A stretch of 64,000 bases of DNA from Caldimonas thermodepolymerans (GTDB lineage: Bacteria; Pseudomonadota; Gammaproteobacteria; Burkholderiales; Burkholderiaceae_C). The notes under the pieces were generated by a model that saw nothing but the letters and a program-made list of their open reading frames with translations, did not search any database and was not told the DNA's origin. Where the stretch lies: the NCBI RefSeq assembly GCF_015476235.1, contig NZ_CP064338.1:372001-436000 (forward strand), written 5' to 3'. A program made the position numbers and the translations under genes. Below, one piece after another: positions 1 to 64,000 of the stretch (within the stretch, counting starts at the first letter, position 1; the number at the start of each line of letters is the position of its first letter).

Positions 1-225
1 GCCGGCCCAGGCCTGCAGCGGCGCGGCAAACCCCGGCGTGGCGGCGGCGAGCTCCGGCAGGCCGTGGTCGCACGGGCCGATCGGGGTGGGCAGGCTGGCG
101 CAGCGCCCGCCGGGGATGCGCTCGCGCTCCAGCACGGTCACGTCGTGGCCGGCCTCCTGCAGCGCGCGGGCGCAGGCCAGCCCGGCCAGCCCGGCGCCGA
201 CGACGGCGATGCGGGCGGCGCTCAT
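1..225 (-). CDS. FAD/NAD(P)-binding oxidoreductase, N-terminal part (cut by window edge)
   Basis: Only the first 75 codons are present; the gene runs off the left edge. The protein opens with a dinucleotide-binding Rossmann motif (VVGAGLAGLACARALQ, from about residue 7), followed by an acidic end to the second beta strand (VLERE) and a GGRC segment, as in renalase and amine-oxidase-like flavoproteins. The ATG (225-223) overlaps the TGA of the upstream NTF2-like gene in an ATGA junction, so translation is probably coupled and the gene is the last visible member of the lipid operon that starts at 4021. The exact reaction cannot be told from this fragment. Confidence 0.75.
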   Translation of the reverse strand, partial: MSAARIAVVGAGLAGLACARALQEAGHDVTVLERERIPGGRCASLPTPIGPCDHGLPELAAATPGFAAPLQAWAG

Positions 226-671
226 GCGGGCTGGACCTTGCGGCGCAGCCAGCGCATCAGGTTGCCGACCAGGGGCAGCTTCTCGTAGAACTGGCCGGCC
301 GCGTCCCAGTAGTCCTCGTGGTCGGTGATGCGCCCCTCGGCGTCGAGCACCAGGTGCGAGGAGCCGCGCACCGACTGCTCTTCCCCGCGGCGGCGGAAGC
401 GGAACTGGAAGGTCCAGGTCAGCACGCAGTGGCTGCCCTGCACGACCGCGCGGGTGATGCAAAAGCGCGGCTCGTCCAGCGTCGCGTACATGTGGGCGTA
501 GATGCGGCGCACCGCGTCGATGCCGCGCACCTCGTTGAACGGGTCCTTGAAGCGGCAGTCGGCGGCGTAGATCTCGCCCAGCCGCTCCAGCGCGGCGGGA
601 CTGAGGCTTTCGAAGTACTGCACCAGCCGGGCGATGCGGGGCTCGCCCACGAGCGTTTCAGTGACGGACAT
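222..671 (-). CDS. NTF2/SnoaL-like domain protein
   Basis: 149 aa, the usual size of a single cone-shaped NTF2/SnoaL-like domain. The pattern LARLYEDDCRFKDPF-like (here IYAADCRFKDPFNEVRG) followed by a run of alternating strands (HCVLTWTFQFRF, SSHLVLDAEGRITDHEDYWDAA) is typical of this fold. Such proteins are often small-molecule isomerases or hydratases, or non-catalytic binding partners; no specific reaction can be assigned. The gene lies 40 bp downstream of the methyltransferase gene and overlaps the next gene by 4 bp, so it belongs to the same operon. NTF2-like proteins are regular companions of DUF1365 and Cfa-like genes in proteobacteria. Confidence 0.8.
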   Translation of the reverse strand: MSVTETLVGEPRIARLVQYFESLSPAALERLGEIYAADCRFKDPFNEVRGIDAVRRIYAHMYATLDEPRFCITRAVVQGSHCVLTWTFQFRFRRRGEEQSVRGSSHLVLDAEGRITDHEDYWDAAGQFYEKLPLVGNLMRWLRRKVQPA

Positions 672-711
672 GCCCGGGAGCTTACCCCGTTGCCGCCGCG
701 GCTGTTACATC

Positions 712-1944
712 TCAGGGCCGGCGCAGCGTGAACTGGACGACGCTGGTGTTGCGCCGGGCAAACGCGGCCTCGCAGTAGGCGAGGTAGAAGGTCCACATGC
801 GCAGGAAGCGCGCGTCGAATCCCAGCGCGCGCACCTGCGGCTCCGCGGCGGTGAAGCGCTCGCGCCAGCGACGCAGCGTCTCGGCGTAGTCGGGGCCGAA
901 GTCCAGCTCGTCGACGATCTCCAGGCCGGCGGCCCGGGCGCGTTCGCGGAACGCCGACGGCGAGGGCAGCAGCCCGCCCGGGAAGATGTACTGCTGGATG
1001 AAGTCGGTCGAGTGCAGGTAGCGCGCGAACAGGTCGTCGCGGATCACGATGGTCTGGATGCAGGCGCGGCCCTGCGGCCTGAGCAGCCGGTGCAGCGCGC
1101 GGAAGTAGGCGTCCCAGTACTCGCGCCCGACGGCCTCGAACATCTCGACCGAGCAGATCGCGTCGAACGGGCCCTCGTCCAGCTCGCGCCAGTCCTGCAG
1201 GCGCAGCTCGACCGACGCGCCCGGCCCGGCGCGCTGCATGGCCTCGCGGCCCCAGGCGAGCTGTTCCTGCGACAGCGTCAGGCCGGTGACGCGTGCCCCG
1301 AAGTCCTGCGCCGCCATCGCGGCGAGGCTGCCCCAGCCGCAGCCGATCTCGAGCAGGCGCTGGCCGGGGCCGATGCCGCACTGCACGAGCGCGCGGCGCA
1401 TCTTGGCGCGCTGCGCGGCCTCCAGCGGGCGGGCGAGGTCGCCCTCGAACCAGGCGCTGGAGTACGACATCGTCGCGTCCAGCCACAGGCGGTAGAAGTC
1501 GTTGCCCAGGTCGTAGTGGGCGTGGATGTTCTTGCGCGCCTGGCGGCGCGAGTTGCGCCGCAGCAGGTGGCGCAGCCGGTACAGCAGGCCGGCCCAGCGG
1601 CTGCCGTAGATCATCGCCTCCAGCTCGTTGCGGTTGAGCAGGAACAGCTCGAGCAGCCCGGCGAGGTCGGGCGAGGACCAGGCGCCGTCCATGTGGCTTT
1701 CGGCAAAGCCGATGTCGCCGGCGCGCAGCGTGCGCGCGCACACCGACCAGTCGTGCAGCTGCAGGCTCGCGTGGGGCGCCGCGCCGCTGCCGAAGCGCAG
1801 CGTGCCGACGCCGGCGGGCAGCTGCACCTCGAGCGTGCCGTGGCGCAGGCGTTGCAGCAGCCGCAGCGCGGCGCGCGCGCTGCGCGGGGCATTGGCGGGC
1901 AGGGAGGCGGCGGCGGGGATCGTGAGGACGTGGCCCTGGGTCAT
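712..1944 (-). CDS. Cyclopropane-fatty-acyl-phospholipid synthase family methyltransferase with altered bicarbonate-site residues
   Basis: 410 aa class I methyltransferase of the CfaA family, which adds a one-carbon unit from S-adenosylmethionine to the double bond of membrane lipid acyl chains. The SAM motif LLEIGCGWG is at residues 197-205, and the family signature HYDLGNDFYRLWLD lies near 143-156. The start was chosen at 1944 because this ATG overlaps the TGA of the DUF1365 gene. Compared with what I recall of E. coli Cfa, the bicarbonate ligands Glu and Tyr are kept (E267, Y353), but the Cys of the YSCAY motif is Ser163 and the His of the LLHTI motif is Gln297. This suggests chemistry other than plain cyclopropanation, for example formation of a methylated or methylene fatty acid. 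The family call is firm; the exact product is an inference. Confidence 0.88.
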   Translation of the reverse strand: MTQGHVLTIPAAASLPANAPRSARAALRLLQRLRHGTLEVQLPAGVGTLRFGSGAAPHASLQLHDWSVCARTLRAGDIGFAESHMDGAWSSPDLAGLLELFLLNRNELEAMIYGSRWAGLLYRLRHLLRRNSRRQARKNIHAHYDLGNDFYRLWLDATMSYSSAWFEGDLARPLEAAQRAKMRRALVQCGIGPGQRLLEIGCGWGSLAAMAAQDFGARVTGLTLSQEQLAWGREAMQRAGPGASVELRLQDWRELDEGPFDAICSVEMFEAVGREYWDAYFRALHRLLRPQGRACIQTIVIRDDLFARYLHSTDFIQQYIFPGGLLPSPSAFRERARAAGLEIVDELDFGPDYAETLRRWRERFTAAEPQVRALGFDARFLRMWTFYLAYCEAAFARRNTSVVQFTLRRP

Positions 1945-2711
1945 CGCGAGACGAAGCGGTCGGGAGCGGCGGGTTTGGTGAAGAACGGCACGCGCTTGAG
2001 CCACAGCTTCAGCGCGTGCCAGTGGATGCGGGCGATCACGCCGAAGCCGACCGCGGGCGCGCCCCAGGCGGCGCGGCGGATCGCCGCGGCCGACAGCGGC
2101 TCGAGCGTGCCGCTCCAGCTGGTCTGCAGCAGCGGCCCGTCGTGGTCGTCCAGGTCCACGCGCACCACGCAGCGCCCGGCGTGCCGCGGGGCGTCGGCCG
2201 TGGTGCGCAGGAAGCGGAACCGGTAGCGCCCCTCGACGCGGCAGAACGGCGAGACATGGAACACCTTGCGCGCGCGCAGCTCGGCGCCCCAGGCCAGCTG
2301 CGGGCCGTCGAGCAGGTAGCAGTGGCGCTCGCCGAAGGTGTTGTTGACCTCGGCGACGATGGCGGCGAGCCGCCCGTCGGCCCGGTGTGCGTACCAGAAG
2401 CTGACCGGCTTGAACGCGTAGCCGAGGATGCGCGGGTAGGTCTGCAGCCAGATCTCGCCGTCGGCCGCGATGCCTTCGGCGGCGAGCAGCGCCTCCATCC
2501 AGGCCAGCGCGTCCTCGCCGCCTGCGCCGTGGTCGCGGTCGTGGAACGACAGCAGCGCGAACCGGTTGCGCGCCAGCACCGGGTCGGGCGCCTCGCGCAG
2601 CGCGCGCATCGGCAACATGAGGAAGCTGGTCGGGTGCGCGAAGGCGTGCCGCACCGGGCGCAGCCGGGTGTGGCGCACCTGCCCGAAGGCGATCAGCGCG
2701 CGCGCGCTCAT
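1941..2711 (-). CDS. DUF1365 family protein
   Basis: 256 aa DUF1365 protein, a family of unknown biochemical function that almost always sits between a flavin amine-oxidase-like gene and a Cfa-like gene. Recognisable conserved stretches are RHTRLRPVRHAFAH near the N terminus, PRILGYAFKPVSFWY in the middle, and EVNNTFGERHCYLL. The start at 2711 is fixed by the ATGA overlap with the upstream flavoprotein gene; the open frame continues upstream but would then lie inside that gene. The downstream methyltransferase is also coupled through an ATGA junction. A role in making or handling an unusual fatty acid is inferred from this context only. Confidence 0.88.
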   Translation of the reverse strand: MSARALIAFGQVRHTRLRPVRHAFAHPTSFLMLPMRALREAPDPVLARNRFALLSFHDRDHGAGGEDALAWMEALLAAEGIAADGEIWLQTYPRILGYAFKPVSFWYAHRADGRLAAIVAEVNNTFGERHCYLLDGPQLAWGAELRARKVFHVSPFCRVEGRYRFRFLRTTADAPRHAGRCVVRVDLDDHDGPLLQTSWSGTLEPLSAAAIRRAAWGAPAVGFGVIARIHWHALKLWLKRVPFFTKPAAPDRFVSR

Positions 2712-4021
2712 GCGGCCTCCCGGGTGGTCGTCCCGGCGGTGCCGAGGCGCTCGCGCAACCGCCGTGCGACCTCCAGGCCCGACTTCAGCCCGTCCTCGTG
2801 GAAGCCGTAGCCGGTCCAGGCGCCGCAGTACCAGCTGTGCCGCACGCCCTGCAGCGCCGGCACCTCCTGCTGGGCGCGGATCGCCGCGAGGTCGAACACC
2901 GAGTGACGGTACTCGAACTCGGCCAGCACGCACTCCGGCCGCGGCTCGCGCGCCGGGTTGAGCGTGACGATCACCGGCTGCGTGAACGGCAGCGGCTGCA
3001 GGCGGTTGATCAGGTAATGCAGGCAGACCCCGGCGCGCTCCTGGCCGGCATCGGCGGCGCGCTCGTAGTTCCATGCCGCCCAGGCGCGGCGGTGGCGCGG
3101 CAGCAGCGCGGTGTCGGTGTGCAGCACGGCGCGGTTGCTGCGGCAGGCGATGCGCCCGAGCACCGCGCGCTCGGCCTCGGTCGGCTGGGCGAGCAGCGCC
3201 AGCGCCTGGTCGGCGTGGCAGGCGAACACCACCTGGTCGTAGCGCTCCGCGCCCTGGTCGGTCAGCACCTGTACGCCGCCGCCCGGGGCGGCGTCGCGCT
3301 CGACGCGGCGCACCGGCGTGGCGCGCCGCGCGTCGGGCAGGCGCTGCAGCATGCGTTCGACGTAGGTGCGCGCGCCCCCGGTCACGGTGTACCACTGGGG
3401 CCGGTTGGCGATCTGGATCAGGCCGTGGTTGTGGCAGAAGCGGATCAGGGTCGCGACCGGGAAGCGCAGCATCTGCTCGGTCGGGCAGGACCAGATGCAG
3501 CCGAGCATGGGCAGCAGGTACCAGTCGCAGAACGCGGCGCTGAAGCGGTGCCGGCGCAGGAAGTCGCCCAGCGGCTCGTGCAGCTCGGCTTCGGCGTGGC
3601 GCAGCGCGATGCCCTGCGCCAGTCGGTTGAAGCGCAGCAGGTCGGCCAGCATCCGCCAGAAGCGCGGGCGCACCAGGTTCACCGGCTGCGCGAACACGGT
3701 CGCGAGGTTGCTGCCGCTCCATTCCAGCTGCAGCGTGGGCACCTGCACCGAGAACGACATGTCCGACGGCGTCGTGTGCACGCCCAGCTCGTCGAACAGC
3801 GCGACCAGCTGAGGGTAGGTGCGGTGGTTGAAGACCAGGAAGCCGGTGTCCACCCCGTGCGTGACCGGGCCGCGGGGCCCCGGCAGGGTCACGTCGACCG
3901 TGTGGACGTGGCCTCCGAAGTGATCGGCCGCTTCGTACAGCGTGACCCGGGCATGCGGCTGCAGGTGGTAGGCCGCGGCCAGTCCGGCAATGCCCGATCC
4001 GATGACGGCGATGCGCTGCAT
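2708..4021 (-). CDS. FAD-dependent amine-oxidase-like oxidoreductase of the Cfa cluster
   Basis: 437 aa flavoprotein, first gene of the minus-strand lipid operon. The N terminus has the FAD-binding Rossmann motif IAVIGSGIAGLAAAY (residues 4-18), followed by LYEAADHFGGHVHT, the typical amine-oxidase/phytoene-desaturase type dinucleotide region. A C-terminal FAD-contact region with CGAWTGYGFHEDGLKSG is present near residue 400. Proteins of this group accompany Cfa-like methyltransferases, and in the Rhodobacter furan fatty acid pathway a flavoprotein of this kind acts as a lipid desaturase (UfaD, from memory). A lipid dehydrogenase role here is therefore plausible but unproven. The next gene overlaps by ATGA. 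Confidence 0.85.
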   Translation of the reverse strand: MQRIAVIGSGIAGLAAAYHLQPHARVTLYEAADHFGGHVHTVDVTLPGPRGPVTHGVDTGFLVFNHRTYPQLVALFDELGVHTTPSDMSFSVQVPTLQLEWSGSNLATVFAQPVNLVRPRFWRMLADLLRFNRLAQGIALRHAEAELHEPLGDFLRRHRFSAAFCDWYLLPMLGCIWSCPTEQMLRFPVATLIRFCHNHGLIQIANRPQWYTVTGGARTYVERMLQRLPDARRATPVRRVERDAAPGGGVQVLTDQGAERYDQVVFACHADQALALLAQPTEAERAVLGRIACRSNRAVLHTDTALLPRHRRAWAAWNYERAADAGQERAGVCLHYLINRLQPLPFTQPVIVTLNPAREPRPECVLAEFEYRHSVFDLAAIRAQQEVPALQGVRHSWYCGAWTGYGFHEDGLKSGLEVARRLRERLGTAGTTTREAA

Positions 4022-4127
4022 GCGGTCGACTCAGCCGGTGCCGCCGCCGTGCAGGCAAACGAAAGGCGGCACGGTCTGCACCGTGCCGCCGGTAGAGAAA
4101 AACGCCGCGGAGCGTCCCAGAGCGAAC

Positions 4128-4154
4128 GAGGGAGGGAGGGAGGAGGAGGAAAAA
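4128..4154 (+). other. Homopurine GGGA-repeat tract with G-quadruplex potential
   Basis: Uninterrupted purines over 27 nt on the plus strand: three GGG runs at 4130-4132, 4134-4136 and 4138-4140, then three GG runs spaced by single A, then an A run. The tract lies 107-133 bp upstream of the start codon of the lipid operon, on its non-template strand complement (the operon mRNA would carry the pyrimidine version). It could form a quadruplex or triplex or simply be a slippage-prone repeat. Confidence 0.5.
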
Positions 4155-4586
4155 CGCCCTGGGATTGCAACCGGATGGACCGGAAGGCTCCGCAGCTCAA
4201 AACCTGTGTCGACCGTCCTTGGCGCCGTCCACCGGGGACGTTGGCCGCCGCCTTGGCGCCGCAGTGGCTCCCACCCTGACTGGTGCAGCGTTGGAAAGGG
4301 GCCGCGGCGGAAAGTTCCCCGAAATACTTTCGATGTGAAGCAACGGTGGAAATTGTCGCGCGCTCGCGGCGTTTGCGGGAGGGAGCGATCCTTGCTGGCC
4401 ATCAAGTCTGTGCGAAATGTGGAACAGATCGGGGTGATGGACGGGCGCCAGGGCCACATCGGGCGCCAATTGTGACCGACACAAGACCCTGCGCTGCACA
4501 AGGTTACATGGTTCTGCACCGGCCCGGCAGCCCCGGCCCGACCCTGGCGTCCGCTTGGCCATTGGGCGCGCGCGGTCAGGATCCGG

Positions 4587-4630
4587 GACAATGTCGGGTT
4601 GGGTGCGGCCGGCTGCGGGCGGCCGCACCC
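4587..4630 (+). promoter_or_regulatory. Candidate -10 element and 5'-leader hairpin of the di-iron protein gene
   Basis: GACAAT at 4587-4592 could be a -10 box; no good -35 hexamer is seen at 16-18 bp. About seven bases downstream begins a perfect 10-bp inverted repeat, GGGTGCGGCC (4601-4610) and GGCCGCACCC (4621-4630), with a 10-nt loop. If transcription starts near 4599, the mRNA would begin with this hairpin, a layout that often protects transcripts. A Shine-Dalgarno AGGA follows at about 4655-4658. The hairpin is seen directly; the promoter is tentative. Confidence 0.4.
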
Positions 4631-4664
4631 GCCTTCTCCCGCTTTCACGTCGACAGGAACATTG

Positions 4665-5525
4665 ATGCTGTACCCCGAGCTCTTCAAACAACTCGAAGCC
4701 GTGCGCTGGAACATGGAACGCGACATTCCATGGGACCAGTTCGACGGCAGCAAGCTCAGCGAGGAGCAGGCGCAGACCGTCAAGATGAACGCCATCACCG
4801 AGTGGGCGGCGCTGCCGGCCACCGAGATGTTCCTGCGCGACAACCGCGACGACAGCGACTTCTCGGCCTTCATCAGCGTCTGGTTCTTCGAGGAACAGAA
4901 GCACTCGCTGGTGCTGATGGAGTACCTGCGCCGCTTCCGCCCCGAGCTGGTGCCCACCGAACAGGAGCTGCACGAGGTGCGCTTCGAGTTCGACCCGGCG
5001 CCGGCGCTGGAGACGCTGATGCTGCACTTCTGCGGCGAGGTGCGCCTGAACCACTGGTACCGTCGTGCCGCGCAGTGGCACACCGAGCCGGTCATCAAGG
5101 CGATCTACGAGACGCTGGCGCGCGACGAGGCCCGCCACGGCGGCGCCTACCTGCGCTACATGAAGCGCGCGATCAACCGCTTCGGCGACGAGGCGCGCGC
5201 CGCCTTCGCCAAGGTCGGCGTGCTGATGGCCAGCGCGCGCCGCACCGCGCAGGCGCTGCACCCGACCAACCTGCACGTCAACGAGAAGCTGTTCCCGCGC
5301 GACACCGTGCAGAGCCGCCTGCCCGACCCCGAATGGCTGGAGCGCTGGCTGGACAAGCAGATCCAGTTCGACGCCAGCTGGGAGACCAAGGTGGTCGAGC
5401 GCATCCTGCACAACCTGAGCCTGCTGATGGAGCGCAGCTTCAAGACCGTGCAGGAGCTCAACCGCTTCCGCAAGGAGCTGGCGGCGCAGCTGGCTGCGCA
5501 GCAGCCCGTGCCGCAGGCCGGCTGA
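4665..5525 (+). CDS. Ferritin-like di-iron protein of the acyl-ACP-desaturase superfamily
   Basis: 286 aa mostly helical protein with the ligand pattern of a carboxylate-bridged di-iron enzyme: Glu46 (TEWAALP), Glu76/Glu77 with His80 (FFEEQKH), Glu125 (CGEVRLNHW) and Glu155 with His158 (ARDEARHGG). The two ExxH motifs about 78 residues apart match acyl-ACP desaturases and related ferritin-like oxygenases. The ATG at 4665 was chosen over an upstream in-frame ATG (4599) because AGGA sits seven bases before it and the upstream part lies in a hairpin. The gene stands alone, ends in a strong terminator, and is divergent from the Cfa-like operon, which hints at an oxygen-dependent step on fatty acids. 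The substrate is not known. Confidence 0.75.
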   Translation: MLYPELFKQLEAVRWNMERDIPWDQFDGSKLSEEQAQTVKMNAITEWAALPATEMFLRDNRDDSDFSAFISVWFFEEQKHSLVLMEYLRRFRPELVPTEQELHEVRFEFDPAPALETLMLHFCGEVRLNHWYRRAAQWHTEPVIKAIYETLARDEARHGGAYLRYMKRAINRFGDEARAAFAKVGVLMASARRTAQALHPTNLHVNEKLFPRDTVQSRLPDPEWLERWLDKQIQFDASWETKVVERILHNLSLLMERSFKTVQELNRFRKELAAQLAAQQPVPQAG

Positions 5526-5554
5526 CCGGGTCTTCGCCCGTCCACCTCCTGTCC

Positions 5555-5580
5555 AAGGCGCCGCACGCGGCGCCTTTTTC
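5555..5580 (+). terminator. Rho-independent terminator after the di-iron protein gene
   Basis: A 9-bp perfect stem, AAGGCGCCG (5555-5563) with CGGCGCCTT (5568-5576), loop CACG, followed by a T run ending at 5579. It lies 30 bp downstream of the stop codon. Confidence 0.85.
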
Positions 5581-5687
5581 GTGTCCGGGCGGTGACCTTG
5601 CAGCGCATGGGTGGTTGCCGCGCCACGGCCGCACGGACGCAGGCGCCTTCCTACACTGGCGCCTTCGCGTCACTTCGGACCTCGCAG

Positions 5688-6002
5688 ATGCCCTGGATCA
5701 TCCTTTTCCTCGCCGGCTTGCTGGAAATCACCTGGGCGGTCGGCCTCAAGTACACCGAAGGCTTCAGCCGCCCGCTGCCCACGGCCCTCACGGTGGTGGC
5801 GATGGTCGCCAGCGTGGTGCTGCTGGGCCTGGCCGTGCGGCACCTGCCGGTGGGCACGGCCTATGCCGTGTGGACCGGCATCGGCGCGGTCGGCACCGCG
5901 ATCTGCGGCATCCTGCTGTTCGGCGATGCGGCCACCCCGGCGCGGCTGGCCTGCCTGGGGCTGGTCGTGGTCGGCATCATCGGGCTCAAGCTGGTCAGCT
6001 GA
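5688..6002 (+). CDS. gdx: Small multidrug resistance family guanidinium exporter Gdx (SugE)
   Basis: 104 aa, four transmembrane helices, the standard SMR length. The N terminus [21 protein letters not shown] carries the essential membrane Glu13, and the WAVGLKYT and [17 protein letters not shown] segments match the Gdx/SugE subtype rather than EmrE. Gdx proteins are dimeric antiporters that export guanidinium in exchange for protons. The ATG at 5688 aligns with the E. coli start; upstream codons are not family-like. I looked for a guanidine riboswitch in the leader (5581-5687) and did not recognise one. The 3' end overlaps the convergent rhombosortase gene by 8 bp. Confidence 0.93.
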
Positions 6003-6573
6003 GGCCCGCACGGCGCACGCCCAGCGCGACCGCGCCGGCGAGCCACCCGGCCAGCGCGCCGGTCGCATGCGCGACCACGGCCACCGGGAAGCCCCAGCCC
6101 GCGTCGGTGCGCAACGGCGTCTGCCAGGGCGTCTCGAGCAGCAGCTTGAGTGCCACGCCCGCCAGCAGCGCCAGGCCCACCCAGCGGTGGCGGGCCGTGG
6201 CGGGCCGGCAGAGCATGTACAGGCCGGCGATCGCCGCGCCGGCGTGCAGCACGCCGGAGAGCCCGCCGTAGCTGTGCAGCGGCGCCACGTACATCAGCGG
6301 GGCATGGGTGAGCGGCCAGGCGACCAGCCACGCCAGCGCGGCGGCGCCGGGCAGGCGGGCGGCCCGGCCCAGCGCGGCCAGCAGCGCCAGGCCGGCCAGG
6401 TTGGCGCCCAGGTGCAGCGGGGTGCGGTGCACGCCGGCGGCGCTGAACCAGCGCCACACGGCCCACGGCGCGTCGGCGCGCCAGGCGAGTGACTCCGGCG
6501 GCAGGGCCAGGCCGGCCAGCGCCAGCAGGCCCAGTGCGGCGGCCAGCCCGGTCCAGGCGAGGCCGGGCTTCAC
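5995..6573 (-). CDS. rrtA: Rhombosortase (rhomboid-family protease for GlyGly-CTERM proteins)
   Basis: 192 aa polytopic membrane protein with rhomboid features: HLGAN at residues 54-58, the serine motif GGLSG with Ser106, and a histidine in a later helix (AHATGALAG, His169) completing the Ser-His dyad. Length and the short six-helix core fit rhombosortases, which cleave the C-terminal GlyGly-CTERM signal of surface proteins. The GTG start at 6573 overlaps the glnE TGA (GTGA). A protease with a matching GlyGly-CTERM tail is encoded at 27486-29246, a likely substrate. An ordinary small rhomboid protease is the alternative. Confidence 0.85.
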
Positions 6574-9320
6574 GCTCCGAACACGCAGCGCCACAGCGCC
6601 AGCACGGCGGCGCGCTGCGCGGCCATCGCGTCCGGGTCGAACACGGTGCTCTGTTCGTCCAGCCGGGCCTTGTGCTGCGCGCGGCGCAGCTCGCGGTAGG
6701 CGTCGGCGGCGGCATCGCCGACCCGGTCGGGCAGCAGGCCGGCGGCCTGGGCGCGCTGCAGCAGCGCGATGTTGCCCACGTTGTCGTGCAGCTCGGGGTG
6801 GGTGGGGCCGTGCGCCAGCACCAGGTACTGCACCGCGAACTCCACGTCCATCATGCCGCCCGGGCTGTGCTTGACGTCGAAGCGTCCGTCGCGCACCGGG
6901 TGGGCGTCGCGCACCTTCTCGCGCATCGCGCGGATCTCGGTCTTCAGCGCCTCGGGGTCGCGCGGGCTGGCGATCACCATGCGCCGCACCGCCTCGAAGC
7001 GCGGCGCGATGTCGGGTGCGCCGGCGCAGAAGCGCGCCCGCGTGATGGCCTGGTGCTCCCAGGTCCAGGCGGTGTTGCTGCCGCGGCCGGCCTGGTAGGC
7101 CTCGAAGGCCTGCAGCGAGGTGACCAGCAGCCCGGAGTTGCCGTTCGGGCGCAGCGCGGTGTCGATCTCGAACAGCTCGCCGGCGCTGGTGCGCAGCGTC
7201 AGCCAGGTGATCAGCTTGCGCGCGAAGGCGGCGTAGACCTCGGGGGCGCGTTCGTCGTCGTCGTCGAACAGGAACACCACGTCCAGGTCGCTGCCGTAGC
7301 CCAGCTCCTTGCCGCCCAGCTTGCCGTAGGCGATCACCGCGAAGCGCGGCTGCTCGCGGTGGCGCTGCTTGAGGTGCTGCCAGGCCCAGCGCATCGAGCA
7401 CTCGATGGTCGCGTCGACCAGCAGCGACAGGTCGTCGGCCACCTGCTCGACGGTGATGTGGCCCTCGACGTCGCGCACCAGGGTGCGGAACACCTCGGCG
7501 TGGTAGGCGCGGCGCAGCGTGTCCAGCAGGGACTCCTCGTCGGCCTGGCCGGAGCGCGCCCAGGCCTCGTGGCGCTGCTCCAGGTCACGCACGAACTCGT
7601 CCGGCTCGAAGCGGGTGTAGATCAGCCGCGGGTCGGCCAGCTCGTCGATCACGCCCGGGTGGCGCATCAGGTAGCGCATCGGCCAGCGCGCCAGCCCCAG
7701 CAGCCGCAGCAGCCGCTGGTGCACTTCCTGGCGTTCGACCAGCAGCGCGATGTAGCTCTCGCGGCGCAGCAGCGGCTCGGCCCAGTCGACGAAGCGCATC
7801 GCGGCCTCCATCGGACAGTCGCCCTGCTGCACCGCCTGCGCCGAGCGCAGGATCAGCTTGCCCAGGCGCTGCTTGGTCTCCTCGCGCAGGGCCTGCACGC
7901 GCGGGTGGTCGATCCATGGCCGCACGCGCTGCGCCAGCTCGGCCGGCAGCCGTTCCAGGAAGGTCTCGCTGTCCAGCGGCGCGGGCGGGGTGCCGCACGA
8001 GCCCTTGCAGCAGCCGTTGCCGGACGGGCGGCCGTCGTGCAGCAGCGCGTCGAACTCGGTGGCGACGAACTCGCGGACCTGGCACAGCCGGTCCAGCAGC
8101 TCGCAGGCCTCGGCGTTGCAGACGAAGCCCATGCTGCGCGCGATCCAGGCCAGGTCGCCGTCGCCGGTGGGCAGCTGGTGGGTCTGCTGGTCGTCGAGGT
8201 ACTGGATGCGGTGCTCGATGCGGCGCAGGAAGATGTAGGCCTCGGCCAGCTTCTGCGCGGTCTCGGCCTGGATCACCCCGACCGCGGTCAGGCGCTCCAG
8301 CGCCCTGAGCGTCGAGCGGGTGCGGATCTCGGGGTACTGGCCGCCGCGCACCACCTGCAGCAGCTGCACGATGAACTCGATCTCGCGGATGCCGCCGCGC
8401 GAGAGCTTGACGTCGTTGGCGCGCTCGGGGCGGCCGGCGGCGCGGCGCTGCGCCTCGTCGCGGATCTTGCGGTGCAGGCTGCGCAGGCCCTCGAACACGC
8501 CGTAGTCGAGGTAGCGGCGGAACACGAAGGGCACCACCACGTCGCGCAGCTGGTTGGCGCGGCCGGACAGCACCGAGGCGCGCGGCGCGACCACGCGGCT
8601 CTTGAGCCAGGCAAAGCGCTCCCATTCGCGGCCCTGCACGAGGAAGTATTCCTCCAGCATCGCCAGGCTCACCACCGGCGGGCCGGAGTTGCCGTTGGGA
8701 CGCAGCGCCAGGTCGACGCGGAACACGAAGCCGTCCTCGGTGGTGTCGCCGATCAGCGCGTAGAGGCTGCGCGCGACCTGCGAGAAGTACTCGTGCGCGC
8801 TGACGCGCCCGGTGCCGTCGGGCCGGCCCCGGGTCTGGCCGTCTTCCTCGTAGACGTAGACCAGGTCGATGTCGGAAGACACGTTGAGCTCGCGCCCGCC
8901 GAGCTTGCCCATGCCGACCACCCAGAAGTCGATGCGCTCGCCCGCTTCGTTGAGCGGCGGCCCGAAGCGCGCGTCCTGCTCGGCGCAGGCGGCAGCGAGC
9001 GCGCGGTCCAGCGTGACCTCGGCCAGCTCGGTCATCGCGCGCGCGACGTCGCTCATCGGGCAGGCCTGCTCGATGTCCAGCACCGCCAGGCGCTCCAGCG
9101 CCAGCTGGCGCGCCACGCGCAGCGCCGAGGGCAGCGGGTGGCCGCGCTCGAGCAGGGTGTCGATCAGGGCCGAGAGGCGGTCACGGTCCGGGAGCCCGGG
9201 GGGCAGCAGCGGCAGCTCGGCCCCGTAGCGGCGCCGGATGCGCTGGACGAAACGGGAGTGCTCGGCGGCGGCCGGCAGGACGGCGGAGCCCTCGGCGGGC
9301 GGTCGTTCGGTGAAACCCAT
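6570..9320 (-). CDS. glnE: Bifunctional glutamine synthetase adenylyltransferase/adenylyl-removing enzyme
   Basis: 916 aa, close to the usual length. GlnE adds AMP to, or removes it from, glutamine synthetase under control of the PII protein. Both halves contain the nucleotidyltransferase signature: GMGKLGGRELNVSSDIDLVY in the N-terminal (deadenylylating) half and AYGKLGGKELGYGSDLDVVF in the C-terminal (adenylylating) half, each with the two catalytic Asp. The ATG at 9320 is 84 bp from the divergent yhdP start, so the two genes share a promoter region. The rhombosortase gene downstream is coupled by overlap, an unrelated function riding on this transcript. Confidence 0.96.
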   Translation of the reverse strand: MGFTERPPAEGSAVLPAAAEHSRFVQRIRRRYGAELPLLPPGLPDRDRLSALIDTLLERGHPLPSALRVARQLALERLAVLDIEQACPMSDVARAMTELAEVTLDRALAAACAEQDARFGPPLNEAGERIDFWVVGMGKLGGRELNVSSDIDLVYVYEEDGQTRGRPDGTGRVSAHEYFSQVARSLYALIGDTTEDGFVFRVDLALRPNGNSGPPVVSLAMLEEYFLVQGREWERFAWLKSRVVAPRASVLSGRANQLRDVVVPFVFRRYLDYGVFEGLRSLHRKIRDEAQRRAAGRPERANDVKLSRGGIREIEFIVQLLQVVRGGQYPEIRTRSTLRALERLTAVGVIQAETAQKLAEAYIFLRRIEHRIQYLDDQQTHQLPTGDGDLAWIARSMGFVCNAEACELLDRLCQVREFVATEFDALLHDGRPSGNGCCKGSCGTPPAPLDSETFLERLPAELAQRVRPWIDHPRVQALREETKQRLGKLILRSAQAVQQGDCPMEAAMRFVDWAEPLLRRESYIALLVERQEVHQRLLRLLGLARWPMRYLMRHPGVIDELADPRLIYTRFEPDEFVRDLEQRHEAWARSGQADEESLLDTLRRAYHAEVFRTLVRDVEGHITVEQVADDLSLLVDATIECSMRWAWQHLKQRHREQPRFAVIAYGKLGGKELGYGSDLDVVFLFDDDDERAPEVYAAFARKLITWLTLRTSAGELFEIDTALRPNGNSGLLVTSLQAFEAYQAGRGSNTAWTWEHQAITRARFCAGAPDIAPRFEAVRRMVIASPRDPEALKTEIRAMREKVRDAHPVRDGRFDVKHSPGGMMDVEFAVQYLVLAHGPTHPELHDNVGNIALLQRAQAAGLLPDRVGDAAADAYRELRRAQHKARLDEQSTVFDPDAMAAQRAAVLALWRCVFGA

Positions 9321-9336
9321 GGTGCTGCTCGGGGTC

Positions 9337-9347
9337 TATGCTAGATT
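9337..9347 (+). promoter_or_regulatory. Candidate extended -10 promoter for yhdP
   Basis: TATGCTAGATT offers an extended -10 (TG-C-TAGATT, 9339-9347), 58 bp before the yhdP start codon and in the 84-bp gap shared with the divergent glnE. No clear -35 is visible, as expected for an extended -10 type. Tentative. Confidence 0.3.
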
Positions 9348-9404
9348 GCCCGCGTCCTGGCCGGGGCGTGCGTCGGGCAACCCCCTGGCCGTTGCCGAGT
9401 CTTC

Positions 9405-12400
9405 ATGTCTGCGTTTCCCTCCCCGAGTCCCCTGGCGCCCGCCTGGCGCGTGCTGCGCACCGTGCTCAAGGCGGCTGCCGGCGTGGTGCTGTTCGCGTGG
9501 ATGCTCATCCTGGCGGCGTGGTTGACGCTCCACTGGCTGATTCTGCCGCGAATCGACCAATGGCGTCCGCAGATCGAAAGATCGGCCTCGCAGGCAATAG
9601 GGCAGTCGGTGCGCATCGGGCAGATCCAGGTCCGGTCGCACGGCTGGATCCCGACCCTGGAACTGCGCGACGTGGTCGTCGAGGACGCGGCCGGCCGCGA
9701 GGCGTTGCGGCTGGCGCGCGTGCACGCGGCGCTGTCGGCTGCCTCGGTGCTGCACTTCGAGCTGCGCCTGCGCCAGCTGCTGCTGGAAGCGCCGACGCTG
9801 GAGGTGCGCCGCGACGCGCAGGGTCGGCTGCACGTCGCCGGGCTGGAGCTGCGCGATGACGGCGGCGGCGACGGCGCGCTCGCGGACTGGCTGTTCCGCC
9901 AGGACGAGCTGGCGGTGCTGGACGGCACGCTGCGCTGGGTCGACGAGCAGCGCCAGGCCCCGCCGCTGGCCCTGCACGACGTCGACCTGGTGCTGCGCAA
10001 CGGTTCGTCGATCGGCACGCGCCGGCACGAGATCCGGCTCGACGCGACGCCGCCGCCCGGCTGGGGCGAGCGCTTCTCGCTGCGCGGCCGCTACACCCAT
10101 GCGCTGCTGGGCCGGCCGGGCGACTGGCGGCACTGGAGCGGGACCACCCACGCCGACCTGCCGCACGCCGACCTGCAGACCCTGCGCCGCTACGTCGACC
10201 TGCCGTTCGAGCTGGGCGCGGGCGACGGCGCGCTGCGCCTGTGGCTGGACCTGCGCGACGGCCAGTGGCGTTCCGCCACCGCCGACCTCGCGCTGCGCGC
10301 CGTGCATGTGCGGCTGGCCCCGCAGCTGCCGCCGCTGGCGCTGGAGCAGCTGCAGGGCCGGGTGCAGGCGCGGCGCGACGGCGCCGACCACCGGGTCGAG
10401 GCGCAGGGGCTCGCCTTCCGCACCGGCGAGGGGCTGGACTGGCCGGCCGGCGACTGGAGCCTGCAATGGCGCGCCGGCGATGCCGGCGTGGCCGACGGCG
10501 AGTTCCGCGCCACGCAGCTGGACCTCGCGGTGCTGGCCCAGCTGGCGGAGCGCCTGCCGCTGGGCGACGCGCTGCGCGCGCGGCTGGCCGAACTGCAGCC
10601 TCGGGGCCGGGTGCAAGGGGTGCAGCTGCGCTGGGACGGTCCACCCGAGGCGCCCACCGGCTACCGGGCCCAGGGGCGGGTCGAGGGCCTGCACCTGGCC
10701 GCACAGCCGCGTCCGGACGACGCCGGGGAGGGCTGGATCGGCCGGCCGGGCCTGGACGGGGCGGCCATCGAGTTCAGCGCCAGCGACACCGGCGGCCAGG
10801 CGGCGCTGCGCATCGAGGCCGGGGCGTTGGCGTTTCCCGGCGTGTTCGACGAGGCGGCGATCCCGCTCGAGCGCCTCGAGGCGCGGCTGGACTGGGCCAT
10901 CCGCCCCGCCGCCGGCGGTGACGGCGCGCTGCCGGCGGTCGAGCTGCACGTGCGCGAGGCGCGCTTTGCCAATGCCGACGCGGAAGGTCGGCTGCAAGCC
11001 CGTTGGCGCACCGGCCCCGCGCCGGACGGGCACCTGCCCGGCGTGCTGGACCTCCAGGGACGACTGACGCGCGCCGACGCGACGCGCACCTGGCGCTACC
11101 TGCCCGCCTCGATCCCGGCCGACGTGCGCGACTACGTGCGCCGCGCGGTGATCGAGGGCCGCTCGCGCGACGTCGAGTTCGCGGTGCAGGGCGACCTGCG
11201 CCAGTTCCCCTTCGCCGATCCGCGGCAGGGCACGTTCCGCATCGCCTCGCGGGTCGAGGACGCGCGCTTCGCCTACGCGCCGCCGGACGACGGCGAGCCG
11301 GCCGGCTGGCCGGCGTTCACCGACGTGCACGGGCTGCTGGTGTTCGAGGGCACGGCCATGCACATCCGCGACGCGCGTGCGCGGCTGTACGGCTTCCAGC
11401 TGCAGCAGGTGCACGGCGGCATCGCCGACCTGTCGCACGATCCGCAGCTGGTGCTCGACGGGCAGGGCCAGGGGCCGCTGGCGGACGCGCTGCGCTTCGT
11501 GCGCGAGACGCCGATCGACGGCTGGACCCAGCACGCGCTGGCCCAGGCCAGCGGCAGCGGCGCGGCGCACCTGAAGCTCGGCGTGCGCATCCCGCTGGAC
11601 CACATGGACGCCGCGCGCGTCGACGGCGAGGTGACGCTGCAGGGCAACGAGGTGCAGATCACGCCCGACACCCCGCGCATGGCGCAGGCACGCGGCGTGG
11701 TGCGCTTCTCCGATCGCGGGTTCTCGATCCAGGGCGGCGCCGCGCGCGTGCTGGGCGGCATGGCGAGCTTCGAGGGCGGCACGCAGAAGGACGGGACCCT
11801 GCGCTTCAGCGGCCGCGGCGTCGCCACCGCCGAAGGCTTGCGCCAGGCGCGCGAGCTGGGCGTGGTGCCCTACCTGGGCGAGCACCTGCAGGGGCAGGCC
11901 GGCTACCGTGTCGGCCTGGACATCGTGCGCGGGCTGCCCGAGCTGACGATCCACAGCGACCTGGTGGGCCTGGCCATGGCGCTGCCCGCGCCACTGGCCA
12001 AGCCCGCCGAGGCCGCCTGGCCGCTGGCGGTGCGCACGATGCTGCGGCCTGCCGTCCCCGGCCAGCCGGCGCGCGACAGCATCGCGGTGCTGCTGTCCGA
12101 CGTGCTGGAGCTGCGCTACGAGCGCCTGCGCCAGGACGACGGCTGGCGCGTCGTGGCCGGCGCGGTCGGGATCGGCACCCCGGCGCCGGAGCCCGCGCCC
12201 GGCGGGATCGCGCGCGTGCGCGTGCCGCGGCTGGACGTGGACGCCTGGCGCGCGGTGGCCGCCTCCTTCGAGGGCAGCCTGGACGACGCCGCGGCGGCGG
12301 GGGCGCCGGGCGGCGGCTACCTGCCCGCGATGATCGCGTTGCAGGCCGACGAGGTGCAGGTCGACCACCGGCGCATCGACCGGGTGGTGGCCGGGCTGTC

Positions 12401-13487
12401 GCAGGTCGACGGGCTGTGGCGGCTGACGCTCGATGCCGAGCAGCTCAGCGGCTACCTCGAATACCGGCCGCCGCGCGGCTCGCGCGGCGGGGCCGGCGGG
12501 CGCGTCTATGCGCGGCTGTCGCGCCTGTCGCTGCCGGAAAGCGCCGCCGAGGACCTCGAGACGCTGCTCGACCAGGACCCCGAGACGGTGCCGGCGCTGG
12601 ACATCGTGGTCGACGACTTCCGCCTGCACGACATGCACCTCGGCCGCGTGGAGGTCGAGGCGAGCAACTGGCGCACCGGCGAGATCCGCGAATGGCGGCT
12701 GGACAAGTTCCACCTGACCAACGCCGATGCGCGGCTGGAGGCCACCGGCCACTGGCGCGGCGTGGCCGGCGACACCGGACGGCGCCGCGCGGTGATGGAC
12801 TTCGAGCTGGCCGTGGCCGACAGCGGCCGGCTGCTGCAGCGCCTGCAGTTCGGCGAGGTGACGCGCGGCGGCAAGGGCCGGCTGCAAGGCCAGGTCAGCT
12901 GGCTGGGCTCGCCGCTGGCGCTGGACCTGCCGACCCTGGAAGGCAACCTCAACGTCGACATCCACCAGGGCCAGTTCCTCAAGGCCGACCCCGGCATCGC
13001 CAAGCTGGCCGGCGTGCTCAGCCTGCAGGCGCTGCCGCGGCGGCTGACGCTGGACTTCCGCGACGTGTTCCAGGAGGGCTTTGCCTTCGACGCCTTCACG
13101 GGCGACGTGAAGATCCAGAACGGCGTGGCCTACACCAACAACCTGCGCCTGCGCGGCCTGACCGCCGCGGTGCTGATGGAAGGCCGCGCCGACATCGCGC
13201 GCGAGACGCAGGACCTGCGCGTCGTCGTGGTGCCCGAGATCAACGCCGGCACCGCCTCGCTGGCCTATGCCGCGATCAACCCGGCGGTGGGGCTGGGCAC
13301 CTTCCTCGCACAATGGTTCCTGCGCAAGCCGCTGATGGAGGCCGGCACGCGCGAGTTCCACGTCACCGGCCGCTGGGACGATCCCAAGGTGGAGCAGGTG
13401 CCGCACGCACCCGGGCGGGTGAGCGCGGCCGAGGCCGACGCCGGGGACGGGAGCGCGCCGCCGGCCCAGCCACAGGAGGTGCACTGA
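9405..13487 (+). CDS. yhdP: YhdP family AsmA-like protein
   Basis: 1360 aa, slightly longer than E. coli YhdP. One N-terminal membrane helix (about residues 17-42, rich in Val, Leu and Ala before LILPRI) anchors a very large periplasmic part made of repeated beta-rich AsmA/DUF3971-type segments, ending in the conserved C-terminal AsmA2-like region (about 1180-1320, with LQGQVSWLGSPLALDLPTLE and the FQEGFAFDAFTGDV stretch). YhdP, TamB and YdbH are thought to be bridge proteins carrying phospholipids between inner and outer membrane. The gene is followed by a nitrilase gene whose ATG overlaps its stop by one base. Confidence 0.92.
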   Translation: MSAFPSPSPLAPAWRVLRTVLKAAAGVVLFAWMLILAAWLTLHWLILPRIDQWRPQIERSASQAIGQSVRIGQIQVRSHGWIPTLELRDVVVEDAAGREALRLARVHAALSAASVLHFELRLRQLLLEAPTLEVRRDAQGRLHVAGLELRDDGGGDGALADWLFRQDELAVLDGTLRWVDEQRQAPPLALHDVDLVLRNGSSIGTRRHEIRLDATPPPGWGERFSLRGRYTHALLGRPGDWRHWSGTTHADLPHADLQTLRRYVDLPFELGAGDGALRLWLDLRDGQWRSATADLALRAVHVRLAPQLPPLALEQLQGRVQARRDGADHRVEAQGLAFRTGEGLDWPAGDWSLQWRAGDAGVADGEFRATQLDLAVLAQLAERLPLGDALRARLAELQPRGRVQGVQLRWDGPPEAPTGYRAQGRVEGLHLAAQPRPDDAGEGWIGRPGLDGAAIEFSASDTGGQAALRIEAGALAFPGVFDEAAIPLERLEARLDWAIRPAAGGDGALPAVELHVREARFANADAEGRLQARWRTGPAPDGHLPGVLDLQGRLTRADATRTWRYLPASIPADVRDYVRRAVIEGRSRDVEFAVQGDLRQFPFADPRQGTFRIASRVEDARFAYAPPDDGEPAGWPAFTDVHGLLVFEGTAMHIRDARARLYGFQLQQVHGGIADLSHDPQLVLDGQGQGPLADALRFVRETPIDGWTQHALAQASGSGAAHLKLGVRIPLDHMDAARVDGEVTLQGNEVQITPDTPRMAQARGVVRFSDRGFSIQGGAARVLGGMASFEGGTQKDGTLRFSGRGVATAEGLRQARELGVVPYLGEHLQGQAGYRVGLDIVRGLPELTIHSDLVGLAMALPAPLAKPAEAAWPLAVRTMLRPAVPGQPARDSIAVLLSDVLELRYERLRQDDGWRVVAGAVGIGTPAPEPAPGGIARVRVPRLDVDAWRAVAASFEGSLDDAAAAGAPGGGYLPAMIALQADEVQVDHRRIDRVVAGLSQVDGLWRLTLDAEQLSGYLEYRPPRGSRGGAGGRVYARLSRLSLPESAAEDLETLLDQDPETVPALDIVVDDFRLHDMHLGRVEVEASNWRTGEIREWRLDKFHLTNADARLEATGHWRGVAGDTGRRRAVMDFELAVADSGRLLQRLQFGEVTRGGKGRLQGQVSWLGSPLALDLPTLEGNLNVDIHQGQFLKADPGIAKLAGVLSLQALPRRLTLDFRDVFQEGFAFDAFTGDVKIQNGVAYTNNLRLRGLTAAVLMEGRADIARETQDLRVVVVPEINAGTASLAYAAINPAVGLGTFLAQWFLRKPLMEAGTREFHVTGRWDDPKVEQVPHAPGRVSAAEADAGDGSAPPAQPQEVH

Positions 13488-14335
13488 TGAAGATCGCTGC
13501 CGTACAGATGGTCACGTCGTGCTCGGTGCAGGGCAACCTGGAGCGCGCCGAATCGCTGATCGCCGAGGCCGCGGCCGCCGGGGCGCGGCTGGTCGCGTTG
13601 CCGGAGAACTTCGCCTTCATGGGGCGCGCCGACCATGACAAGCTGGCCCTGGCCGAGCCGCTGGACCAGGGACCGATCCAGGGCATGCTCAGCGGCGCGG
13701 CGCGCCGGCACCGCATCTGGCTGATCGGCGGCTCGATCCCGCTGGCCACCGACGACCCGCAGCGCGTGGGCAACACCACGCTGGTCTACGGCCCGCGCGG
13801 CGAGCGCATCGCGCGCTACGACAAGATCCACCTGTTCCGCTACGACGAGGCCCTGCCCGACGGCACGTCACGCAGCTATGACGAGGGCGTGGTGCTGTGC
13901 GCGGGCGCGCAGCCGGCGGCCTTCCACGTGCGCGACGAGGACACGCCGCCCGAGACGCCGGGCTGGCGCGTCGGCCTGAGCATCTGCTACGACCTGCGCT
14001 TCCCCGAGCTGTACCGGGCGCTGATGCAGCCGCCCTGCGACCTGATCGCGGTGCCGTCGGCGTTCACCTACACCACCGGCCGCGCGCACTGGGAGCTGCT
14101 GCTGCGCGCCCGCGCGGTCGAGAACCAGTGCTACGTGATGGCCCCGGCGCAGGGCGGCGTGCACGAGAACGGCCGCCGCACCTGGGGCCACACGATGATC
14201 GTCGACCCGTGGGGCGAGGTGCTGCAGGTGCTGCCCGAAGGCGAGGGCGTGGTCTGCGCAGAGCTGGACGCGCAGCGCCTGGCGACGGTGCGCCGCACGC
14301 TGCCGGCGCTGGCGCACCGGCGCCTCGGGGCGTGA
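13487..14335 (+). CDS. Carbon-nitrogen hydrolase, Nit/omega-amidase type
   Basis: 282 aa nitrilase-superfamily enzyme with the full Glu-Lys-Cys triad: Glu40 (ALPENFAF), Lys113 (YDKIHLFRYDEALP) and Cys167 (LSICYDLRFPE). The R-FPELYR sequence after the cysteine and the HWELLLRARAVENQCY segment match the Nit1/Nit2 branch, which hydrolyses deaminated glutathione or omega-amides of keto acids; the substrate here is not certain. The start codon overlaps the yhdP stop (TGATG), so the pair is co-translated. This yhdP-nitrilase order is common in Burkholderiales. Confidence 0.92.
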   Translation: MKIAAVQMVTSCSVQGNLERAESLIAEAAAAGARLVALPENFAFMGRADHDKLALAEPLDQGPIQGMLSGAARRHRIWLIGGSIPLATDDPQRVGNTTLVYGPRGERIARYDKIHLFRYDEALPDGTSRSYDEGVVLCAGAQPAAFHVRDEDTPPETPGWRVGLSICYDLRFPELYRALMQPPCDLIAVPSAFTYTTGRAHWELLLRARAVENQCYVMAPAQGGVHENGRRTWGHTMIVDPWGEVLQVLPEGEGVVCAELDAQRLATVRRTLPALAHRRLGA

Positions 14336-14351
14336 TCGCGCCCGTGCGCCG

Positions 14352-14741
14352 TCAGCGGCGGCCCAGCAGGTAGCCGATCGCGAAGCCGGCCAGCGCGGCC
14401 AGGCCCGCCACCTTCCACGGCTCCTCGTGCACGTAGTCGTTGGTGGCGCTGGCGGTGTAGCGCACGCGCCGGGTGATGCCATGGCTGGCTTCCGCGACCG
14501 CTTCGCCGGCGCGGTGCAGCGAGGCCTGCAGGCGGTCCTTCAGGACGCGCAGCTCCGGCACCTGGGCCACCGCAGGACTGGACACCAGCTCGCTGACGTC
14601 GGCTTCCAGGTCGGCCCATTCGCGCTGCAGCAGCGCCGCGGTGTCGTCGGCCGGCGGGCGGGGATAGCGGCGCGGGGGGCGGCGCACCGTGCCTTCGGTC
14701 TGCAGCGGCTGGGAGGCTTCTTTCTGGGTGTCGGTGGGCAT
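14352..14741 (-). CDS. DUF883 (ElaB/YqjD/YgaM-like) membrane-anchored protein
   Basis: 129 aa. A hydrophilic, charged N-terminal part and an amphipathic helical middle (about residues 35-95) end in a C-terminal anchor with the family signature YVHEEPWKVAGLAALAGFAIG followed by YLLGRR. E. coli YqjD and ElaB are inner-membrane proteins of this type that bind ribosomes in stationary phase. The ATG at 14741 was preferred to an upstream in-frame ATG because GAGGAG stands just before it. The gene belongs to a run of stress-type genes on this strand. Confidence 0.85.
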   Translation of the reverse strand: MPTDTQKEASQPLQTEGTVRRPPRRYPRPPADDTAALLQREWADLEADVSELVSSPAVAQVPELRVLKDRLQASLHRAGEAVAEASHGITRRVRYTASATNDYVHEEPWKVAGLAALAGFAIGYLLGRR

Positions 14742-14825
14742 GGCAGGCTCCTCGTGTCGCAGGGATGGAATGGGACGCAGCAGGGTCAGGATACCGCCGC
14801 ACCCGGGCATGCACCATGCCCGCCG

Positions 14826-15281
14826 TCAAGGATGACGGCCGCGGTGCAGCGTGGCACGCAGGGCATCGAGCGCCTGGGCGACCTGGTCGAACTCATTGGA
14901 CTTGTCGAAGAAATGATGGGCCCCCAGGGCCAGGCAACGCTCGCGCACCGGCCGCGTGCTGGTGTTGGTCAGCACCATGGTCAGCGGCCGCTGCGGCGCG
15001 TGCAGCAACGCGCGCAGCACGCCGAAGCCGGTGCCTTCGCGCAGTTGCAGGTCCACCACCACGGCATCGAAACGCTGCTGCGCGAGCGCGGCGAGCGCCT
15101 GCGGCTCGCTCTCGACCTCGGCCGTGACCGCGAAGCCCTCGCAGGAGGCGACCAGGTCCAGCAGGCGCTCGCGGATCAGGGCCGAATCCTCGACCAGCAG
15201 CACGCGCAGCGGCGCCGCGGGCTGCCCTGGGGCGTCCTGCAGCGGCAGCGGTGCATCGGAGGTGAGGAGGGGCGCAGGCAT
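14826..15281 (-). CDS. Stand-alone response regulator receiver protein
   Basis: 151 aa with a single CheY-like receiver domain after a proline-rich N-terminal stretch of about 24 residues. The acidic pair VEDSA, the phospho-acceptor Asp in AVVVDLQLREGTG, the Thr/Ser of TMVLTNTS and the Lys of FFDKS are all present, so it should be phosphorylatable. There is no output domain. It lies near a NarL-type regulator and a NarL-family kinase (16812-18314) and may take phosphate from that kinase or act as a phosphate sink; this is inferred from proximity only. Confidence 0.85.
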   Translation of the reverse strand: MPAPLLTSDAPLPLQDAPGQPAAPLRVLLVEDSALIRERLLDLVASCEGFAVTAEVESEPQALAALAQQRFDAVVVDLQLREGTGFGVLRALLHAPQRPLTMVLTNTSTRPVRERCLALGAHHFFDKSNEFDQVAQALDALRATLHRGRHP

Positions 15282-15435
15282 CGCGGGGCTGACTCGTGAA
15301 GCAAGGCAGCCGCCGTCGTGCGGTGTCCCACGCGGGACGGGCGTTCCGGCAAGGCCTTCGCCCGGCTGCTGTGCCCAGACTATGACCGCGACAGGGTCTT
15401 GTCTGTCAGCCGAACCCCGACGAGGGCCGGGGGAT

Positions 15436-16074
15436 TCACTGGATCAGGCCGTTCTTCACGGCGTAGTAGGTCAGTTCGGCGTTGCTGCCGAGCTTGAGCT
15501 TGTCCAGCAGGCGGCTGCGGTAGGTGCTCACGGTCTTGACGCTGATGAACAGCTCGTCGGCGATCTGCGTCACCGACATGCCGCTGGCCAGCTTGCACAG
15601 CACCTGGAACTCGCGCTCGGACAGGTCCTGGTGCGCGGGGCCGGCGCCGGGCTGGTCGAGCCGGCTGGCGACCAGGTCGGCCGCGGTGGCGCTCAGGTAG
15701 CGGCGCCCCTGCAGCACCACGCGGATCGCGCGCAGGATCTCGTCGACGTCCGAGTCCTTCTTGAGGTAACCGTTGGCGCCCGCGCGCAGCAGGTTGATCG
15801 CGTACTGCTCCTCGGGGAAGGCGCTGACGATCAGCACCGGGATGTCGCCCAGGTGGTTGCGGATCAGGCGCAGCGTGTCCACCCCGGTGCGGTCGGGCAG
15901 CGAGATGTCCAGCAGCACCAGGTCCCAGCGGCCTTCGCGCAGCAGCGCGAGGGCTTCGGCGCTGGTGGCGGCCTCGCCGGCCACGCACAGGTCGGGTTCC
16001 GCGTCGATCAGTTGCTTGAGTCCGGCGCGCACGATCTGGTGATCGTCGGCCAGCAGGATGCGTTTGCGGTCCAT
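15436..16074 (-). CDS. NarL/FixJ-family response regulator
   Basis: 212 aa: receiver domain (residues 1-120) with acidic pair LADDH, phospho-acceptor Asp in LVLLDISLPDRTG and Lys in GYLKKDSD, then a LuxR-type helix-turn-helix (LSEREFQVLCKLASG, then VTQIADELFISVKTVSTYRSR). It should bind DNA as a phosphorylated dimer. The ATG at 16074 follows directly on an in-frame GTG (16077), which could also serve. The likely partner is the HisKA_3-type kinase encoded divergently at 16812-18314, with two small stress genes in between. Confidence 0.9.
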   Translation of the reverse strand: MDRKRILLADDHQIVRAGLKQLIDAEPDLCVAGEAATSAEALALLREGRWDLVLLDISLPDRTGVDTLRLIRNHLGDIPVLIVSAFPEEQYAINLLRAGANGYLKKDSDVDEILRAIRVVLQGRRYLSATAADLVASRLDQPGAGPAHQDLSEREFQVLCKLASGMSVTQIADELFISVKTVSTYRSRLLDKLKLGSNAELTYYAVKNGLIQ

Positions 16075-16181
16075 CACGAGGCACTCAGGAAGACACCGGG
16101 CCAGTCTGGCACGGCGACCGGCGTGGCGTCAAAGCCCGGCCACTGCCTCGTCGGGCAGGACGCGTGCCCGCAGCCCACGAC

Positions 16182-16214
16182 GAAAAGGAAGGCCGCGCGA
16201 TGCGGGGCCTTCCT
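16182..16214 (-). terminator. Rho-independent terminator of the entericidin gene
   Basis: Read on the minus strand, AGGAAGGCC (16214-16206) pairs with GGCCTTCCT (16194-16186), followed by TTTTCG. It lies 22 bp beyond the stop of the small lipoprotein gene. Confidence 0.75.
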
Positions 16215-16235
16215 CCGGGTGGCGCTCACGCGCGC

Positions 16236-16388
16236 TTACATCTTCTTCTTGGTGTCCTGCGAGGCGTCCTGCAGTTTTTCCCCGCCGCGCTCGACATCCT
16301 TGCCGACACCTTCGATGGTGTTGCAGGCGCCCAGCGCGAACATCGCGGCCAGGGCCGCCGACAACAGGGGGATCCAACGGTGCTTCAT
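16236..16388 (-). CDS. Entericidin A/B family small lipoprotein
   Basis: 50 aa. A signal peptide (MKHRWIPLLSAALAAMFALG) ends in a lipobox LGAC with Cys22, followed by the entericidin core NTIEGVGKDVERGGEKLQDA. Mature entericidins are tiny outer-membrane lipoproteins made under stress and at stationary phase; EcnB of E. coli is bacteriolytic and EcnA its antidote, but most single-copy homologues have no known toxicity. A good Shine-Dalgarno (AAGGAG) stands 8 bases before the ATG. Own terminator downstream. No second entericidin is present nearby. Confidence 0.9.
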   Translation of the reverse strand: MKHRWIPLLSAALAAMFALGACNTIEGVGKDVERGGEKLQDASQDTKKKM

Positions 16389-16485
16389 CACGGCGCTGCT
16401 CCTTTTATGGGTGGATTGAAAAATTGGCCGGGCCGACCCTCCCGGGGCAAACGTCGTGCCCGGCCGCGAGGGGAACCGGAAGCGG

Positions 16486-16650
16486 TCAGCGCCGGTTGAT
16501 CAGTCCCAGCAGGAACGAGATCACCGTCAATGCGACGAAGACGAAGAACAGGATCTTCGCGATGCCGGCGGCGCCGGCGGCGATGCCCCCGAAGCCGAAC
16601 AGGGCCGCCACCAGGGCGATGACGAAGAACACGGCAGCGTAGTAAAGCAT
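16486..16650 (-). CDS. DUF1328 (YtjA-like) small membrane protein
   Basis: 54 aa with two hydrophobic helices: [20 protein letters not shown], then the glycine/alanine turn [12 protein letters not shown], then a second helix ending LLGLINRR. The whole sequence matches the DUF1328 pattern. Function is unknown; these proteins are commonly induced by osmotic or general stress. A GGAGGAG ribosome-binding site precedes the ATG at 16650. It lies 97 bp upstream of the entericidin gene on the same strand. Confidence 0.9.
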
Positions 16651-16811
16651 GGTGGGTCTCCTCCGGGGCAGCTGCCGTGGCGGCCGCCCGATCAGTGATG
16701 GAACGAGGTGGGTGTGTCCGTATGAACCATGCTAGGCGGGCAAGACCCTGCGCGCTGTAGGCTTGCTCGGTGCCCTGGCGTCAGACGCCGCTTACACCTG
16801 AGGGCATGGCC

Positions 16812-18314
16812 ATGGATTCCGCTTCGTCTTCCCCGACGTCCCGCTGGCAGGCCCTGGTCGCGCGCCTGAAGGCCGCGCGTCGCGAGGTCGAGGTCGCCGC
16901 TGCCCGCTCGGGCCAGGTGCCGGCGACGCTGCTGCGCCGCTTCGCGGTGCTGCGGCTGGCCGTGCCGATCACCCTGCTGCTGGGCGGTGCGCTGCTGTGG
17001 TTCAGCGAGCAGGGCTACCAGCGCCTGGAGCGCGTCTACGCCGACGTCCGGCAGGCGCGCACCTTCACGGAGGAGCTCAACAACCTGTCCTTCGTGGCCG
17101 CGCGCGTCGACGCCACCCGGGCCGAATACCTGCTTGGCCACACGCCCGAGAGCCTGCACCGCCATCGCGCCACCTTGCGCGAGGTGGTGGCGGCGCGCAG
17201 CCGGCTGGCCGCCGCGATGGCCGACGGCGCCGGCGCGCCCGGCGAGATGGCGGTGGTGTGGCGCTACATCGATGCCGAGGACGCCACGCTGCGGCGGCTC
17301 GACGCCCTGCCGGGCGGTGTCCCGACCGAGGAGGTCGATCGCCTGATGCAGCCGAACCCGGTCTCCGACGGGGCGCTGCGCGAGGCGCTGGGCCGGCTGG
17401 TCGGACGCGAGCGCGAACGCCTCGAGCGCGCCGAGCTGGCGGCCGCGGTCGAGGTGCAGCGGCAGCGCTGGTGGTCGCTGATCGCGATCGCGGCGGCGGT
17501 GCTGCTGCTGATCCTGCTGTTCCAGACCTACCGCACCGAGTTGGACGCGGAGCAGCGCATGGCGCAGCGCCTGCAGCAGGAGCGTGACCGGCTGGAACGC
17601 GCGGTGCGGCGGCGCACGCGCGAGCTGTCCGAGCTGGCCACGCACCTGCAGCACCTGGCCGAGGCGGAGAAGAGCCGCCTGGCGCGCGAGCTGCACGACG
17701 AGCTGGGCGCGATCCTGACGGCCAGCAAGATGGACGTCGGGATGCTGCTGCGCCGCGGGCTGGAGCCGCGCGAGACGGCGCTCGCGACGCTGCAACGGCT
17801 GCAGGAGATGCTCGAGCGCGGCGTGCAGGTCAAGCGCCGCGTGATCGAGGGGCTGGTGCCGACGACGCTGCGCAACCTGGGGCTGGCCGCGGCGCTCGAG
17901 GCGCTGGCCGAGGAGGTCGAGGCCAGCAGCGGCCTGGTGATCGAACGCCGCATCCCCGAAGAGCTGCCGCTCGACGACGAGCGCGGCATCGCGGCCTACC
18001 GCATCGTGCAGGAGGCGCTGACCAACGTGCAGAAGCATGCGCAGGCCACGCGGGTCGAGCTGGACGTGGCGCTCGGCGGCGAGGTGCTGCGCTTGCGCGT
18101 GCGCGACGACGGCGTGGGCATCGGCAGCAGCACGCGCTCCGAGCGCAGCCGGCTCAAAAGCCACGGCCTGCGCGGCATGAAGCACCGCGTCGATGCCTTC
18201 CACGGCCGCTTCGACCTGCGCACCGCGCCGCAGGGCGGCACCGAACTGCTCGTGGAGCTGCCACTGCACGACGTGGGCGACGACGAGGGCGAGGCGGTCG
18301 ACGATCCCGCCTGA
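16812..18314 (+). CDS. NarL-family sensor histidine kinase (HisKA_3)
   Basis: 500 aa. Two membrane helices (about residues 46-63 and 221-241) enclose a helical periplasmic sensor part of about 155 residues with no recognised ligand motif. A coiled-coil stretch leads to the HisKA_3 dimerisation box with the phospho-acceptor His in RELHDELGAILTASKMD, then a HATPase_c domain (AAYRIVQEALTNVQKHA, RDDGVGIG, HGLRGMKHRV). The ATG at 16812 was chosen because GAGGG lies 8 bases before it; the ATG at 16806 is too close to it. The probable target is the NarL-type regulator at 15436-16074, encoded on the opposite strand. Confidence 0.9.
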   Translation: MDSASSSPTSRWQALVARLKAARREVEVAAARSGQVPATLLRRFAVLRLAVPITLLLGGALLWFSEQGYQRLERVYADVRQARTFTEELNNLSFVAARVDATRAEYLLGHTPESLHRHRATLREVVAARSRLAAAMADGAGAPGEMAVVWRYIDAEDATLRRLDALPGGVPTEEVDRLMQPNPVSDGALREALGRLVGRERERLERAELAAAVEVQRQRWWSLIAIAAAVLLLILLFQTYRTELDAEQRMAQRLQQERDRLERAVRRRTRELSELATHLQHLAEAEKSRLARELHDELGAILTASKMDVGMLLRRGLEPRETALATLQRLQEMLERGVQVKRRVIEGLVPTTLRNLGLAAALEALAEEVEASSGLVIERRIPEELPLDDERGIAAYRIVQEALTNVQKHAQATRVELDVALGGEVLRLRVRDDGVGIGSSTRSERSRLKSHGLRGMKHRVDAFHGRFDLRTAPQGGTELLVELPLHDVGDDEGEAVDDPA

Positions 18315-18321
18315 GCGCGCC

Positions 18322-19521
18322 TCAGCGCCGGCCGAACATCATCTGCCGCGCCAGCATCGACTTGGCCGGCCCGAGCGCCTGCAGCGCCGCCAGCCCCAGC
18401 CCGCGCGCCGCGGCCAGCCCGGGCAGCTGCCAGGTGAAGCTGCGCGCGAGGAAATCGGTGGTCGCGATGGTGGCCCAGCGGTCCGGCGCGCGCCGGCGTT
18501 CCATGCGGCGCAGCGCCGCGTCGATGCCGCTGCCTTGCGCCAGCAGCCGCACCAGCTCGAAGGCATCGCGCAGGCCGAGGTTCAGGCCCTGGCCGGCCAC
18601 CGGGTGCAGCGTCTGCGCCGCGTTGCCGATGCGCACCGTGCGGCCGCGCACCAGCGTGGCCTCGGCGTTGAGCCCGAGCGCGAAGGCCTTCAGCGGCGAG
18701 ATGCCGGTGATGCGGCCGATGCTCGGGTGGAACACGTGGTTGAGCACCGCGATGCGCTGGCGGTCGTCGAGCTCGCGCACCGGGTCGTCGTCGCTCGGCA
18801 CGCACCACACCAGCGCCGCGCGCGGCCCCTGCGGGCCGTCGGGCAGCGGCAGCAGCGCGGCCGGCCCGTGCGAGGTGAAGCGCTCGAAGGCCGTGTCGGC
18901 GGGCAGGCCCTCGACATCCACCTGCCCGACCCAGGCGGTCTGGCGGTAGTCATGCGCGAGCGACTTGCGTGCCTGCTCGGCGAACACGCCGCCTTCGGCG
19001 ACCACCGCCAGGTCGTAGCGCTCGACGATGCCGGCGTCGATCTCCACCCCCTGCTCGAGCGGCTTGAGCGCCGCAACGCGTTGCCCGAAGTGCGTGGCCA
19101 GCCGCTGCGGCTCCCGTGCCGCGGTCTCCAGCCAGGCCTGCTGCAGCGGCGCGACCAGGCTGCCGTAGCTGAGCACCGCGCCGAGCAGCGGCACGCCCTC
19201 GTCGGCGGCGTCGATCAGCACCTCGGGCTCGCGCGGCAGCAGCAGGGTGGGCTGCTGCTGCGAGACGTGCACGCGGCGGATCGGGCGGGCGCTGGCGGCC
19301 GGCCAGCAGCCCAGGCGCTGCAGCAGCTGCACGCTGCCCAGGGACAGCGCGAGCGTGCGCGGGTCCCGGCCGATGTCGGCATCGACCGGGCGGGCGTCGA
19401 ACACGGCGACATGGGCGTCGGGCAGCTGCCGGCTGGCCAGCAGGGCCAGCGCGAGGCCGGCCGGACCGGCACCGACGACGGCCAGGCGCAGCGCGGAAGG
19501 GGTCGGATCGGTTCGGGTCAT
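18322..19521 (-). CDS. UbiH/UbiF/VisC/COQ6-family FAD-dependent hydroxylase
   Basis: 399 aa flavin monooxygenase. N-terminal FAD motif AVVGAGPAGLALALLA (from about residue 14), the DG/FAD second motif in GRTVRIGNAAQTLHPVAGQGLNLGLRD (around 310-335, split here for length) and the C-terminal tail FLARSF...RQMMFGRR are typical of aerobic ubiquinone-ring hydroxylases. Which ring position it hydroxylates cannot be told; in Burkholderiales a UbiH-family gene normally follows pepP, as here with one gene between. The ATG at 19521 is family-like; the frame is open further upstream, but that region lies within the diguanylate cyclase gene. Confidence 0.88.
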   Translation of the reverse strand: MTRTDPTPSALRLAVVGAGPAGLALALLASRQLPDAHVAVFDARPVDADIGRDPRTLALSLGSVQLLQRLGCWPAASARPIRRVHVSQQQPTLLLPREPEVLIDAADEGVPLLGAVLSYGSLVAPLQQAWLETAAREPQRLATHFGQRVAALKPLEQGVEIDAGIVERYDLAVVAEGGVFAEQARKSLAHDYRQTAWVGQVDVEGLPADTAFERFTSHGPAALLPLPDGPQGPRAALVWCVPSDDDPVRELDDRQRIAVLNHVFHPSIGRITGISPLKAFALGLNAEATLVRGRTVRIGNAAQTLHPVAGQGLNLGLRDAFELVRLLAQGSGIDAALRRMERRRAPDRWATIATTDFLARSFTWQLPGLAAARGLGLAALQALGPAKSMLARQMMFGRR

Positions 19522-19541
19522 GACGGAAGCAAGGATAGCGG

Positions 19542-21017
19542 TCAGCGCTGCTTGCGGCGGTCCCGGCGGGCGGTGGTGTAGTACGCCCGCTTGGCGTCGT
19601 ACATGCGCGAGTCGGCCTCGATCACGGTGGCCTCCAGCAGGTCGCCGCTGCGGCACACCGCCATGCCGATCGAGAAGCTCAGCGGCGCCCCGGGATAGAA
19701 CTGGTTGTTGATCTCCACCAGGCGCAGCACGTCCTCGATCACGGCCTGGCCGCCGGCCTCGTCGGTGCCGGGCAGCAGCAGCGCGAACTCGTCGCCGCCG
19801 ATGCGTGCCGCGCAGGCGTGGCGGTCCACCGCCTTGTTCAGCACCTCGCCGGCACGCCGCAGCAGCGCGTCGCCGGCGGCATGGCCGAGCTGGTCGTTGA
19901 CCGGCTTGAGCCCGTTGAGGTCCAGCACCACCACGGCCACCGGGAACGGCCCCTTGCGCTGCAGGCGCGTCAGCTCGTCGGTGTAGTACGAGCGGTTGCG
20001 CAGCTTGGTCAGCGCGTCGTGCTTGCCGAGGAACTCCAGGTAGGCCTCGGCCTGCTTGCGCGCGGTGATGTCGGTCAGCGAGATCAGCACCAGGTCCCAG
20101 GTCGCCTCGTGCCCGGGCAGCACCGAGAACTGCAGCAGCACGTGCACCGGCTGGCCGTCGAGGCGGTAATTGACGGTCTCGCGCTGCTGGAACAGCTTGT
20201 GGTTCCACAGCTCGACCAGCTGCTCGGCGAAATGGGCCTGCATCTCCTCGCGCAGCACGTCGTCCAGGCGCCTGAGCAGCGTGTGCTTGTCGGGCGCGCC
20301 GAACAGCGTCAGGGTCTGCTGGTTGACGTCGATGACGCGGATCTCCTGCATGCAGCGCAGCACGAACTCCGGATGCACGTCGATGAAGGTGCGGAAGTCC
20401 ATGATGCCCTGCTGCCGCACTTCCTCGAGCAGCTCGCGCACCGCGCTGAAGTCCTCGACCCACAGCGACACCGGCGAATGCTCGAACAGGCCGCGCGCGT
20501 ACTGCTCGGCGTGCATGGCCTCGCGCTCGGCCTGCCGGCGCGCGGTGATGTCCTCGATGGACAGCAGCAGCCGGCTCCAGTCCTCTTCATGGCCGGGCAG
20601 GATGGTCGCGTTGATCAGCAGGTCGAGCCGGCGGCCGTCCAGCGTGTAGTTGACCGTCTCGCTGCGAAAGCCGGCCCGGCCCTCCCACAGCGCGACCAGC
20701 TCCTCGACGTGGCGGTCGAACATGTCGTCGCGGAACACCCGGTCCAGGTTCGCGACCAAGTGCTCCAGGCTGTGGGCGCGGTACAGCTCCAGCGTGCGGC
20801 GGTTGACTTTCAGCACGCGCAGGCAGCGCGAGCATTCGGCGACCCGCTCCGGGTGCTCGCGCAGCCATGCGCGCAGGTTGGTGATGCCGTCGGCACGCCA
20901 GCGCGCGAACAGGCGCTTGAGCTCGCTGTAGTCCTCGAGCCAGAGCGACACCGGCGCGAGGTCGAACATGTCGGCGTACTCCTGCGCCGTGCCGACGAGG
21001 GCGGTGGAATCCGTCAA
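19542..21017 (-). CDS. Diguanylate cyclase with two tandem PAS-type sensor domains
   Basis: 491 aa, no membrane segment, so a cytoplasmic enzyme making cyclic di-GMP. Two homologous sensor modules follow each other: residues about 14-165 (starting LAPVSLWLEDYSELKRLF, ending SIEDITARRQAE) and about 176-325 (starting SPVSLWVEDFSAVRELL, ending SLTDITARKQAE). The GGDEF domain carries DLNGLKPVNDQLGHAAGD and an intact RIGGDEF at about 406-410. No RxxD inhibitory site is seen before it, so product inhibition may be absent. The start is TTG at 21017, one base after the pepP stop, with GGGAGG seven bases upstream; the first in-frame ATG would be at 20969. Confidence 0.9.
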   Translation of the reverse strand: MTDSTALVGTAQEYADMFDLAPVSLWLEDYSELKRLFARWRADGITNLRAWLREHPERVAECSRCLRVLKVNRRTLELYRAHSLEHLVANLDRVFRDDMFDRHVEELVALWEGRAGFRSETVNYTLDGRRLDLLINATILPGHEEDWSRLLLSIEDITARRQAEREAMHAEQYARGLFEHSPVSLWVEDFSAVRELLEEVRQQGIMDFRTFIDVHPEFVLRCMQEIRVIDVNQQTLTLFGAPDKHTLLRRLDDVLREEMQAHFAEQLVELWNHKLFQQRETVNYRLDGQPVHVLLQFSVLPGHEATWDLVLISLTDITARKQAEAYLEFLGKHDALTKLRNRSYYTDELTRLQRKGPFPVAVVVLDLNGLKPVNDQLGHAAGDALLRRAGEVLNKAVDRHACAARIGGDEFALLLPGTDEAGGQAVIEDVLRLVEINNQFYPGAPLSFSIGMAVCRSGDLLEATVIEADSRMYDAKRAYYTTARRDRRKQR

Positions 21018-21018
21018 T

Positions 21019-22410
21019 TCACGCCTCCCGCATCAGCGCTTCGATTTCTTCGGCGCGCACCGGCACGCCGCGCGTGATCAGCTCGCAGCCGCCGGGCGTG
21101 ACCACCGCATCGTCCTCGATGCGGATGCCGATGTTCCAGTAGCGCTCGGGCACGTCCTCGGCCGCTCGCACGTAGATGCCCGGCTCGATGGTCACCACCA
21201 TGCCCGGCTGCAGGATGCGCGAGGGCTTCTTCACGACGCGCCCGCCCAGGCCGTCGGGCTGCTCGACGGGAGGCTCGTCGTCCTGCTGGTAGCTGCCGAC
21301 GTCGTGCACGTCCATGCCCAGCCAGTGGCCGGTACCGTGCATGTAGAAGCGCCGGTAGGCGGCCGTCTCGATCACGTCGTCGACGCTGCCGTGGCGGTCG
21401 CGGTCGAGCAGGCCGGTGTCCAGCATGCCCTGCGCCAGCACGCGCACCGCCGCGTGGTGGGCGTCGCGCTGGCGCGCCCCGGGCCGGGTGGCGGCGACCG
21501 CGGCATCCTGCGCGGCCAGCACCAGGTCGTACAGCTCGCGCTGCGGGCCGGTGTAGCGCCCGTCGAGCGGGAAGGTGCGCGTGATGTCGCTCGCGTAGCC
21601 GTCCAGCTCGCAGCCGGCATCGATCAGGCACAGCTGGCCGGGGCGCAGTTCGGCGTTGCCGGCCGGGTAATGCAGGATGCAGGCGTTGGCGCCCGCGGCG
21701 ACGATGCTCGGGTAGGCCGGCGCCTGTGCGCCGTGGCGGCGGAACTCGTGCAGCAGTTCGGCCTCGAGGTGGTACTCGTACCAGGGACCCGCGTCCATGC
21801 CGCGCAGCCATCGCGCGCTGGCACGCATCGCGCGCACGTGGGCGGCGGCCGAGATCTCGGCGGCGCGCCGCATCGTCGCCAGCTCGTGTTCGTCCTTGAC
21901 CACGCGCATCTCGTCGAGCACGGCGCACAGGTCGCGCATCGCGCGCGGCGCCTCCTGCCCCTGGCGCTCGCGTGCCCGCACCGCGGCCAGCCAGCCTTCG
22001 ACGCGCTGCTCCAGTCCCTCGTGCACGCCGAAGGGGAACCACACCGCGCGCCGGTTGGCCATGAGCTGCGGCAGGTACTCGTCGAGCAGCTCCACCGGAA
22101 AGGCTTCGTCGACGCCCAGCGCGCCGGGGGCGGCCTCGGGCCCGAGGCGCAGGCCGTCCCAGGTCTCGCGCTCCAGGTCCTTGGGCCGGCAGAACAGGGT
22201 GCTGCGCCCGCCCTCGTCGATCACCAGCCAGCTCTCGGGCTCGCCGAAACCGCTCAGGTAGAAGAAGTAGCTGTCGTGGCGGTACGGGTGGTGGGTGTCG
22301 CGGTTGCGCACGCGTTCCGGCGCGGTCGGTACCAGGGCGATGCCGCCACCTTGCTCGCGCATCGCCTCGGCCACGCGCAGGCGACGCGTCAGGTAGATCG
22401 TTCGGTCCAT
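21019..22410 (-). CDS. pepP: Xaa-Pro aminopeptidase (aminopeptidase P)
   Basis: 463 aa M24 metallopeptidase that removes N-terminal residues before proline. The N-terminal creatinase-like domain (HHPYRHDSYFFYLSGFGEPE) precedes the pita-bread catalytic domain with the di-manganese ligands: Asp in CLIDAGCELDGYASDITRT (two Asp), His in YMHGTGHWLGMDVHDVG, Glu in VTIEPGIYV and Glu in IGIRIEDDAVV. The ATG at 22410 gives the family-like N terminus MDRTIYLTRR. It is the first gene of a pepP-GGDEF-ubiH transcription unit; a terminator separates it from the genes upstream. Confidence 0.95.
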   Translation of the reverse strand: MDRTIYLTRRLRVAEAMREQGGGIALVPTAPERVRNRDTHHPYRHDSYFFYLSGFGEPESWLVIDEGGRSTLFCRPKDLERETWDGLRLGPEAAPGALGVDEAFPVELLDEYLPQLMANRRAVWFPFGVHEGLEQRVEGWLAAVRARERQGQEAPRAMRDLCAVLDEMRVVKDEHELATMRRAAEISAAAHVRAMRASARWLRGMDAGPWYEYHLEAELLHEFRRHGAQAPAYPSIVAAGANACILHYPAGNAELRPGQLCLIDAGCELDGYASDITRTFPLDGRYTGPQRELYDLVLAAQDAAVAATRPGARQRDAHHAAVRVLAQGMLDTGLLDRDRHGSVDDVIETAAYRRFYMHGTGHWLGMDVHDVGSYQQDDEPPVEQPDGLGGRVVKKPSRILQPGMVVTIEPGIYVRAAEDVPERYWNIGIRIEDDAVVTPGGCELITRGVPVRAEEIEALMREA

Positions 22411-22535
22411 GAATGTCGGAGTCCCGTCTTGCCCGCAGTCTAGCGGCACGCCTGGAAGTCGGCCTTGCAGCGCCGCAAGGGCAGGCGAACCGTGGGCGCA
22501 TCGCCCGTCCCGGGGCACCGTCCCGGCCGGGCATG

Positions 22536-22557
22536 AAAAAGCCCGGCGGCTCCGGGC
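22536..22557 (-). terminator. Rho-independent terminator after the membrane protein gene
   Basis: On the minus strand GCCCGG (22557-22552), loop AGCCG, CCGGGC (22546-22541), then five T. It closes the murU unit 21 bp downstream of the stop of the preceding gene. Confidence 0.75.
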
Positions 22558-22577
22558 GGTCGGTGGGTCGGGCGGCG

Positions 22578-23273
22578 TCAGTGGCCGTCGGCGGTCTGCG
22601 CGCGCTGCTGGCGCAGTTCCAGCAGGCGCTTGCGCAGCTCCTTCTCGGTCGGGTCCAGCGGCGGCGCGGCCTTGCGGGCGCGCTTGCGCTCGTTGGCCAC
22701 GCGCTGGCGCAGGTCCTGGACCTGCTGCATCTGCAGCCGGATGAAGTTGGCCACGTTCTCGACCTTGCCCAGGCTGCCCGGCACCGCGGTGCGCGGCAGC
22801 CGCACGGCGCTGCCGTCGTCCAGCTGCAGGGTCAGGTAGCAGACGCCGCAGGGGCCGAAGAGCGGCTTTTCGGTCACGTGCACCTCGCTCAGCCGCGAGA
22901 TCGGCACGCGCCGCGCCGAGCGGCGCCAGCCGCGCCGCCAGGTGACGAACTTCACGCTGGCGGCGACCCGCTCCCAGGTCCACAGGTCCCAGCCCAGCGC
23001 GGCTGCCCACGCCAGCACGGCCGGCAGCCACAGCCAGCCCGGCCCGAAGGCCGCGGCGGCGCAGGCGCAGGCACCGGCGGCCAGCAGGGCCAGCCACACC
23101 GGGATCAGCTGGCGCTCGCCGGGCGTCCACAGCGCACGCTCGTAGACGAAGGAGTCGATGTGTTCGCCGGACAGCGGCGCGGCCGCCAGCAGCACGGCCC
23201 GGACGATGCGCACCACCAGCTGCTCGAGCAGCACGGCGGCAGCGATGCAGGCAAGCAGGGCAAGCAGGCTCAT
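22578..23273 (-). CDS. Membrane protein of unknown function
   Basis: 231 aa, not recognised as a named family. An N-terminal helix ([21 protein letters not shown]), a second hydrophobic hairpin (about residues 55-95, rich in Ala, Trp and Leu) and a cytoplasmic part of about 130 residues are visible. The cytoplasmic part begins with a PH-like or barrel-like stretch (SRLSEVHVTEKPLFGPCGVCY, LDDGSAVRLPR) and ends in a charged coiled coil (RLQMQQVQDLRQRVANERK...). It overlaps the murU stop by 4 bp and so is translated together with MurU. A role near the cell envelope is only a guess from that partner. Confidence 0.7.
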   Translation of the reverse strand: MSLLALLACIAAAVLLEQLVVRIVRAVLLAAAPLSGEHIDSFVYERALWTPGERQLIPVWLALLAAGACACAAAAFGPGWLWLPAVLAWAAALGWDLWTWERVAASVKFVTWRRGWRRSARRVPISRLSEVHVTEKPLFGPCGVCYLTLQLDDGSAVRLPRTAVPGSLGKVENVANFIRLQMQQVQDLRQRVANERKRARKAAPPLDPTEKELRKRLLELRQQRAQTADGH

Positions 23274-24019
23274 CGGGTTTCCTCCGGGGGGAGAGGCTCG
23301 GGAGCACGCGCGGCCAGGGCCGCGTTCAGGGCGTCCAGCTGGGCCGGCGTGCCGACATTTTCCCAGCGTCCCTCATGGCGTTCGACGCGGATGCGGCGCG
23401 CGCGCATCGCGTCGCGCAGCAGCGGGCCGAGCGGGGCGCGGGTGCCGGGCGCGATGCCGGCGCACAGGTCGGCGCGCATCAGCGCGAGGTTGCTGTAGGT
23501 CCAGCGCCGGCCGTCCGGGCCGGGGCCGTCGGCCAGGCCGAAGCCGTCGGCGTCGATGCCGAAATCGCCCGCCGGGTGGAAGGGCGGGTTGGGCACCAGC
23601 CACAGCCGCGCCAGCTCGTCGCCGGCGGCAAAGCGCCGCGCGATCTGCGCATCGAAGCGGAACTCGGGCGCGTGGATGTCGCCCGAGACCACCCAGAAGC
23701 ACTCGCCCAGCCAGGGCAGGGCCTTGGCGATGCCGCCGGCGGTCTCCAGGGCCTGGCCGTGGTCGCGGCCTTCCATCGAGTAGTGCAGCTTCAGCCCCCA
23801 GCGCGAGCCGTCGCCCAGCGCGGCCGGGATCTGCTCCTCCAGCCAGGCGGTGTTGACGACCACCTCGCGCACGCCGTCGCGCGCCAGCGCCTCCAGGTGC
23901 CAGACGATCAGCGGCTTGCCGCCTACCGGCAGCAGCGGCTTGGGCGTCCGGTCGGTCAGCGGGCGCATGCGTTCGCCGCGACCGGCGGCCAGGACGATGG
24001 CCTTGAGGTTGTTCGCCAT
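23270..24019 (-). CDS. murU: Nucleotidyltransferase, MurU-type (MurNAc-1-phosphate uridylyltransferase)
   Basis: 249 aa sugar-1-phosphate nucleotidyltransferase. The signature [30 protein letters not shown], here spread over residues 7-36, binds the nucleotide; [11 protein letters not shown] supplies the metal-binding Asp. The short length without a C-terminal hexapeptide domain is characteristic of MurU, which converts MurNAc-1-phosphate to UDP-MurNAc in the peptidoglycan recycling bypass that by-passes fosfomycin-sensitive MurA. MurU normally follows the kinase gene amgK, but here the upstream neighbour is divergent tkt and no amgK is present in the window. Confidence 0.85.
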
Positions 24020-24182
24020 GGAGCGTGGTGGTTGCGGGTTCCTGTCGGGGCCGGGCGGTTGCCCAACCCCCGCGGCCGATTATCGGCGCGCCTTTACAAT
24101 CCGGGTTTCCTCTCAACCCCTATACACCCCTGTTCAACCGGCTCGAACGAGACATTTTTTGGGGGTGCCAGACAGGTTTCGC

Positions 24183-26195
<2,013 letters not shown>

Positions 26196-26233
26196 TCGCA
26201 AGCGGTTTCATCGTTTCTCATCTACAGGAGTGA

Positions 26234-27241
<1,008 letters not shown>

Positions 27242-27263
27242 CTCCAGCGTGCTTCCGGCATGC

Positions 27264-27296
27264 AAGGCGCCGCTGCTGCCAGCGGCGCTTTTTTTT
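27264..27296 (+). terminator. Strong Rho-independent terminator after gap
   Basis: GCGCCGCTG (27267-27275) and CAGCGGCGC (27280-27288) form a 9-bp stem with loop CTGC, extended by A-T and G-T pairs, followed by eight T (27289-27296). Confidence 0.93.
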
Positions 27297-27485
27297 GTTC
27301 GAGGCCCGTGCGGCCCAGGCGGCCTGCAAACCAGGCCACGCCCGGGCGGTTTTTGTGCGGCCCGGCGCGCACGGGGCCTGCCGTTTGCTGCACCATGCGC
27401 AGCGGGGCCGGCCGAGGCTCCCGCAGGCGTCGCGTTGGTATCCGTGCGCAACGAGGCGACGGGTCGGACGCGCACGGTCCCGATA

Positions 27486-29246
27486 ATGCGATCCATGCTG
27501 GTCCTCTCACGTCGCCTGGCGGCTGCCGCCGCGTTCGCCTTCGCCTCCCTGCTGTCTTTGCCGCTGCATGCGGCCCCGCCCCAGGGGCCTGCCTACGGGC
27601 TCATCGTCAAGCTGCGCACGCCGCAAGGCCGTGAACAGGCCAAGGCCGTCGGGATCGCCGCGCCTGCGGCAGATGAGGCCGGCGCGCAACGCGAGCGCCT
27701 GAACCGCGTGCTGCAGACGCAGGCGGCGGCGCTGGCACGCATCGCGCCGGCCGGCGCGCGTATCGCCCGGCCGGTGGGGCGCGCCCACCTGGTGCAGTGG
27801 GACCAGCCGCTTGCCCCCGAGCAGGCCGAGCAGGCGGCCCGCGCGCTGGCCGCGCACGAGGACGTCGAGTGGGTCGACTACAACGTGCGCGAGCGCCGGC
27901 TCGACGTGCCCAACGATCCCGAATACCCCGGCCAATGGTGGCTGCATCCGGTCGCCTCCGGGCGCCATGGCGTGCCGGGCGTGGAAACCGCCTGGGCACA
28001 GCCCGGCAGCGCCCGCCCGGTCGTCGTCGCCGTGCTCGACACCGGTGCGCTGTTCGACCATCCCGACCTGGTCGGGACATGGATCCTGCCGGGCTACGAC
28101 TTCGTGACGCAACCCGTCTTCTCGGGCGACGGCGACGGTCGCGACGCCGATGCCTCCGACCCGGGCGATGCCGTCACGCGCACTGACCGCAACGCCAACC
28201 CCGGCGCGTTCGCCGACTGCCCGATCGAGGACAGCTCCTGGCACGGCACCAAGATCGCCGGCCAGATCGCGGCGCGCACTGGCAACGGTGTCGGCATCGC
28301 CGGCGTGAACGGGCGCGTACGCATCCTGCCGGTGCGCGTGGCCGGCAAGTGCGGGGCGCTCGTCCAGGACATCGTCGACGGCATCCTGTGGGCCGCCGGC
28401 ATCGAGGTCGCAGGGGTGCCGCCCAACCCGAACCCGGCCAAGGTGATCAACCTGAGCTTCGGCGGTCCCGGCCCCTGTTCGGCGTCCTACCAGGATGCGA
28501 TCGACGCGATCCGCGCCAAGGGCGCGGTGCTGGTGGCCGCTGCCGGCAACGAGGGTGGCCAGGTCAGCCGGCCGGCCAACTGCAAGGGCGTGGTCGGGGT
28601 CGGTGCGCTGAACCGCAACGGCTTCAAGGCCACCTATTCCAATTTCGGTCCGGAGATCACGATCTCGACCGTGGGCGGCGACCCGACCGGCCTGGGCGCC
28701 TGCGGCCGCCTGCTGGGCGACCCGGGGCTGCTGACCTCCGCCAACGCCGGCACCGGCGCGCCGGGCGCCCATGTCTACGACGAAGTCGCCGGCACCAGCT
28801 TCGCGGCGCCCGTGGTCGCCGGGGTGATCTCGCTGATGCAGTCCGCGGCGTCGGCCGACCTCAGCCCCGACCAGATCGTCGAAGGCCTGAAGCGCTCGGC
28901 ACGTCCGCACGTGCGATCCGACGACCTCGGCACCTGCTCGTCCACCAACGTCGGCCGTTGCCAGTGCACCACCGGCACCTGTGGTGCCGGCATCCTGGAT
29001 GCGGAGCAGGCGGTGCGCTACGCCCTCGATCCGGGCAGCTACACGCCGCCGTCGCGCCAGGTGGTGCGGGTGGACAACGCCGACACGGCGGCCTGCCGCG
29101 AGCTGACCCGCCACGACGGCGGCTCGGGCGACGAGGACGACGGTGGCGGGGGCGGTGGCGCGCTCGGCTGTGGCTGGCTGGCGGCCCTGGGCCTGGCGGT
29201 CATCGCGACCGCGGGGGCGCGTCCGCGGCGCCGGCAGCCGGCCTGA
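27486..29246 (+). CDS. Secreted subtilisin-like serine protease (S8) with GlyGly-CTERM tail
   Basis: 586 aa. A signal peptide (about residues 1-29, ending LPLHAA), a propeptide of about 110 residues, then the S8 catalytic domain with Asp185 (VAVLDTGALFDHPDL), His253 (DSSWHGTKIAGQ), oxyanion Asn355 (AAAGNEGG) and Ser438 (VAGTSFAAPVVAG). Several Cys pairs suggest a disulfide-stabilised secreted enzyme. The C terminus (553-586) is a run of six glycines, then a hydrophobic helix GCGWLAALGLAVIATAGA and an arginine-rich end RPRRR: a GlyGly-CTERM signal, processed by rhombosortase. A rhombosortase gene lies at 5995-6573. The start could also be the ATG at 27495; no clear Shine-Dalgarno decides. Confidence 0.92.
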   Translation: MRSMLVLSRRLAAAAAFAFASLLSLPLHAAPPQGPAYGLIVKLRTPQGREQAKAVGIAAPAADEAGAQRERLNRVLQTQAAALARIAPAGARIARPVGRAHLVQWDQPLAPEQAEQAARALAAHEDVEWVDYNVRERRLDVPNDPEYPGQWWLHPVASGRHGVPGVETAWAQPGSARPVVVAVLDTGALFDHPDLVGTWILPGYDFVTQPVFSGDGDGRDADASDPGDAVTRTDRNANPGAFADCPIEDSSWHGTKIAGQIAARTGNGVGIAGVNGRVRILPVRVAGKCGALVQDIVDGILWAAGIEVAGVPPNPNPAKVINLSFGGPGPCSASYQDAIDAIRAKGAVLVAAAGNEGGQVSRPANCKGVVGVGALNRNGFKATYSNFGPEITISTVGGDPTGLGACGRLLGDPGLLTSANAGTGAPGAHVYDEVAGTSFAAPVVAGVISLMQSAASADLSPDQIVEGLKRSARPHVRSDDLGTCSSTNVGRCQCTTGTCGAGILDAEQAVRYALDPGSYTPPSRQVVRVDNADTAACRELTRHDGGSGDEDDGGGGGGALGCGWLAALGLAVIATAGARPRRRQPA

Positions 29247-29278
29247 AGGCGCCTGGCGTGCAGGCCGGCCCGCGCCGG

Positions 29279-29476
29279 TCAGGGCGTGGCCGGGACGATG
29301 GCGGACGGGCTGGCCGGTGGCCCCAGGCGGATCGCGTCCGGGCGCACCTGCTGCTGCAGGCGCTCGGGCTCGCGTTCGTGCGGCGGCACCGAGACGATGC
29401 CGGCGAGGTGGCCTTGCGACCACGCGTAGTAGCCGATGTTGGCCAACAGCAGCACCAGAACCAGCAGCCTCAGCAT
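29279..29476 (-). CDS. Short membrane-anchored protein, apparent SPOR-domain-less form of the birA-linked protein
   Basis: 65 aa. One N-terminal helix (LRLLVLVLLLANIGYYAWSQG) followed by a short periplasmic tail with EPERLQQQVRPDAIRL and a proline/alanine-rich end. The N-terminal half closely resembles the start of SPOR-domain proteins usually encoded just after birA and coaX in Burkholderiales, but the protein stops where the SPOR domain would be expected. The start at 29476 overlaps the birA stop by 7 bp. I see no remnant of a SPOR domain in the 33 bp before the convergent protease gene. Confidence 0.65.
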   Translation of the reverse strand: MLRLLVLVLLLANIGYYAWSQGHLAGIVSVPPHEREPERLQQQVRPDAIRLGPPASPSAIVPATP

Positions 29477-30252
29477 GGCCTCACGCTCACTTCCCCGCTC
29501 TCTATCCTGCGCGTCCCGGCCGGAGTATGCACGAGCAGCGCGCCTTCCTCGTCGACCCCGGCGGCCGTGCCTTCCGGCGCATCGGGCTGGGTGGTGTGCA
29601 CCGCCCGGCCGCGCAGCAGGTCGCGTGCCGCGTAGCGCGCCGCGAACGGCCTGAACCCCTCGCGCTCGAAGGCCTGCAGCGCCTGCCACAGCGGCAGCGC
29701 GATGCGCCCCAGCGCCGCCGGGGCGCTCAGCTGGCCGTCCAGCTCGCGCAGTGCCGCCGCCGCGTTGCGTGCGTCGGCGGTCTCGGGGGCGCGGGCCACG
29801 TTCAGGCCGATGCCGATCACCGCGAAGCGCCCGCCGCCTGGCAGCGGCACGGTCTCGATCAGGATGCCGCCCAGCTTGCGGCCGTGGCCGTGGTCGTCGA
29901 GCAGCCACAGGTCGTTGGGCCACTTGAGCTTGACCTGCTCGTGCAGCGCCTCGGCCACCGCGACACCGACCGCCAGCGACAGGCCCGACCACGAGGCCGG
30001 CGCGTAGGGCAGGCCGAGCGAGAAGGTCAGCGAATCGCCCGGCAGCGACTGCCAGCTGCGTCCCTGCCGGCCGCGCCCGGCGCTCTGGTGTTCGGCCACC
30101 AGCAGGCAGGGGGCGGTGTCGCCGCGGCGCGCGCGCTCGAGCAGCTCGGTGTTGGTCGAGCCGGTTTGCGCGACCACCTCGACGCTGAGCGCGGGCGCGA
30201 GCGGGGACAGCTGCTCCCACAGCTGCTCGGCGGGCCAGTGCAGGCAGGTCAT
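29470..30252 (-). CDS. birA: Biotin--[acetyl-CoA-carboxylase] ligase
   Basis: 260 aa. Biotin protein ligase without the N-terminal DNA-binding domain of E. coli BirA, so it should not act as a biotin-operon repressor. The catalytic motifs are GSTNTELLERAR, the adenylate-binding AEHQSAGRGRQGRSW, VKLKWPNDLWL and GGILIE. The C-terminal SH3-like domain is present (VDEEGALLVHTPAGTRRIESGEVSV). It attaches biotin to the carboxyl-carrier protein. The small membrane protein gene overlaps its 3' end; coaX, the usual neighbour, is not here. Confidence 0.95.
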   Translation of the reverse strand: MTCLHWPAEQLWEQLSPLAPALSVEVVAQTGSTNTELLERARRGDTAPCLLVAEHQSAGRGRQGRSWQSLPGDSLTFSLGLPYAPASWSGLSLAVGVAVAEALHEQVKLKWPNDLWLLDDHGHGRKLGGILIETVPLPGGGRFAVIGIGLNVARAPETADARNAAAALRELDGQLSAPAALGRIALPLWQALQAFEREGFRPFAARYAARDLLRGRAVHTTQPDAPEGTAAGVDEEGALLVHTPAGTRRIESGEVSVRPC

Positions 30253-30271
30253 GGCGGGGCTCGCGGCGTGC

Positions 30272-30805
30272 TCAGCGCTTGGGCGCGAGCATGGTGCCGC
30301 GGCACTTCGGGCTGCCGCAGCGGCAGGCGTACTGCTTCTTCAGCTTGGGCGTGTAGCGCTCGTCGATGATCAGCCCGTAGTCGTAGAACAGCTCCTCGCC
30401 CGGCTGGATGTCGCGCAGCGCCTTGATGAACACCCGCCCGTCCACCTCGTCGGCCTCGCAGTTCGGGTCGCAGGCGTGGTTGATCCAGCGCGCCGCGTTG
30501 CCGCCGTACTTCGCGTCGATGACGTGCTGGTCGTCGATGTGGAAGTAGAAGGTGTGGTGCGGGTCGTCGGGGTCGTGCGGGTGGCGGCGCAGCGCCTCGT
30601 CCCAGGTGATGACCTCGCCCTTGTACTCGATGATGGTCTCGCCGGCGGCGATCGGCGCGACCGCGAACACGCCCTTGCCATGCACGCCGGAGCGCCGCAC
30701 CTGGATGCGCCGCCCGGCACGGGCCGGGCGCGACGCCGGCCGGGCCGGGGCGGTGGCCGCACGGGTGCGGCGGTTGCGGGTGGAGGACGACCGTGCTTGC
30801 GTCAT
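30272..30805 (-). CDS. SET-domain protein-lysine methyltransferase
   Basis: 177 aa. After a basic N-terminal tail of about 40 residues (many Arg, Ser, Ala, Pro), a complete SET domain follows: VHGKGVFAVAPIAAGETIIEY, the NHACDPNCEAD pseudo-knot motif and ELFYDYGL with the catalytic Tyr. A post-SET zinc motif ACRCGSPKCRG closes the protein. Such eukaryote-like SET proteins are widespread in Burkholderiales; their targets are mostly unknown, and the basic tail could contact nucleic acid. The ATG at 30805 is the likeliest start although no good Shine-Dalgarno is seen; ATG codons at 30823 and 30895 are in frame. Upstream lies a purine-pyrimidine alternating tract. Confidence 0.88.
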   Translation of the reverse strand: MTQARSSSTRNRRTRAATAPARPASRPARAGRRIQVRRSGVHGKGVFAVAPIAAGETIIEYKGEVITWDEALRRHPHDPDDPHHTFYFHIDDQHVIDAKYGGNAARWINHACDPNCEADEVDGRVFIKALRDIQPGEELFYDYGLIIDERYTPKLKKQYACRCGSPKCRGTMLAPKR

Positions 30806-30832
30806 GGAGGACTTTGGGTACATTGAAACTGA

Positions 30833-30869
30833 GCGCGCACACGTGTGTGCGTGCGCGTACGCGCGCGTG
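30833..30869. repeat. Perfect alternating purine-pyrimidine tract (Z-DNA-prone)
   Basis: From 30833 to 30869, 37 consecutive bases alternate strictly between purine and pyrimidine, mostly GC and GT/AC steps with a single TA step near 30858. Such tracts adopt Z-DNA under negative supercoiling. It lies 28 bp upstream of the chosen start of the SET-domain gene, in the region where its promoter should be. Confidence 0.7.
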
Positions 30870-31096
30870 GAGCCGGCATTGTAGGCGGCTGTCACGTGCG
30901 GGAATCAAGCCTTGACGCACGGAGTCCGGCCGGCCGAGCCGCTACCATCAGCCGCGTTGCACGCCCGGCCTGGCATCCGCCTTGCCGGGGCCGCGGAAGG
31001 TTGCTGCCCGCATCGCCCGGGCGGGCCGGGTGGCAGGATCGTGGTCGCCGAAGCCGGGACCGTCGTCGCGGGCTTCGAGCCAATTCATAGAGAAAC

Positions 31097-33682
31097 ATGG
31101 GCAAGACACTGGTGATCGCCGAGAAGCCTTCCGTCGCGCAGGACATCGTCCGGGCGCTGACGCCGGTGGTCGGCAAATTCGAGAAGCACGACGATTACTT
31201 CGAGAACGAGAAGTACATCGTGAGCTCCGCCGTCGGCCACCTGGTCGAGATCAAGGCGCCGGAGGAATACGACGTCAAGCGCGGCAAGTGGAGCTTCGCC
31301 AACCTGCCGGTGATCCCGCCCCGCTTCGAGCTCAGCCCGATCGACAAGAACAAGGGCCGGCTCAACACCCTGGTCAAGCTGATCAAGCGCAAGGACGTCA
31401 CCGAACTGATCAACGCCTGCGACGCGGGGCGCGAGGGCGAGCTGATCTTCCGTCTCATCGTGCAGTACGCGACGCCGGCGCGCGGCGGCCTGAACAAGGA
31501 CATCAAGCGGCTGTGGCTGCAGTCGATGACGCCGCAAGCCATCCGCGAGGGCTTCGAGCAGCTGCGCAGCGACGAGCAGATGCAGCCGCTGGCCGAGGCG
31601 GCGCGCTGCCGCAGCGAGGCTGACTGGCTGGTGGGCATCAACGGCACGCGCGCGATGACCGCGTTCAACTCGCGCGACGGCGGCTTCTTCCTCACCACCG
31701 TCGGCCGCGTGCAGACGCCGACGCTGTCCATCGTGGTCGAGCGCGAGGAGAAGATCCGCAAGTTCGTGCCGCGCGACTACTGGGAAGTGCGCGCCACCTT
31801 CGATGCCCAGGCCGGCAGCTACGAGGGCAAGTGGTTCGACCCCAGGTGGAAGAAGGCCGAGAACGACCCCGAGCTGCGCGCCGACCGCCTGTGGGACGCG
31901 AAGACCGCCGAGGCGATCGCCGAGGCGGTGCGCGGCCGCAGCGGCACGGTCACCGAGGAGTCCAAGCCCAGCTCGCAGCTCAGCCCGCTGTTGTACGACC
32001 TGACCTCGCTGCAGCGCGAGGCCAACTCGCGCTTCGGCTTCTCGGCCAAGACCACGCTGGCGCTGGCACAGGCCCTGTACGAAAAGCACAAGGTGCTGAC
32101 CTACCCGCGGACGGACTCGCGCGCGCTGCCCGAGGACTACATCGGCGTCGTGAAGAAGACGATGGAGATGCTCTCCGGCGAGGACGCCACGCGCGCCTAC
32201 GCGCCGCATGCCGAGAAGGCGCTGCGCGAGGGCTACGTGAAGCCCAACAAGCGCGTGTTCGACAACGCCAAGGTGTCGGACCACTTCGCCATCATCCCGA
32301 CCCTGCAGGCGCCGAAGAACCTCACCGACGCCGAGCAGAAGCTCTACGACATGGTCGTCAAGCGCTTCCTCGCGGTGTTCTTCCCGGCGGCCGAGTACCA
32401 GGTCACCACGCGCATCACGACCGTGGAACACCAGGGGCAGTCCTACAGCTTCCAGACCAACGGCAAGGTGCTGGTCAAGCCGGGCTGGCTGGCGGTCTAC
32501 GGCAAGGAGGTGCAGGAAGACGACGCGACGCTGGTGCCGGTGCAGCCCGGCGAGACGGTGCGCAACGCCGAAGTCGAGGTCAAGGCGCTCAAGACCCGGC
32601 CGCCGGCGCGCTACACCGAAGCGACGCTGCTGTCGGCGATGGAAGGCGCGGGCAAGCTGGTCGAGGACGACGAGCTGCGCGAGGCGATGCAGGAGAAGGG
32701 CCTGGGCACGCCGGCCACCCGCGCGGCCATCATCGAAGGCCTGATCGCCGAGAAGTACCTGGTGCGCGACGGCCGCGAGCTGATCCCCACCGCCAAGGCC
32801 TTCCAGCTGATGACGCTGCTGCGTGGCCTGGGTGTGGAGGACCTCACCAAGCCCGAGCTGACCGGCAACTGGGAGTACCAGCTCGCGCAGATGGAGCGCG
32901 GACGGCTCAGCCGCGAGGCCTTCATGCAGGAGATCGCGCGCATGACCGAGCGCATCGTGCAGAAGGCCAAGGAGTACGACCGCGACACCATCCCGGGCGA
33001 CTATGCGACGTTGACCACGCCGTGCCCGAACTGCGGCGGCGTCGTCAAGGAAAACTACCGCCGCTTCACCTGCACCGGCCAGGGCGGCAACGACGAGGGC
33101 TGCGGCTTCTCGATCAGCAAGATCCCGGGCGGGCGCAGCTTCGAGCTGCACGAGGTCGAACAGTTCCTGCGCGACAAGCACATCGGCCCGCTCGACGGCT
33201 TCCGCTCCAAGGCCGGCTGGCCGTTCACCGCCGAGCTGAAGCTGGTGCGCGACGAGGAGATCGGCAACTACAAGCTCGAGTTCGACTTCGGCGAGGAGGC
33301 CCGCAAGGAGGCCGAGGAAGGCGAGGTCGACTTCAGCGCGCAGGAGCCGCTGGGCCATTGCCCGAAGTGCAAGGGCCGCGTCTACGAGCACGGCACCAGC
33401 TACGTCTGCGAGAAGACCGTGGGCCCGCACGCGACCTGCGACTTCAAGAGCGGCAAGATCATCCTGCAGCAGCCCGTCTCGCGCGAGCAGATGGGCAAGC
33501 TGCTCGCCACCGGCCGCACCGATCTGCTGGAGAACTTCGTCTCCAACAAGACGCGCCGCAAGTTCAAGGCCTTCCTGGTCTGGGACGAGAAGGAAGGCAA
33601 GGTCGGCTTCGAGTTCGAGCCGCGCGCGGCCAAGGCCCCCGCGAAGAAGGCGCCGGCAAAGAAGGTCGCGGCCAGGTCCTGA
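31097..33682 (+). CDS. topB: DNA topoisomerase III
   Basis: 861 aa type IA topoisomerase. The N-terminal TOPRIM domain has VIAEKPSVAQDI and the acidic NACDAGREGELIFR; the active-site tyrosine lies in VLTYPRTDSRALP (about residue 336). Two C-terminal zinc-finger-like segments with CPNCGG...C and CPKCKG...C follow, then an alanine/lysine-rich tail (AKAPAKKAPAKKVAARS) that resembles basic DNA-binding tails. It relaxes and decatenates DNA, usually working with RecQ-type helicases. The gene stands alone; 227 bp separate it from the divergent SET-domain region. The next gene follows within 10 bp. Confidence 0.96.
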   Translation: MGKTLVIAEKPSVAQDIVRALTPVVGKFEKHDDYFENEKYIVSSAVGHLVEIKAPEEYDVKRGKWSFANLPVIPPRFELSPIDKNKGRLNTLVKLIKRKDVTELINACDAGREGELIFRLIVQYATPARGGLNKDIKRLWLQSMTPQAIREGFEQLRSDEQMQPLAEAARCRSEADWLVGINGTRAMTAFNSRDGGFFLTTVGRVQTPTLSIVVEREEKIRKFVPRDYWEVRATFDAQAGSYEGKWFDPRWKKAENDPELRADRLWDAKTAEAIAEAVRGRSGTVTEESKPSSQLSPLLYDLTSLQREANSRFGFSAKTTLALAQALYEKHKVLTYPRTDSRALPEDYIGVVKKTMEMLSGEDATRAYAPHAEKALREGYVKPNKRVFDNAKVSDHFAIIPTLQAPKNLTDAEQKLYDMVVKRFLAVFFPAAEYQVTTRITTVEHQGQSYSFQTNGKVLVKPGWLAVYGKEVQEDDATLVPVQPGETVRNAEVEVKALKTRPPARYTEATLLSAMEGAGKLVEDDELREAMQEKGLGTPATRAAIIEGLIAEKYLVRDGRELIPTAKAFQLMTLLRGLGVEDLTKPELTGNWEYQLAQMERGRLSREAFMQEIARMTERIVQKAKEYDRDTIPGDYATLTTPCPNCGGVVKENYRRFTCTGQGGNDEGCGFSISKIPGGRSFELHEVEQFLRDKHIGPLDGFRSKAGWPFTAELKLVRDEEIGNYKLEFDFGEEARKEAEEGEVDFSAQEPLGHCPKCKGRVYEHGTSYVCEKTVGPHATCDFKSGKIILQQPVSREQMGKLLATGRTDLLENFVSNKTRRKFKAFLVWDEKEGKVGFEFEPRAAKAPAKKAPAKKVAARS

Positions 33683-33691
33683 GGTGCCCCG

Positions 33692-34540
33692 GTGAACGAC
33701 AGGACCGGCTTCACGCCCGGCGCGGCCGCGCGGGTGTCCACGTCGGTCCATCACCGGGTCGCGACGGTGACGATGCGCGACCACCTGATCGGTTGGGTCC
33801 AGGCCGGCACCAAGGTGCTGGGCGACCCGGACGCGGAGCACCGCTACGGTCCCGGCGACGTGTTCCTTGCGGCGCAGGGCACGCAGTGGGACGTGGTCAA
33901 CGCGCCCGGCCCGCAAGGGCGCTACGTCGCGCAGCTGCTGTTCGTGCCCAACGACCTGCTCCGATGGTTCCTCGAGCGCCATCCTCTGCCACCGGGCGTG
34001 GCGCTGGTGCAGGGTCAACGCGGGTTGCGCATCGATGCCGAGCTGGCCGAGGCGATCGAGCGCGCGGCCCGTTCGCTGGGCGATGCGGGCACATCCCGCG
34101 CCTTGCAGCTGCACCGCTCGTGCGAGGTGCTGCTGTTGCTGTCTGAACGGGGCTGGTGCTTTGCGCTCGCCGACGAAGGCTGGGACGACCGCGTGCGCCG
34201 GCTGGTCGGCCACCGCCTGCACGCGCGCTGGACGCTCCACGAGGTGGCTGCCGCTTTCCACACCAGCCCCAGCACCTTGCGGCGCCGGCTCGCCGAGCGG
34301 GGCGTGACGCTGGGCGAACTGCTGCGCGAGGCACGGATGGAAGCCGCACTCGGGCTGCTGCAGACGACCGAACTCGGCGTCGGCGAGATCGCACTGCGCT
34401 GCGGCTACGAGTCGCACAGCCGCTTCACCGCCGCGTTCCGCCAGCGGTACGGCTTCCCGCCTTCGTACCTGCGGCCTGCCGCCGCGTCGACGGTGCGCGC
34501 GATGGGCAGCGGCGCACAGGATCTGGCGCCTGCGGGCTAA
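33692..34540 (+). CDS. AraC-family transcriptional regulator
   Basis: 282 aa. An N-terminal cupin-like effector region (RYGPGDVFLAAQGTQWDVVN) and a C-terminal pair of helix-turn-helix motifs (WTLHEVAAAFHTSPSTLRRRL and GVGEIALRCGYESHSRFTAAFRQRYGFPPS, latter typical of the family). Starts at GTG 33692 with GAGG upstream, 9 bp after topB, so it may be read from the same transcript. The next gene, a PEBP-family protein, lies 58 bp downstream and may be its target; the inducer is unknown. Confidence 0.88.
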   Translation: MNDRTGFTPGAAARVSTSVHHRVATVTMRDHLIGWVQAGTKVLGDPDAEHRYGPGDVFLAAQGTQWDVVNAPGPQGRYVAQLLFVPNDLLRWFLERHPLPPGVALVQGQRGLRIDAELAEAIERAARSLGDAGTSRALQLHRSCEVLLLLSERGWCFALADEGWDDRVRRLVGHRLHARWTLHEVAAAFHTSPSTLRRRLAERGVTLGELLREARMEAALGLLQTTELGVGEIALRCGYESHSRFTAAFRQRYGFPPSYLRPAAASTVRAMGSGAQDLAPAG

Positions 34541-34598
34541 CCGGCGCGGCATGTCCGCGTCGAAGATCGGGGTTCCTGATGACACGGGAGCGACCTCG

Positions 34599-35162
34599 AT
34601 GCACGACCACACCCTTCACCGACGCATGGCCATCGGCGCACTGGCCCTGGCCCCTTGGCTCGCCCACGCAGGCGAGTTCACCCTGAGCAGCCCGGGCATC
34701 GCCGCGGGCGCACGCCTGCCCGAGGCACAGGTGTACGACGGCTTCGGCTGCCGCGGGCGCAACGAGTCGCCGGCACTGCGCTGGAGCGGTGCCCCGGAGG
34801 GCACGAAGAGCTATGCCGTCACGGTGTACGACCCGGACGCCCCGACCGGCTCCGGCTGGTGGCACTGGGTGGTCTACAACATCCCGGCTGACGTGACTGC
34901 GTTGCCCGCCGGCGCGGGCGCACCGGGCGGCGCGCGTCTGCCCGCCGGGGCGGTGCAGGGCCGCACCGACTTCGGCACCGCCGGCTTCGGCGGGGCCTGC
35001 CCGCCCGAGGGCGACACCCCGCACCGCTATGTCTTCACCGTGCACGCGCTGAAGGTCGACAGGCTCGATCTGCCGGCGGACGCCTCGGCGGCCATGGTGG
35101 GGTTCATGTTGCACGCAAACCGCCTGGGCAGCGCCAGCTTCACCGCGACCTACGGTCGCTGA
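34599..35162 (+). CDS. Secreted YbhB/YbcL (PEBP) family protein
   Basis: 187 aa. A signal peptide (MHDHTLHRRMAIGALALAPW, cleaved after AHA) is followed by a phosphatidylethanolamine-binding-protein fold: FTLSSPGIAAGARLP, NESPALRWSGAPEGTKSYAV, VYDPDAPTGSGWWHWVVYNIP and the C-terminal GACPPEGDTPHRYVFTVHAL. The anion-binding site residues (the DPDAP and GxCPP motifs) are conserved. Periplasmic members have no settled function, though the family is related to Raf kinase inhibitors. The ATG at 34599 with GGGAG before it was preferred to 34551. Confidence 0.9.
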   Translation: MHDHTLHRRMAIGALALAPWLAHAGEFTLSSPGIAAGARLPEAQVYDGFGCRGRNESPALRWSGAPEGTKSYAVTVYDPDAPTGSGWWHWVVYNIPADVTALPAGAGAPGGARLPAGAVQGRTDFGTAGFGGACPPEGDTPHRYVFTVHALKVDRLDLPADASAAMVGFMLHANRLGSASFTATYGR

Positions 35163-35219
35163 CGGCCGGCGACGGGCGGGGACCACGGACGGCGGGCGGC
35201 TCATGCATACTCCGTGCCC

Positions 35220-36203
35220 ATGGTCGGCCCCATCTACCTCAAGCTCGTTGCCATCTTCATCGTCGTCGCGATCGGCTGGGGGGCCGGACGGACACGCTTC
35301 CTGGGCGGCGGCGAGGCGGCGCGCGCGCTGTCCAACGCGGCCTTCTACCTGTTCGCGCCGGCGCTGCTGTTCCGCACCACGGCGCGCATCGACTTCGAGC
35401 AGCTGCCCTGGTCCATCGTGCTGGCGTACTTCATCCCGGTGGTCGGGCTGATGCTGCTCGTCTACGCGCAGCAGCGCCGTCGGGCTGCGGCCGCGCCGGC
35501 CGCGCCCAGCGTGCGCGCGATCACGGCGACCTTCAGCAACACCGTGCAGCTGGGCATCCCGGTGGCCGCGGCGCTGTTCGGCGAGGCGGGGCTGTCGGTG
35601 CACCTGGCGGTGGTCAGCCTGCACGCGCTGACGCTGCTGTCGGTGGTCACCGTGCTGGCCGAACTGGACTTGAGCCGCGCCGCCGAGGGCCATGCGCGGC
35701 GCAGCCTGGGCGCGACGCTGGCCACCACCGCGCGCAACACGCTGATCCACCCCGTCGTGATGCCGGTGCTGCTGGGCCTGCTGTGGAACCTGCTGGACGG
35801 CCCGATCCCGCCGGCCGTCGACGAGATCCTCGTGACGCTCGGCCAGGCGGTCGTGCCGGTGTGCCTGATCGCCACCGGCATGTCGCTGGCCCACTACGGG
35901 CTGCGCGGCTCGCTCGGTGCGGCGTCGGTGCTGTCGCTGCTCAAGCTGGTCGTGCAGCCGGCGCTGGTGCTGGCGGTGGGGCTCGCCTTTGGCCTGCGCG
36001 GCCTGCCGCTGGCGGCGATCGTGATGTGCGCGGCGCTGCCGGCCGGCACCAACTCGATGATGTTCGCGCAGCGCTACGCGACGCGCGAGGCCGAGGTGAC
36101 CAGCACGCTGGTGCTGTCGATGCTTGCCTTCGTCGTCACGGCGCCGCTGTGGCTGTTGCTGCTGCAGCTGCTGCCCGCGGGCTGGGTGGCCTCAGGCGGC
36201 TAG
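35220..36203 (+). CDS. AEC family transporter
   Basis: 327 aa, about ten hydrophobic helices, the size of auxin-efflux-carrier family permeases. Two homologous halves are discernible, with polar or proline breaks (for example TATFSNTVQLGIPVA and the GTNSMMFAQRYATREAEVTSTLVLS region). Bacterial members export or import small organic acids such as malonate or malate; the substrate here is unknown. The ATG at 35220 was chosen; a GTG two codons earlier (35214) is also possible. Its 3' end overlaps the convergent GNAT gene by 12 bp. Confidence 0.88.
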   Translation: MVGPIYLKLVAIFIVVAIGWGAGRTRFLGGGEAARALSNAAFYLFAPALLFRTTARIDFEQLPWSIVLAYFIPVVGLMLLVYAQQRRRAAAAPAAPSVRAITATFSNTVQLGIPVAAALFGEAGLSVHLAVVSLHALTLLSVVTVLAELDLSRAAEGHARRSLGATLATTARNTLIHPVVMPVLLGLLWNLLDGPIPPAVDEILVTLGQAVVPVCLIATGMSLAHYGLRGSLGAASVLSLLKLVVQPALVLAVGLAFGLRGLPLAAIVMCAALPAGTNSMMFAQRYATREAEVTSTLVLSMLAFVVTAPLWLLLLQLLPAGWVASGG

Positions 36204-36659
36204 CAGCATGTCGACGTGCGGGATGCCGTCCTCGTCGTACTCGTCGCTGACGGTCGCGAAGCCCAGCGCGCCGTAGAAGCGCTGCAGGTGCGCCTGCGCC
36301 GAGAGGCGGATCGCGCGGCCGGGCCAGGTCGCGCGGGTGGCGGCGATCGCCTCGCGCATCAGCTCGTGGCCGAGCGCCCGTCCGCGCCAGGCGGGCGCGA
36401 CGATCACGCGGCCGATGGCCGGTTCCTCGAACTTGAGCCCGGGCGGCACGAGGCGCGCGCAGGCGGCCAGCGTGCCGTCGGGGGCCAGCCCCAGGCCGTG
36501 GCGGCAGTGCGGGTCGATGCCGTCGATGTCGGCGTACAGGCAGGTCTGCTCCAGCACGAAGACGTCCTGCCGCAGCTTCAGCAGGGCATGCAGCTCGTGC
36601 ACCGACAGCGCCTCGAACGGCAGCCAGCGCCAGTGCAGCACGGGAGATGCGGTGGTCAT
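36192..36659 (-). CDS. GNAT family N-acetyltransferase (ElaA-like)
   Basis: 155 aa single GNAT domain. The opening LKLRQDVFVLEQTCLYADIDGID matches the ElaA subgroup, and the acetyl-CoA loop is seen in GRVIVAPAWRGRALGHELM. The C-terminal LSAQAHLQRFYGALGF completes the fold. The substrate is unknown. The ATG at 36659 was chosen because the upstream in-frame codons (to 36707) are not family-like. Confidence 0.88.
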   Translation of the reverse strand: MTTASPVLHWRWLPFEALSVHELHALLKLRQDVFVLEQTCLYADIDGIDPHCRHGLGLAPDGTLAACARLVPPGLKFEEPAIGRVIVAPAWRGRALGHELMREAIAATRATWPGRAIRLSAQAHLQRFYGALGFATVSDEYDEDGIPHVDMLLAA

Positions 36660-36752
36660 GGACAAGGCATCGGGCCCCGGACCACGGATGCGCGTCGAAA
36701 GGTGCACCCGCGGCCGGTGGCCCAGGTTGGGGGGAGCGCCTGGCGGCGCGGA

Positions 36753-37175
36753 TCAGCGTTGCGGTTCGGGCTCGGTCAGGAAGCCGATCCTGGTCAGCCC
36801 GGCCTTGGAGGCGTCGGCCAGCGTCTCGGCGACGAAGCGGTAGGCCACGTCCTGGTCGGCCTTGAGGTGCACCTCGGGCTGCACCGGCTTGGCGCCCTCG
36901 GCCGCGAAGCGGCGCACGGCCTCCTCGCGGGTGACGGGTTCGCCGTTCCAGTAGCGGATGCCGGCCGCGTCGATCGCGAACTCCACCTTCTCGGGCTGCG
37001 GCGGGTTCACCTGCGTGGTGGCCTTGGGCAGCTCGAGCTTGACCGCATGGGTCAGCAGCGGCGCGGTGACGATGAAGATCACCAGCAGGACCAGCATCAC
37101 GTCGATCAGCGGGACCATGTTGATCTCCGCCATCGGCGCGCCGGACGACTTGTTGTCGAAGCTTGCGAAAGCCAT
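36753..37175 (-). CDS. exbD: Biopolymer transport protein ExbD
   Basis: 140 aa. One membrane helix (VPLIDVMLVLLVIFIVTAPLL, with the proton-conducting Asp of IDVML) and a periplasmic domain. ExbD and ExbB form the proton-driven motor that energises TonB for uptake through outer-membrane receptors. Third gene of a tonB-exbB-exbD operon, 15 bp after exbB. Confidence 0.95.
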   Translation of the reverse strand: MAFASFDNKSSGAPMAEINMVPLIDVMLVLLVIFIVTAPLLTHAVKLELPKATTQVNPPQPEKVEFAIDAAGIRYWNGEPVTREEAVRRFAAEGAKPVQPEVHLKADQDVAYRFVAETLADASKAGLTRIGFLTEPEPQR

Positions 37176-37190
37176 GGTGGCGGGTCCTCG

Positions 37191-37955
37191 TCAGGCGGCG
37201 GCCGGCTGGTCGTTGCCGCGCGGGGCGGCCTTGCCGGTCGTGTTCAGCGGACGCACGTTCTCGCCGCCTTGCAGCGACTGGCCGAGCGACAGGAAGGTGA
37301 ACAGCTCGAACGCGAAGGCGTCGAGCTTGGCGGTCAGCACGCGGTTGCTGCGGGTCAGCCAGTTGTAGCCCATCACCGCGGGGATCGCCACCGCCAGGCC
37401 GATGCCGGTCATGATCAGCGCTTCACCCACGGGGCCGGCCACCTTGTCCAGCGTGCCGGCGCCGCTCATGCCGATCGCCACCAGCGCGTGGTAGACGCCC
37501 CAGACCGTGCCGAACAGGCCGACGAACGGCGCGGTGGCGCCGATCGTCGCCAGCACCGTCAGGCCGTTTTCCAGGCGGGTCGTTTCCTCGTCCAGCACCT
37601 TCTTGATGGTGCGGGTCAGGAAGTCCTGCATGCTGCCGGCTTCCTCCAGCTTGGCCGCGCCGTACTTGGCGTGGTGGTCGCGTGCGTGCATCGCGTGCGC
37701 GGTCAGGTGCGAGAAGGGGTCGCGCACGCCGTGCGTGGCGATCTCGTTGCGCACGGCGTCGAGCGAGCTGGCGTTCCAGAAGAACGACAGGAACTGCTCG
37801 CTGCGCTTCTTGCGCACGTATTGGGTGATGCCCTTCATCACGATCAGGTACCACGAGATGGCCGACATCAGCACCAGGATGACGAGCAGCGCCTTGCCGA
37901 CGACGTCGGACTGCGCGATGAAGTGGGCGAAGCCCATCGTTTCGTTCGGGTTCAC
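37191..37955 (-). CDS. exbB: MotA/TolQ/ExbB proton channel family protein ExbB
   Basis: 254 aa with three membrane helices: one near residues 18-40 (ALLVILVLMSAISWYLIVMKG) and the conserved pair around TIGATAPFVGLFGTVWGVYHAL and GPVGEALIMTGIGLAVAIPAVMGYN. It is the motor partner of ExbD. The GTG at 37955 was chosen because GGAG lies eight bases before it; the ATG at 37937 is the alternative. Two bases separate the coding start from the tonB stop. Confidence 0.95.
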   Translation of the reverse strand: MNPNETMGFAHFIAQSDVVGKALLVILVLMSAISWYLIVMKGITQYVRKKRSEQFLSFFWNASSLDAVRNEIATHGVRDPFSHLTAHAMHARDHHAKYGAAKLEEAGSMQDFLTRTIKKVLDEETTRLENGLTVLATIGATAPFVGLFGTVWGVYHALVAIGMSGAGTLDKVAGPVGEALIMTGIGLAVAIPAVMGYNWLTRSNRVLTAKLDAFAFELFTFLSLGQSLQGGENVRPLNTTGKAAPRGNDQPAAA

Positions 37956-37957
37956 GT

Positions 37958-38701
37958 TCAGTTCTCCAGGGCAAATCGGATGGGGGTCTGCACCCACACG
38001 GCCAGCGGCTGGCCGTCTTCCATGTAGGGCTTGAAGCGGGCCGAGCGCATGGCCGACACCGCGGCGTCGTCCAGGCGCTGGAAGCCGGACGACTTGTGGA
38101 TTTCGATCCGGGCGGGTCGGCCCTGCGGGTCGATCAGCACGCGCAGCGTCACCATCCCTTCCTCGCGCAGCCGGCGCGACGTCAGCGGATAGACGATGGC
38201 CGGCGCCTTCTGGTACTGCACCTCGCTGGCCAGCACGGTCTTGGGCGGCGCAGGCGGGGGCGGCGGGGCCGGCTCTGCCGCGGGGGCCGCGACCACCGGT
38301 TCGGTCGCCTCGGCCGGGGCGGGTGGCTCGGGTGGCGGCGCTTCCACTTCGAACGGGGCCGGAGCCGGCTCGGGCGGCGGCGGTGCGGCCACCACCGGCG
38401 CGGGCTTCTTCGGGGTCTCCTTCCGGGGCGCCGGGGCGGGCGGCGGCGGCACGGGAGCCGGCGGCGGCGGGACCGGCGCCGGCTCGATGAGGTCGACGAA
38501 CAGGGGGATCGAGGCCCCGATGGCCTGGCGCACGGGTGCCAGCTGCAGCAGGGCCCATCCGGCGGCGATGTGGGCGGCGACGATCACGCCGGCCGCCGCG
38601 GCCCGCGCTGCCGGGGGCAGTTCGCTGCCGGTCGACGCGTCTCGCCGGCGCGAAGGGCCTCCGGCACCGGGCGGCGGCGGGGACGTCAGGCTTGCTGGCA
38701 T
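37958..38701 (-). CDS. tonB: Energy transducer TonB
   Basis: 247 aa. After a short cytoplasmic part and one membrane helix (about residues 33-55), a long periplasmic linker extremely rich in proline and alanine (residues 73-155) spans the periplasm. The C-terminal TonB domain is present with YPLTSRRLREEGMVTLRVLID and SSGFQRLDDAAVSAMRSARFKPY. It passes energy from ExbBD to outer-membrane receptors for iron complexes. A Fur box lies 21-43 bp upstream of the start, so the operon is likely iron-repressed. No receptor gene is adjacent. Confidence 0.95.
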   Translation of the reverse strand: MPASLTSPPPPGAGGPSRRRDASTGSELPPAARAAAAGVIVAAHIAAGWALLQLAPVRQAIGASIPLFVDLIEPAPVPPPPAPVPPPPAPAPRKETPKKPAPVVAAPPPPEPAPAPFEVEAPPPEPPAPAEATEPVVAAPAAEPAPPPPPAPPKTVLASEVQYQKAPAIVYPLTSRRLREEGMVTLRVLIDPQGRPARIEIHKSSGFQRLDDAAVSAMRSARFKPYMEDGQPLAVWVQTPIRFALEN

Positions 38702-38721
38702 ATCAGGGTTGGCGGGATGGA

Positions 38722-38745
38722 TAAATGAGAACGATTCTTATTATA
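38722..38745 (-). promoter_or_regulatory. Fur box overlapping the -10 region of tonB-exbB-exbD
   Basis: The palindrome AATGAGAA-CGA-TTCTTATT (38724-38742) has arms that match at 7 of 8 positions and resembles the 19-bp Fur consensus. It stands out as AT-rich within a GC-rich context. Read on the minus strand, TATAAT (38745-38740) is a perfect -10 hexamer at its edge, so a bound repressor would block RNA polymerase. The start codon of tonB is 20 bp downstream of the box. Confidence 0.82.
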
Positions 38746-38980
38746 GACGTTCCTGCCTCGCCCCGGACGCCGCGTGCCCTGGCGGAGCGCAGGAGCGTGG
38801 TGTGTCAGTGTGGCCACCACGGCGGGCCGTCGCCCCGGCACCCGTTCCAACACCTTGATGCCGACGCGACGACCGGCGCGTCGGCCCGTCATGGAGGGGG
38901 GTGGCAGGGCGCGTCGACATCCCGCCTCCGCGGTGACCCCGCGCCGGCGGTGGCGCGCGCACTTTGCGACAATCCGCCGC

Positions 38981-40261
38981 ATGACTGCCACCGACATCCA
39001 GGCCTACATGGCCCAGGTGGGTGCTGCGGCGCGTGCCGCGGCGACCCGCATGGCCGCGGCCTCCACTGCTGCGAAGAACGACGCCCTGCTGCGCCTGGCG
39101 GCGCTGATCCGCGACCACGCGCAGGCGCTGCAGGACGAGAACGCCAAGGACATCGCCGCCGCCGAGCGCAACGGCCTGGCCGCGCCGATGGTCGACCGCC
39201 TGCGCATCACGCCCAAGGTGGTCGAGCAGATGGCGCAGAACTGCGAACAGGTCGCCGCGCTGCCGGACCCGGTCGGCGAGATGACCAACCTGCGCCGCCG
39301 CCCGACCGGCATCACGGTCGGCCAGATGCGCGTGCCGCTGGGCGTGTTCGGGATGATCTACGAGAGCCGCCCGAACGTGACCATCGAGGCCTCGGCGCTG
39401 GGCATCAAGAGCGGCAACGCCTGCGTGCTGCGCGGCGGCTCCGAGGCCATCCATTCCAACCTCGCGCTGGCGCGCCTGGTGCAGCAGGCCCTGGCGGCCG
39501 CCGGCCTGCCGGCCGAGGGCGTGCAGCTGGTCGAGACCACCGACCGCGAGGCGGTGGGCCGGCTGATCGCGATGCCCGAGTACGTGGACGTCATCATCCC
39601 GCGCGGCGGCAAGTCGCTGATCGAGCGCATCAGCCGCGAGGCCACGGTGCCGGTGATCAAGCACCTGGACGGCAACTGCCACGTCTATGTCGACGCCGAG
39701 GTCGACCTGGAGCTGGCGGTCACCGTCACCGACAATGCCAAGACGCAGAAGTACAGCCCCTGCAACGCGGCCGAGTCGCTGCTGGTGCACCGTGCGGTCG
39801 CGCCCGCCTTCCTGCCGCGCATCGGCGCGGTGTTCGCGGCCAAGGGCGTGGAGATGCGCTGCGATGCCGGCGCCAAGGCGCTGCTGCAGGGCGTGGCCGG
39901 TGCGAAGCTCGCCGATGCCACCGAGCAGGACTGGTACGAGGAATACCTCGCGCCCGTCATCAGCATCAAGCTGGTCGACAGCCTGGACGAAGCCATCGCC
40001 CACATCAACCGTTACGGCTCGCACCACACCGACGCGATCCTGACCACCAACCACCCGAACGCGATGCGCTTCCTGCGCGAGGTGGATTCGTCCAGCGTCA
40101 TGGTGAACGCCTCGACGCGCTTTGCCGACGGCTTCGAGTACGGCCTGGGCGCCGAGATCGGCATCTCGACCGACAAGTTCCACGCACGCGGGCCGGTGGG
40201 CCTGGAAGGCCTGACCTCGCTGAAGTTCGTCGTGCTGGGCCAGGGCGAAGTGCGCCGCTGA
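38981..40261 (+). CDS. proA: Glutamate-5-semialdehyde dehydrogenase (gamma-glutamyl phosphate reductase)
   Basis: 426 aa, standard length. Second step of proline synthesis: NADPH reduction of glutamyl-5-phosphate. Conserved stretches include [41 protein letters not shown], and the catalytic Cys region [12 protein letters not shown]. The ATG at 38981 yields the family N terminus [14 protein letters not shown]. The neighbouring proB and obgE genes, often adjacent, are not here; queC follows 22 bp downstream. Confidence 0.97.
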
Positions 40262-40283
40262 CCCCGCGCCAGGACGCATCGGG

Positions 40284-40994
40284 ATGGTTGCTTCCGAAGA
40301 CCCGCGCGCCGCGCTCGTCCTGTTCTCGGGCGGGCAGGACTCCACCGTGTGCCTGGCCTGGGCGCTGCAGCGATACGCGCGCGTCGAGACCATCGGCTTC
40401 GACTACGGCCAGCGCCACCGCGTCGAGCTGGAGTGCCGCCCGCGCGTGCTGCAGGCGATGCGCCGGCTTGACCCGGCGTGGGACCGCAAGCTCGGCGACG
40501 ACCACCTGCTCGACGTCGGGCTGCTGGGGCAGATCTCCGACACGGCGCTGACCTCCGAGCGCGCGATCGAGATGGCCGACAGCGGCCTGCCCAACACCTT
40601 CGTGCCCGGGCGCAACCTGCTGTTCCTGACGCTGGCCGCCACCGTGGCGTACCGGCGCGGCGCGCAGGTGCTGGTCGGCGGCATGTGCGAGACCGACTAT
40701 TCCGGCTACCCGGACTGCCGCGACAACACGCTCAAGGCGCTGCAGGTCGCGCTCAGCCTCGGCATGGACCAGCCGCTGGTGATCGAGACGCCGCTGATGT
40801 GGCTGGACAAGGCGCAGACCTGGACGCTCGCCGAGCAGCTGGGCGGCCAGGCACTGGTCGATCTGGTGGCCGAGCACACCCACACCTGCTACCTTGGCGA
40901 GCGCAGCCAGCGCCACGCGTGGGGCTACGGCTGCGGCCGGTGCCCGGCCTGCGAGCTGCGCCGGCGCGGCCACGAGGCCTATCTCTCCCGCTGA
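40284..40994 (+). CDS. queC: 7-cyano-7-deazaguanine synthase
   Basis: 236 aa. ATP-dependent conversion of 7-carboxy-7-deazaguanine to preQ0 in queuosine synthesis. The N-terminal PP-loop [18 protein letters not shown] (Ser15-Ser20) binds ATP, and a C-terminal zinc motif with Cys in CYLGERSQ and [13 protein letters not shown] is complete. The ATG at 40284 follows proA by 22 bp. Other queuosine genes are not in the window. Confidence 0.96.
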
Positions 40995-41090
40995 TTTGCG
41001 GAATTTTTGCGCCCCCGCGGCGTGTGGACCGCGCGCCGCCTGTCGTAGAGTCGCGGTCACGACCCGTCGCGTGCACGAGAAGGAGGGCTC

Positions 41091-41684
41091 ATGGACACCA
41101 CGCAGATCGTCACCCTGGCCGTCATCGCGGTCCTGCTGTTCTGGGGCGTGGGGGCCTACAACCGGCTGGTGCGCCTGCGCAACGCGATTGCCAACGCCTT
41201 CGCGCAGATCGACGTGCAGCTCAAGCGCCGCTACGACCTGATCCCGAACCTGGTCGAGACGGCGAAGAAGTACGTCACGCACGAGCGCGAGACGCTGGAG
41301 GCCGTGATCGCCGCGCGCAACCAGGCGCGCAACGCGGCCGACCATGCCCGCGCGAAGCCCACCGATGCCGGCGCGATCGGTGCGCTGGTGGTGGCCGAGC
41401 AGACGCTGGGCGGCACGCTCGGGCGGTTGATGGCGGTGGTCGAGAACTACCCCGAGCTCAAGGCCGACCAGACGCTGCGCGAGCTCTCCGAGGAACTCAC
41501 CAGCACCGAGAACCGCGTCGCCTTCGCGCGCCAGGCCTTCAACGACGCCGCGCTCGACTACAACAACGCGGCGCAGCAGTTCCCGACCACCCTGATCGCC
41601 GGGCTGTTCGGCTTCAAGGAAGCCGGCATGCTGCAGTCCACCACGCAGGACGTCGAGCGCCAGCCGGTGCGCGTGCAGTTCTGA
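41091..41684 (+). CDS. LemA family protein
   Basis: 197 aa. One N-terminal membrane helix (TLAVIAVLLFWGVGAYNRLV), then the LemA helical bundle with LRNAIANAFAQIDVQLKRRYDLIPNLVETAKKYVTHE, quoted here only as the region of residues 27-66, and ENYPELKADQTLRELSEEL further on. LemA proteins are membrane-anchored with the rest outside or in the periplasm; function is unclear. A GAGAAGGAGG ribosome-binding site precedes it. It is paired with the M48 protease gene 32 bp downstream, a frequent association. Confidence 0.92.
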   Translation: MDTTQIVTLAVIAVLLFWGVGAYNRLVRLRNAIANAFAQIDVQLKRRYDLIPNLVETAKKYVTHERETLEAVIAARNQARNAADHARAKPTDAGAIGALVVAEQTLGGTLGRLMAVVENYPELKADQTLRELSEELTSTENRVAFARQAFNDAALDYNNAAQQFPTTLIAGLFGFKEAGMLQSTTQDVERQPVRVQF

Positions 41685-41716
41685 GCCGCGTGCCGCGGCC
41701 GGCCGGGTGAACGCCG

Positions 41717-43645
41717 ATGGCGATGCGCTTTCGCGAGCATCAGGAGGCCGCGCAGACCACGACGCGGCGCCTGCTGCTGCTGTTCGCGGGCGTGCTGGTG
41801 CTGCTGGTGCTGGCCGTCAACGGCGTGCTGGCGCTGATCTACCGCTTCACCTTCCCCTGGATCCCGGGGTACCCGCGCTTCTTCTTCGAGACCAACACCG
41901 CGCTGGTGCTGCTGTTCGTGCTCGGCGGCTGCTGGTTCGAGATGCTGCGCCTGCGTGCGGGCGGCGTGCACGTCGCGCAGCTGGCCGGCGGGCGCGGCCT
42001 GCGCGAGCCCCACGGCCAGCCGCAGGACCTGTACGAGAAGCGGCTGCTCAACGTGGTCGACGAGGTCGCGATCGCCTGCAATGTCAAGCCGCCGCAGGTA
42101 TTCGTGCTGCCGCGCGAGGACGCGATCAACGCGTTCGCCGCCGGCTGGGACCTCGACGACGCGGTGATCGCGGTCACGCGCGGGGCGCTGGAGCGGCTCA
42201 CGCGTGACGAGCTGCAGGGCGTGGTGGCGCACGAGTTCAGCCACCTCGTGCACGGCGACACGCGGCTCAACATGCGCCTGGTCGGCCTCGTCTGGGGCCT
42301 GCAGATGGTCTACAACTTCGGCCACTCGCTGGTCGAGCCCGACGAGGTGGGCCGGCGCAGCCCGGGCCTGCTGTTCGGCCTCGGGCTGATGGCCGTCGGC
42401 TCGCTCGGCTGGATCGCCGGGCGGCTGCTGAAGGCCGCGGTGTCGCGCCAGCGTGAATTCCTCGCCGACGCCTCGGCGGTCAAGTACACCCGCAGCAGCA
42501 CCGGCATCGGCGGCGCGCTGCGCAAGATCGCCGACCAGGCCTGGCGGCGCCAGGACGGCTGGCACAACGCCCATGCCGAGAGCCTGTCGCACCTGTTCTT
42601 CGTCTCGCGGCTGCGCTGGGCCTGGTTCGCCACCCACCCGCCGCTGGCCGAGCGCATCCGGCGCATCTACGGCTATCCCGCCGGGCCGCTGCCCGCGCGC
42701 GTGCTGCCGGCCGAGGACGACGCCGCGCCCGACACCCAGCCCATGCTGCCCGCGCTGGCGTTTGCCGCGGTGCCGGCGGGCGACGCCCGGGCGGCGTCCG
42801 CGCCGCCGGCCGCCGCCGCTGCCGGCGCGGCGGCCCCCGTCCCGGCCGAGGACGGTCCGCTGGCGCGCGAGCGCGAGGCGCTGGCGCGCATCCGCCGCTG
42901 GCAGGGGCCCGGCGAGCGCAAGGCCGCGGTGCTGACGCTGCTGATGAGCCCCGGCAACGAGCGCGAGCAGAAGGCCTGGGAGGTGGAGACCGCCGACATC
43001 CCGGTGGCGGCCGCGGTGCGGGCCGACATCGCCGCGCTGACCCATGCCGCGCGCCTGCCGGTGCTGGAGCTGATGCTGCGCCGCACCGCGCAGCGCCCGG
43101 TGGCCGAGCGGCGCGCGCTGCTCGAGGCAGCGCGCCGCATGATGGGGGCCGACGGGCACGCCAGCCCGCTCGATCGCCTGCTGTGGCTGGCGATGCGGCA
43201 CCTGCTCAGCGGCCGGCCGGTCGAGCAACCTATTGCTACAGGGAAGAACGATATAGCTCATTTGTCTCAAGAAGTTGCTGCGCTGACGGCGTTCCTCGCG
43301 AGAATCATCGATCCCGCGTCGACCGAAGGGCCTCGGGCGGACCAGGCGCCGCTGTGGTACCGGGCCGTGATGCGTGCGCTGTTTGCCGACCGGCCGGCGC
43401 CCGCATGGCGTGCCCCCGATGCCGATGCGCTGGTGGCTGCCCTGGACGGGGTGGCGGCACTGTCGGCCATGCAACGGCCGGTGCTGCTGCGCACCTGGGT
43501 CGAGGCGGCACAGCAGCTGGCGCCCGGCGGACGGCTCAGCGAGGCGGCGGCCGATGCCTTCCGGCTGGTCGCGCTCTTGCTGGACATCCCTAGCCCCAGG
43601 GCGGTGGCCGACCGCTACATTGAGGTCGAAGTGGGCGCATCGTGA
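41717..43645 (+). CDS. M48 family membrane metalloprotease with long C-terminal extension
   Basis: 642 aa. Two N-terminal membrane helices (about residues 17-45 and 55-76), then an HtpX/M48-type zinc protease domain with the active site VVAHEFSHLVHGD (about 172-184) and the third zinc ligand Glu in SRQREFLADASAVKYTRS. Further hydrophobic helices lie around 215-240. Beyond about residue 330 the protein carries an extra part of some 310 residues with an Ala/Pro linker and an all-helical region, possibly TerB-like. A 54-bp AT-rich patch (43225-43278) in this part uses codons rare in the neighbourhood. It is probably a membrane-protein quality-control protease working with LemA. Confidence 0.88.
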   Translation: MAMRFREHQEAAQTTTRRLLLLFAGVLVLLVLAVNGVLALIYRFTFPWIPGYPRFFFETNTALVLLFVLGGCWFEMLRLRAGGVHVAQLAGGRGLREPHGQPQDLYEKRLLNVVDEVAIACNVKPPQVFVLPREDAINAFAAGWDLDDAVIAVTRGALERLTRDELQGVVAHEFSHLVHGDTRLNMRLVGLVWGLQMVYNFGHSLVEPDEVGRRSPGLLFGLGLMAVGSLGWIAGRLLKAAVSRQREFLADASAVKYTRSSTGIGGALRKIADQAWRRQDGWHNAHAESLSHLFFVSRLRWAWFATHPPLAERIRRIYGYPAGPLPARVLPAEDDAAPDTQPMLPALAFAAVPAGDARAASAPPAAAAAGAAAPVPAEDGPLAREREALARIRRWQGPGERKAAVLTLLMSPGNEREQKAWEVETADIPVAAAVRADIAALTHAARLPVLELMLRRTAQRPVAERRALLEAARRMMGADGHASPLDRLLWLAMRHLLSGRPVEQPIATGKNDIAHLSQEVAALTAFLARIIDPASTEGPRADQAPLWYRAVMRALFADRPAPAWRAPDADALVAALDGVAALSAMQRPVLLRTWVEAAQQLAPGGRLSEAAADAFRLVALLLDIPSPRAVADRYIEVEVGAS

Positions 43646-43701
43646 CCCGTCTCCCCGCGGGCCACGCTTGCAGGAGATCGAACAACAATGGAGAACGCAC
43701 G

Positions 43702-44013
43702 ATGAAAGCTCTACCCGCCATCGCCGTCGCGGCGATGCTCGTCGGCGGCGCCGCCCAGGCGTCCGACGCGCAGGCGCTGTACACGCGCAGCCTTGCGGCC
43801 ACCTGCGCCAACTGCCATGGCACGGCCGGCCGCACGGTGGAGGGTTCTGCCGTCCCCTCGCTGGCCGGCATGCCGCAGCCCTACTTCCTCGAGCAGATGA
43901 AGGCCTTCAAGTCCGGGACCCGGCAGGCGACGATCATGCATCAGATCGCCAAGGGCTACAGCGACGAACAGATCGAACGCATGGCCGCCTACTTTGCGGC
44001 GCAGAAGAAGTGA
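43702..44013 (+). CDS. fccA: Monoheme cytochrome c, likely sulfide dehydrogenase subunit
   Basis: 103 aa. A signal peptide (MKALPAIAVAAMLVGGAAQA) is followed by one heme c site CANCH (near residue 33) and the distal Met in MKAFKSGTRQATIMHQIAKG. Single-heme class I cytochromes of this kind are the electron acceptor of flavocytochrome c sulfide dehydrogenase, whose flavin subunit is encoded 11 bp downstream. Reduced by FccB, it would pass electrons from sulfide oxidation to the respiratory chain. Start at ATG 43702 with GGAG before it. Confidence 0.88.
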   Translation: MKALPAIAVAAMLVGGAAQASDAQALYTRSLAATCANCHGTAGRTVEGSAVPSLAGMPQPYFLEQMKAFKSGTRQATIMHQIAKGYSDEQIERMAAYFAAQKK

Positions 44014-44024
44014 GGAGGCCCCAG

Positions 44025-45296
44025 ATGCAACGACGTTCCTTCCTGCAAGGCGCTGCGGTGCTGGGCGTGCTGGGCCTGGGGGCCTGCGCGACCACGTCCG
44101 CCCCGTCCAAGACCAAGGTGCTGGTGGTCGGCGGCGGCTACGGCGGCGCGACCGCGGCCAAGTACGTGCGCCTGCTGTCTGACTACCAGATCGACGTGGT
44201 GCTGGTCGAGCCGCAAAGCGCCTTCGTCTCCTGCCCGATCTCCAACCTGGTGCTGGGCGGCAGCAAGACCATCGCGGACATCACCGTCCCGTACGACAAC
44301 CTGCGCAAGCGCCACGGCGTGACCGTGGTGCGCGACAGCGTCGCGCGCGTCGACCCGGCGAAGAAGGTCGCGGTGCTGGCTTCGGGCGCGACGATCGGCT
44401 ACGACAAGCTGGTGCTGTCGCCCGGCATCGACCTGATGTTCGACAGCATCGAGGGCCTCCAGGAGGCCCACGACGCGGGCCGCATCCTGCAGGCCTGGAA
44501 GGCCGGTCCCGAGACCGTGGCGCTGCGCAAGCAGCTCGAGGCCATGCCCGACGGCGGCGTCTACGCGCTGACCGTGCCCGAGGCCCCGTACCGCTGCCCG
44601 CCCGGCCCGTACGAGCGCGTCTGCCAGGTCGCGGCCTATTTCAAGGCCGCCAAGCCGCGCTCCAAGGTGCTGCTGCTGGACGCCAACCCCGACGTCACCT
44701 CCAAGGGGCCGCTGTTCAAGAAGGTCTGGGCCGAGCAGTACAAGGGCATCATCGAGTACCGTCCGCAGCACAAGGCGGTGGCGGTCGACCACAAGACCAA
44801 CACCGTCAAGTTCGAGGTGGGCGACGACGTGAAGGCCGACGTGCTGAACGTGCTGCCGACCATGCGCGCCGGCCGCATCGCGGTCGACACCGGACTGGCC
44901 AACGCCAACGGCCGCTGGTGCCATGTCAACTTCCTGAACTTCGAGTCGACCGCGGCCAAGGACATCCACGTGCTGGGCGACTCGATCCAGCTCGCCCCGG
45001 GCATGCCGAAGTCGGGCCACATGGCCAACTCGCATGCCAAGGTCGCGGCCGCGGCCATCGTCGCCGAGCTGAACGGCTGGGAGATCAACCCCGCACCGAT
45101 GGTGAACAACACCTGCTACAGCTTCGTCGACGACAAGAAGGTCATCCACGTGGCCAGCGTGCACGAGTACGTGGCGGCCGAGAAGACCTTCAAGACCGTC
45201 GCGGGCTCCGGCGGCGTCTCGCCCGGCCCGACCGAGCTGGAAGGCATCTACGCCTGGAACTGGGCGCAGAACATCTGGTCCGACGCCCTCGGCTGA
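44025..45296 (+). CDS. fccB: Flavocytochrome c sulfide dehydrogenase, flavoprotein subunit
   Basis: 423 aa. Twin-arginine signal (QRRSFLQG) with a lipobox-like LGAC (Cys21), so possibly a Tat-exported lipoprotein. FAD motif VLVVGGGYGGATAAKYV (about residues 31-47). The redox-active cysteines typical of FccB/SoxF are present: SCPISN near residue 67 and the pair in RCPPGPYERVC around 190-200. The C-terminal FCSD domain ends in GIYAWNWAQNIWSDALG. It oxidises sulfide to sulfur or polysulfide and reduces the cytochrome encoded upstream. The start at 44025 follows GAGGAGG. SoxF is the alternative name; no other sox gene is in the window. Confidence 0.92.
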   Translation: MQRRSFLQGAAVLGVLGLGACATTSAPSKTKVLVVGGGYGGATAAKYVRLLSDYQIDVVLVEPQSAFVSCPISNLVLGGSKTIADITVPYDNLRKRHGVTVVRDSVARVDPAKKVAVLASGATIGYDKLVLSPGIDLMFDSIEGLQEAHDAGRILQAWKAGPETVALRKQLEAMPDGGVYALTVPEAPYRCPPGPYERVCQVAAYFKAAKPRSKVLLLDANPDVTSKGPLFKKVWAEQYKGIIEYRPQHKAVAVDHKTNTVKFEVGDDVKADVLNVLPTMRAGRIAVDTGLANANGRWCHVNFLNFESTAAKDIHVLGDSIQLAPGMPKSGHMANSHAKVAAAAIVAELNGWEINPAPMVNNTCYSFVDDKKVIHVASVHEYVAAEKTFKTVAGSGGVSPGPTELEGIYAWNWAQNIWSDALG

Positions 45297-45324
45297 TGCG
45301 ACGCGCCTCGTTGCAGGCCACCCG

Positions 45325-45353
45325 GGCCGCTGTCTGCCGACAGCGGCCTTTTT
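45325..45353 (+). terminator. Strong Rho-independent terminator after fccB
   Basis: Perfect 10-bp stem GGCCGCTGTC (45325-45334) with GACAGCGGCC (45339-45348), loop TGCC, followed by five T. Confidence 0.93.
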
Positions 45354-45429
45354 CTTTGGGCGAACGCCCGCACCGCGCTTGCGCATCGCGAAAAGGGACG
45401 TCCGCGGAGTCGCCTAGACTAGCCGGCCT

Positions 45430-46773
45430 GTGAATCCGACTTCCCCGCCTCCTTCCTCCGCCTCCCTGCCGTTGTCGCGCCTGCTGGCCCACACCGCCGA
45501 TGCGGTGCGTGCCGTGCGCGCCGGCCAGTCGCTGACCGATGCGCTGGCCGCCTGCCCGGCCGAGGCGCGCGCCGGCACCCAGGCGCTCAGTTTCCAGGTG
45601 ATGCGCTCGCTCGGCCGGGCCCGCGCGCTGCGCCAGCAGCTGGCCCGGCGCGACCCGCCACCCTGGGTCGACGCGCTGCTGCTGTCCGCGCTGGCCCTGG
45701 TGTGGGACGCGCAGGCGGCGCCGTACGCCGAGCACACCCTGGTCGACCAGGCGGTGGAGGCGGCCAAGCAGCGCGAGCGCGCGCACGTCGCCTTCGTCAA
45801 TGCGGTGCTGCGGCGCTTCCTGCGCGAGCGCGAGGCACTGGTGCAGCGTACCGACGCCGATCCGGTGGCGCGCTGGAACCACCCGTCCTGGTGGCTGCGC
45901 CGCCTGTGGCGCGACTGGCCGCAGCACTGGCAGGCGCTGTGCGAGGCGGCGGGCGAGCACCCGCCGATGACGCTGCGCGTGCACGCGCGCCGCGGCACGC
46001 CCGAGGCTTACCTCGAACGGCTGCGCGCGGCGGGCCTGGCCGGACGCGCCGTCGGCCCCTACGCGGTGCAGCTGGACGAGCCGGTGCCGGTGCAGCGCCT
46101 GCCCGGCTTCGAGGCGGGCGACGTCTCGGTGCAGGACCTGGCCGCGCAATGGGCCGCGCCGCTGCTGGTCGGCGCGGGCGACGACGCGCTGCCGGCCGGC
46201 GCACGGGTGCTGGACGCCTGCGCCGCGCCGGGCGGCAAGACCGCGCACCTGCTGGAGCTGGCCGACCTGGACGTGCTGGCGCTGGACAGCGACCCGGCGC
46301 GGTTGGCGCGGGTCGGCCAGACCCTCGGCCGCATCGGGCTGCACGCCGAGCTGAAGGCGGCCGATGCCCGCCAGCCGGACGCCTTCTGGGACGGCCGGCC
46401 GTTCGACGCGATCCTGTTGGATGCGCCCTGCAGTGCCTCGGGCGTGGTGCGTCGCCACCCGGACGTGCGCTGGCTGCGCCGCGACAGCGACATCGAGCAG
46501 CTGGCGGCCGTCCAGCGTGACATCCTGCACGCGCTGTGGCCCCTGCTCAGGCCCGGCGGGCGGCTGCTGTACTGCACCTGCTCGGTGTTCCGCGCCGAAG
46601 GCCAGCAACAGATCGACGCGTTTTTGCAACGCACGCCCGAGGCCCGGCTCCTGCCGTCGCCCGGTCATGCGCTGCCCTTGCCCGACAATGGGGCAGCGGC
46701 GACGGCGCCGGGGCAGGGGACGGCCGCCCACGACGGCTTCTATTACGCCCTGCTCCGGAAACGCCCGGACTAG
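45430..46773 (+). CDS. rsmB: 16S rRNA (cytosine-967-C5)-methyltransferase
   Basis: 447 aa. An N-terminal NusB-like RNA-binding domain (AVEAAKQRERAHVAFVNAVLRRFL) leads to the methyltransferase domain with SAM motif VLDACAAPGGKTAHLLEL, motif IV ILLDAPCSASGVVRRHPDVRW and the catalytic Cys in LLYCTCSVF. It makes m5C967 in the small-subunit rRNA. Starts at GTG 45430. First gene of the rsmB-DUF4390-ntrY-ntrX unit that is conserved in Burkholderiales. Confidence 0.95.
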   Translation: MNPTSPPPSSASLPLSRLLAHTADAVRAVRAGQSLTDALAACPAEARAGTQALSFQVMRSLGRARALRQQLARRDPPPWVDALLLSALALVWDAQAAPYAEHTLVDQAVEAAKQRERAHVAFVNAVLRRFLREREALVQRTDADPVARWNHPSWWLRRLWRDWPQHWQALCEAAGEHPPMTLRVHARRGTPEAYLERLRAAGLAGRAVGPYAVQLDEPVPVQRLPGFEAGDVSVQDLAAQWAAPLLVGAGDDALPAGARVLDACAAPGGKTAHLLELADLDVLALDSDPARLARVGQTLGRIGLHAELKAADARQPDAFWDGRPFDAILLDAPCSASGVVRRHPDVRWLRRDSDIEQLAAVQRDILHALWPLLRPGGRLLYCTCSVFRAEGQQQIDAFLQRTPEARLLPSPGHALPLPDNGAAATAPGQGTAAHDGFYYALLRKRPD

Positions 46774-46792
46774 AAAACAGCTACCCGACATC

Positions 46793-47395
46793 GTGCACAG
46801 CGCAGACCTGCCCCTTCGTCACACCTGCCGCCCCGGCCCCCGCGGGCGGTGGTGGCGCGCGGCCGTGCTGTTGCTGCTGGGCTGGTGGTGCGCGCTGTGT
46901 GCGCGGGCGGCCGGCATCGACCTGCGCGAGGTCGAGCTGGGCCGCACCGACGACGGGCTGGTGCTCAGCTTCACGGCCGAGTTCGAGCTGCCGCGCAGCG
47001 TCGAGGACGCGCTGCTCAAGGGCGTGCCGCTGCACTTCGAGGCCGAGGCGCGCGTGCTGCGCTCGCGCTGGTACTGGCGCGACCAGGTCATCGCCGAGGC
47101 GACCCGCACCTGGCGCCTGGCCTACCAGCCGCTGACGCGGCGCTACCGGGTCAGCTTCGGCAGCCTCAACCACCACTACGACACGCTGGGCGAGGCCCTG
47201 TTCGCGATCCAGCGCACCGCGCGCTGGCGCATCGCCGACCTGGCGAGCTTCGAACCCGGCCAGCGGCACTACATCGAACTCAGCTTCCGGCTCGACACCT
47301 CGCAGCTGCCCCGCCCGTTCCAGATCGGCATCGGCGGGCAGGCCGAGTGGGACCTCTCGGCCGAAAGCACCGTGGTGATGGACGATCCGACGTGA
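46793..47395 (+). CDS. DUF4390 domain protein
   Basis: 200 aa. A signal peptide or anchor (about residues 20-40, WWRAAVLLLLGWWCALCARA) precedes a beta-rich DUF4390 domain: VELGRTDDGLVLSFTAEFELP, VEDALLKGVPLHFEAEA, RTWRLAYQPLTRRYRVSFG and the FASxxxAL-like DTLGEALFAIQRT. Function is unknown. The GTG at 46793 was chosen as start, 19 bp after rsmB. Its constant position between rsmB and ntrY suggests co-transcription. Confidence 0.85.
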   Translation: MHSADLPLRHTCRPGPRGRWWRAAVLLLLGWWCALCARAAGIDLREVELGRTDDGLVLSFTAEFELPRSVEDALLKGVPLHFEAEARVLRSRWYWRDQVIAEATRTWRLAYQPLTRRYRVSFGSLNHHYDTLGEALFAIQRTARWRIADLASFEPGQRHYIELSFRLDTSQLPRPFQIGIGGQAEWDLSAESTVVMDDPT

Positions 47396-47501
47396 CGACC
47401 GAGCGCACGCCCACCCTGCCGGCAGGGTCCGGCGTCGACCGCCGGGGCCCGCCCGGAGGGGCCGGTGGCAAGATGCCTGACTTTTCCCGCAACACGACGC
47501 C

Positions 47502-49793
47502 GTGACCAAAGCGACCCGCTGGGCCTGGATCATCTCGCTCGTCGCCATCTCGGGCGGCGGGCTGGTGCTCGTCTTCCTGCTGGCGCTGTCGACCAACAAC
47601 CGGCGCCTGTACGAGCAGCACTTCGAGTGGCTGCTGTGGGTCAACGTCGCGGTCGCGACCGTGCTCGCACTGGTGATCGTGATCGCCGGCGCCCGCCTGC
47701 TGCTGCGGCTGCGGCGGCGCAAGTTCGGCAGCCGGCTGCTCGCCAAGCTGGCGGGCATCTTCGCGCTGGTCGGCGTCATCCCCGGGCTGGTGATCTACAC
47801 CGTGTCCTACCAGTTCGTCACGCGCAGCATCGAGAGCTGGTTCGACGTGGAGGTCGAAGCCGCGCTGGATGCGGGCCTCAACCTCGGCCGCGTCACGCTG
47901 GACACGCTGGTCGCGGACCTGGCGAACAAGACGCGCGCCTCGGCCGAGCGCCTGGCCAGCGAGGGCCGCGATGCCGCGCTGGCGCTGGCCATCGAGCGCA
48001 TCCGCGACCAGCTCTCGGCGCAGGACGCGGCGCTGCTCGGCCCCAACGGGCAGCCCATCGTCAGCGTCGGCATCCGGCGCGAGACGCTGGCACTGGCGCC
48101 CGACCGCTTCACCGCGGCCCAGCTGCGCCAGGCGCGCAGCGAGCGGGTGGTCGCGCAGATCGAGGGCCTGGACGAGGATGCCGGCCCGCCGCGCGTGCGC
48201 GCGCTGGCGCACGTGCCGTCGAGCAGCTTCAGCCTGGCCGAGGGCGACCGCTACCTGCTGGTCACGCAGCTGATCCCCGAGACGCTGGCGGCCAACGCCC
48301 AGGCGGTGCAGGCCGCCTACCGCGACTACCAGCAGCGCGCGCTGGCGCGCGAGGGCCTGCGCCGCATGTACGTCGGCACGCTGACGCTGTCGCTGTTCCT
48401 CGCCGTGTTCGGCGCCGTGCTGCTCGCGGTGACGCTGGGCAACCAGCTGGCGCGCCCGCTGCTGCTGCTGGCCGAAGGCATGCGCCAGGTGGCGCAGGGC
48501 GACCTCACGCCCAAGCAGGTGTTCGCCTCGCGCGACGAGCTGGGCGGGCTGACGCGCTCGTTCGCCGACATGACGCAGCAGCTGTCCGACGCGCGCTCGC
48601 TGGTGCAGCGCAGCCTGATGGAGCTGGAGTCCGCCAAGACCCACCTGCAGACCATCCTGGACAACATGACCGCCGGCGTGATCGTGCTCGACGCGAACGA
48701 CACCATCGAGACCGTCAACCCCGGCGCGACGCGCATCCTGCGCCTGCCGGTGGCGGCCTACCGCGGCCGGCCGCTGGCCGACGTGCCCAACCTGCAGGAC
48801 TTCGCCGCCGAGGTGGCGCGCCTGTTCGAGCTGCACATCGCCGGCAACGAGGCGGGCGAGCGCGACCACTGGCAGCAGTCCTTCGAGCTGCAGCCGGCGC
48901 CCGACGCGCTGCCCGAGCGCGGCCCCATCACGTTGCTGGTGCGCGGGGCGTGGCTGCCGCAGCAGGCCCGGCTGCTGGTGTTCGACGACATCACCGAGGT
49001 GGTCTCGGCGCAGCGCTCGATCGCCTGGGGCGAGGTGGCGCGCCGGCTGGCGCACGAGATCAAGAACCCGCTGACGCCGATCCAGCTGTCGGCCGAGCGC
49101 CTGCAGCACAAGCTCGAACCCAAGCTCGAAGGCCCGGACCGGCAGATGCTCGCCAAGGCGGTGGCCACCATCGTCAACCAGGTCGGCGCGATGCAGCAGC
49201 TGGTCAACGAGTTCCGCGACTATGCGCGCCTGCCTTCGGCCAACCTCAAGCCGCTGGACCTCAACGCACTGGTGGCCGAGGTGATCGGCCTGTACGGCTC
49301 GGCCATCGAGGCCGGCCACCTGCAGGCCGAGCTCGCGCCGGGGCTGCCGCCCATCCTGGGCGATGCCAGCCAGCTGCGCCAGGTGGTGCACAACCTGCTG
49401 CAGAACGGGCTGGACGCGATCGCCGAGCAGCCCGACGGGCGGGTCAAGGTCTACACCGAGGCGCAGCGCGCCGAGGACGGCGGCTGGCGCGCGGTGCACC
49501 TGGTCGTGGCCGACAACGGACCAGGTTTCCCGGAGAAGGTGCTCAACCGCGCGTTCGAGCCCTACGTCACCACCAAGTCCAAGGGCACCGGGCTGGGCCT
49601 GGCGGTGGTGAAGAAGATCGTCGACGAGCACGGCGCGCGCATCCGCATCCGCAACGTCGGCGTCCAGGCGGCGGCCGCCTCGGGCGCTGCCGTGAAGGGC
49701 GCGCAAGTTTCGATATCATTTTCGAAGATTGCCCCACCCAGCCCTGCCTCCGTTGACGGCGCCGCGCCCGTCGCCGCGGGCCCAGGGAGTTGA
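47502..49793 (+). CDS. ntrY: NtrY-type sensor histidine kinase
   Basis: 763 aa. Four membrane helices in the N-terminal half (about residues 7-30, 43-67, 79-103 and 283-310), a HAMP segment (GNQLARPLLLLAEGMRQVAQGDL), a PAS domain (LQTILDNMTAGVIVLDAND), a HisKA domain with the phospho-acceptor His in ARRLAHEIKNPLTPIQLS, and HATPase_c motifs (NLLQNGLDAI, DNGPGF, GTGLGLAVVKKI). It should sense envelope or redox/nitrogen conditions and phosphorylate the regulator encoded 6 bp downstream. Starts at GTG 47502. The C terminus has an unusual Ala-rich tail. Confidence 0.93.
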   Translation: MTKATRWAWIISLVAISGGGLVLVFLLALSTNNRRLYEQHFEWLLWVNVAVATVLALVIVIAGARLLLRLRRRKFGSRLLAKLAGIFALVGVIPGLVIYTVSYQFVTRSIESWFDVEVEAALDAGLNLGRVTLDTLVADLANKTRASAERLASEGRDAALALAIERIRDQLSAQDAALLGPNGQPIVSVGIRRETLALAPDRFTAAQLRQARSERVVAQIEGLDEDAGPPRVRALAHVPSSSFSLAEGDRYLLVTQLIPETLAANAQAVQAAYRDYQQRALAREGLRRMYVGTLTLSLFLAVFGAVLLAVTLGNQLARPLLLLAEGMRQVAQGDLTPKQVFASRDELGGLTRSFADMTQQLSDARSLVQRSLMELESAKTHLQTILDNMTAGVIVLDANDTIETVNPGATRILRLPVAAYRGRPLADVPNLQDFAAEVARLFELHIAGNEAGERDHWQQSFELQPAPDALPERGPITLLVRGAWLPQQARLLVFDDITEVVSAQRSIAWGEVARRLAHEIKNPLTPIQLSAERLQHKLEPKLEGPDRQMLAKAVATIVNQVGAMQQLVNEFRDYARLPSANLKPLDLNALVAEVIGLYGSAIEAGHLQAELAPGLPPILGDASQLRQVVHNLLQNGLDAIAEQPDGRVKVYTEAQRAEDGGWRAVHLVVADNGPGFPEKVLNRAFEPYVTTKSKGTGLGLAVVKKIVDEHGARIRIRNVGVQAAAASGAAVKGAQVSISFSKIAPPSPASVDGAAPVAAGPGS

Positions 49794-49799
49794 GACTGC

Positions 49800-50513
49800 A
49801 TGGCCACCATTCTTGTTGTTGATGACGAACTCGGTATCCGCGCGTTGCTGTCGGAGATCCTGAGCGACGAGGGGCACCAGGTCGATCTTGCCGAGAACGC
49901 CGCGCAGGCCCGGGCCTACCGCGAGAAGCAGCGGCCCGACCTCGTCCTGCTCGACATCTGGATGCCCGACGTCGACGGGATCACGCTGCTCAAGGAATGG
50001 GGAGCCAACGGCCAGCTCACGATGCCGGTCATCATGATGTCCGGCCACGGCACCATCGACACCGCCGTCGAGGCCACCAAGTTCGGTGCCATGGCCTTCC
50101 TCGAAAAGCCCATCACGCTGCAGAAGCTGCTGCGCGCGGTGGAGCAGGGGCTGGCCCGCCAGGCCCCGCGCCCGGCGCCGGCGCCCGCGGCGCACCCGCA
50201 CGCGCCGCTGCACGTGCCGGCGCGCGAGTACGGCGTCGAGTCCCACCACGCCGCGCCCGCCGGCGCCCCGCTGTCGGCCGCGCCGCTCGCGGCCCTGGCG
50301 CCCCAGCCCGAGCAGGTGTTCCTGCTCGACCGCCCGCTGCGCGAGGCGCGCGACGCGTTCGAGAAGGCCTACTTCGAATTCCACCTCGCCAAGGAGAACG
50401 GCAGCATGACCCGCGTGGCCGAGAAGACGGGGCTGGAGCGCACCCACCTGTACCGCAAGCTCAAGCAGCTCGGCGTCGATCTCACGCGAAACAAGCGCAA
50501 CGGCGGAAACTGA
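49800..50513 (+). CDS. NtrX-like response regulator lacking the AAA+ domain
   Basis: 237 aa. Receiver domain (residues 1-120) with acidic pair VVDDE, phospho-acceptor Asp in LVLLDIWMPDVDG, Thr/Ser in MMSGHGTID and Lys in FLEKPITL. An Ala/Pro/His-rich linker (about 123-175) takes the place of the sigma-54-activating AAA+ domain, and a Fis-type helix-turn-helix closes the protein (GSMTRVAEKTGLERTHLYRKLKQLGV). It should therefore bind DNA but not remodel sigma-54 polymerase. Partner of the NtrY-type kinase immediately upstream. No gene symbol is given because it is not a full NtrX. Confidence 0.9.
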   Translation: MATILVVDDELGIRALLSEILSDEGHQVDLAENAAQARAYREKQRPDLVLLDIWMPDVDGITLLKEWGANGQLTMPVIMMSGHGTIDTAVEATKFGAMAFLEKPITLQKLLRAVEQGLARQAPRPAPAPAAHPHAPLHVPAREYGVESHHAAPAGAPLSAAPLAALAPQPEQVFLLDRPLREARDAFEKAYFEFHLAKENGSMTRVAEKTGLERTHLYRKLKQLGVDLTRNKRNGGN

Positions 50514-50515
50514 TA

Positions 50516-50521
50516 TATAAT
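50516..50521 (+). promoter_or_regulatory. -10 element before tRNA-Phe
   Basis: A perfect TATAAT inside the AT-rich stretch at 50511-50523, 14 bp before the mature 5' end of the tRNA. No good -35 is seen inside the preceding coding end. The tRNA may also be read through from the ntrY operon. Confidence 0.5.
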
Positions 50522-50534
50522 TTCGGTCTTCGTT

Positions 50535-50610
50535 GGCCTGGTAGCTCAGTTGGTAGAGCAGCGGATTGAAAATCCGCGTGTCGGTGGTTCGATTCCGCCC
50601 TAGGCCACCA
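50535..50610 (+). tRNA. tRNA-Phe (GAA)
   Basis: 76 nt including an encoded CCA. Acceptor stem GGCCTGG with CTAGGCC (one G-T pair), D-arm GCTC-loop-GAGC, anticodon stem GCGGA-TTGAAAA-TCCGC with anticodon GAA, and T-arm with GGTTCGATTCC all fold correctly. Confidence 0.97.
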
Positions 50611-50617
50611 GATCCGG

Positions 50618-50650
50618 ACGCCCAGCCTGTACAGGCTGGGCGTTTTCTTT
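50618..50650 (+). terminator. Rho-independent terminator after tRNA-Phe
   Basis: A perfect 12-bp inverted repeat, ACGCCCAGCCTG (50618-50629) and CAGGCTGGGCGT (50632-50643) with a 2-nt centre, followed by a T-rich run. It lies 8 bp after the tRNA CCA end. Confidence 0.92.
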
Positions 50651-50704
50651 TGTGCGATCGCCGGGGCCTGCCGCGGCGGGCTGGGCCTCGGACAGGAAGG
50701 CGCG

Positions 50705-51835
50705 CTAGCGCGCCTTCCTTCCCAGCTTCCGGTACACCGTCGCCCGGCTCACCCCCAGCGCCCGTGCGGCGGCGGCCACGTTGCCGCGGGCCTCGCGCAC
50801 GGCGCGGCGGATCAGTTCGACTTCCAGGTCCTTCAGCGGCAGGCGCACGTCGCGCACGGCGGCCGGGCGCGGCAGCAGCACGGGGCCGCTCGCGCGCGCG
50901 GCGGCCTGCGCCATCGCCAGCACCTGCAGGCGCAGGCCGGACCACAGCGGCACCTCCAGCGGCGCCTCGTGGCGCGCGACGTCGTAGAGGAGGGTCCAGG
51001 TGAGCGCGAACAGCTCGCTGCAGTGCGGCAGGGCACCGGGCGGCAGCGCCAGCATCTCGCGCGCGGCGCGGTTGGCGCTGACGACCCCGCCCTCCGCGTC
51101 CAGGCACAGCAGCCCGTCGGTGTCCTCGCTGAAGTCGCAGCCCGGCCAGGCCAGGCGCAGCAGCAGCGCGTGCGGCACGGCCAGCGCCAGCGCGTTCTCG
51201 ATCGCGCGCGCCGACTGCGCAGCCAGGTGCTTGAGCTCGGGGCGCTCGGGCGCCTCGATGCCGGTCAGGTCCAGCATGCCGGCGCAGTGGCCGTCGGGGC
51301 CGAACACCGGCGCGCCGGCGCAACTGTAGACGCTGGTGTCGAGGAAGAAGTGCTCGCCGCGGTGCAGCCACACCGGGTGCAGCTCGGTCAGCGCCGCGCC
51401 GATCGCCGTGGTGCCCACGGCGCGTTCGGACAGGTCCACGCCGATGCGGGTGATCAGGTGCGCACGCCGGTCGCTGCGGTCGATCGGGCCGTCCACGCCG
51501 ATCACCACGCCCTGCGCGTCGGTGAGGATCGCGAAGTAGCGGCTGTGCGCGATCGCGCGCGCCAGCCGCTGCAGCGTGGGGCGCGCGGCCTGCAGCAGGC
51601 CGTGGCTGGCGTCCAGCGCCCGGCGCGCGGCCTGGGCCGGGACCAGGTCGAAGGCGACCGGCTGCTCGGGCCGCATGCCCCAGGCCAGGCAGCGCCGCCA
51701 GGAGCGCTCGATCCAGTCGCGCTCGCCCAGCCCGGCCAGGGCGTCGGGGGCTCCTCGTCCTTCGAACAGCACGGCGCGGCGGGCCAGCTCGATCTGCTGG
51801 AGGCGACGGTCGGCGACGGCGGACGATGCACTCAT
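50705..51835 (-). CDS. GAF/PAS regulator with Fis-type DNA-binding domain (AcoR-like, no AAA+ domain)
   Basis: 376 aa. The N-terminal half (RSWRRCLAWGMRPEQPVAFD, then a GAF domain with GVDLSERAVGTTAIGAALTE and VWLHRGEHFF) is that of AcoR-type activators. A PAS-like segment follows (LLCLDAEGGVVSANRAAREML), and the C terminus is a Fis helix-turn-helix (RRAVREARGNVAAAARALGV then SRATVYRKLGR). The central sigma-54-interacting AAA+ domain of AcoR is missing. It is divergent from the coxS-like operon and is the obvious candidate regulator of it. The ATG at 51835 was chosen; the ATG-like start further upstream lies in the intergenic region. Confidence 0.85.
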   Translation of the reverse strand: MSASSAVADRRLQQIELARRAVLFEGRGAPDALAGLGERDWIERSWRRCLAWGMRPEQPVAFDLVPAQAARRALDASHGLLQAARPTLQRLARAIAHSRYFAILTDAQGVVIGVDGPIDRSDRRAHLITRIGVDLSERAVGTTAIGAALTELHPVWLHRGEHFFLDTSVYSCAGAPVFGPDGHCAGMLDLTGIEAPERPELKHLAAQSARAIENALALAVPHALLLRLAWPGCDFSEDTDGLLCLDAEGGVVSANRAAREMLALPPGALPHCSELFALTWTLLYDVARHEAPLEVPLWSGLRLQVLAMAQAAARASGPVLLPRPAAVRDVRLPLKDLEVELIRRAVREARGNVAAAARALGVSRATVYRKLGRKAR

Positions 51836-51927
51836 CGGTGGATCCCCCAAGGGAACGCGGGCCGGTGGCGAAGGCCCGCCTGCATTGTTGTTCCATTTTG
51901 AGAATTTCCATCCCTGCTGCGCCGCCA

Positions 51928-51944
51928 CCTAGGGTTTCGCCTAG
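51928..51944. promoter_or_regulatory. Inverted repeat in the cox operon/regulator intergenic region
   Basis: CTAGG (51929-51933) and CCTAG (51940-51944) flank a 6-bp spacer; the first half is itself the palindrome CCTAGG. It lies 68 bp upstream of the small-subunit gene and 93 bp upstream of the regulator gene on the other strand, in the 176-bp divergent region, where an operator for the regulator would be expected. CTAG is rare in such genomes, which makes the pair notable. No -24/-12 sigma-54 element was found. Confidence 0.45.
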
Positions 51945-52011
51945 TCAAGGGGGAGCGGGGGCAGTTTGAACAATGGACGCGCCCCACAACAACGCATGGA
52001 AGGAGACAGGC

Positions 52012-52512
52012 ATGCAGGTCCAGTTCAGGGTCAACGGGCGTGAGGAGACGCTCGACATTCCTCCCCACACGCTGCTGGTCACCGCGTTGCGCGAGCACCT
52101 GCGTCTGACGGGCACGCACGTCGGCTGCGACACCGCGCAGTGCGGCGCCTGCACCGTGCTGGTCAACGGCCGCGCGGTCAAGTCGTGCAACACGCTGGCG
52201 GCGCAGCACCAGGGCGCCGAGATCACCACCATCGAGGGCCTGGCCCAGCCGGACGGCACGCTGCACCCGATGCAGGCGGCGTTCAAGGACTGCCACGGGC
52301 TGCAATGCGGCTTCTGCACGCCGGGCATGGTGATGAGCGCGCTGGATCTGGCGCGCCAGCACCCGCAGGCCACCGAGGCGCAGATCCGCGAGCACATGGA
52401 CGGCAACCTGTGCCGTTGCACCGGCTACCACAACATCGTCAAGGCGGTCCGCCAGGGCATGACCGCGATGGCCTCGGCGCCTGCCGCGGCCGGCACCACC
52501 ACGACGGCCTGA
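52012..52512 (+). CDS. coxS: Molybdenum hydroxylase iron-sulfur subunit (CoxS-like)
   Basis: 166 aa with two [2Fe-2S] clusters: an N-terminal plant-ferredoxin-type set ([15 protein letters not shown]...SC) and a C-terminal helical set (CGFCTPGM and NLCRCTGY). It passes electrons from the molybdenum site to the FAD subunit. The ATG at 52012 has AAGGAGA before it. First gene of an S-L-M operon, the order of form II carbon-monoxide-dehydrogenase-like enzymes. The symbol follows the cox naming; the true substrate is unproven. Confidence 0.93.
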
Positions 52513-52528
52513 AGGAGGAGGCGACACC

Positions 52529-54904
<2,376 letters not shown>

Positions 54905-54916
54905 CAGGAGGACGCC

Positions 54917-55708
54917 ATGTACGCATTCCAGCTTGAACGTCCCACCTCCACCGCCGAAGCCGCGCGCCTTGCGGCAGCCGGCGCGCGGCCGCTGGCCGGT
55001 GGCCAGACGCTGCTGGCGTCGATGAAGCTGCGCCTGGTCAGTGCCGAGCAGGTGGTCGACCTCAGCGCCATCGGCGAGCTGGCCGGCATCCGCCGCGACG
55101 GCAATGCCGTCGTGATCGGCGCGATGACGCGCCATGCCGAGGTGGCCGGCAGCGCCGAGGTCAAGGCCGCGATCCCGGCGCTGGCCGACCTGGCCGGCGG
55201 CATCGGCGACCGGCAGGTGCGCAACCTCGGCACGCTCGGCGGCTCGCTGGCCAACAACGATCCCTCGGCCTGCTACCCGGCCGCGGTGCTGGGCCTGGGC
55301 GCGACGGTGAACACCACCAAGCGCTCGATCCCGGCGGACCAGTTCTTCACCGGGCTGTTCTCCACTGCACTGGAAGAGGGCGAGCTGATCACCTCGGTGT
55401 CGTTCCCGATCCCGCGTCGCGCGGCGTACTGCAAGTTCCGCCAGCCGGCCTCGCGCTTCGCGCTGATCGGCGTGTTCGTCGCGCAGACCGACGCGGGCGT
55501 GCGGGTGGCGGTGACCGGTGGCGGCAACGGGGTGTTCCGGCACCAGGGGCTGGAGCAGGCGCTGTCGGCGAACTTCACGCCGCAGGCCGCGGCCGGGGTG
55601 AGCATCTCGGCCGACGACCTCAGCAGCGACATCCATGCCAGCGCCGCCTACCGCGCCAACCTCATCAGCGTGATGACGCAGCGCGCCGTCGCCAAGGCGC
55701 TCGGCTGA
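54917..55708 (+). CDS. coxM: Molybdenum hydroxylase FAD subunit (CoxM-like)
   Basis: 263 aa. FAD-binding motifs of the CoxM/XdhB family: ARPLAGGQTLLASMKLRL near residues 24-41 and GGIGDRQVRNLGTLGGSLANNDPS around 95-118. It takes electrons from the iron-sulfur subunit and passes them to the quinone pool or another acceptor. Third structural gene, 12 bp after coxL. Confidence 0.93.
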   Translation: MYAFQLERPTSTAEAARLAAAGARPLAGGQTLLASMKLRLVSAEQVVDLSAIGELAGIRRDGNAVVIGAMTRHAEVAGSAEVKAAIPALADLAGGIGDRQVRNLGTLGGSLANNDPSACYPAAVLGLGATVNTTKRSIPADQFFTGLFSTALEEGELITSVSFPIPRRAAYCKFRQPASRFALIGVFVAQTDAGVRVAVTGGGNGVFRHQGLEQALSANFTPQAAAGVSISADDLSSDIHASAAYRANLISVMTQRAVAKALG

Positions 55709-55884
55709 GGCGCCCCGCGGCCGGCTGCACCCGGGGCCGGCTGGCCGGTCCCGGGGCCCGGCCCGTCTCCTGCGGCGGGCCGGGCGGCCGCGGTCCTGCT
55801 GCGGTAGTAGCATGCTTCGGGCCGGCACCGCGCCGGCGGGCCTCCGCCAACTTCCTCACTCATTCCAGACAGGACGGACCGCAC

Positions 55885-56771
<887 letters not shown>

Positions 56772-56775
<4 letters not shown>

Positions 56776-57968
56776 TCACGCGCGCCGCCCCGCTCGGCGA
56801 CGCCCGCAGTGGCAAGCTCGCCGACAACCTGGTCGCCTTCGGCCGCGCCCTGCGGCGCGCCGGCGTGCCGGTGGACAGCGCGCGCCTGGCGCTGGCGGGC
56901 GAGGCGGCCGCGCTGGTGGGGGTCGAGTCGCGCGCCGACCTGGCCGCGGCGCTGGAAGCCACGCTGGTCAGCCGCGAGCAGGACCGCACCGTGTTCGCCG
57001 AGCTGTTCGACGCCTACTTCCGCGATCCCAAGGTCGCCGCGCACCTGCTGGCGCAGATGCTGCCGCGCACGCCGGGGCATGCCGAGCCGGCGCGCCGCCC
57101 GCGCGTGCGCGAGGCGCTGTCGCCGCAGGCCCCCGAGCGCGGCGGCGAGTCCTCGTCCGAGCGCCAGGTCGAGCTGGACGCGGCGATGACCGCGAGCGAG
57201 CAGCAGCGCCTGCGCCATGCCGACTTCAACGCCCTGTCGGCCGACGAGTACCGCCTGGTCGAGCGGCTGGCGCGCGAGGTCGCGCTGCCGCTGCCCGAGG
57301 TCGCGAGCCGCCGCACCCAGGCCGGCACCCGCGGGCCCGCGCTGCACTGGTCGCGCACGCTGCGCGAGGCCGGCCGCAACGGCGGCGAGCTGCTGCGCCT
57401 GCTGCGCCGCCGGCGCCGTGCGCAACCGCTGCCGCTGCTGGTGCTGGTGGACGTGTCCGGCTCGATGGAGCGCTACGCGCGCCTGCTGCTGGCCTTCCTG
57501 CATGCGGCCACCCGCGGGCGCCGGCGCGACGTGTTCGCCTTCGGCACGCACCTGACCGACCTGACGCCGGCGTTTCGCCTCGCGGACACCGACGCGATGC
57601 TGGCCGCGGCCAACCAGGCGATCGACGACTTCGCCGGCGGCACGCGCCTGGGCGCCTCGCTGGCCGCGCTGCGCCGCGACCATGCCCGGCGCCTGGTGGG
57701 CGGGCGCACGCTGGTGCTGCTGGTCACCGACGGGCTGGACACCGGCGAGCCCGAAGCGCTGGAGCACGAGCTGGACTGGCTGCGCCGGCACTGCCGCCGG
57801 CTGCTCTGGCTCAACCCGCTGCTGCGCTTCGAGGGCTACCAGCCGCTCGCGCGCGGCGCGGCGGCGCTGTACCGCAAGGCCGACGGCATGCTCGCGGTGC
57901 ACAACCTGAGCAAGCTGCAGGACCTGGCCGCGGCGCTGGCGGCCGTCCTGCGTACCTGTAGAACCTAG
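56772..57968 (+). CDS. coxE: VWA domain protein, CoxE-like
   Basis: 398 aa. N-terminal helical part with YFRDPKVAAHLLAQMLPR, then a VWA domain with the MIDAS metal site DVSGSMERY and the following TDGLDTGE. The partner of the MoxR ATPase; together they form the maturation pair of the cox cluster. The start codon overlaps the MoxR stop by ATGA, so they are translated in a coupled way. Confidence 0.92.
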
Positions 57969-57981
57969 AGGGAGTCCGACG

Positions 57982-58578
57982 ATGGAAATGCAAGGCAGCC
58001 GCACCCTGCCGGTGACGCAGCAGCAGGCCTGGGACGCGCTCAACGACCCCGAGGTGCTGCGCGCGTGCATCCCGGGCTGCGAGAAGGTGGAACGCAACGG
58101 CGAGGATCGTTACGACGTCGTGATGGCGGTCAAGGTCGGCCCGGTGGGAGCGAAGTTCAATGGGAAGATCGCGCTGTCGGACCTGCAGCCGCCCGAGCGC
58201 TACACCCTGGCCTTCGAGGGGCAGGGCGGTGCGGCCGGCTTCGGCAAGGGCACGGCGCACGTCTCGCTCGCGCCGGCGGGCGAGGACTGCGAGCTGAGCT
58301 ACCAGGTGCAGGCCCACGTGGGCGGGCGCATTGCCCAGGTCGGCCAGCGCCTGATCGACGGTGTGGCGCGCTCGATGGCCGAGGACTTCTTCAAGCGCTT
58401 CGACGAGGAGATGCGCCGCCGCCACCCGCGCGAGGCCGCCCCCGAGGCCGGGGCCGCGCCGGCATCCGCGCCTGCACCTGCGGCACAGCCGGCCGCGGCC
58501 GGCGGCGGCGACCGGACCTGGCTGTGGATCGCGATCGCGGTGGCCGTGGTCGCGGCCGGCTGGTGGCTGCTCGGCTGA
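57982..58578 (+). CDS. coxG: CoxG-like SRPBCC protein with C-terminal membrane anchor
   Basis: 198 aa. SRPBCC/CoxG domain (residues 1-150) with MQGSRTLPVTQQQAWDALND and ACIPGCEKVERNG, then an Ala/Pro linker and a C-terminal helix TWLWIAIAVAVVAAGWWLLG that would anchor it in the inner membrane. CoxG recruits CO dehydrogenase to the membrane, and in mycobacterial work it is linked to menaquinone delivery (from memory). It is therefore the candidate link of this enzyme to the respiratory chain. Confidence 0.9.
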   Translation: MEMQGSRTLPVTQQQAWDALNDPEVLRACIPGCEKVERNGEDRYDVVMAVKVGPVGAKFNGKIALSDLQPPERYTLAFEGQGGAAGFGKGTAHVSLAPAGEDCELSYQVQAHVGGRIAQVGQRLIDGVARSMAEDFFKRFDEEMRRRHPREAAPEAGAAPASAPAPAAQPAAAGGGDRTWLWIAIAVAVVAAGWWLLG

Positions 58579-58685
58579 GCCGCCGGCGCGGCCGGCCATC
58601 ACCCCCGCTGGCGACGCGGGATCGGCGGCTGCGGCACCCTGTGCAGCCGGCGACCGCGTGAACGAAGGACCCAAGGAGGACCGTG

Positions 58686-59747
58686 ATGGAGAACCTGGAC
58701 GTGTTGGTGCTGCGCACGCTGCGCGACTGGCGGCAGGCCGGCCGCCGTGCGCTGCTGGCCACCGTGGTGCGCACCTGGGGGTCGTCGCCGCGGCCGGTCG
58801 GCTCGATCATGGCGCTGGCCGAGGACGGGGCGGTGGTCGGCTCGGTCTCGGGCGGCTGTATCGAGGACGACCTGATCTACCGCTACACCCGGGCCTACGC
58901 CGGCCAGGGCGAGGCGAAGGCCATCCCGTCCGGTCCGCCCGAGTTCGTCAAGTACGGCGTCACCGCCGACGAGGCGCACCGCTTCGGGCTGCCCTGCGGC
59001 GGCACGCTGGAGCTGCTGCTCGAATACGACCCGGACCCGGCCGCGCTGGCCGAGCTGGTGCGCCGCCTGGAGGCCGGCGAGCTGGTGCGGCGCACCGTGC
59101 GGCTGGCCGACGGGCAGGTGACGCTGGAGACCGCGCTGACCCCCTCGGAGCTGGCGCTGGACGAGGCCCGCATGGCCAACACCTTCGGCCCCGAGTACCG
59201 CATGCTGCTGATCGGGGCCGGCCAGCTGGCCGAGTACCTGGCGACGATGGCGCTGTTCAGCGGCTTCGCGGTCACCGTGTGCGACCCGCGCGAGGAATAC
59301 CGCGGCGGCTTCCACGTGCCCGGCGCGACCCTGGTCAGCGACATGCCCGACGACGTGGTGCGTGCCTTCCGCCCCGACCGGCGCAGCTGCGTGGTCGCGC
59401 TCACCCACGACCCCAAGCTGGACGACCTGGCGCTGCTGGAGGCGCTCGGCACCGAGGCCTTCTACGTCGGCGCGATCGGCAGCCGGCGCAACAACGACGC
59501 GCGGCGCCGGCGCATGATCGAGCACTTCGGCCAGACCGAGGCGTCGCTGGCCCGCCTGCGCGGGCCCATCGGCATCTACATCGGCAGCAAGACCCCGCCG
59601 GAGATCGCGGTCAGCGTGATGGCCGAGATCCTGGCGGTCAAGAACGGCGTGCCGCTGCCGCGCGACATGGACGTGGCCGAGGCCAAGAACCAGCGCCAGA
59701 TCGCCGCCAGCGACGACCCGGTGGCCTGCGCGCTGCCGCAGCCCTGA
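58686..59747 (+). CDS. XdhC/CoxF-family molybdenum cofactor maturation protein
   Basis: 353 aa. N-terminal XdhC_CoxI domain with GSSPRPVGSIMALAEDG and the motif GSVSGGCIEDDL; C-terminal Rossmann domain with LLIGAGQLAEYLATMA and GAIGSRRNNDARR. XdhC proteins hold and sulfurate the Mo cofactor before insertion into molybdenum hydroxylases. The ATG at 58686 directly follows an in-frame GTG (58683). Last gene of the cox-like operon. Confidence 0.92.
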   Translation: MENLDVLVLRTLRDWRQAGRRALLATVVRTWGSSPRPVGSIMALAEDGAVVGSVSGGCIEDDLIYRYTRAYAGQGEAKAIPSGPPEFVKYGVTADEAHRFGLPCGGTLELLLEYDPDPAALAELVRRLEAGELVRRTVRLADGQVTLETALTPSELALDEARMANTFGPEYRMLLIGAGQLAEYLATMALFSGFAVTVCDPREEYRGGFHVPGATLVSDMPDDVVRAFRPDRRSCVVALTHDPKLDDLALLEALGTEAFYVGAIGSRRNNDARRRRMIEHFGQTEASLARLRGPIGIYIGSKTPPEIAVSVMAEILAVKNGVPLPRDMDVAEAKNQRQIAASDDPVACALPQP

Positions 59748-59811
59748 GCGGGGCGCGGGACAACCCCCTTCCTGACGGCGGCGGCCGCCCGGCGGCGGGG
59801 CCGCCGGCGCA

Positions 59812-59817
59812 TACAAT
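59812..59817 (+). promoter_or_regulatory. Candidate -10 element for yajC-secD-secF
   Basis: TACAAT at 59812-59817 in the only AT-rich stretch of this gap, 37 bp before the yajC start. No clear -35. The GC-rich inverted repeat just upstream (around 59776-59805) has no T run and is not a convincing terminator. Confidence 0.35.
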
Positions 59818-59853
59818 CAACCGTTTATCCGTCGAACGTCAGGAGAGAGTTCC

Positions 59854-60177
59854 GTGTTTATTTCCGAAGCCTATGCACAAGCCGCGGCCGCACCGGGCGG
59901 CGCCGAGTCGACCCTCGTGAGCCTGTTGCCCCTGGTGCTGATGTTCGTGGTGCTGTACTTCATCATGATCCGGCCCCAGATGAAGCGCCAGAAGGAGCAC
60001 AAGGCGATGATCGAGGCGCTCGCCAAGGGGGACGAGGTCGTGACCGCCGGCGGCCTGCTGGGCAAGGTCTCCAAGCTGGGCGACACCTACCTGCACATCG
60101 AGGTGTCCAACGGCGTGGAGCTGCAGATCCAGCGCAACGCCGTGGTGCAGGTGCTGCCCAAGGGCACGATCAAGTAA
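59854..60177 (+). CDS. yajC: Preprotein translocase subunit YajC
   Basis: 107 aa. A membrane helix (LVSLLPLVLMFVVLYFIMI) and a soluble domain with RPQMKRQKEHKAMIEAL and GDEVVTAGGLLGKVSKLGD. YajC forms a complex with SecD and SecF that supports late steps of protein translocation. GTG start at 59854 with AGGAGA upstream. Followed by secD after 82 bp. Confidence 0.96.
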   Translation: MFISEAYAQAAAAPGGAESTLVSLLPLVLMFVVLYFIMIRPQMKRQKEHKAMIEALAKGDEVVTAGGLLGKVSKLGDTYLHIEVSNGVELQIQRNAVVQVLPKGTIK

Positions 60178-60259
60178 TCCTTGTCCGTCTGATCCACTGC
60201 CGTCTTCGTCCGGGCGCGCCACCGTCGCGCCCGTCGTCGTCCGTGGCACGAGAGCGTTC

Positions 60260-62140
60260 ATGAACCGATATCCGTGGTGGAAATACGCGATCATGCTGAT
60301 CGCGCTGGTGGTAGGGGTCCTCTACACCCTGCCCAACTTCTTCGGCGAGGCGCCGGCCGTGCAGGTGTCCAGCGGCAAGGCCACGGTACGGGTGGACGCA
60401 TCGGTCGTCGTGCGGGTCGAGCAGCTGCTGCAACAGGCCTCGATCCAGGCCGACTTCGTGCAGCTGGACGGCAATTCGGTGCGCGCACGCTTCGCCGACA
60501 CCGACACCCAGATCCGTGCGCGCGACGTGCTGGAGCGCGGGCTGAACCCCGACCGCAACGATCCCGGCTACATCGTCGCGCTCAACCTGCTGTCGCGCTC
60601 GCCGCAGTGGCTCGCCTCGATCAACGCGCTGCCCATGTACCTGGGCCTGGACCTGCGCGGCGGCGTGCACTTCCTGATGCAGGTCGACATGCAGGCCGTG
60701 CTGACCAAGCGCGCCGAGGGCCTGACCAACGACGTGCGCAGCCTGCTGCGCGAGCGTGACCTGCGCCACGCGGGCGTCAACCGCGTCGGCGACGACGTCG
60801 AGGTGCGCTTCCGCGACCCGGCGGTGGCCGCCAGGGCGCTGGACCTGCTCGCGAACCAGCAGCCCGACTTCCAGTGGACCCAGGTCGCCGACGGCGATGC
60901 GGTCAAGCTGGTCGCCTCGCTCAGGCCCGAGGCGGCGCGCCGCGTGCAGGAGCAGGCACTCAAGCAGAACATCACGACGCTGCACAACCGCGTCAACGAA
61001 CTCGGCACCAGCGAACCGGTGATCCAGCAGCAGGGCCTGGACCGGGTGGTGGTGCAGCTGCCCGGCGTGCAGGACACCGCCCGGGCCAAGGACATCATCG
61101 GCCGCACCGCCACGCTGGAGGTGCGCCTGGTCGACGACAGCGCCGAGGCGCTGGCCGCGGCGGCCGGCACCGGCCCGGTGCCGTTCGGCACCGAGCGCTA
61201 CGTCGAGCGCGGCGGCGGCCCGCTGATCGTCAAGCGCCAGGTCATCCTGACCGGCGAGAACCTCACCGACGCCCAGGCCGGCTTCGACGAGCAGCAGCAG
61301 CCGGCGGTGCACCTGACGCTGGACGCCAAGGGCGCGCGCATCTTCCGCGACGTCACGCGCGAGAACGTCGGCAAGCGCATGGCCATCCTGCTGTTCGAGA
61401 AGGGCAAGGGCGAAGTCGTCACCGCCCCGGTCATCCGCACCGAGATCGGTGGCGGCCGGGTGCAGATCTCCGGCCGCATGACCACGCAGGAGGCCAACGA
61501 CGTCGCGCTGCTGCTGCGCGCCGGCTCGCTGGCCGCGCCGATGGAGATCATCGAGGAACGCACCATCGGCCCGACGCTGGGCGCCGACAACATCGCCAAG
61601 GGCTTCGACAGCGTGATGTGGGGTTTCGTCGCGATCGTGGTGTTCATGATCGCCTACTACCTGATGTTCGGCGTGTTCTCCGCGATCGCGCTGTCGGTCA
61701 ACCTGCTGCTGCTGGTGGCCGTGCTGTCGATGCTGCAGGCCACGCTGACGCTGCCGGGCATCGCGGCCATCGCGCTGACGCTGGGCATGGCGATCGACGC
61801 CAACGTGCTGATCAACGAGCGGGTGCGCGAGGAGCTGCGCAACGGCGCGGCGCCGCAGACGGCCATCCACCTCGGCTTCGAGCGCGCCTGGGCGACCATC
61901 CTGGACTCCAACGTCACGACGCTGGTGGCCGGCGTCGCGCTGCTGGCCTTCGGGTCCGGCCCGGTGCGCGGCTTCGCGGTGGTGCACTGCCTGGGCATCC
62001 TGACCTCGATGTTCTCGGCCGTGTTCTTCGCCCGCGGCCTGGTGAACCTCTGGTACGGCCGGCAGAAGAAGCTCAAGTCGGTGTCGATCGGGCAGGTCTG
62101 GCGCCCCGACGGCGGGAACGCCGCCAAGGCCGAAGGCTGA
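60260..62140 (+). CDS. secD: Protein translocase subunit SecD
   Basis: 626 aa. An N-terminal membrane helix, a large periplasmic part (P1 head and base with YLGLDLRGGVHFLMQVD and the GRTATLEVRLVDD region) and five further helices near the C terminus with GIAAIALTLGMAIDANVLINERVREEL, the proton-conducting RND-type segment. Works with SecF, using the proton gradient to pull proteins out of SecYEG. Confidence 0.97.
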   Translation: MNRYPWWKYAIMLIALVVGVLYTLPNFFGEAPAVQVSSGKATVRVDASVVVRVEQLLQQASIQADFVQLDGNSVRARFADTDTQIRARDVLERGLNPDRNDPGYIVALNLLSRSPQWLASINALPMYLGLDLRGGVHFLMQVDMQAVLTKRAEGLTNDVRSLLRERDLRHAGVNRVGDDVEVRFRDPAVAARALDLLANQQPDFQWTQVADGDAVKLVASLRPEAARRVQEQALKQNITTLHNRVNELGTSEPVIQQQGLDRVVVQLPGVQDTARAKDIIGRTATLEVRLVDDSAEALAAAAGTGPVPFGTERYVERGGGPLIVKRQVILTGENLTDAQAGFDEQQQPAVHLTLDAKGARIFRDVTRENVGKRMAILLFEKGKGEVVTAPVIRTEIGGGRVQISGRMTTQEANDVALLLRAGSLAAPMEIIEERTIGPTLGADNIAKGFDSVMWGFVAIVVFMIAYYLMFGVFSAIALSVNLLLLVAVLSMLQATLTLPGIAAIALTLGMAIDANVLINERVREELRNGAAPQTAIHLGFERAWATILDSNVTTLVAGVALLAFGSGPVRGFAVVHCLGILTSMFSAVFFARGLVNLWYGRQKKLKSVSIGQVWRPDGGNAAKAEG

Positions 62141-62182
62141 TCGCGCTTCGGATCGTCCAAGACTCACGCAGAGACCCAAGCG

Positions 62183-63214
62183 ATGGAATTCTTCCGAATC
62201 AAGCGCGACATCCCCTTCATGCGGCACGCGCTGGTGCTGAACGCGGTGTCGTTCATCACCTTCCTGGCGGCCGTGTTCTTCCTCGCCACGCGCGGCCTGC
62301 ACCTGTCGATCGAGTTCACCGGCGGCACGGTGCTGGAGGTGCAGTACGCCGAAGCGGCCGACCTGCCCAAGGTGCGCCAGACCGTGGAGTCGCTGCAGCT
62401 GGGCGACGTGCAGGTGCAGAACTTCGGCACCTCGCGCGACGTGCTGATCCGCATCCCGCTGCGCGGCGAGGCCAAGCAGAGCGAGCTGGTCGGCCAGGTG
62501 TTCGGCCGCCTGTGCGCGGCCGAGGGCGGCACGGTCGGGCGGCAGGAATCCGTCACCGCGCAGGGCGAGGCGGTCAGCCGCGAGGTCTGCACGGCCGGCA
62601 GCGAGGAGCCGCTGAAGCTGCAGCGCAGCGAGTTCGTCGGCCCGCAGGTCGGCTCCGAGCTGGCCCGCGACGGCGCGCTGGCGCTGGCCGCGACCATCGC
62701 CGGCATCATGATCTACCTGGCGTTCCGCTTCGAGTGGAAGTTCGCCGTGGCCGGCATCATCGCCAACCTGCACGACGTGGTGATCATCCTCGGCTTCTTC
62801 GCGTTCTTCCAGTGGGAGTTCTCGCTGTCGGTGCTGGCCGCGGTGCTCGCGGTGCTGGGCTATTCGGTCAACGAGTCGGTGGTGATCTTCGACCGCATCC
62901 GCGAGGCGTTCCGCAAGTACCGCAAGATGACCACCCCGCAGGTCATCGACCACGCCATCACCAGCACGATCAGCCGCACGGTCATCACCCACGGCTCGAC
63001 CCAGGTCATGGTGCTGTCGATGCTGCTGTTCGGCGGCCCGACGCTGCACTACTTCTCGCTGGCCCTGACCATCGGCATCTGCTTCGGCATCTACTCGTCG
63101 GTGTTCGTCGCCGCGGCAGTGGCGATGTGGCTGGGCGTCAAGCGTGAAGACCTGGTCAAGCCCTCGCGCAAGGAAACCGACCCGAACGACCCGAATGCGG
63201 GGGCAGTGGTGTAG
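62183..63214 (+). CDS. secF: Protein translocase subunit SecF
   Basis: 343 aa. An N-terminal helix and a periplasmic domain opening LSIEFTGGTVLEVQYAEA, then the SecD/F C-terminal helices with FVGPQVGSELARDGALALA and VLGYSVNESVVIFDRIREAFRKY. The partner of SecD, 42 bp downstream of it. Slightly longer than E. coli SecF because of an extended periplasmic loop (about residues 110-145, with two Cys). Confidence 0.97.
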   Translation: MEFFRIKRDIPFMRHALVLNAVSFITFLAAVFFLATRGLHLSIEFTGGTVLEVQYAEAADLPKVRQTVESLQLGDVQVQNFGTSRDVLIRIPLRGEAKQSELVGQVFGRLCAAEGGTVGRQESVTAQGEAVSREVCTAGSEEPLKLQRSEFVGPQVGSELARDGALALAATIAGIMIYLAFRFEWKFAVAGIIANLHDVVIILGFFAFFQWEFSLSVLAAVLAVLGYSVNESVVIFDRIREAFRKYRKMTTPQVIDHAITSTISRTVITHGSTQVMVLSMLLFGGPTLHYFSLALTIGICFGIYSSVFVAAAVAMWLGVKREDLVKPSRKETDPNDPNAGAVV

Positions 63215-63256
63215 AGTGCCGGAAATTCCGCACTGCACGCAGGCCATTTCCCGACC

Positions 63257-64000
63257 ATGGCGATCTCCGCCGATCCGAAGGCGCTCGCTGCACAGGCGCG
63301 CAAGACCTTTCTGAACGTGCTCCTTTACGGGGCACCCAATGCGCTGGCGGCCGTCGAGGAGGGCGCGCGGACCCTGGCCACCCAGGCCGCGCCGCCGGAC
63401 CTGCTGCTGCGGCGCCGCGACGCCTGGTCGGACGTGCAGCGGCTGCGCGGCAAGTGGCAGCAGGAGCTGTCCGAGCGCCTGCAGCGCCGCATGGCCGGCG
63501 AGCTCGCCGACAGCGGCGGCTCCAGCAAGCCGGCCGGGCTCGCCCGGCGCGGGGCCGAGCTGTCCCTGGTGGACGACGCCACCATCGAGCACGAGATCCT
63601 CAGCTCCCGCCTGGCCCTGGCCGTGATGGACCAGGCGGCCACCGAGTTCACCGACCTGCGCTCGCGCATGACCGCGATGGAGCGCCGCGACGAGCTGTCC
63701 TCCACCGACGTGCTGCGCCCGCACACCGTCGCGCGCGAGGTGCTCGACGCCTGGCTGGCCTGCGGCCTGAGCATCGAGGCCTGGCGGGCACTGCAGCCGG
63801 TGCTGCACGACGAATTCGGCCACCTGGTGGTGCTGGGCTACCACGAGACCAACAAGTGGCTGATCGCGCACGGCGTGCTGCCGGAGATCGACCTGCGGCC
63901 GCTGATCCGGCGCACCCGCGACACCGGCAACCCGGCCCCCGGCGTCAGCTCGGCGGCGCAGTCGCTCGCCGGCGGGGCGGCCTCCGTCCACGTGCATTCC
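63257..64000 (+). CDS. DUF1631 family protein, N-terminal part (cut by window edge)
   Basis: The first 248 codons of a longer gene. Helical and charged, with DAWSDVQRLRGKWQQEL, LVDDATIEHEILSSRLALAV and RDELSSTDVLRPHTVAREV, a pattern I know from DUF1631 proteins of Burkholderiales (sometimes mislabelled thymidine phosphorylase). Function is unknown; some members have been linked to motility or c-di-GMP. No conclusion about the C-terminal half is possible here. Confidence 0.7.
   Translation, partial: MAISADPKALAAQARKTFLNVLLYGAPNALAAVEEGARTLATQAAPPDLLLRRRDAWSDVQRLRGKWQQELSERLQRRMAGELADSGGSSKPAGLARRGAELSLVDDATIEHEILSSRLALAVMDQAATEFTDLRSRMTAMERRDELSSTDVLRPHTVAREVLDAWLACGLSIEAWRALQPVLHDEFGHLVVLGYHETNKWLIAHGVLPEIDLRPLIRRTRDTGNPAPGVSSAAQSLAGGAASVHVHS

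Follow-up and report, generated by a model that had tools for sequence, protein, structure and literature searches.

Plants, fish and microbes contain furan fatty acids, which are regarded as protecting membranes. The locus described here lies at the left end of a 64,000-nucleotide stretch of Caldimonas thermodepolymerans DNA (the window) and raises two questions: whether its minus-strand genes make such a lipid, and what a divergently encoded di-iron protein contributes beside them. Judged from sequence, the minus-strand genes are likely a furan fatty-acid operon. The features are as follows.

1..225 (5' part of the gene), minus strand: second FAD/NAD-binding protein, 319 aa (L005:11266-12225)
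222..671, minus strand: SnoaL/NTF2-like protein, 149 aa (Pfam SnoaL_2, 69.6 bits)
712..1944, minus strand: UfaM-like SAM methyltransferase of the CMAS (Cfa) family, 410 aa (Pfam CMAS, 291 bits)
1941..2711, minus strand: UfaO-like DUF1365 protein, 256 aa (Pfam DUF1365, 259.6 bits, cut-off 25)
2708..4021, minus strand: UfaD-like FAD amine-oxidase-family protein (FAD oxidoreductase), 437 aa, encoded by the operon's first gene (Pfam Amino_oxidase, 78.3 bits)
4090..4205, minus strand: conserved structured RNA element, with an outer long stem followed by a T-run and an inner hairpin whose loop is C-rich (CCTCCTCCTCCCTCCCTCCC)
4665..5525, plus strand: di-iron ferritin-like protein, 286 aa, divergent from the operon (Pfam FA_desaturase_2)

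The operon and its methyltransferase

The first-pass annotation had described four coupled genes and a second FAD/NAD-binding protein, and the coordinates, overlaps and Pfam families above their cut-offs bear this out. Overlaps of 4 bp join the DUF1365 gene to the Cfa-family gene and the SnoaL gene to the 319-aa FAD gene, which starts at 225 and extends ∼0.73 kb beyond the window's left end. This FAD gene is found next to the operon chiefly among congeners (in L067 to L072, six of their eight loci, plus L113), and HpnE was ruled out as its product, scoring 50 bits where the cut-off is 283. The SnoaL gene is the final member of a longer operon in many relatives. As expected of a furan pathway, the DUF1365 protein belongs to the UfaO family and an amine-oxidase-like FAD gene is coupled upstream of it, again through a 4-bp overlap. 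This ufaD-like gene holds the same position as Rhodopseudomonas palustris ufaD, judged by the locus numbers in the available excerpts of PMC7380195.

The bicarbonate ligands of cyclopropane synthase are Glu239, His266 and Tyr317, according to the excerpted text of PMC11387697. The window's methyltransferase keeps the equivalents of Glu239 and Tyr317 but carries Gln at His266, as well as Ser at Escherichia coli Cys139. The resulting active-site signature, Ser/Glu/Gln/Ile/Tyr, is that of other ufaO-adjacent methyltransferases, 110 of 111 of which have Gln at His266 while the remaining row failed to align; these 111 are not all independent, since some genomes are included twice (G004 = L108, G005 = L107, G007 = L112). 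In a tree from which row L197_5022 was left out and in which the window's protein is present twice, the methyltransferase falls inside a clade of ufaO-adjacent methyltransferases with a support of 0.989. The residue changes agree with the earlier description of a remodelled Cfa-like methyltransferase and, together with the clade, support a UfaM/UfaD-type system for non-cyclopropane modification of fatty acids. The active-site change common to the 110 aligned proteins is a simple marker by which furan pathways can be distinguished from cyclopropane synthases during genome annotation.

The gene at 712..1944 could instead encode an ordinary cyclopropane fatty-acid synthase in a cluster unrelated to furans, as its CMAS score might suggest and as the top NCBIfam models, both cyclopropane synthases, would have it, though these score below cut-off (266 against 600 and 262 against 400). 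We reject such an enzyme from the residues at His266 and Cys139; the genome also encodes a separate canonical Cfa, and the gene adjoins ufaO and ufaD, which makes this alternative highly improbable. A pathway truncated or redirected by the loss of the CHI, MFS, DUF3833 and SDR genes, and thus ending at a methylated unsaturated acid, would fit the 40-bp gap between ufaM and the SnoaL gene, where several genes intervene in many relatives, and the lack of a DUF3833 match in the window's genome in a search run without a positive control. However, ufaD and ufaO are intact in the window, the same genes are missing in some congeners (L067, L069 and L072), and the excerpts of PMC7380195 report that RSP1087-1089 are dispensable for furan synthesis in Rhodobacter sphaeroides, so we regard truncation as very unlikely.

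In a complete furan pathway, UfaM would add a methyl group to a cis-unsaturated acyl chain already within a phospholipid. Since the bicarbonate-site residues of cyclopropane synthase are changed, this step probably yields a methyl-branched trans-olefin with no ring. UfaD would then desaturate the methylated chain to a conjugated diene and UfaO would close the furan ring using O2, both roles being carried over from the R. sphaeroides proteins. The furan lipid would probably shield the membrane from singlet oxygen and similar oxidants.

The di-iron protein

We placed the start of the di-iron gene at the conserved ATG at 4665, whereas the open reading frame list begins earlier, at a TTG. All the ligands claimed in the first-pass annotation, E46, E77/H80, E125 and E155/H158 (E, ExxH, E, ExxH), are present, lie on the helices of a four-helix bundle in the structure model (of low confidence at 194-199 and 204-209) and are invariant in 19 aligned sequences including the window's, except that E77 is Gln in one paralogue. 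The acyl-ACP desaturase model PF03405 scores 31.0 bits against a cut-off of 22.7 while covering only 51 of 325 profile positions, and all 19 aligned members match it at an E value of 0.1 or better. A sequence search of the family against the PDB gave a designed helix bundle as the best match (E 1e-4), followed by DesA2 (0.0085) and plant desaturases (0.04 to 0.23). In the fold comparison, made with VIA-align, acyl-ACP desaturase and R2lox tied; the predicted fold is acyl-ACP-desaturase/R2lox-like. Encapsulin ferritin was ruled out (22.6 bits against 125). The family is nearly confined to Burkholderiales. No earlier mention of it appears in the titles and abstract openings of the literature matches listed; the Burkholderia multivorans or P. 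putida LitR literature possibly contains one.

The annotation had left co-occurrence with the cluster as a check, and the association was found: in the order sample, the di-iron gene lies within 10 kb of ufaO in 37 of the 60 genomes with both, some neighbourhood counts taking in partial matches at E 1e-20. A Fisher test gave a p value of 3e-10 with relatedness ignored; better evidence is that two arrangements occur in 15 families with differing outer flanks. The di-iron gene is downstream on the operon's strand in eight genomes (families f4, f18 and f19), 112 bp after the operon's last gene in L089 (f4) and 65 bp after it in L090 (f18). On the other hand, ufaO is absent from 24 of the 84 di-iron-bearing genomes of the order sample, and of 92 genomes in the phylum sample that match ufaO, just 5 have the di-iron gene and the other 87 lack it. 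Among 31 genomes with ufaO but without the di-iron gene, 16 match DUF1365 weakly (E no better than 2e-65) and may represent another DUF1365 group.

A second neighbour is rfaE2, presumably heptose-1-phosphate adenylyltransferase from its Pfam family, CTP_transf_like. Of 66 fetched loci, 34, spread over 20 families, have it downstream of the di-iron gene on the same strand (gap of at most 300 bp in 27); it overlaps the di-iron gene by 4 bp in L090 and lies 12 bp away in L089. Since these 66 loci were not chosen at random (14 were taken as having both genes near and 20 as having both not near), only breadth over families counts here; the loci represent 27 families with the G006 paralogue as its own family and 26 without. 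The pairing persists in 15 of the 29 loci without ufaO in this set, so the di-iron protein may have a role outside furan lipids.

The proposal that all six genes make a modified lipid, with the di-iron protein as an O2-using enzyme, is supported as regards a furan-type operon. It is not supported in making the di-iron protein necessary to the pathway, given that gene's distribution relative to ufaO and its rfaE2 neighbour; with a DUF1365 protein of the UfaO family, the O2-using step already has its enzyme. The di-iron protein would most likely activate O2 as an oxidase or desaturase, with acyl chains or something related as its substrate, and be a companion that supplies no required step of furan synthesis. 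We put this role forward tentatively, at somewhat less than an even chance.

Were the protein instead an extra pathway enzyme, making or further oxidising the acyl chain used by UfaM, UfaD and UfaO, the linkage to ufaO, the downstream position in eight genomes and the predicted acyl-ACP-desaturase-like fold would all be accounted for. The 87 ufaO genomes without the gene and the 24 genomes with it but without ufaO argue against such a role, as does the report, in the excerpts of PMC7380195, that an R. sphaeroides triple mutant needed no more than R. palustris ufaM, ufaD and ufaO to make furan acid; we consider it unlikely. It is also conceivable that the di-iron protein is tied in function to rfaE2 and the cell envelope and that the ufa/LitR island simply came to lie beside that pair, as the breadth of the pairing, its persistence without ufaO and the tight spacing in L090 and L089 would suggest. 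But rfaE2 does not adjoin the di-iron gene in the window, the modelled fold does not suggest a sugar substrate, and a LitR-like MerR gene lies upstream of the di-iron gene, within 3 kb and on the same strand, in 17 of the relatives' 66 loci (10 families), leaving this explanation rather doubtful.

A structured RNA in the intergenic region

The shared intergenic region (4022-4664) is not empty, having a structured RNA element inside, one that recurs close to these genes in related bacteria. Compensatory changes were seen in 21 of its 24 pairs, counted in the same alignment from which the structure was derived, and the minus strand was assigned from GU versus AC cells. Copies were searched with model R1 under strict filters, 18 candidates being scored per genome, so that weak copies may be missed. 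A ufaD leader was considered. Among the 54 named loci that carry the RNA, however, 20 have no ufaO in the sequence examined, and the short stretches of L264 and L265 place the RNA close to glnE and contain neither the di-iron gene nor ufa. These copies make an independent gene likelier than a leader, and the element is probably a small-RNA gene. CcsR-type RNAs of Rhodobacter also have a C-rich loop and were considered as no more than possible relatives.

We also looked for remains of MerR, CryB or GPX in this region and accepted none. When translated sequence was searched permissively, with composition correction off, the matches listed were all short, MerR giving 36% over 33 aa (E 0.002), and the top one among them was the unrelated PepP (E 1e-4). 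Three sub-threshold Rfam matches in 3800-5700 were taken as chance.

Regulation and known systems

ChrR, whose presence would indicate an RpoE-ChrR regulon, gave no match in the window's genome with a model that did match in Caulobacter; in R. sphaeroides, by contrast, loss of chrR raises furan acid, according to the excerpts at hand. The genome likewise gave no match to the photolyase-related protein DPRP, nor to a LitR-like MerR when one relative's protein was used as query without a positive control. Together with the lack of a DUF3833 match, these results suggest that regulation may differ here and that the operon is shortened. The light-induced ufaM operon of Pseudomonas mendocina, a LitR regulon, is described in part as combining ufaM with an FAD oxidoreductase, an SDR and a photolyase. 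The window's relatives too carry LitR-like MerR and CryB genes beside ufa, whereas in the window's own genome the MerR and photolyase-related families are those that gave no match. It is possible, if speculative, that an undescribed soluble di-iron oxidase family, found nearly only in Burkholderiales, modifies membrane acyl chains in a defence against light and singlet oxygen to which furan fatty acids, photolyase and a photosensor of the LitR type also belong, and that in one family of these bacteria a conserved small RNA with an anti-Shine-Dalgarno loop in the same region may adjust this defence post-transcriptionally. Beside the probable furan operon, the structured RNA and the conserved di-iron protein offer two specific, testable unknowns.

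The di-iron protein is distant from its nearest characterised counterparts, with 14-16% identity to plant stearoyl-ACP desaturases (∼340 aa against its 286 aa) and M. tuberculosis DesA2 and ∼14% identity to the R2-like ligand-binding oxidase (R2lox). The descriptions of R. palustris (PMC7380195) and Halomonas sp. YLGW01 (PMC12089945) mention no di-iron partner in the portions available.

The operon itself has close parallels. As far as the excerpts of these two papers go, the enzymes of the bacterial furan fatty-acid pathway were reported in 2020 (PMC7380195), and ufaD-ufaO-ufaM is already a described gene set (PMC7380195, PMC12089945). We assign orthology of the window genes to the R. sphaeroides and R. 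palustris Ufa proteins provisionally, by family, gene order and active-site signature. In R. sphaeroides (RSP1091-1087 and RSP2144), UfaD, UfaO (RSP1090, which carries DUF1365) and UfaM match the window's proteins by family and were proven by mutants and enzyme assays (PMC7380195); its ufaM sits elsewhere in the genome (PMC12089945), whereas the window's is in the operon. In Halomonas sp. YLGW01, ufaD-ufaO-ufaM are three consecutive genes, as in the window, and UfaM expressed in E. coli yielded 11-methyloctadec-12-enoate, with cyclic fatty acids detected too (PMC12089945). RPA2571-2570-2569 of R. palustris (ufaD-ufaO-ufaM), compared here by family and gene order, agrees with the window in all three families and in their arrangement.

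A probable furan fatty acid operon and its methyltransferase

The window covers positions 372001-436000 of a single-contig genome of 3.86 Mb. At its left edge lies a minus-strand operon, given here in gene order:

2708-4021, minus strand, FAD amine-oxidase-like protein (UfaD-like)
1941-2711, minus strand, DUF1365 protein (UfaO-like)
712-1944, minus strand, Cfa-like methyltransferase (UfaM-like)
222-671, minus strand, SnoaL-like protein
beyond the window edge, second FAD/NAD-binding protein, only its first part within the window

Adjacent genes overlap by 4 bp in every case except the Cfa-like/SnoaL pair, which is separated by 40 bp, and the layout described in the first-pass annotation is borne out by the gene coordinates. 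That annotation had also drawn the comparison with UfaM and UfaD, which stands, while failing to recognise DUF1365 as the UfaO family. In Rhodobacter sphaeroides, the furan fatty acid 9M5-FuFA is produced by UfaM, UfaD (RSP1091), and UfaO (RSP1090), the last of which carries a DUF1365 domain, and 18O2 labelling identified O2 as the source of the furan ring oxygen (PMC7380195). In Halomonas the three ufa genes are consecutive, and its UfaM expressed in Escherichia coli yields 11-methyloctadec-12-enoate, with cyclic fatty acids detected too (PMC12089945). The window's operon is of a known kind.

In E. coli Cfa, the proton-accepting bicarbonate ion contacts Glu239, His266, and Tyr317 (PMC11387697). 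Aligned to this enzyme, the window's methyltransferase has Gln at His266 and Ser at Cys139. We take Cys139 to be a further active-site position. We collected the CMAS proteins encoded no more than 2 kb from any ufaO match (n = 111: 33 from one group of relatives plus the window, 45 from named relatives, and 33 from phylum-wide loci), and Gln was found at position 266 in 110 of them, the last row having failed to align; position 139 in these 110 was Ser in 97, Ala in 8, Gly in 4, and Cys in 1. The second full-length Cfa of the genome, at 3.26 Mb, has the canonical active-site residues, and two more Cfa-family matches are weak (36 and 29 bits). In a FastTree phylogeny of 118 proteins, the 110 ufaO-adjacent methyltransferases and a duplicate window entry formed a group (support 0.989) that left out E. 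coli Cfa, the genome's canonical Cfa, and a further five Cfa-like proteins. All 39 phylum-wide loci retrieved by their ufaO match carry a neighbouring ufaD relative, and 33 of the 39 carry the methyltransferase as well.

Five fetched loci (L200, L204, L208, L214, and L215) hold, near ufaM, a second Cfa-like methyltransferase that keeps His266 and has Ile268 replaced by Phe; our guess is that this could be a FufM-like enzyme for dimethyl furans.

The divergent di-iron gene

Divergent from the operon is the gene for a ferritin-like protein:

4665-5525, plus strand, di-iron protein

This neighbour is an observation with real comparative support. In a 60-genome sample, the di-iron gene and ufaO occurred together in 28 genomes, within ∼6 kb in 24 of these (hand count). 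A sample of 200 genomes from the order held both genes in 60, the di-iron gene alone in 24, ufaO alone in 31, and neither in 85. The 60 genomes with both comprise 37 with the pair within 10 kb, 4 with distant copies on one contig, and 19 with copies on separate contigs; 29 linked pairs, spanning 13 families, are divergent as in the window, and in 8 (families f4, f18, and f19) the di-iron gene is located downstream of the operon, on the same strand. The genes corA and glnE, which form the flanks in the window's family, were not seen in fetched di-iron loci from other families, so the pair stays together in differing surroundings. Across the phylum sample, ufaO-kind DUF1365 matches occurred in 92/299 genomes, and 5 of these 92 were among the 9 di-iron genomes (two samples, with genome handles common to both as far as shown), which counts against the di-iron protein being required.

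In a survey of 66 fetched di-iron loci, chosen and non-random, ufaO lay within the fetched stretch in 37 (15 families), rfaE2 downstream in 34 (20 families), and a LitR-like MerR gene upstream in 17 (10 families). Two loci illustrate the rfaE2 (CTP_transf_like) arrangement:

L090:9165-10528, di-iron gene then rfaE2, 4-bp overlap
L089:8828-10198, di-iron gene then rfaE2, 12-bp gap

A diverged paralogue (L099:8211-9044; 67% identical) has ligand E77 replaced by Gln, and no ufa genes were found in the stretch fetched around it. In the window, a small multidrug resistance protein gene (5592-6002, first listed start) begins 66 bp past the di-iron gene; 4/8 congener loci have one in that place.

A structured RNA in the intergenic region

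Nucleotide comparison of the window's intergenic region against congeners revealed a conserved element:

4090-4205, minus strand, candidate structured small RNA, strongly covarying and with a terminator-like 3' end

This element, too, has real comparative support. An alignment of 44 sequences gave a consensus of 24 pairs, of which 21 show changes in both partners. Of the cells, 93.9% are paired, compared to 79.8% in shuffles, which do not correct for relatedness, and 40-49% with partners slid. Leaving out one mostly U-G pair, G-U exceeded A-C cells by 76:15, and the RNA is therefore assigned to the minus strand. Its folding energy is -44.5 kcal/mol (z -3.7), a stem followed by a T-run forms the 3' end, and the C-rich loop CCTCCTCCTCCCTCCCTCCC is, as read from the sequence, complementary to Shine-Dalgarno sequences. 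No Rfam family reached threshold at the element.

One copy was found within the window's genome. A covariance model detected one copy each in 6 of the 200 order genomes, namely the sample's 5 genomes from the window's family and 1 from family f8. The element was present in 54/80 loci of named relatives (one copy cut off) and in 0/40 phylum-wide loci. Because it also occurs in loci where ufaO was not found, we read it as a putative independent small-RNA gene of the region.

Longer operons and known systems

Many relatives have an extended operon, ufaD-ufaO-ufaM-chalcone-isomerase-like-MFS-DUF3833-SDR-SnoaL, adjoined in varying sets by a MerR with B12-binding domains, a photolyase-related protein, FolE2, and glutathione peroxidase. 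Searches of the window's genome gave zero matches for ChrR and DPRP, and also for MerR and DUF3833, the latter two run without a positive control. In one congener (L071), short CryB-like fragments lie 86-293 bases ahead of the di-iron gene, possibly remains of a lost photolyase-related gene. The relatives' extended island resembles the light-induced nine-gene operon of Pseudomonas mendocina, which includes ufaM (PMC9758184), and the order of the three ufa genes in the window's own operon is identical to that of Rhodopseudomonas palustris RPA2571-2570-2569 (PMC7380195).
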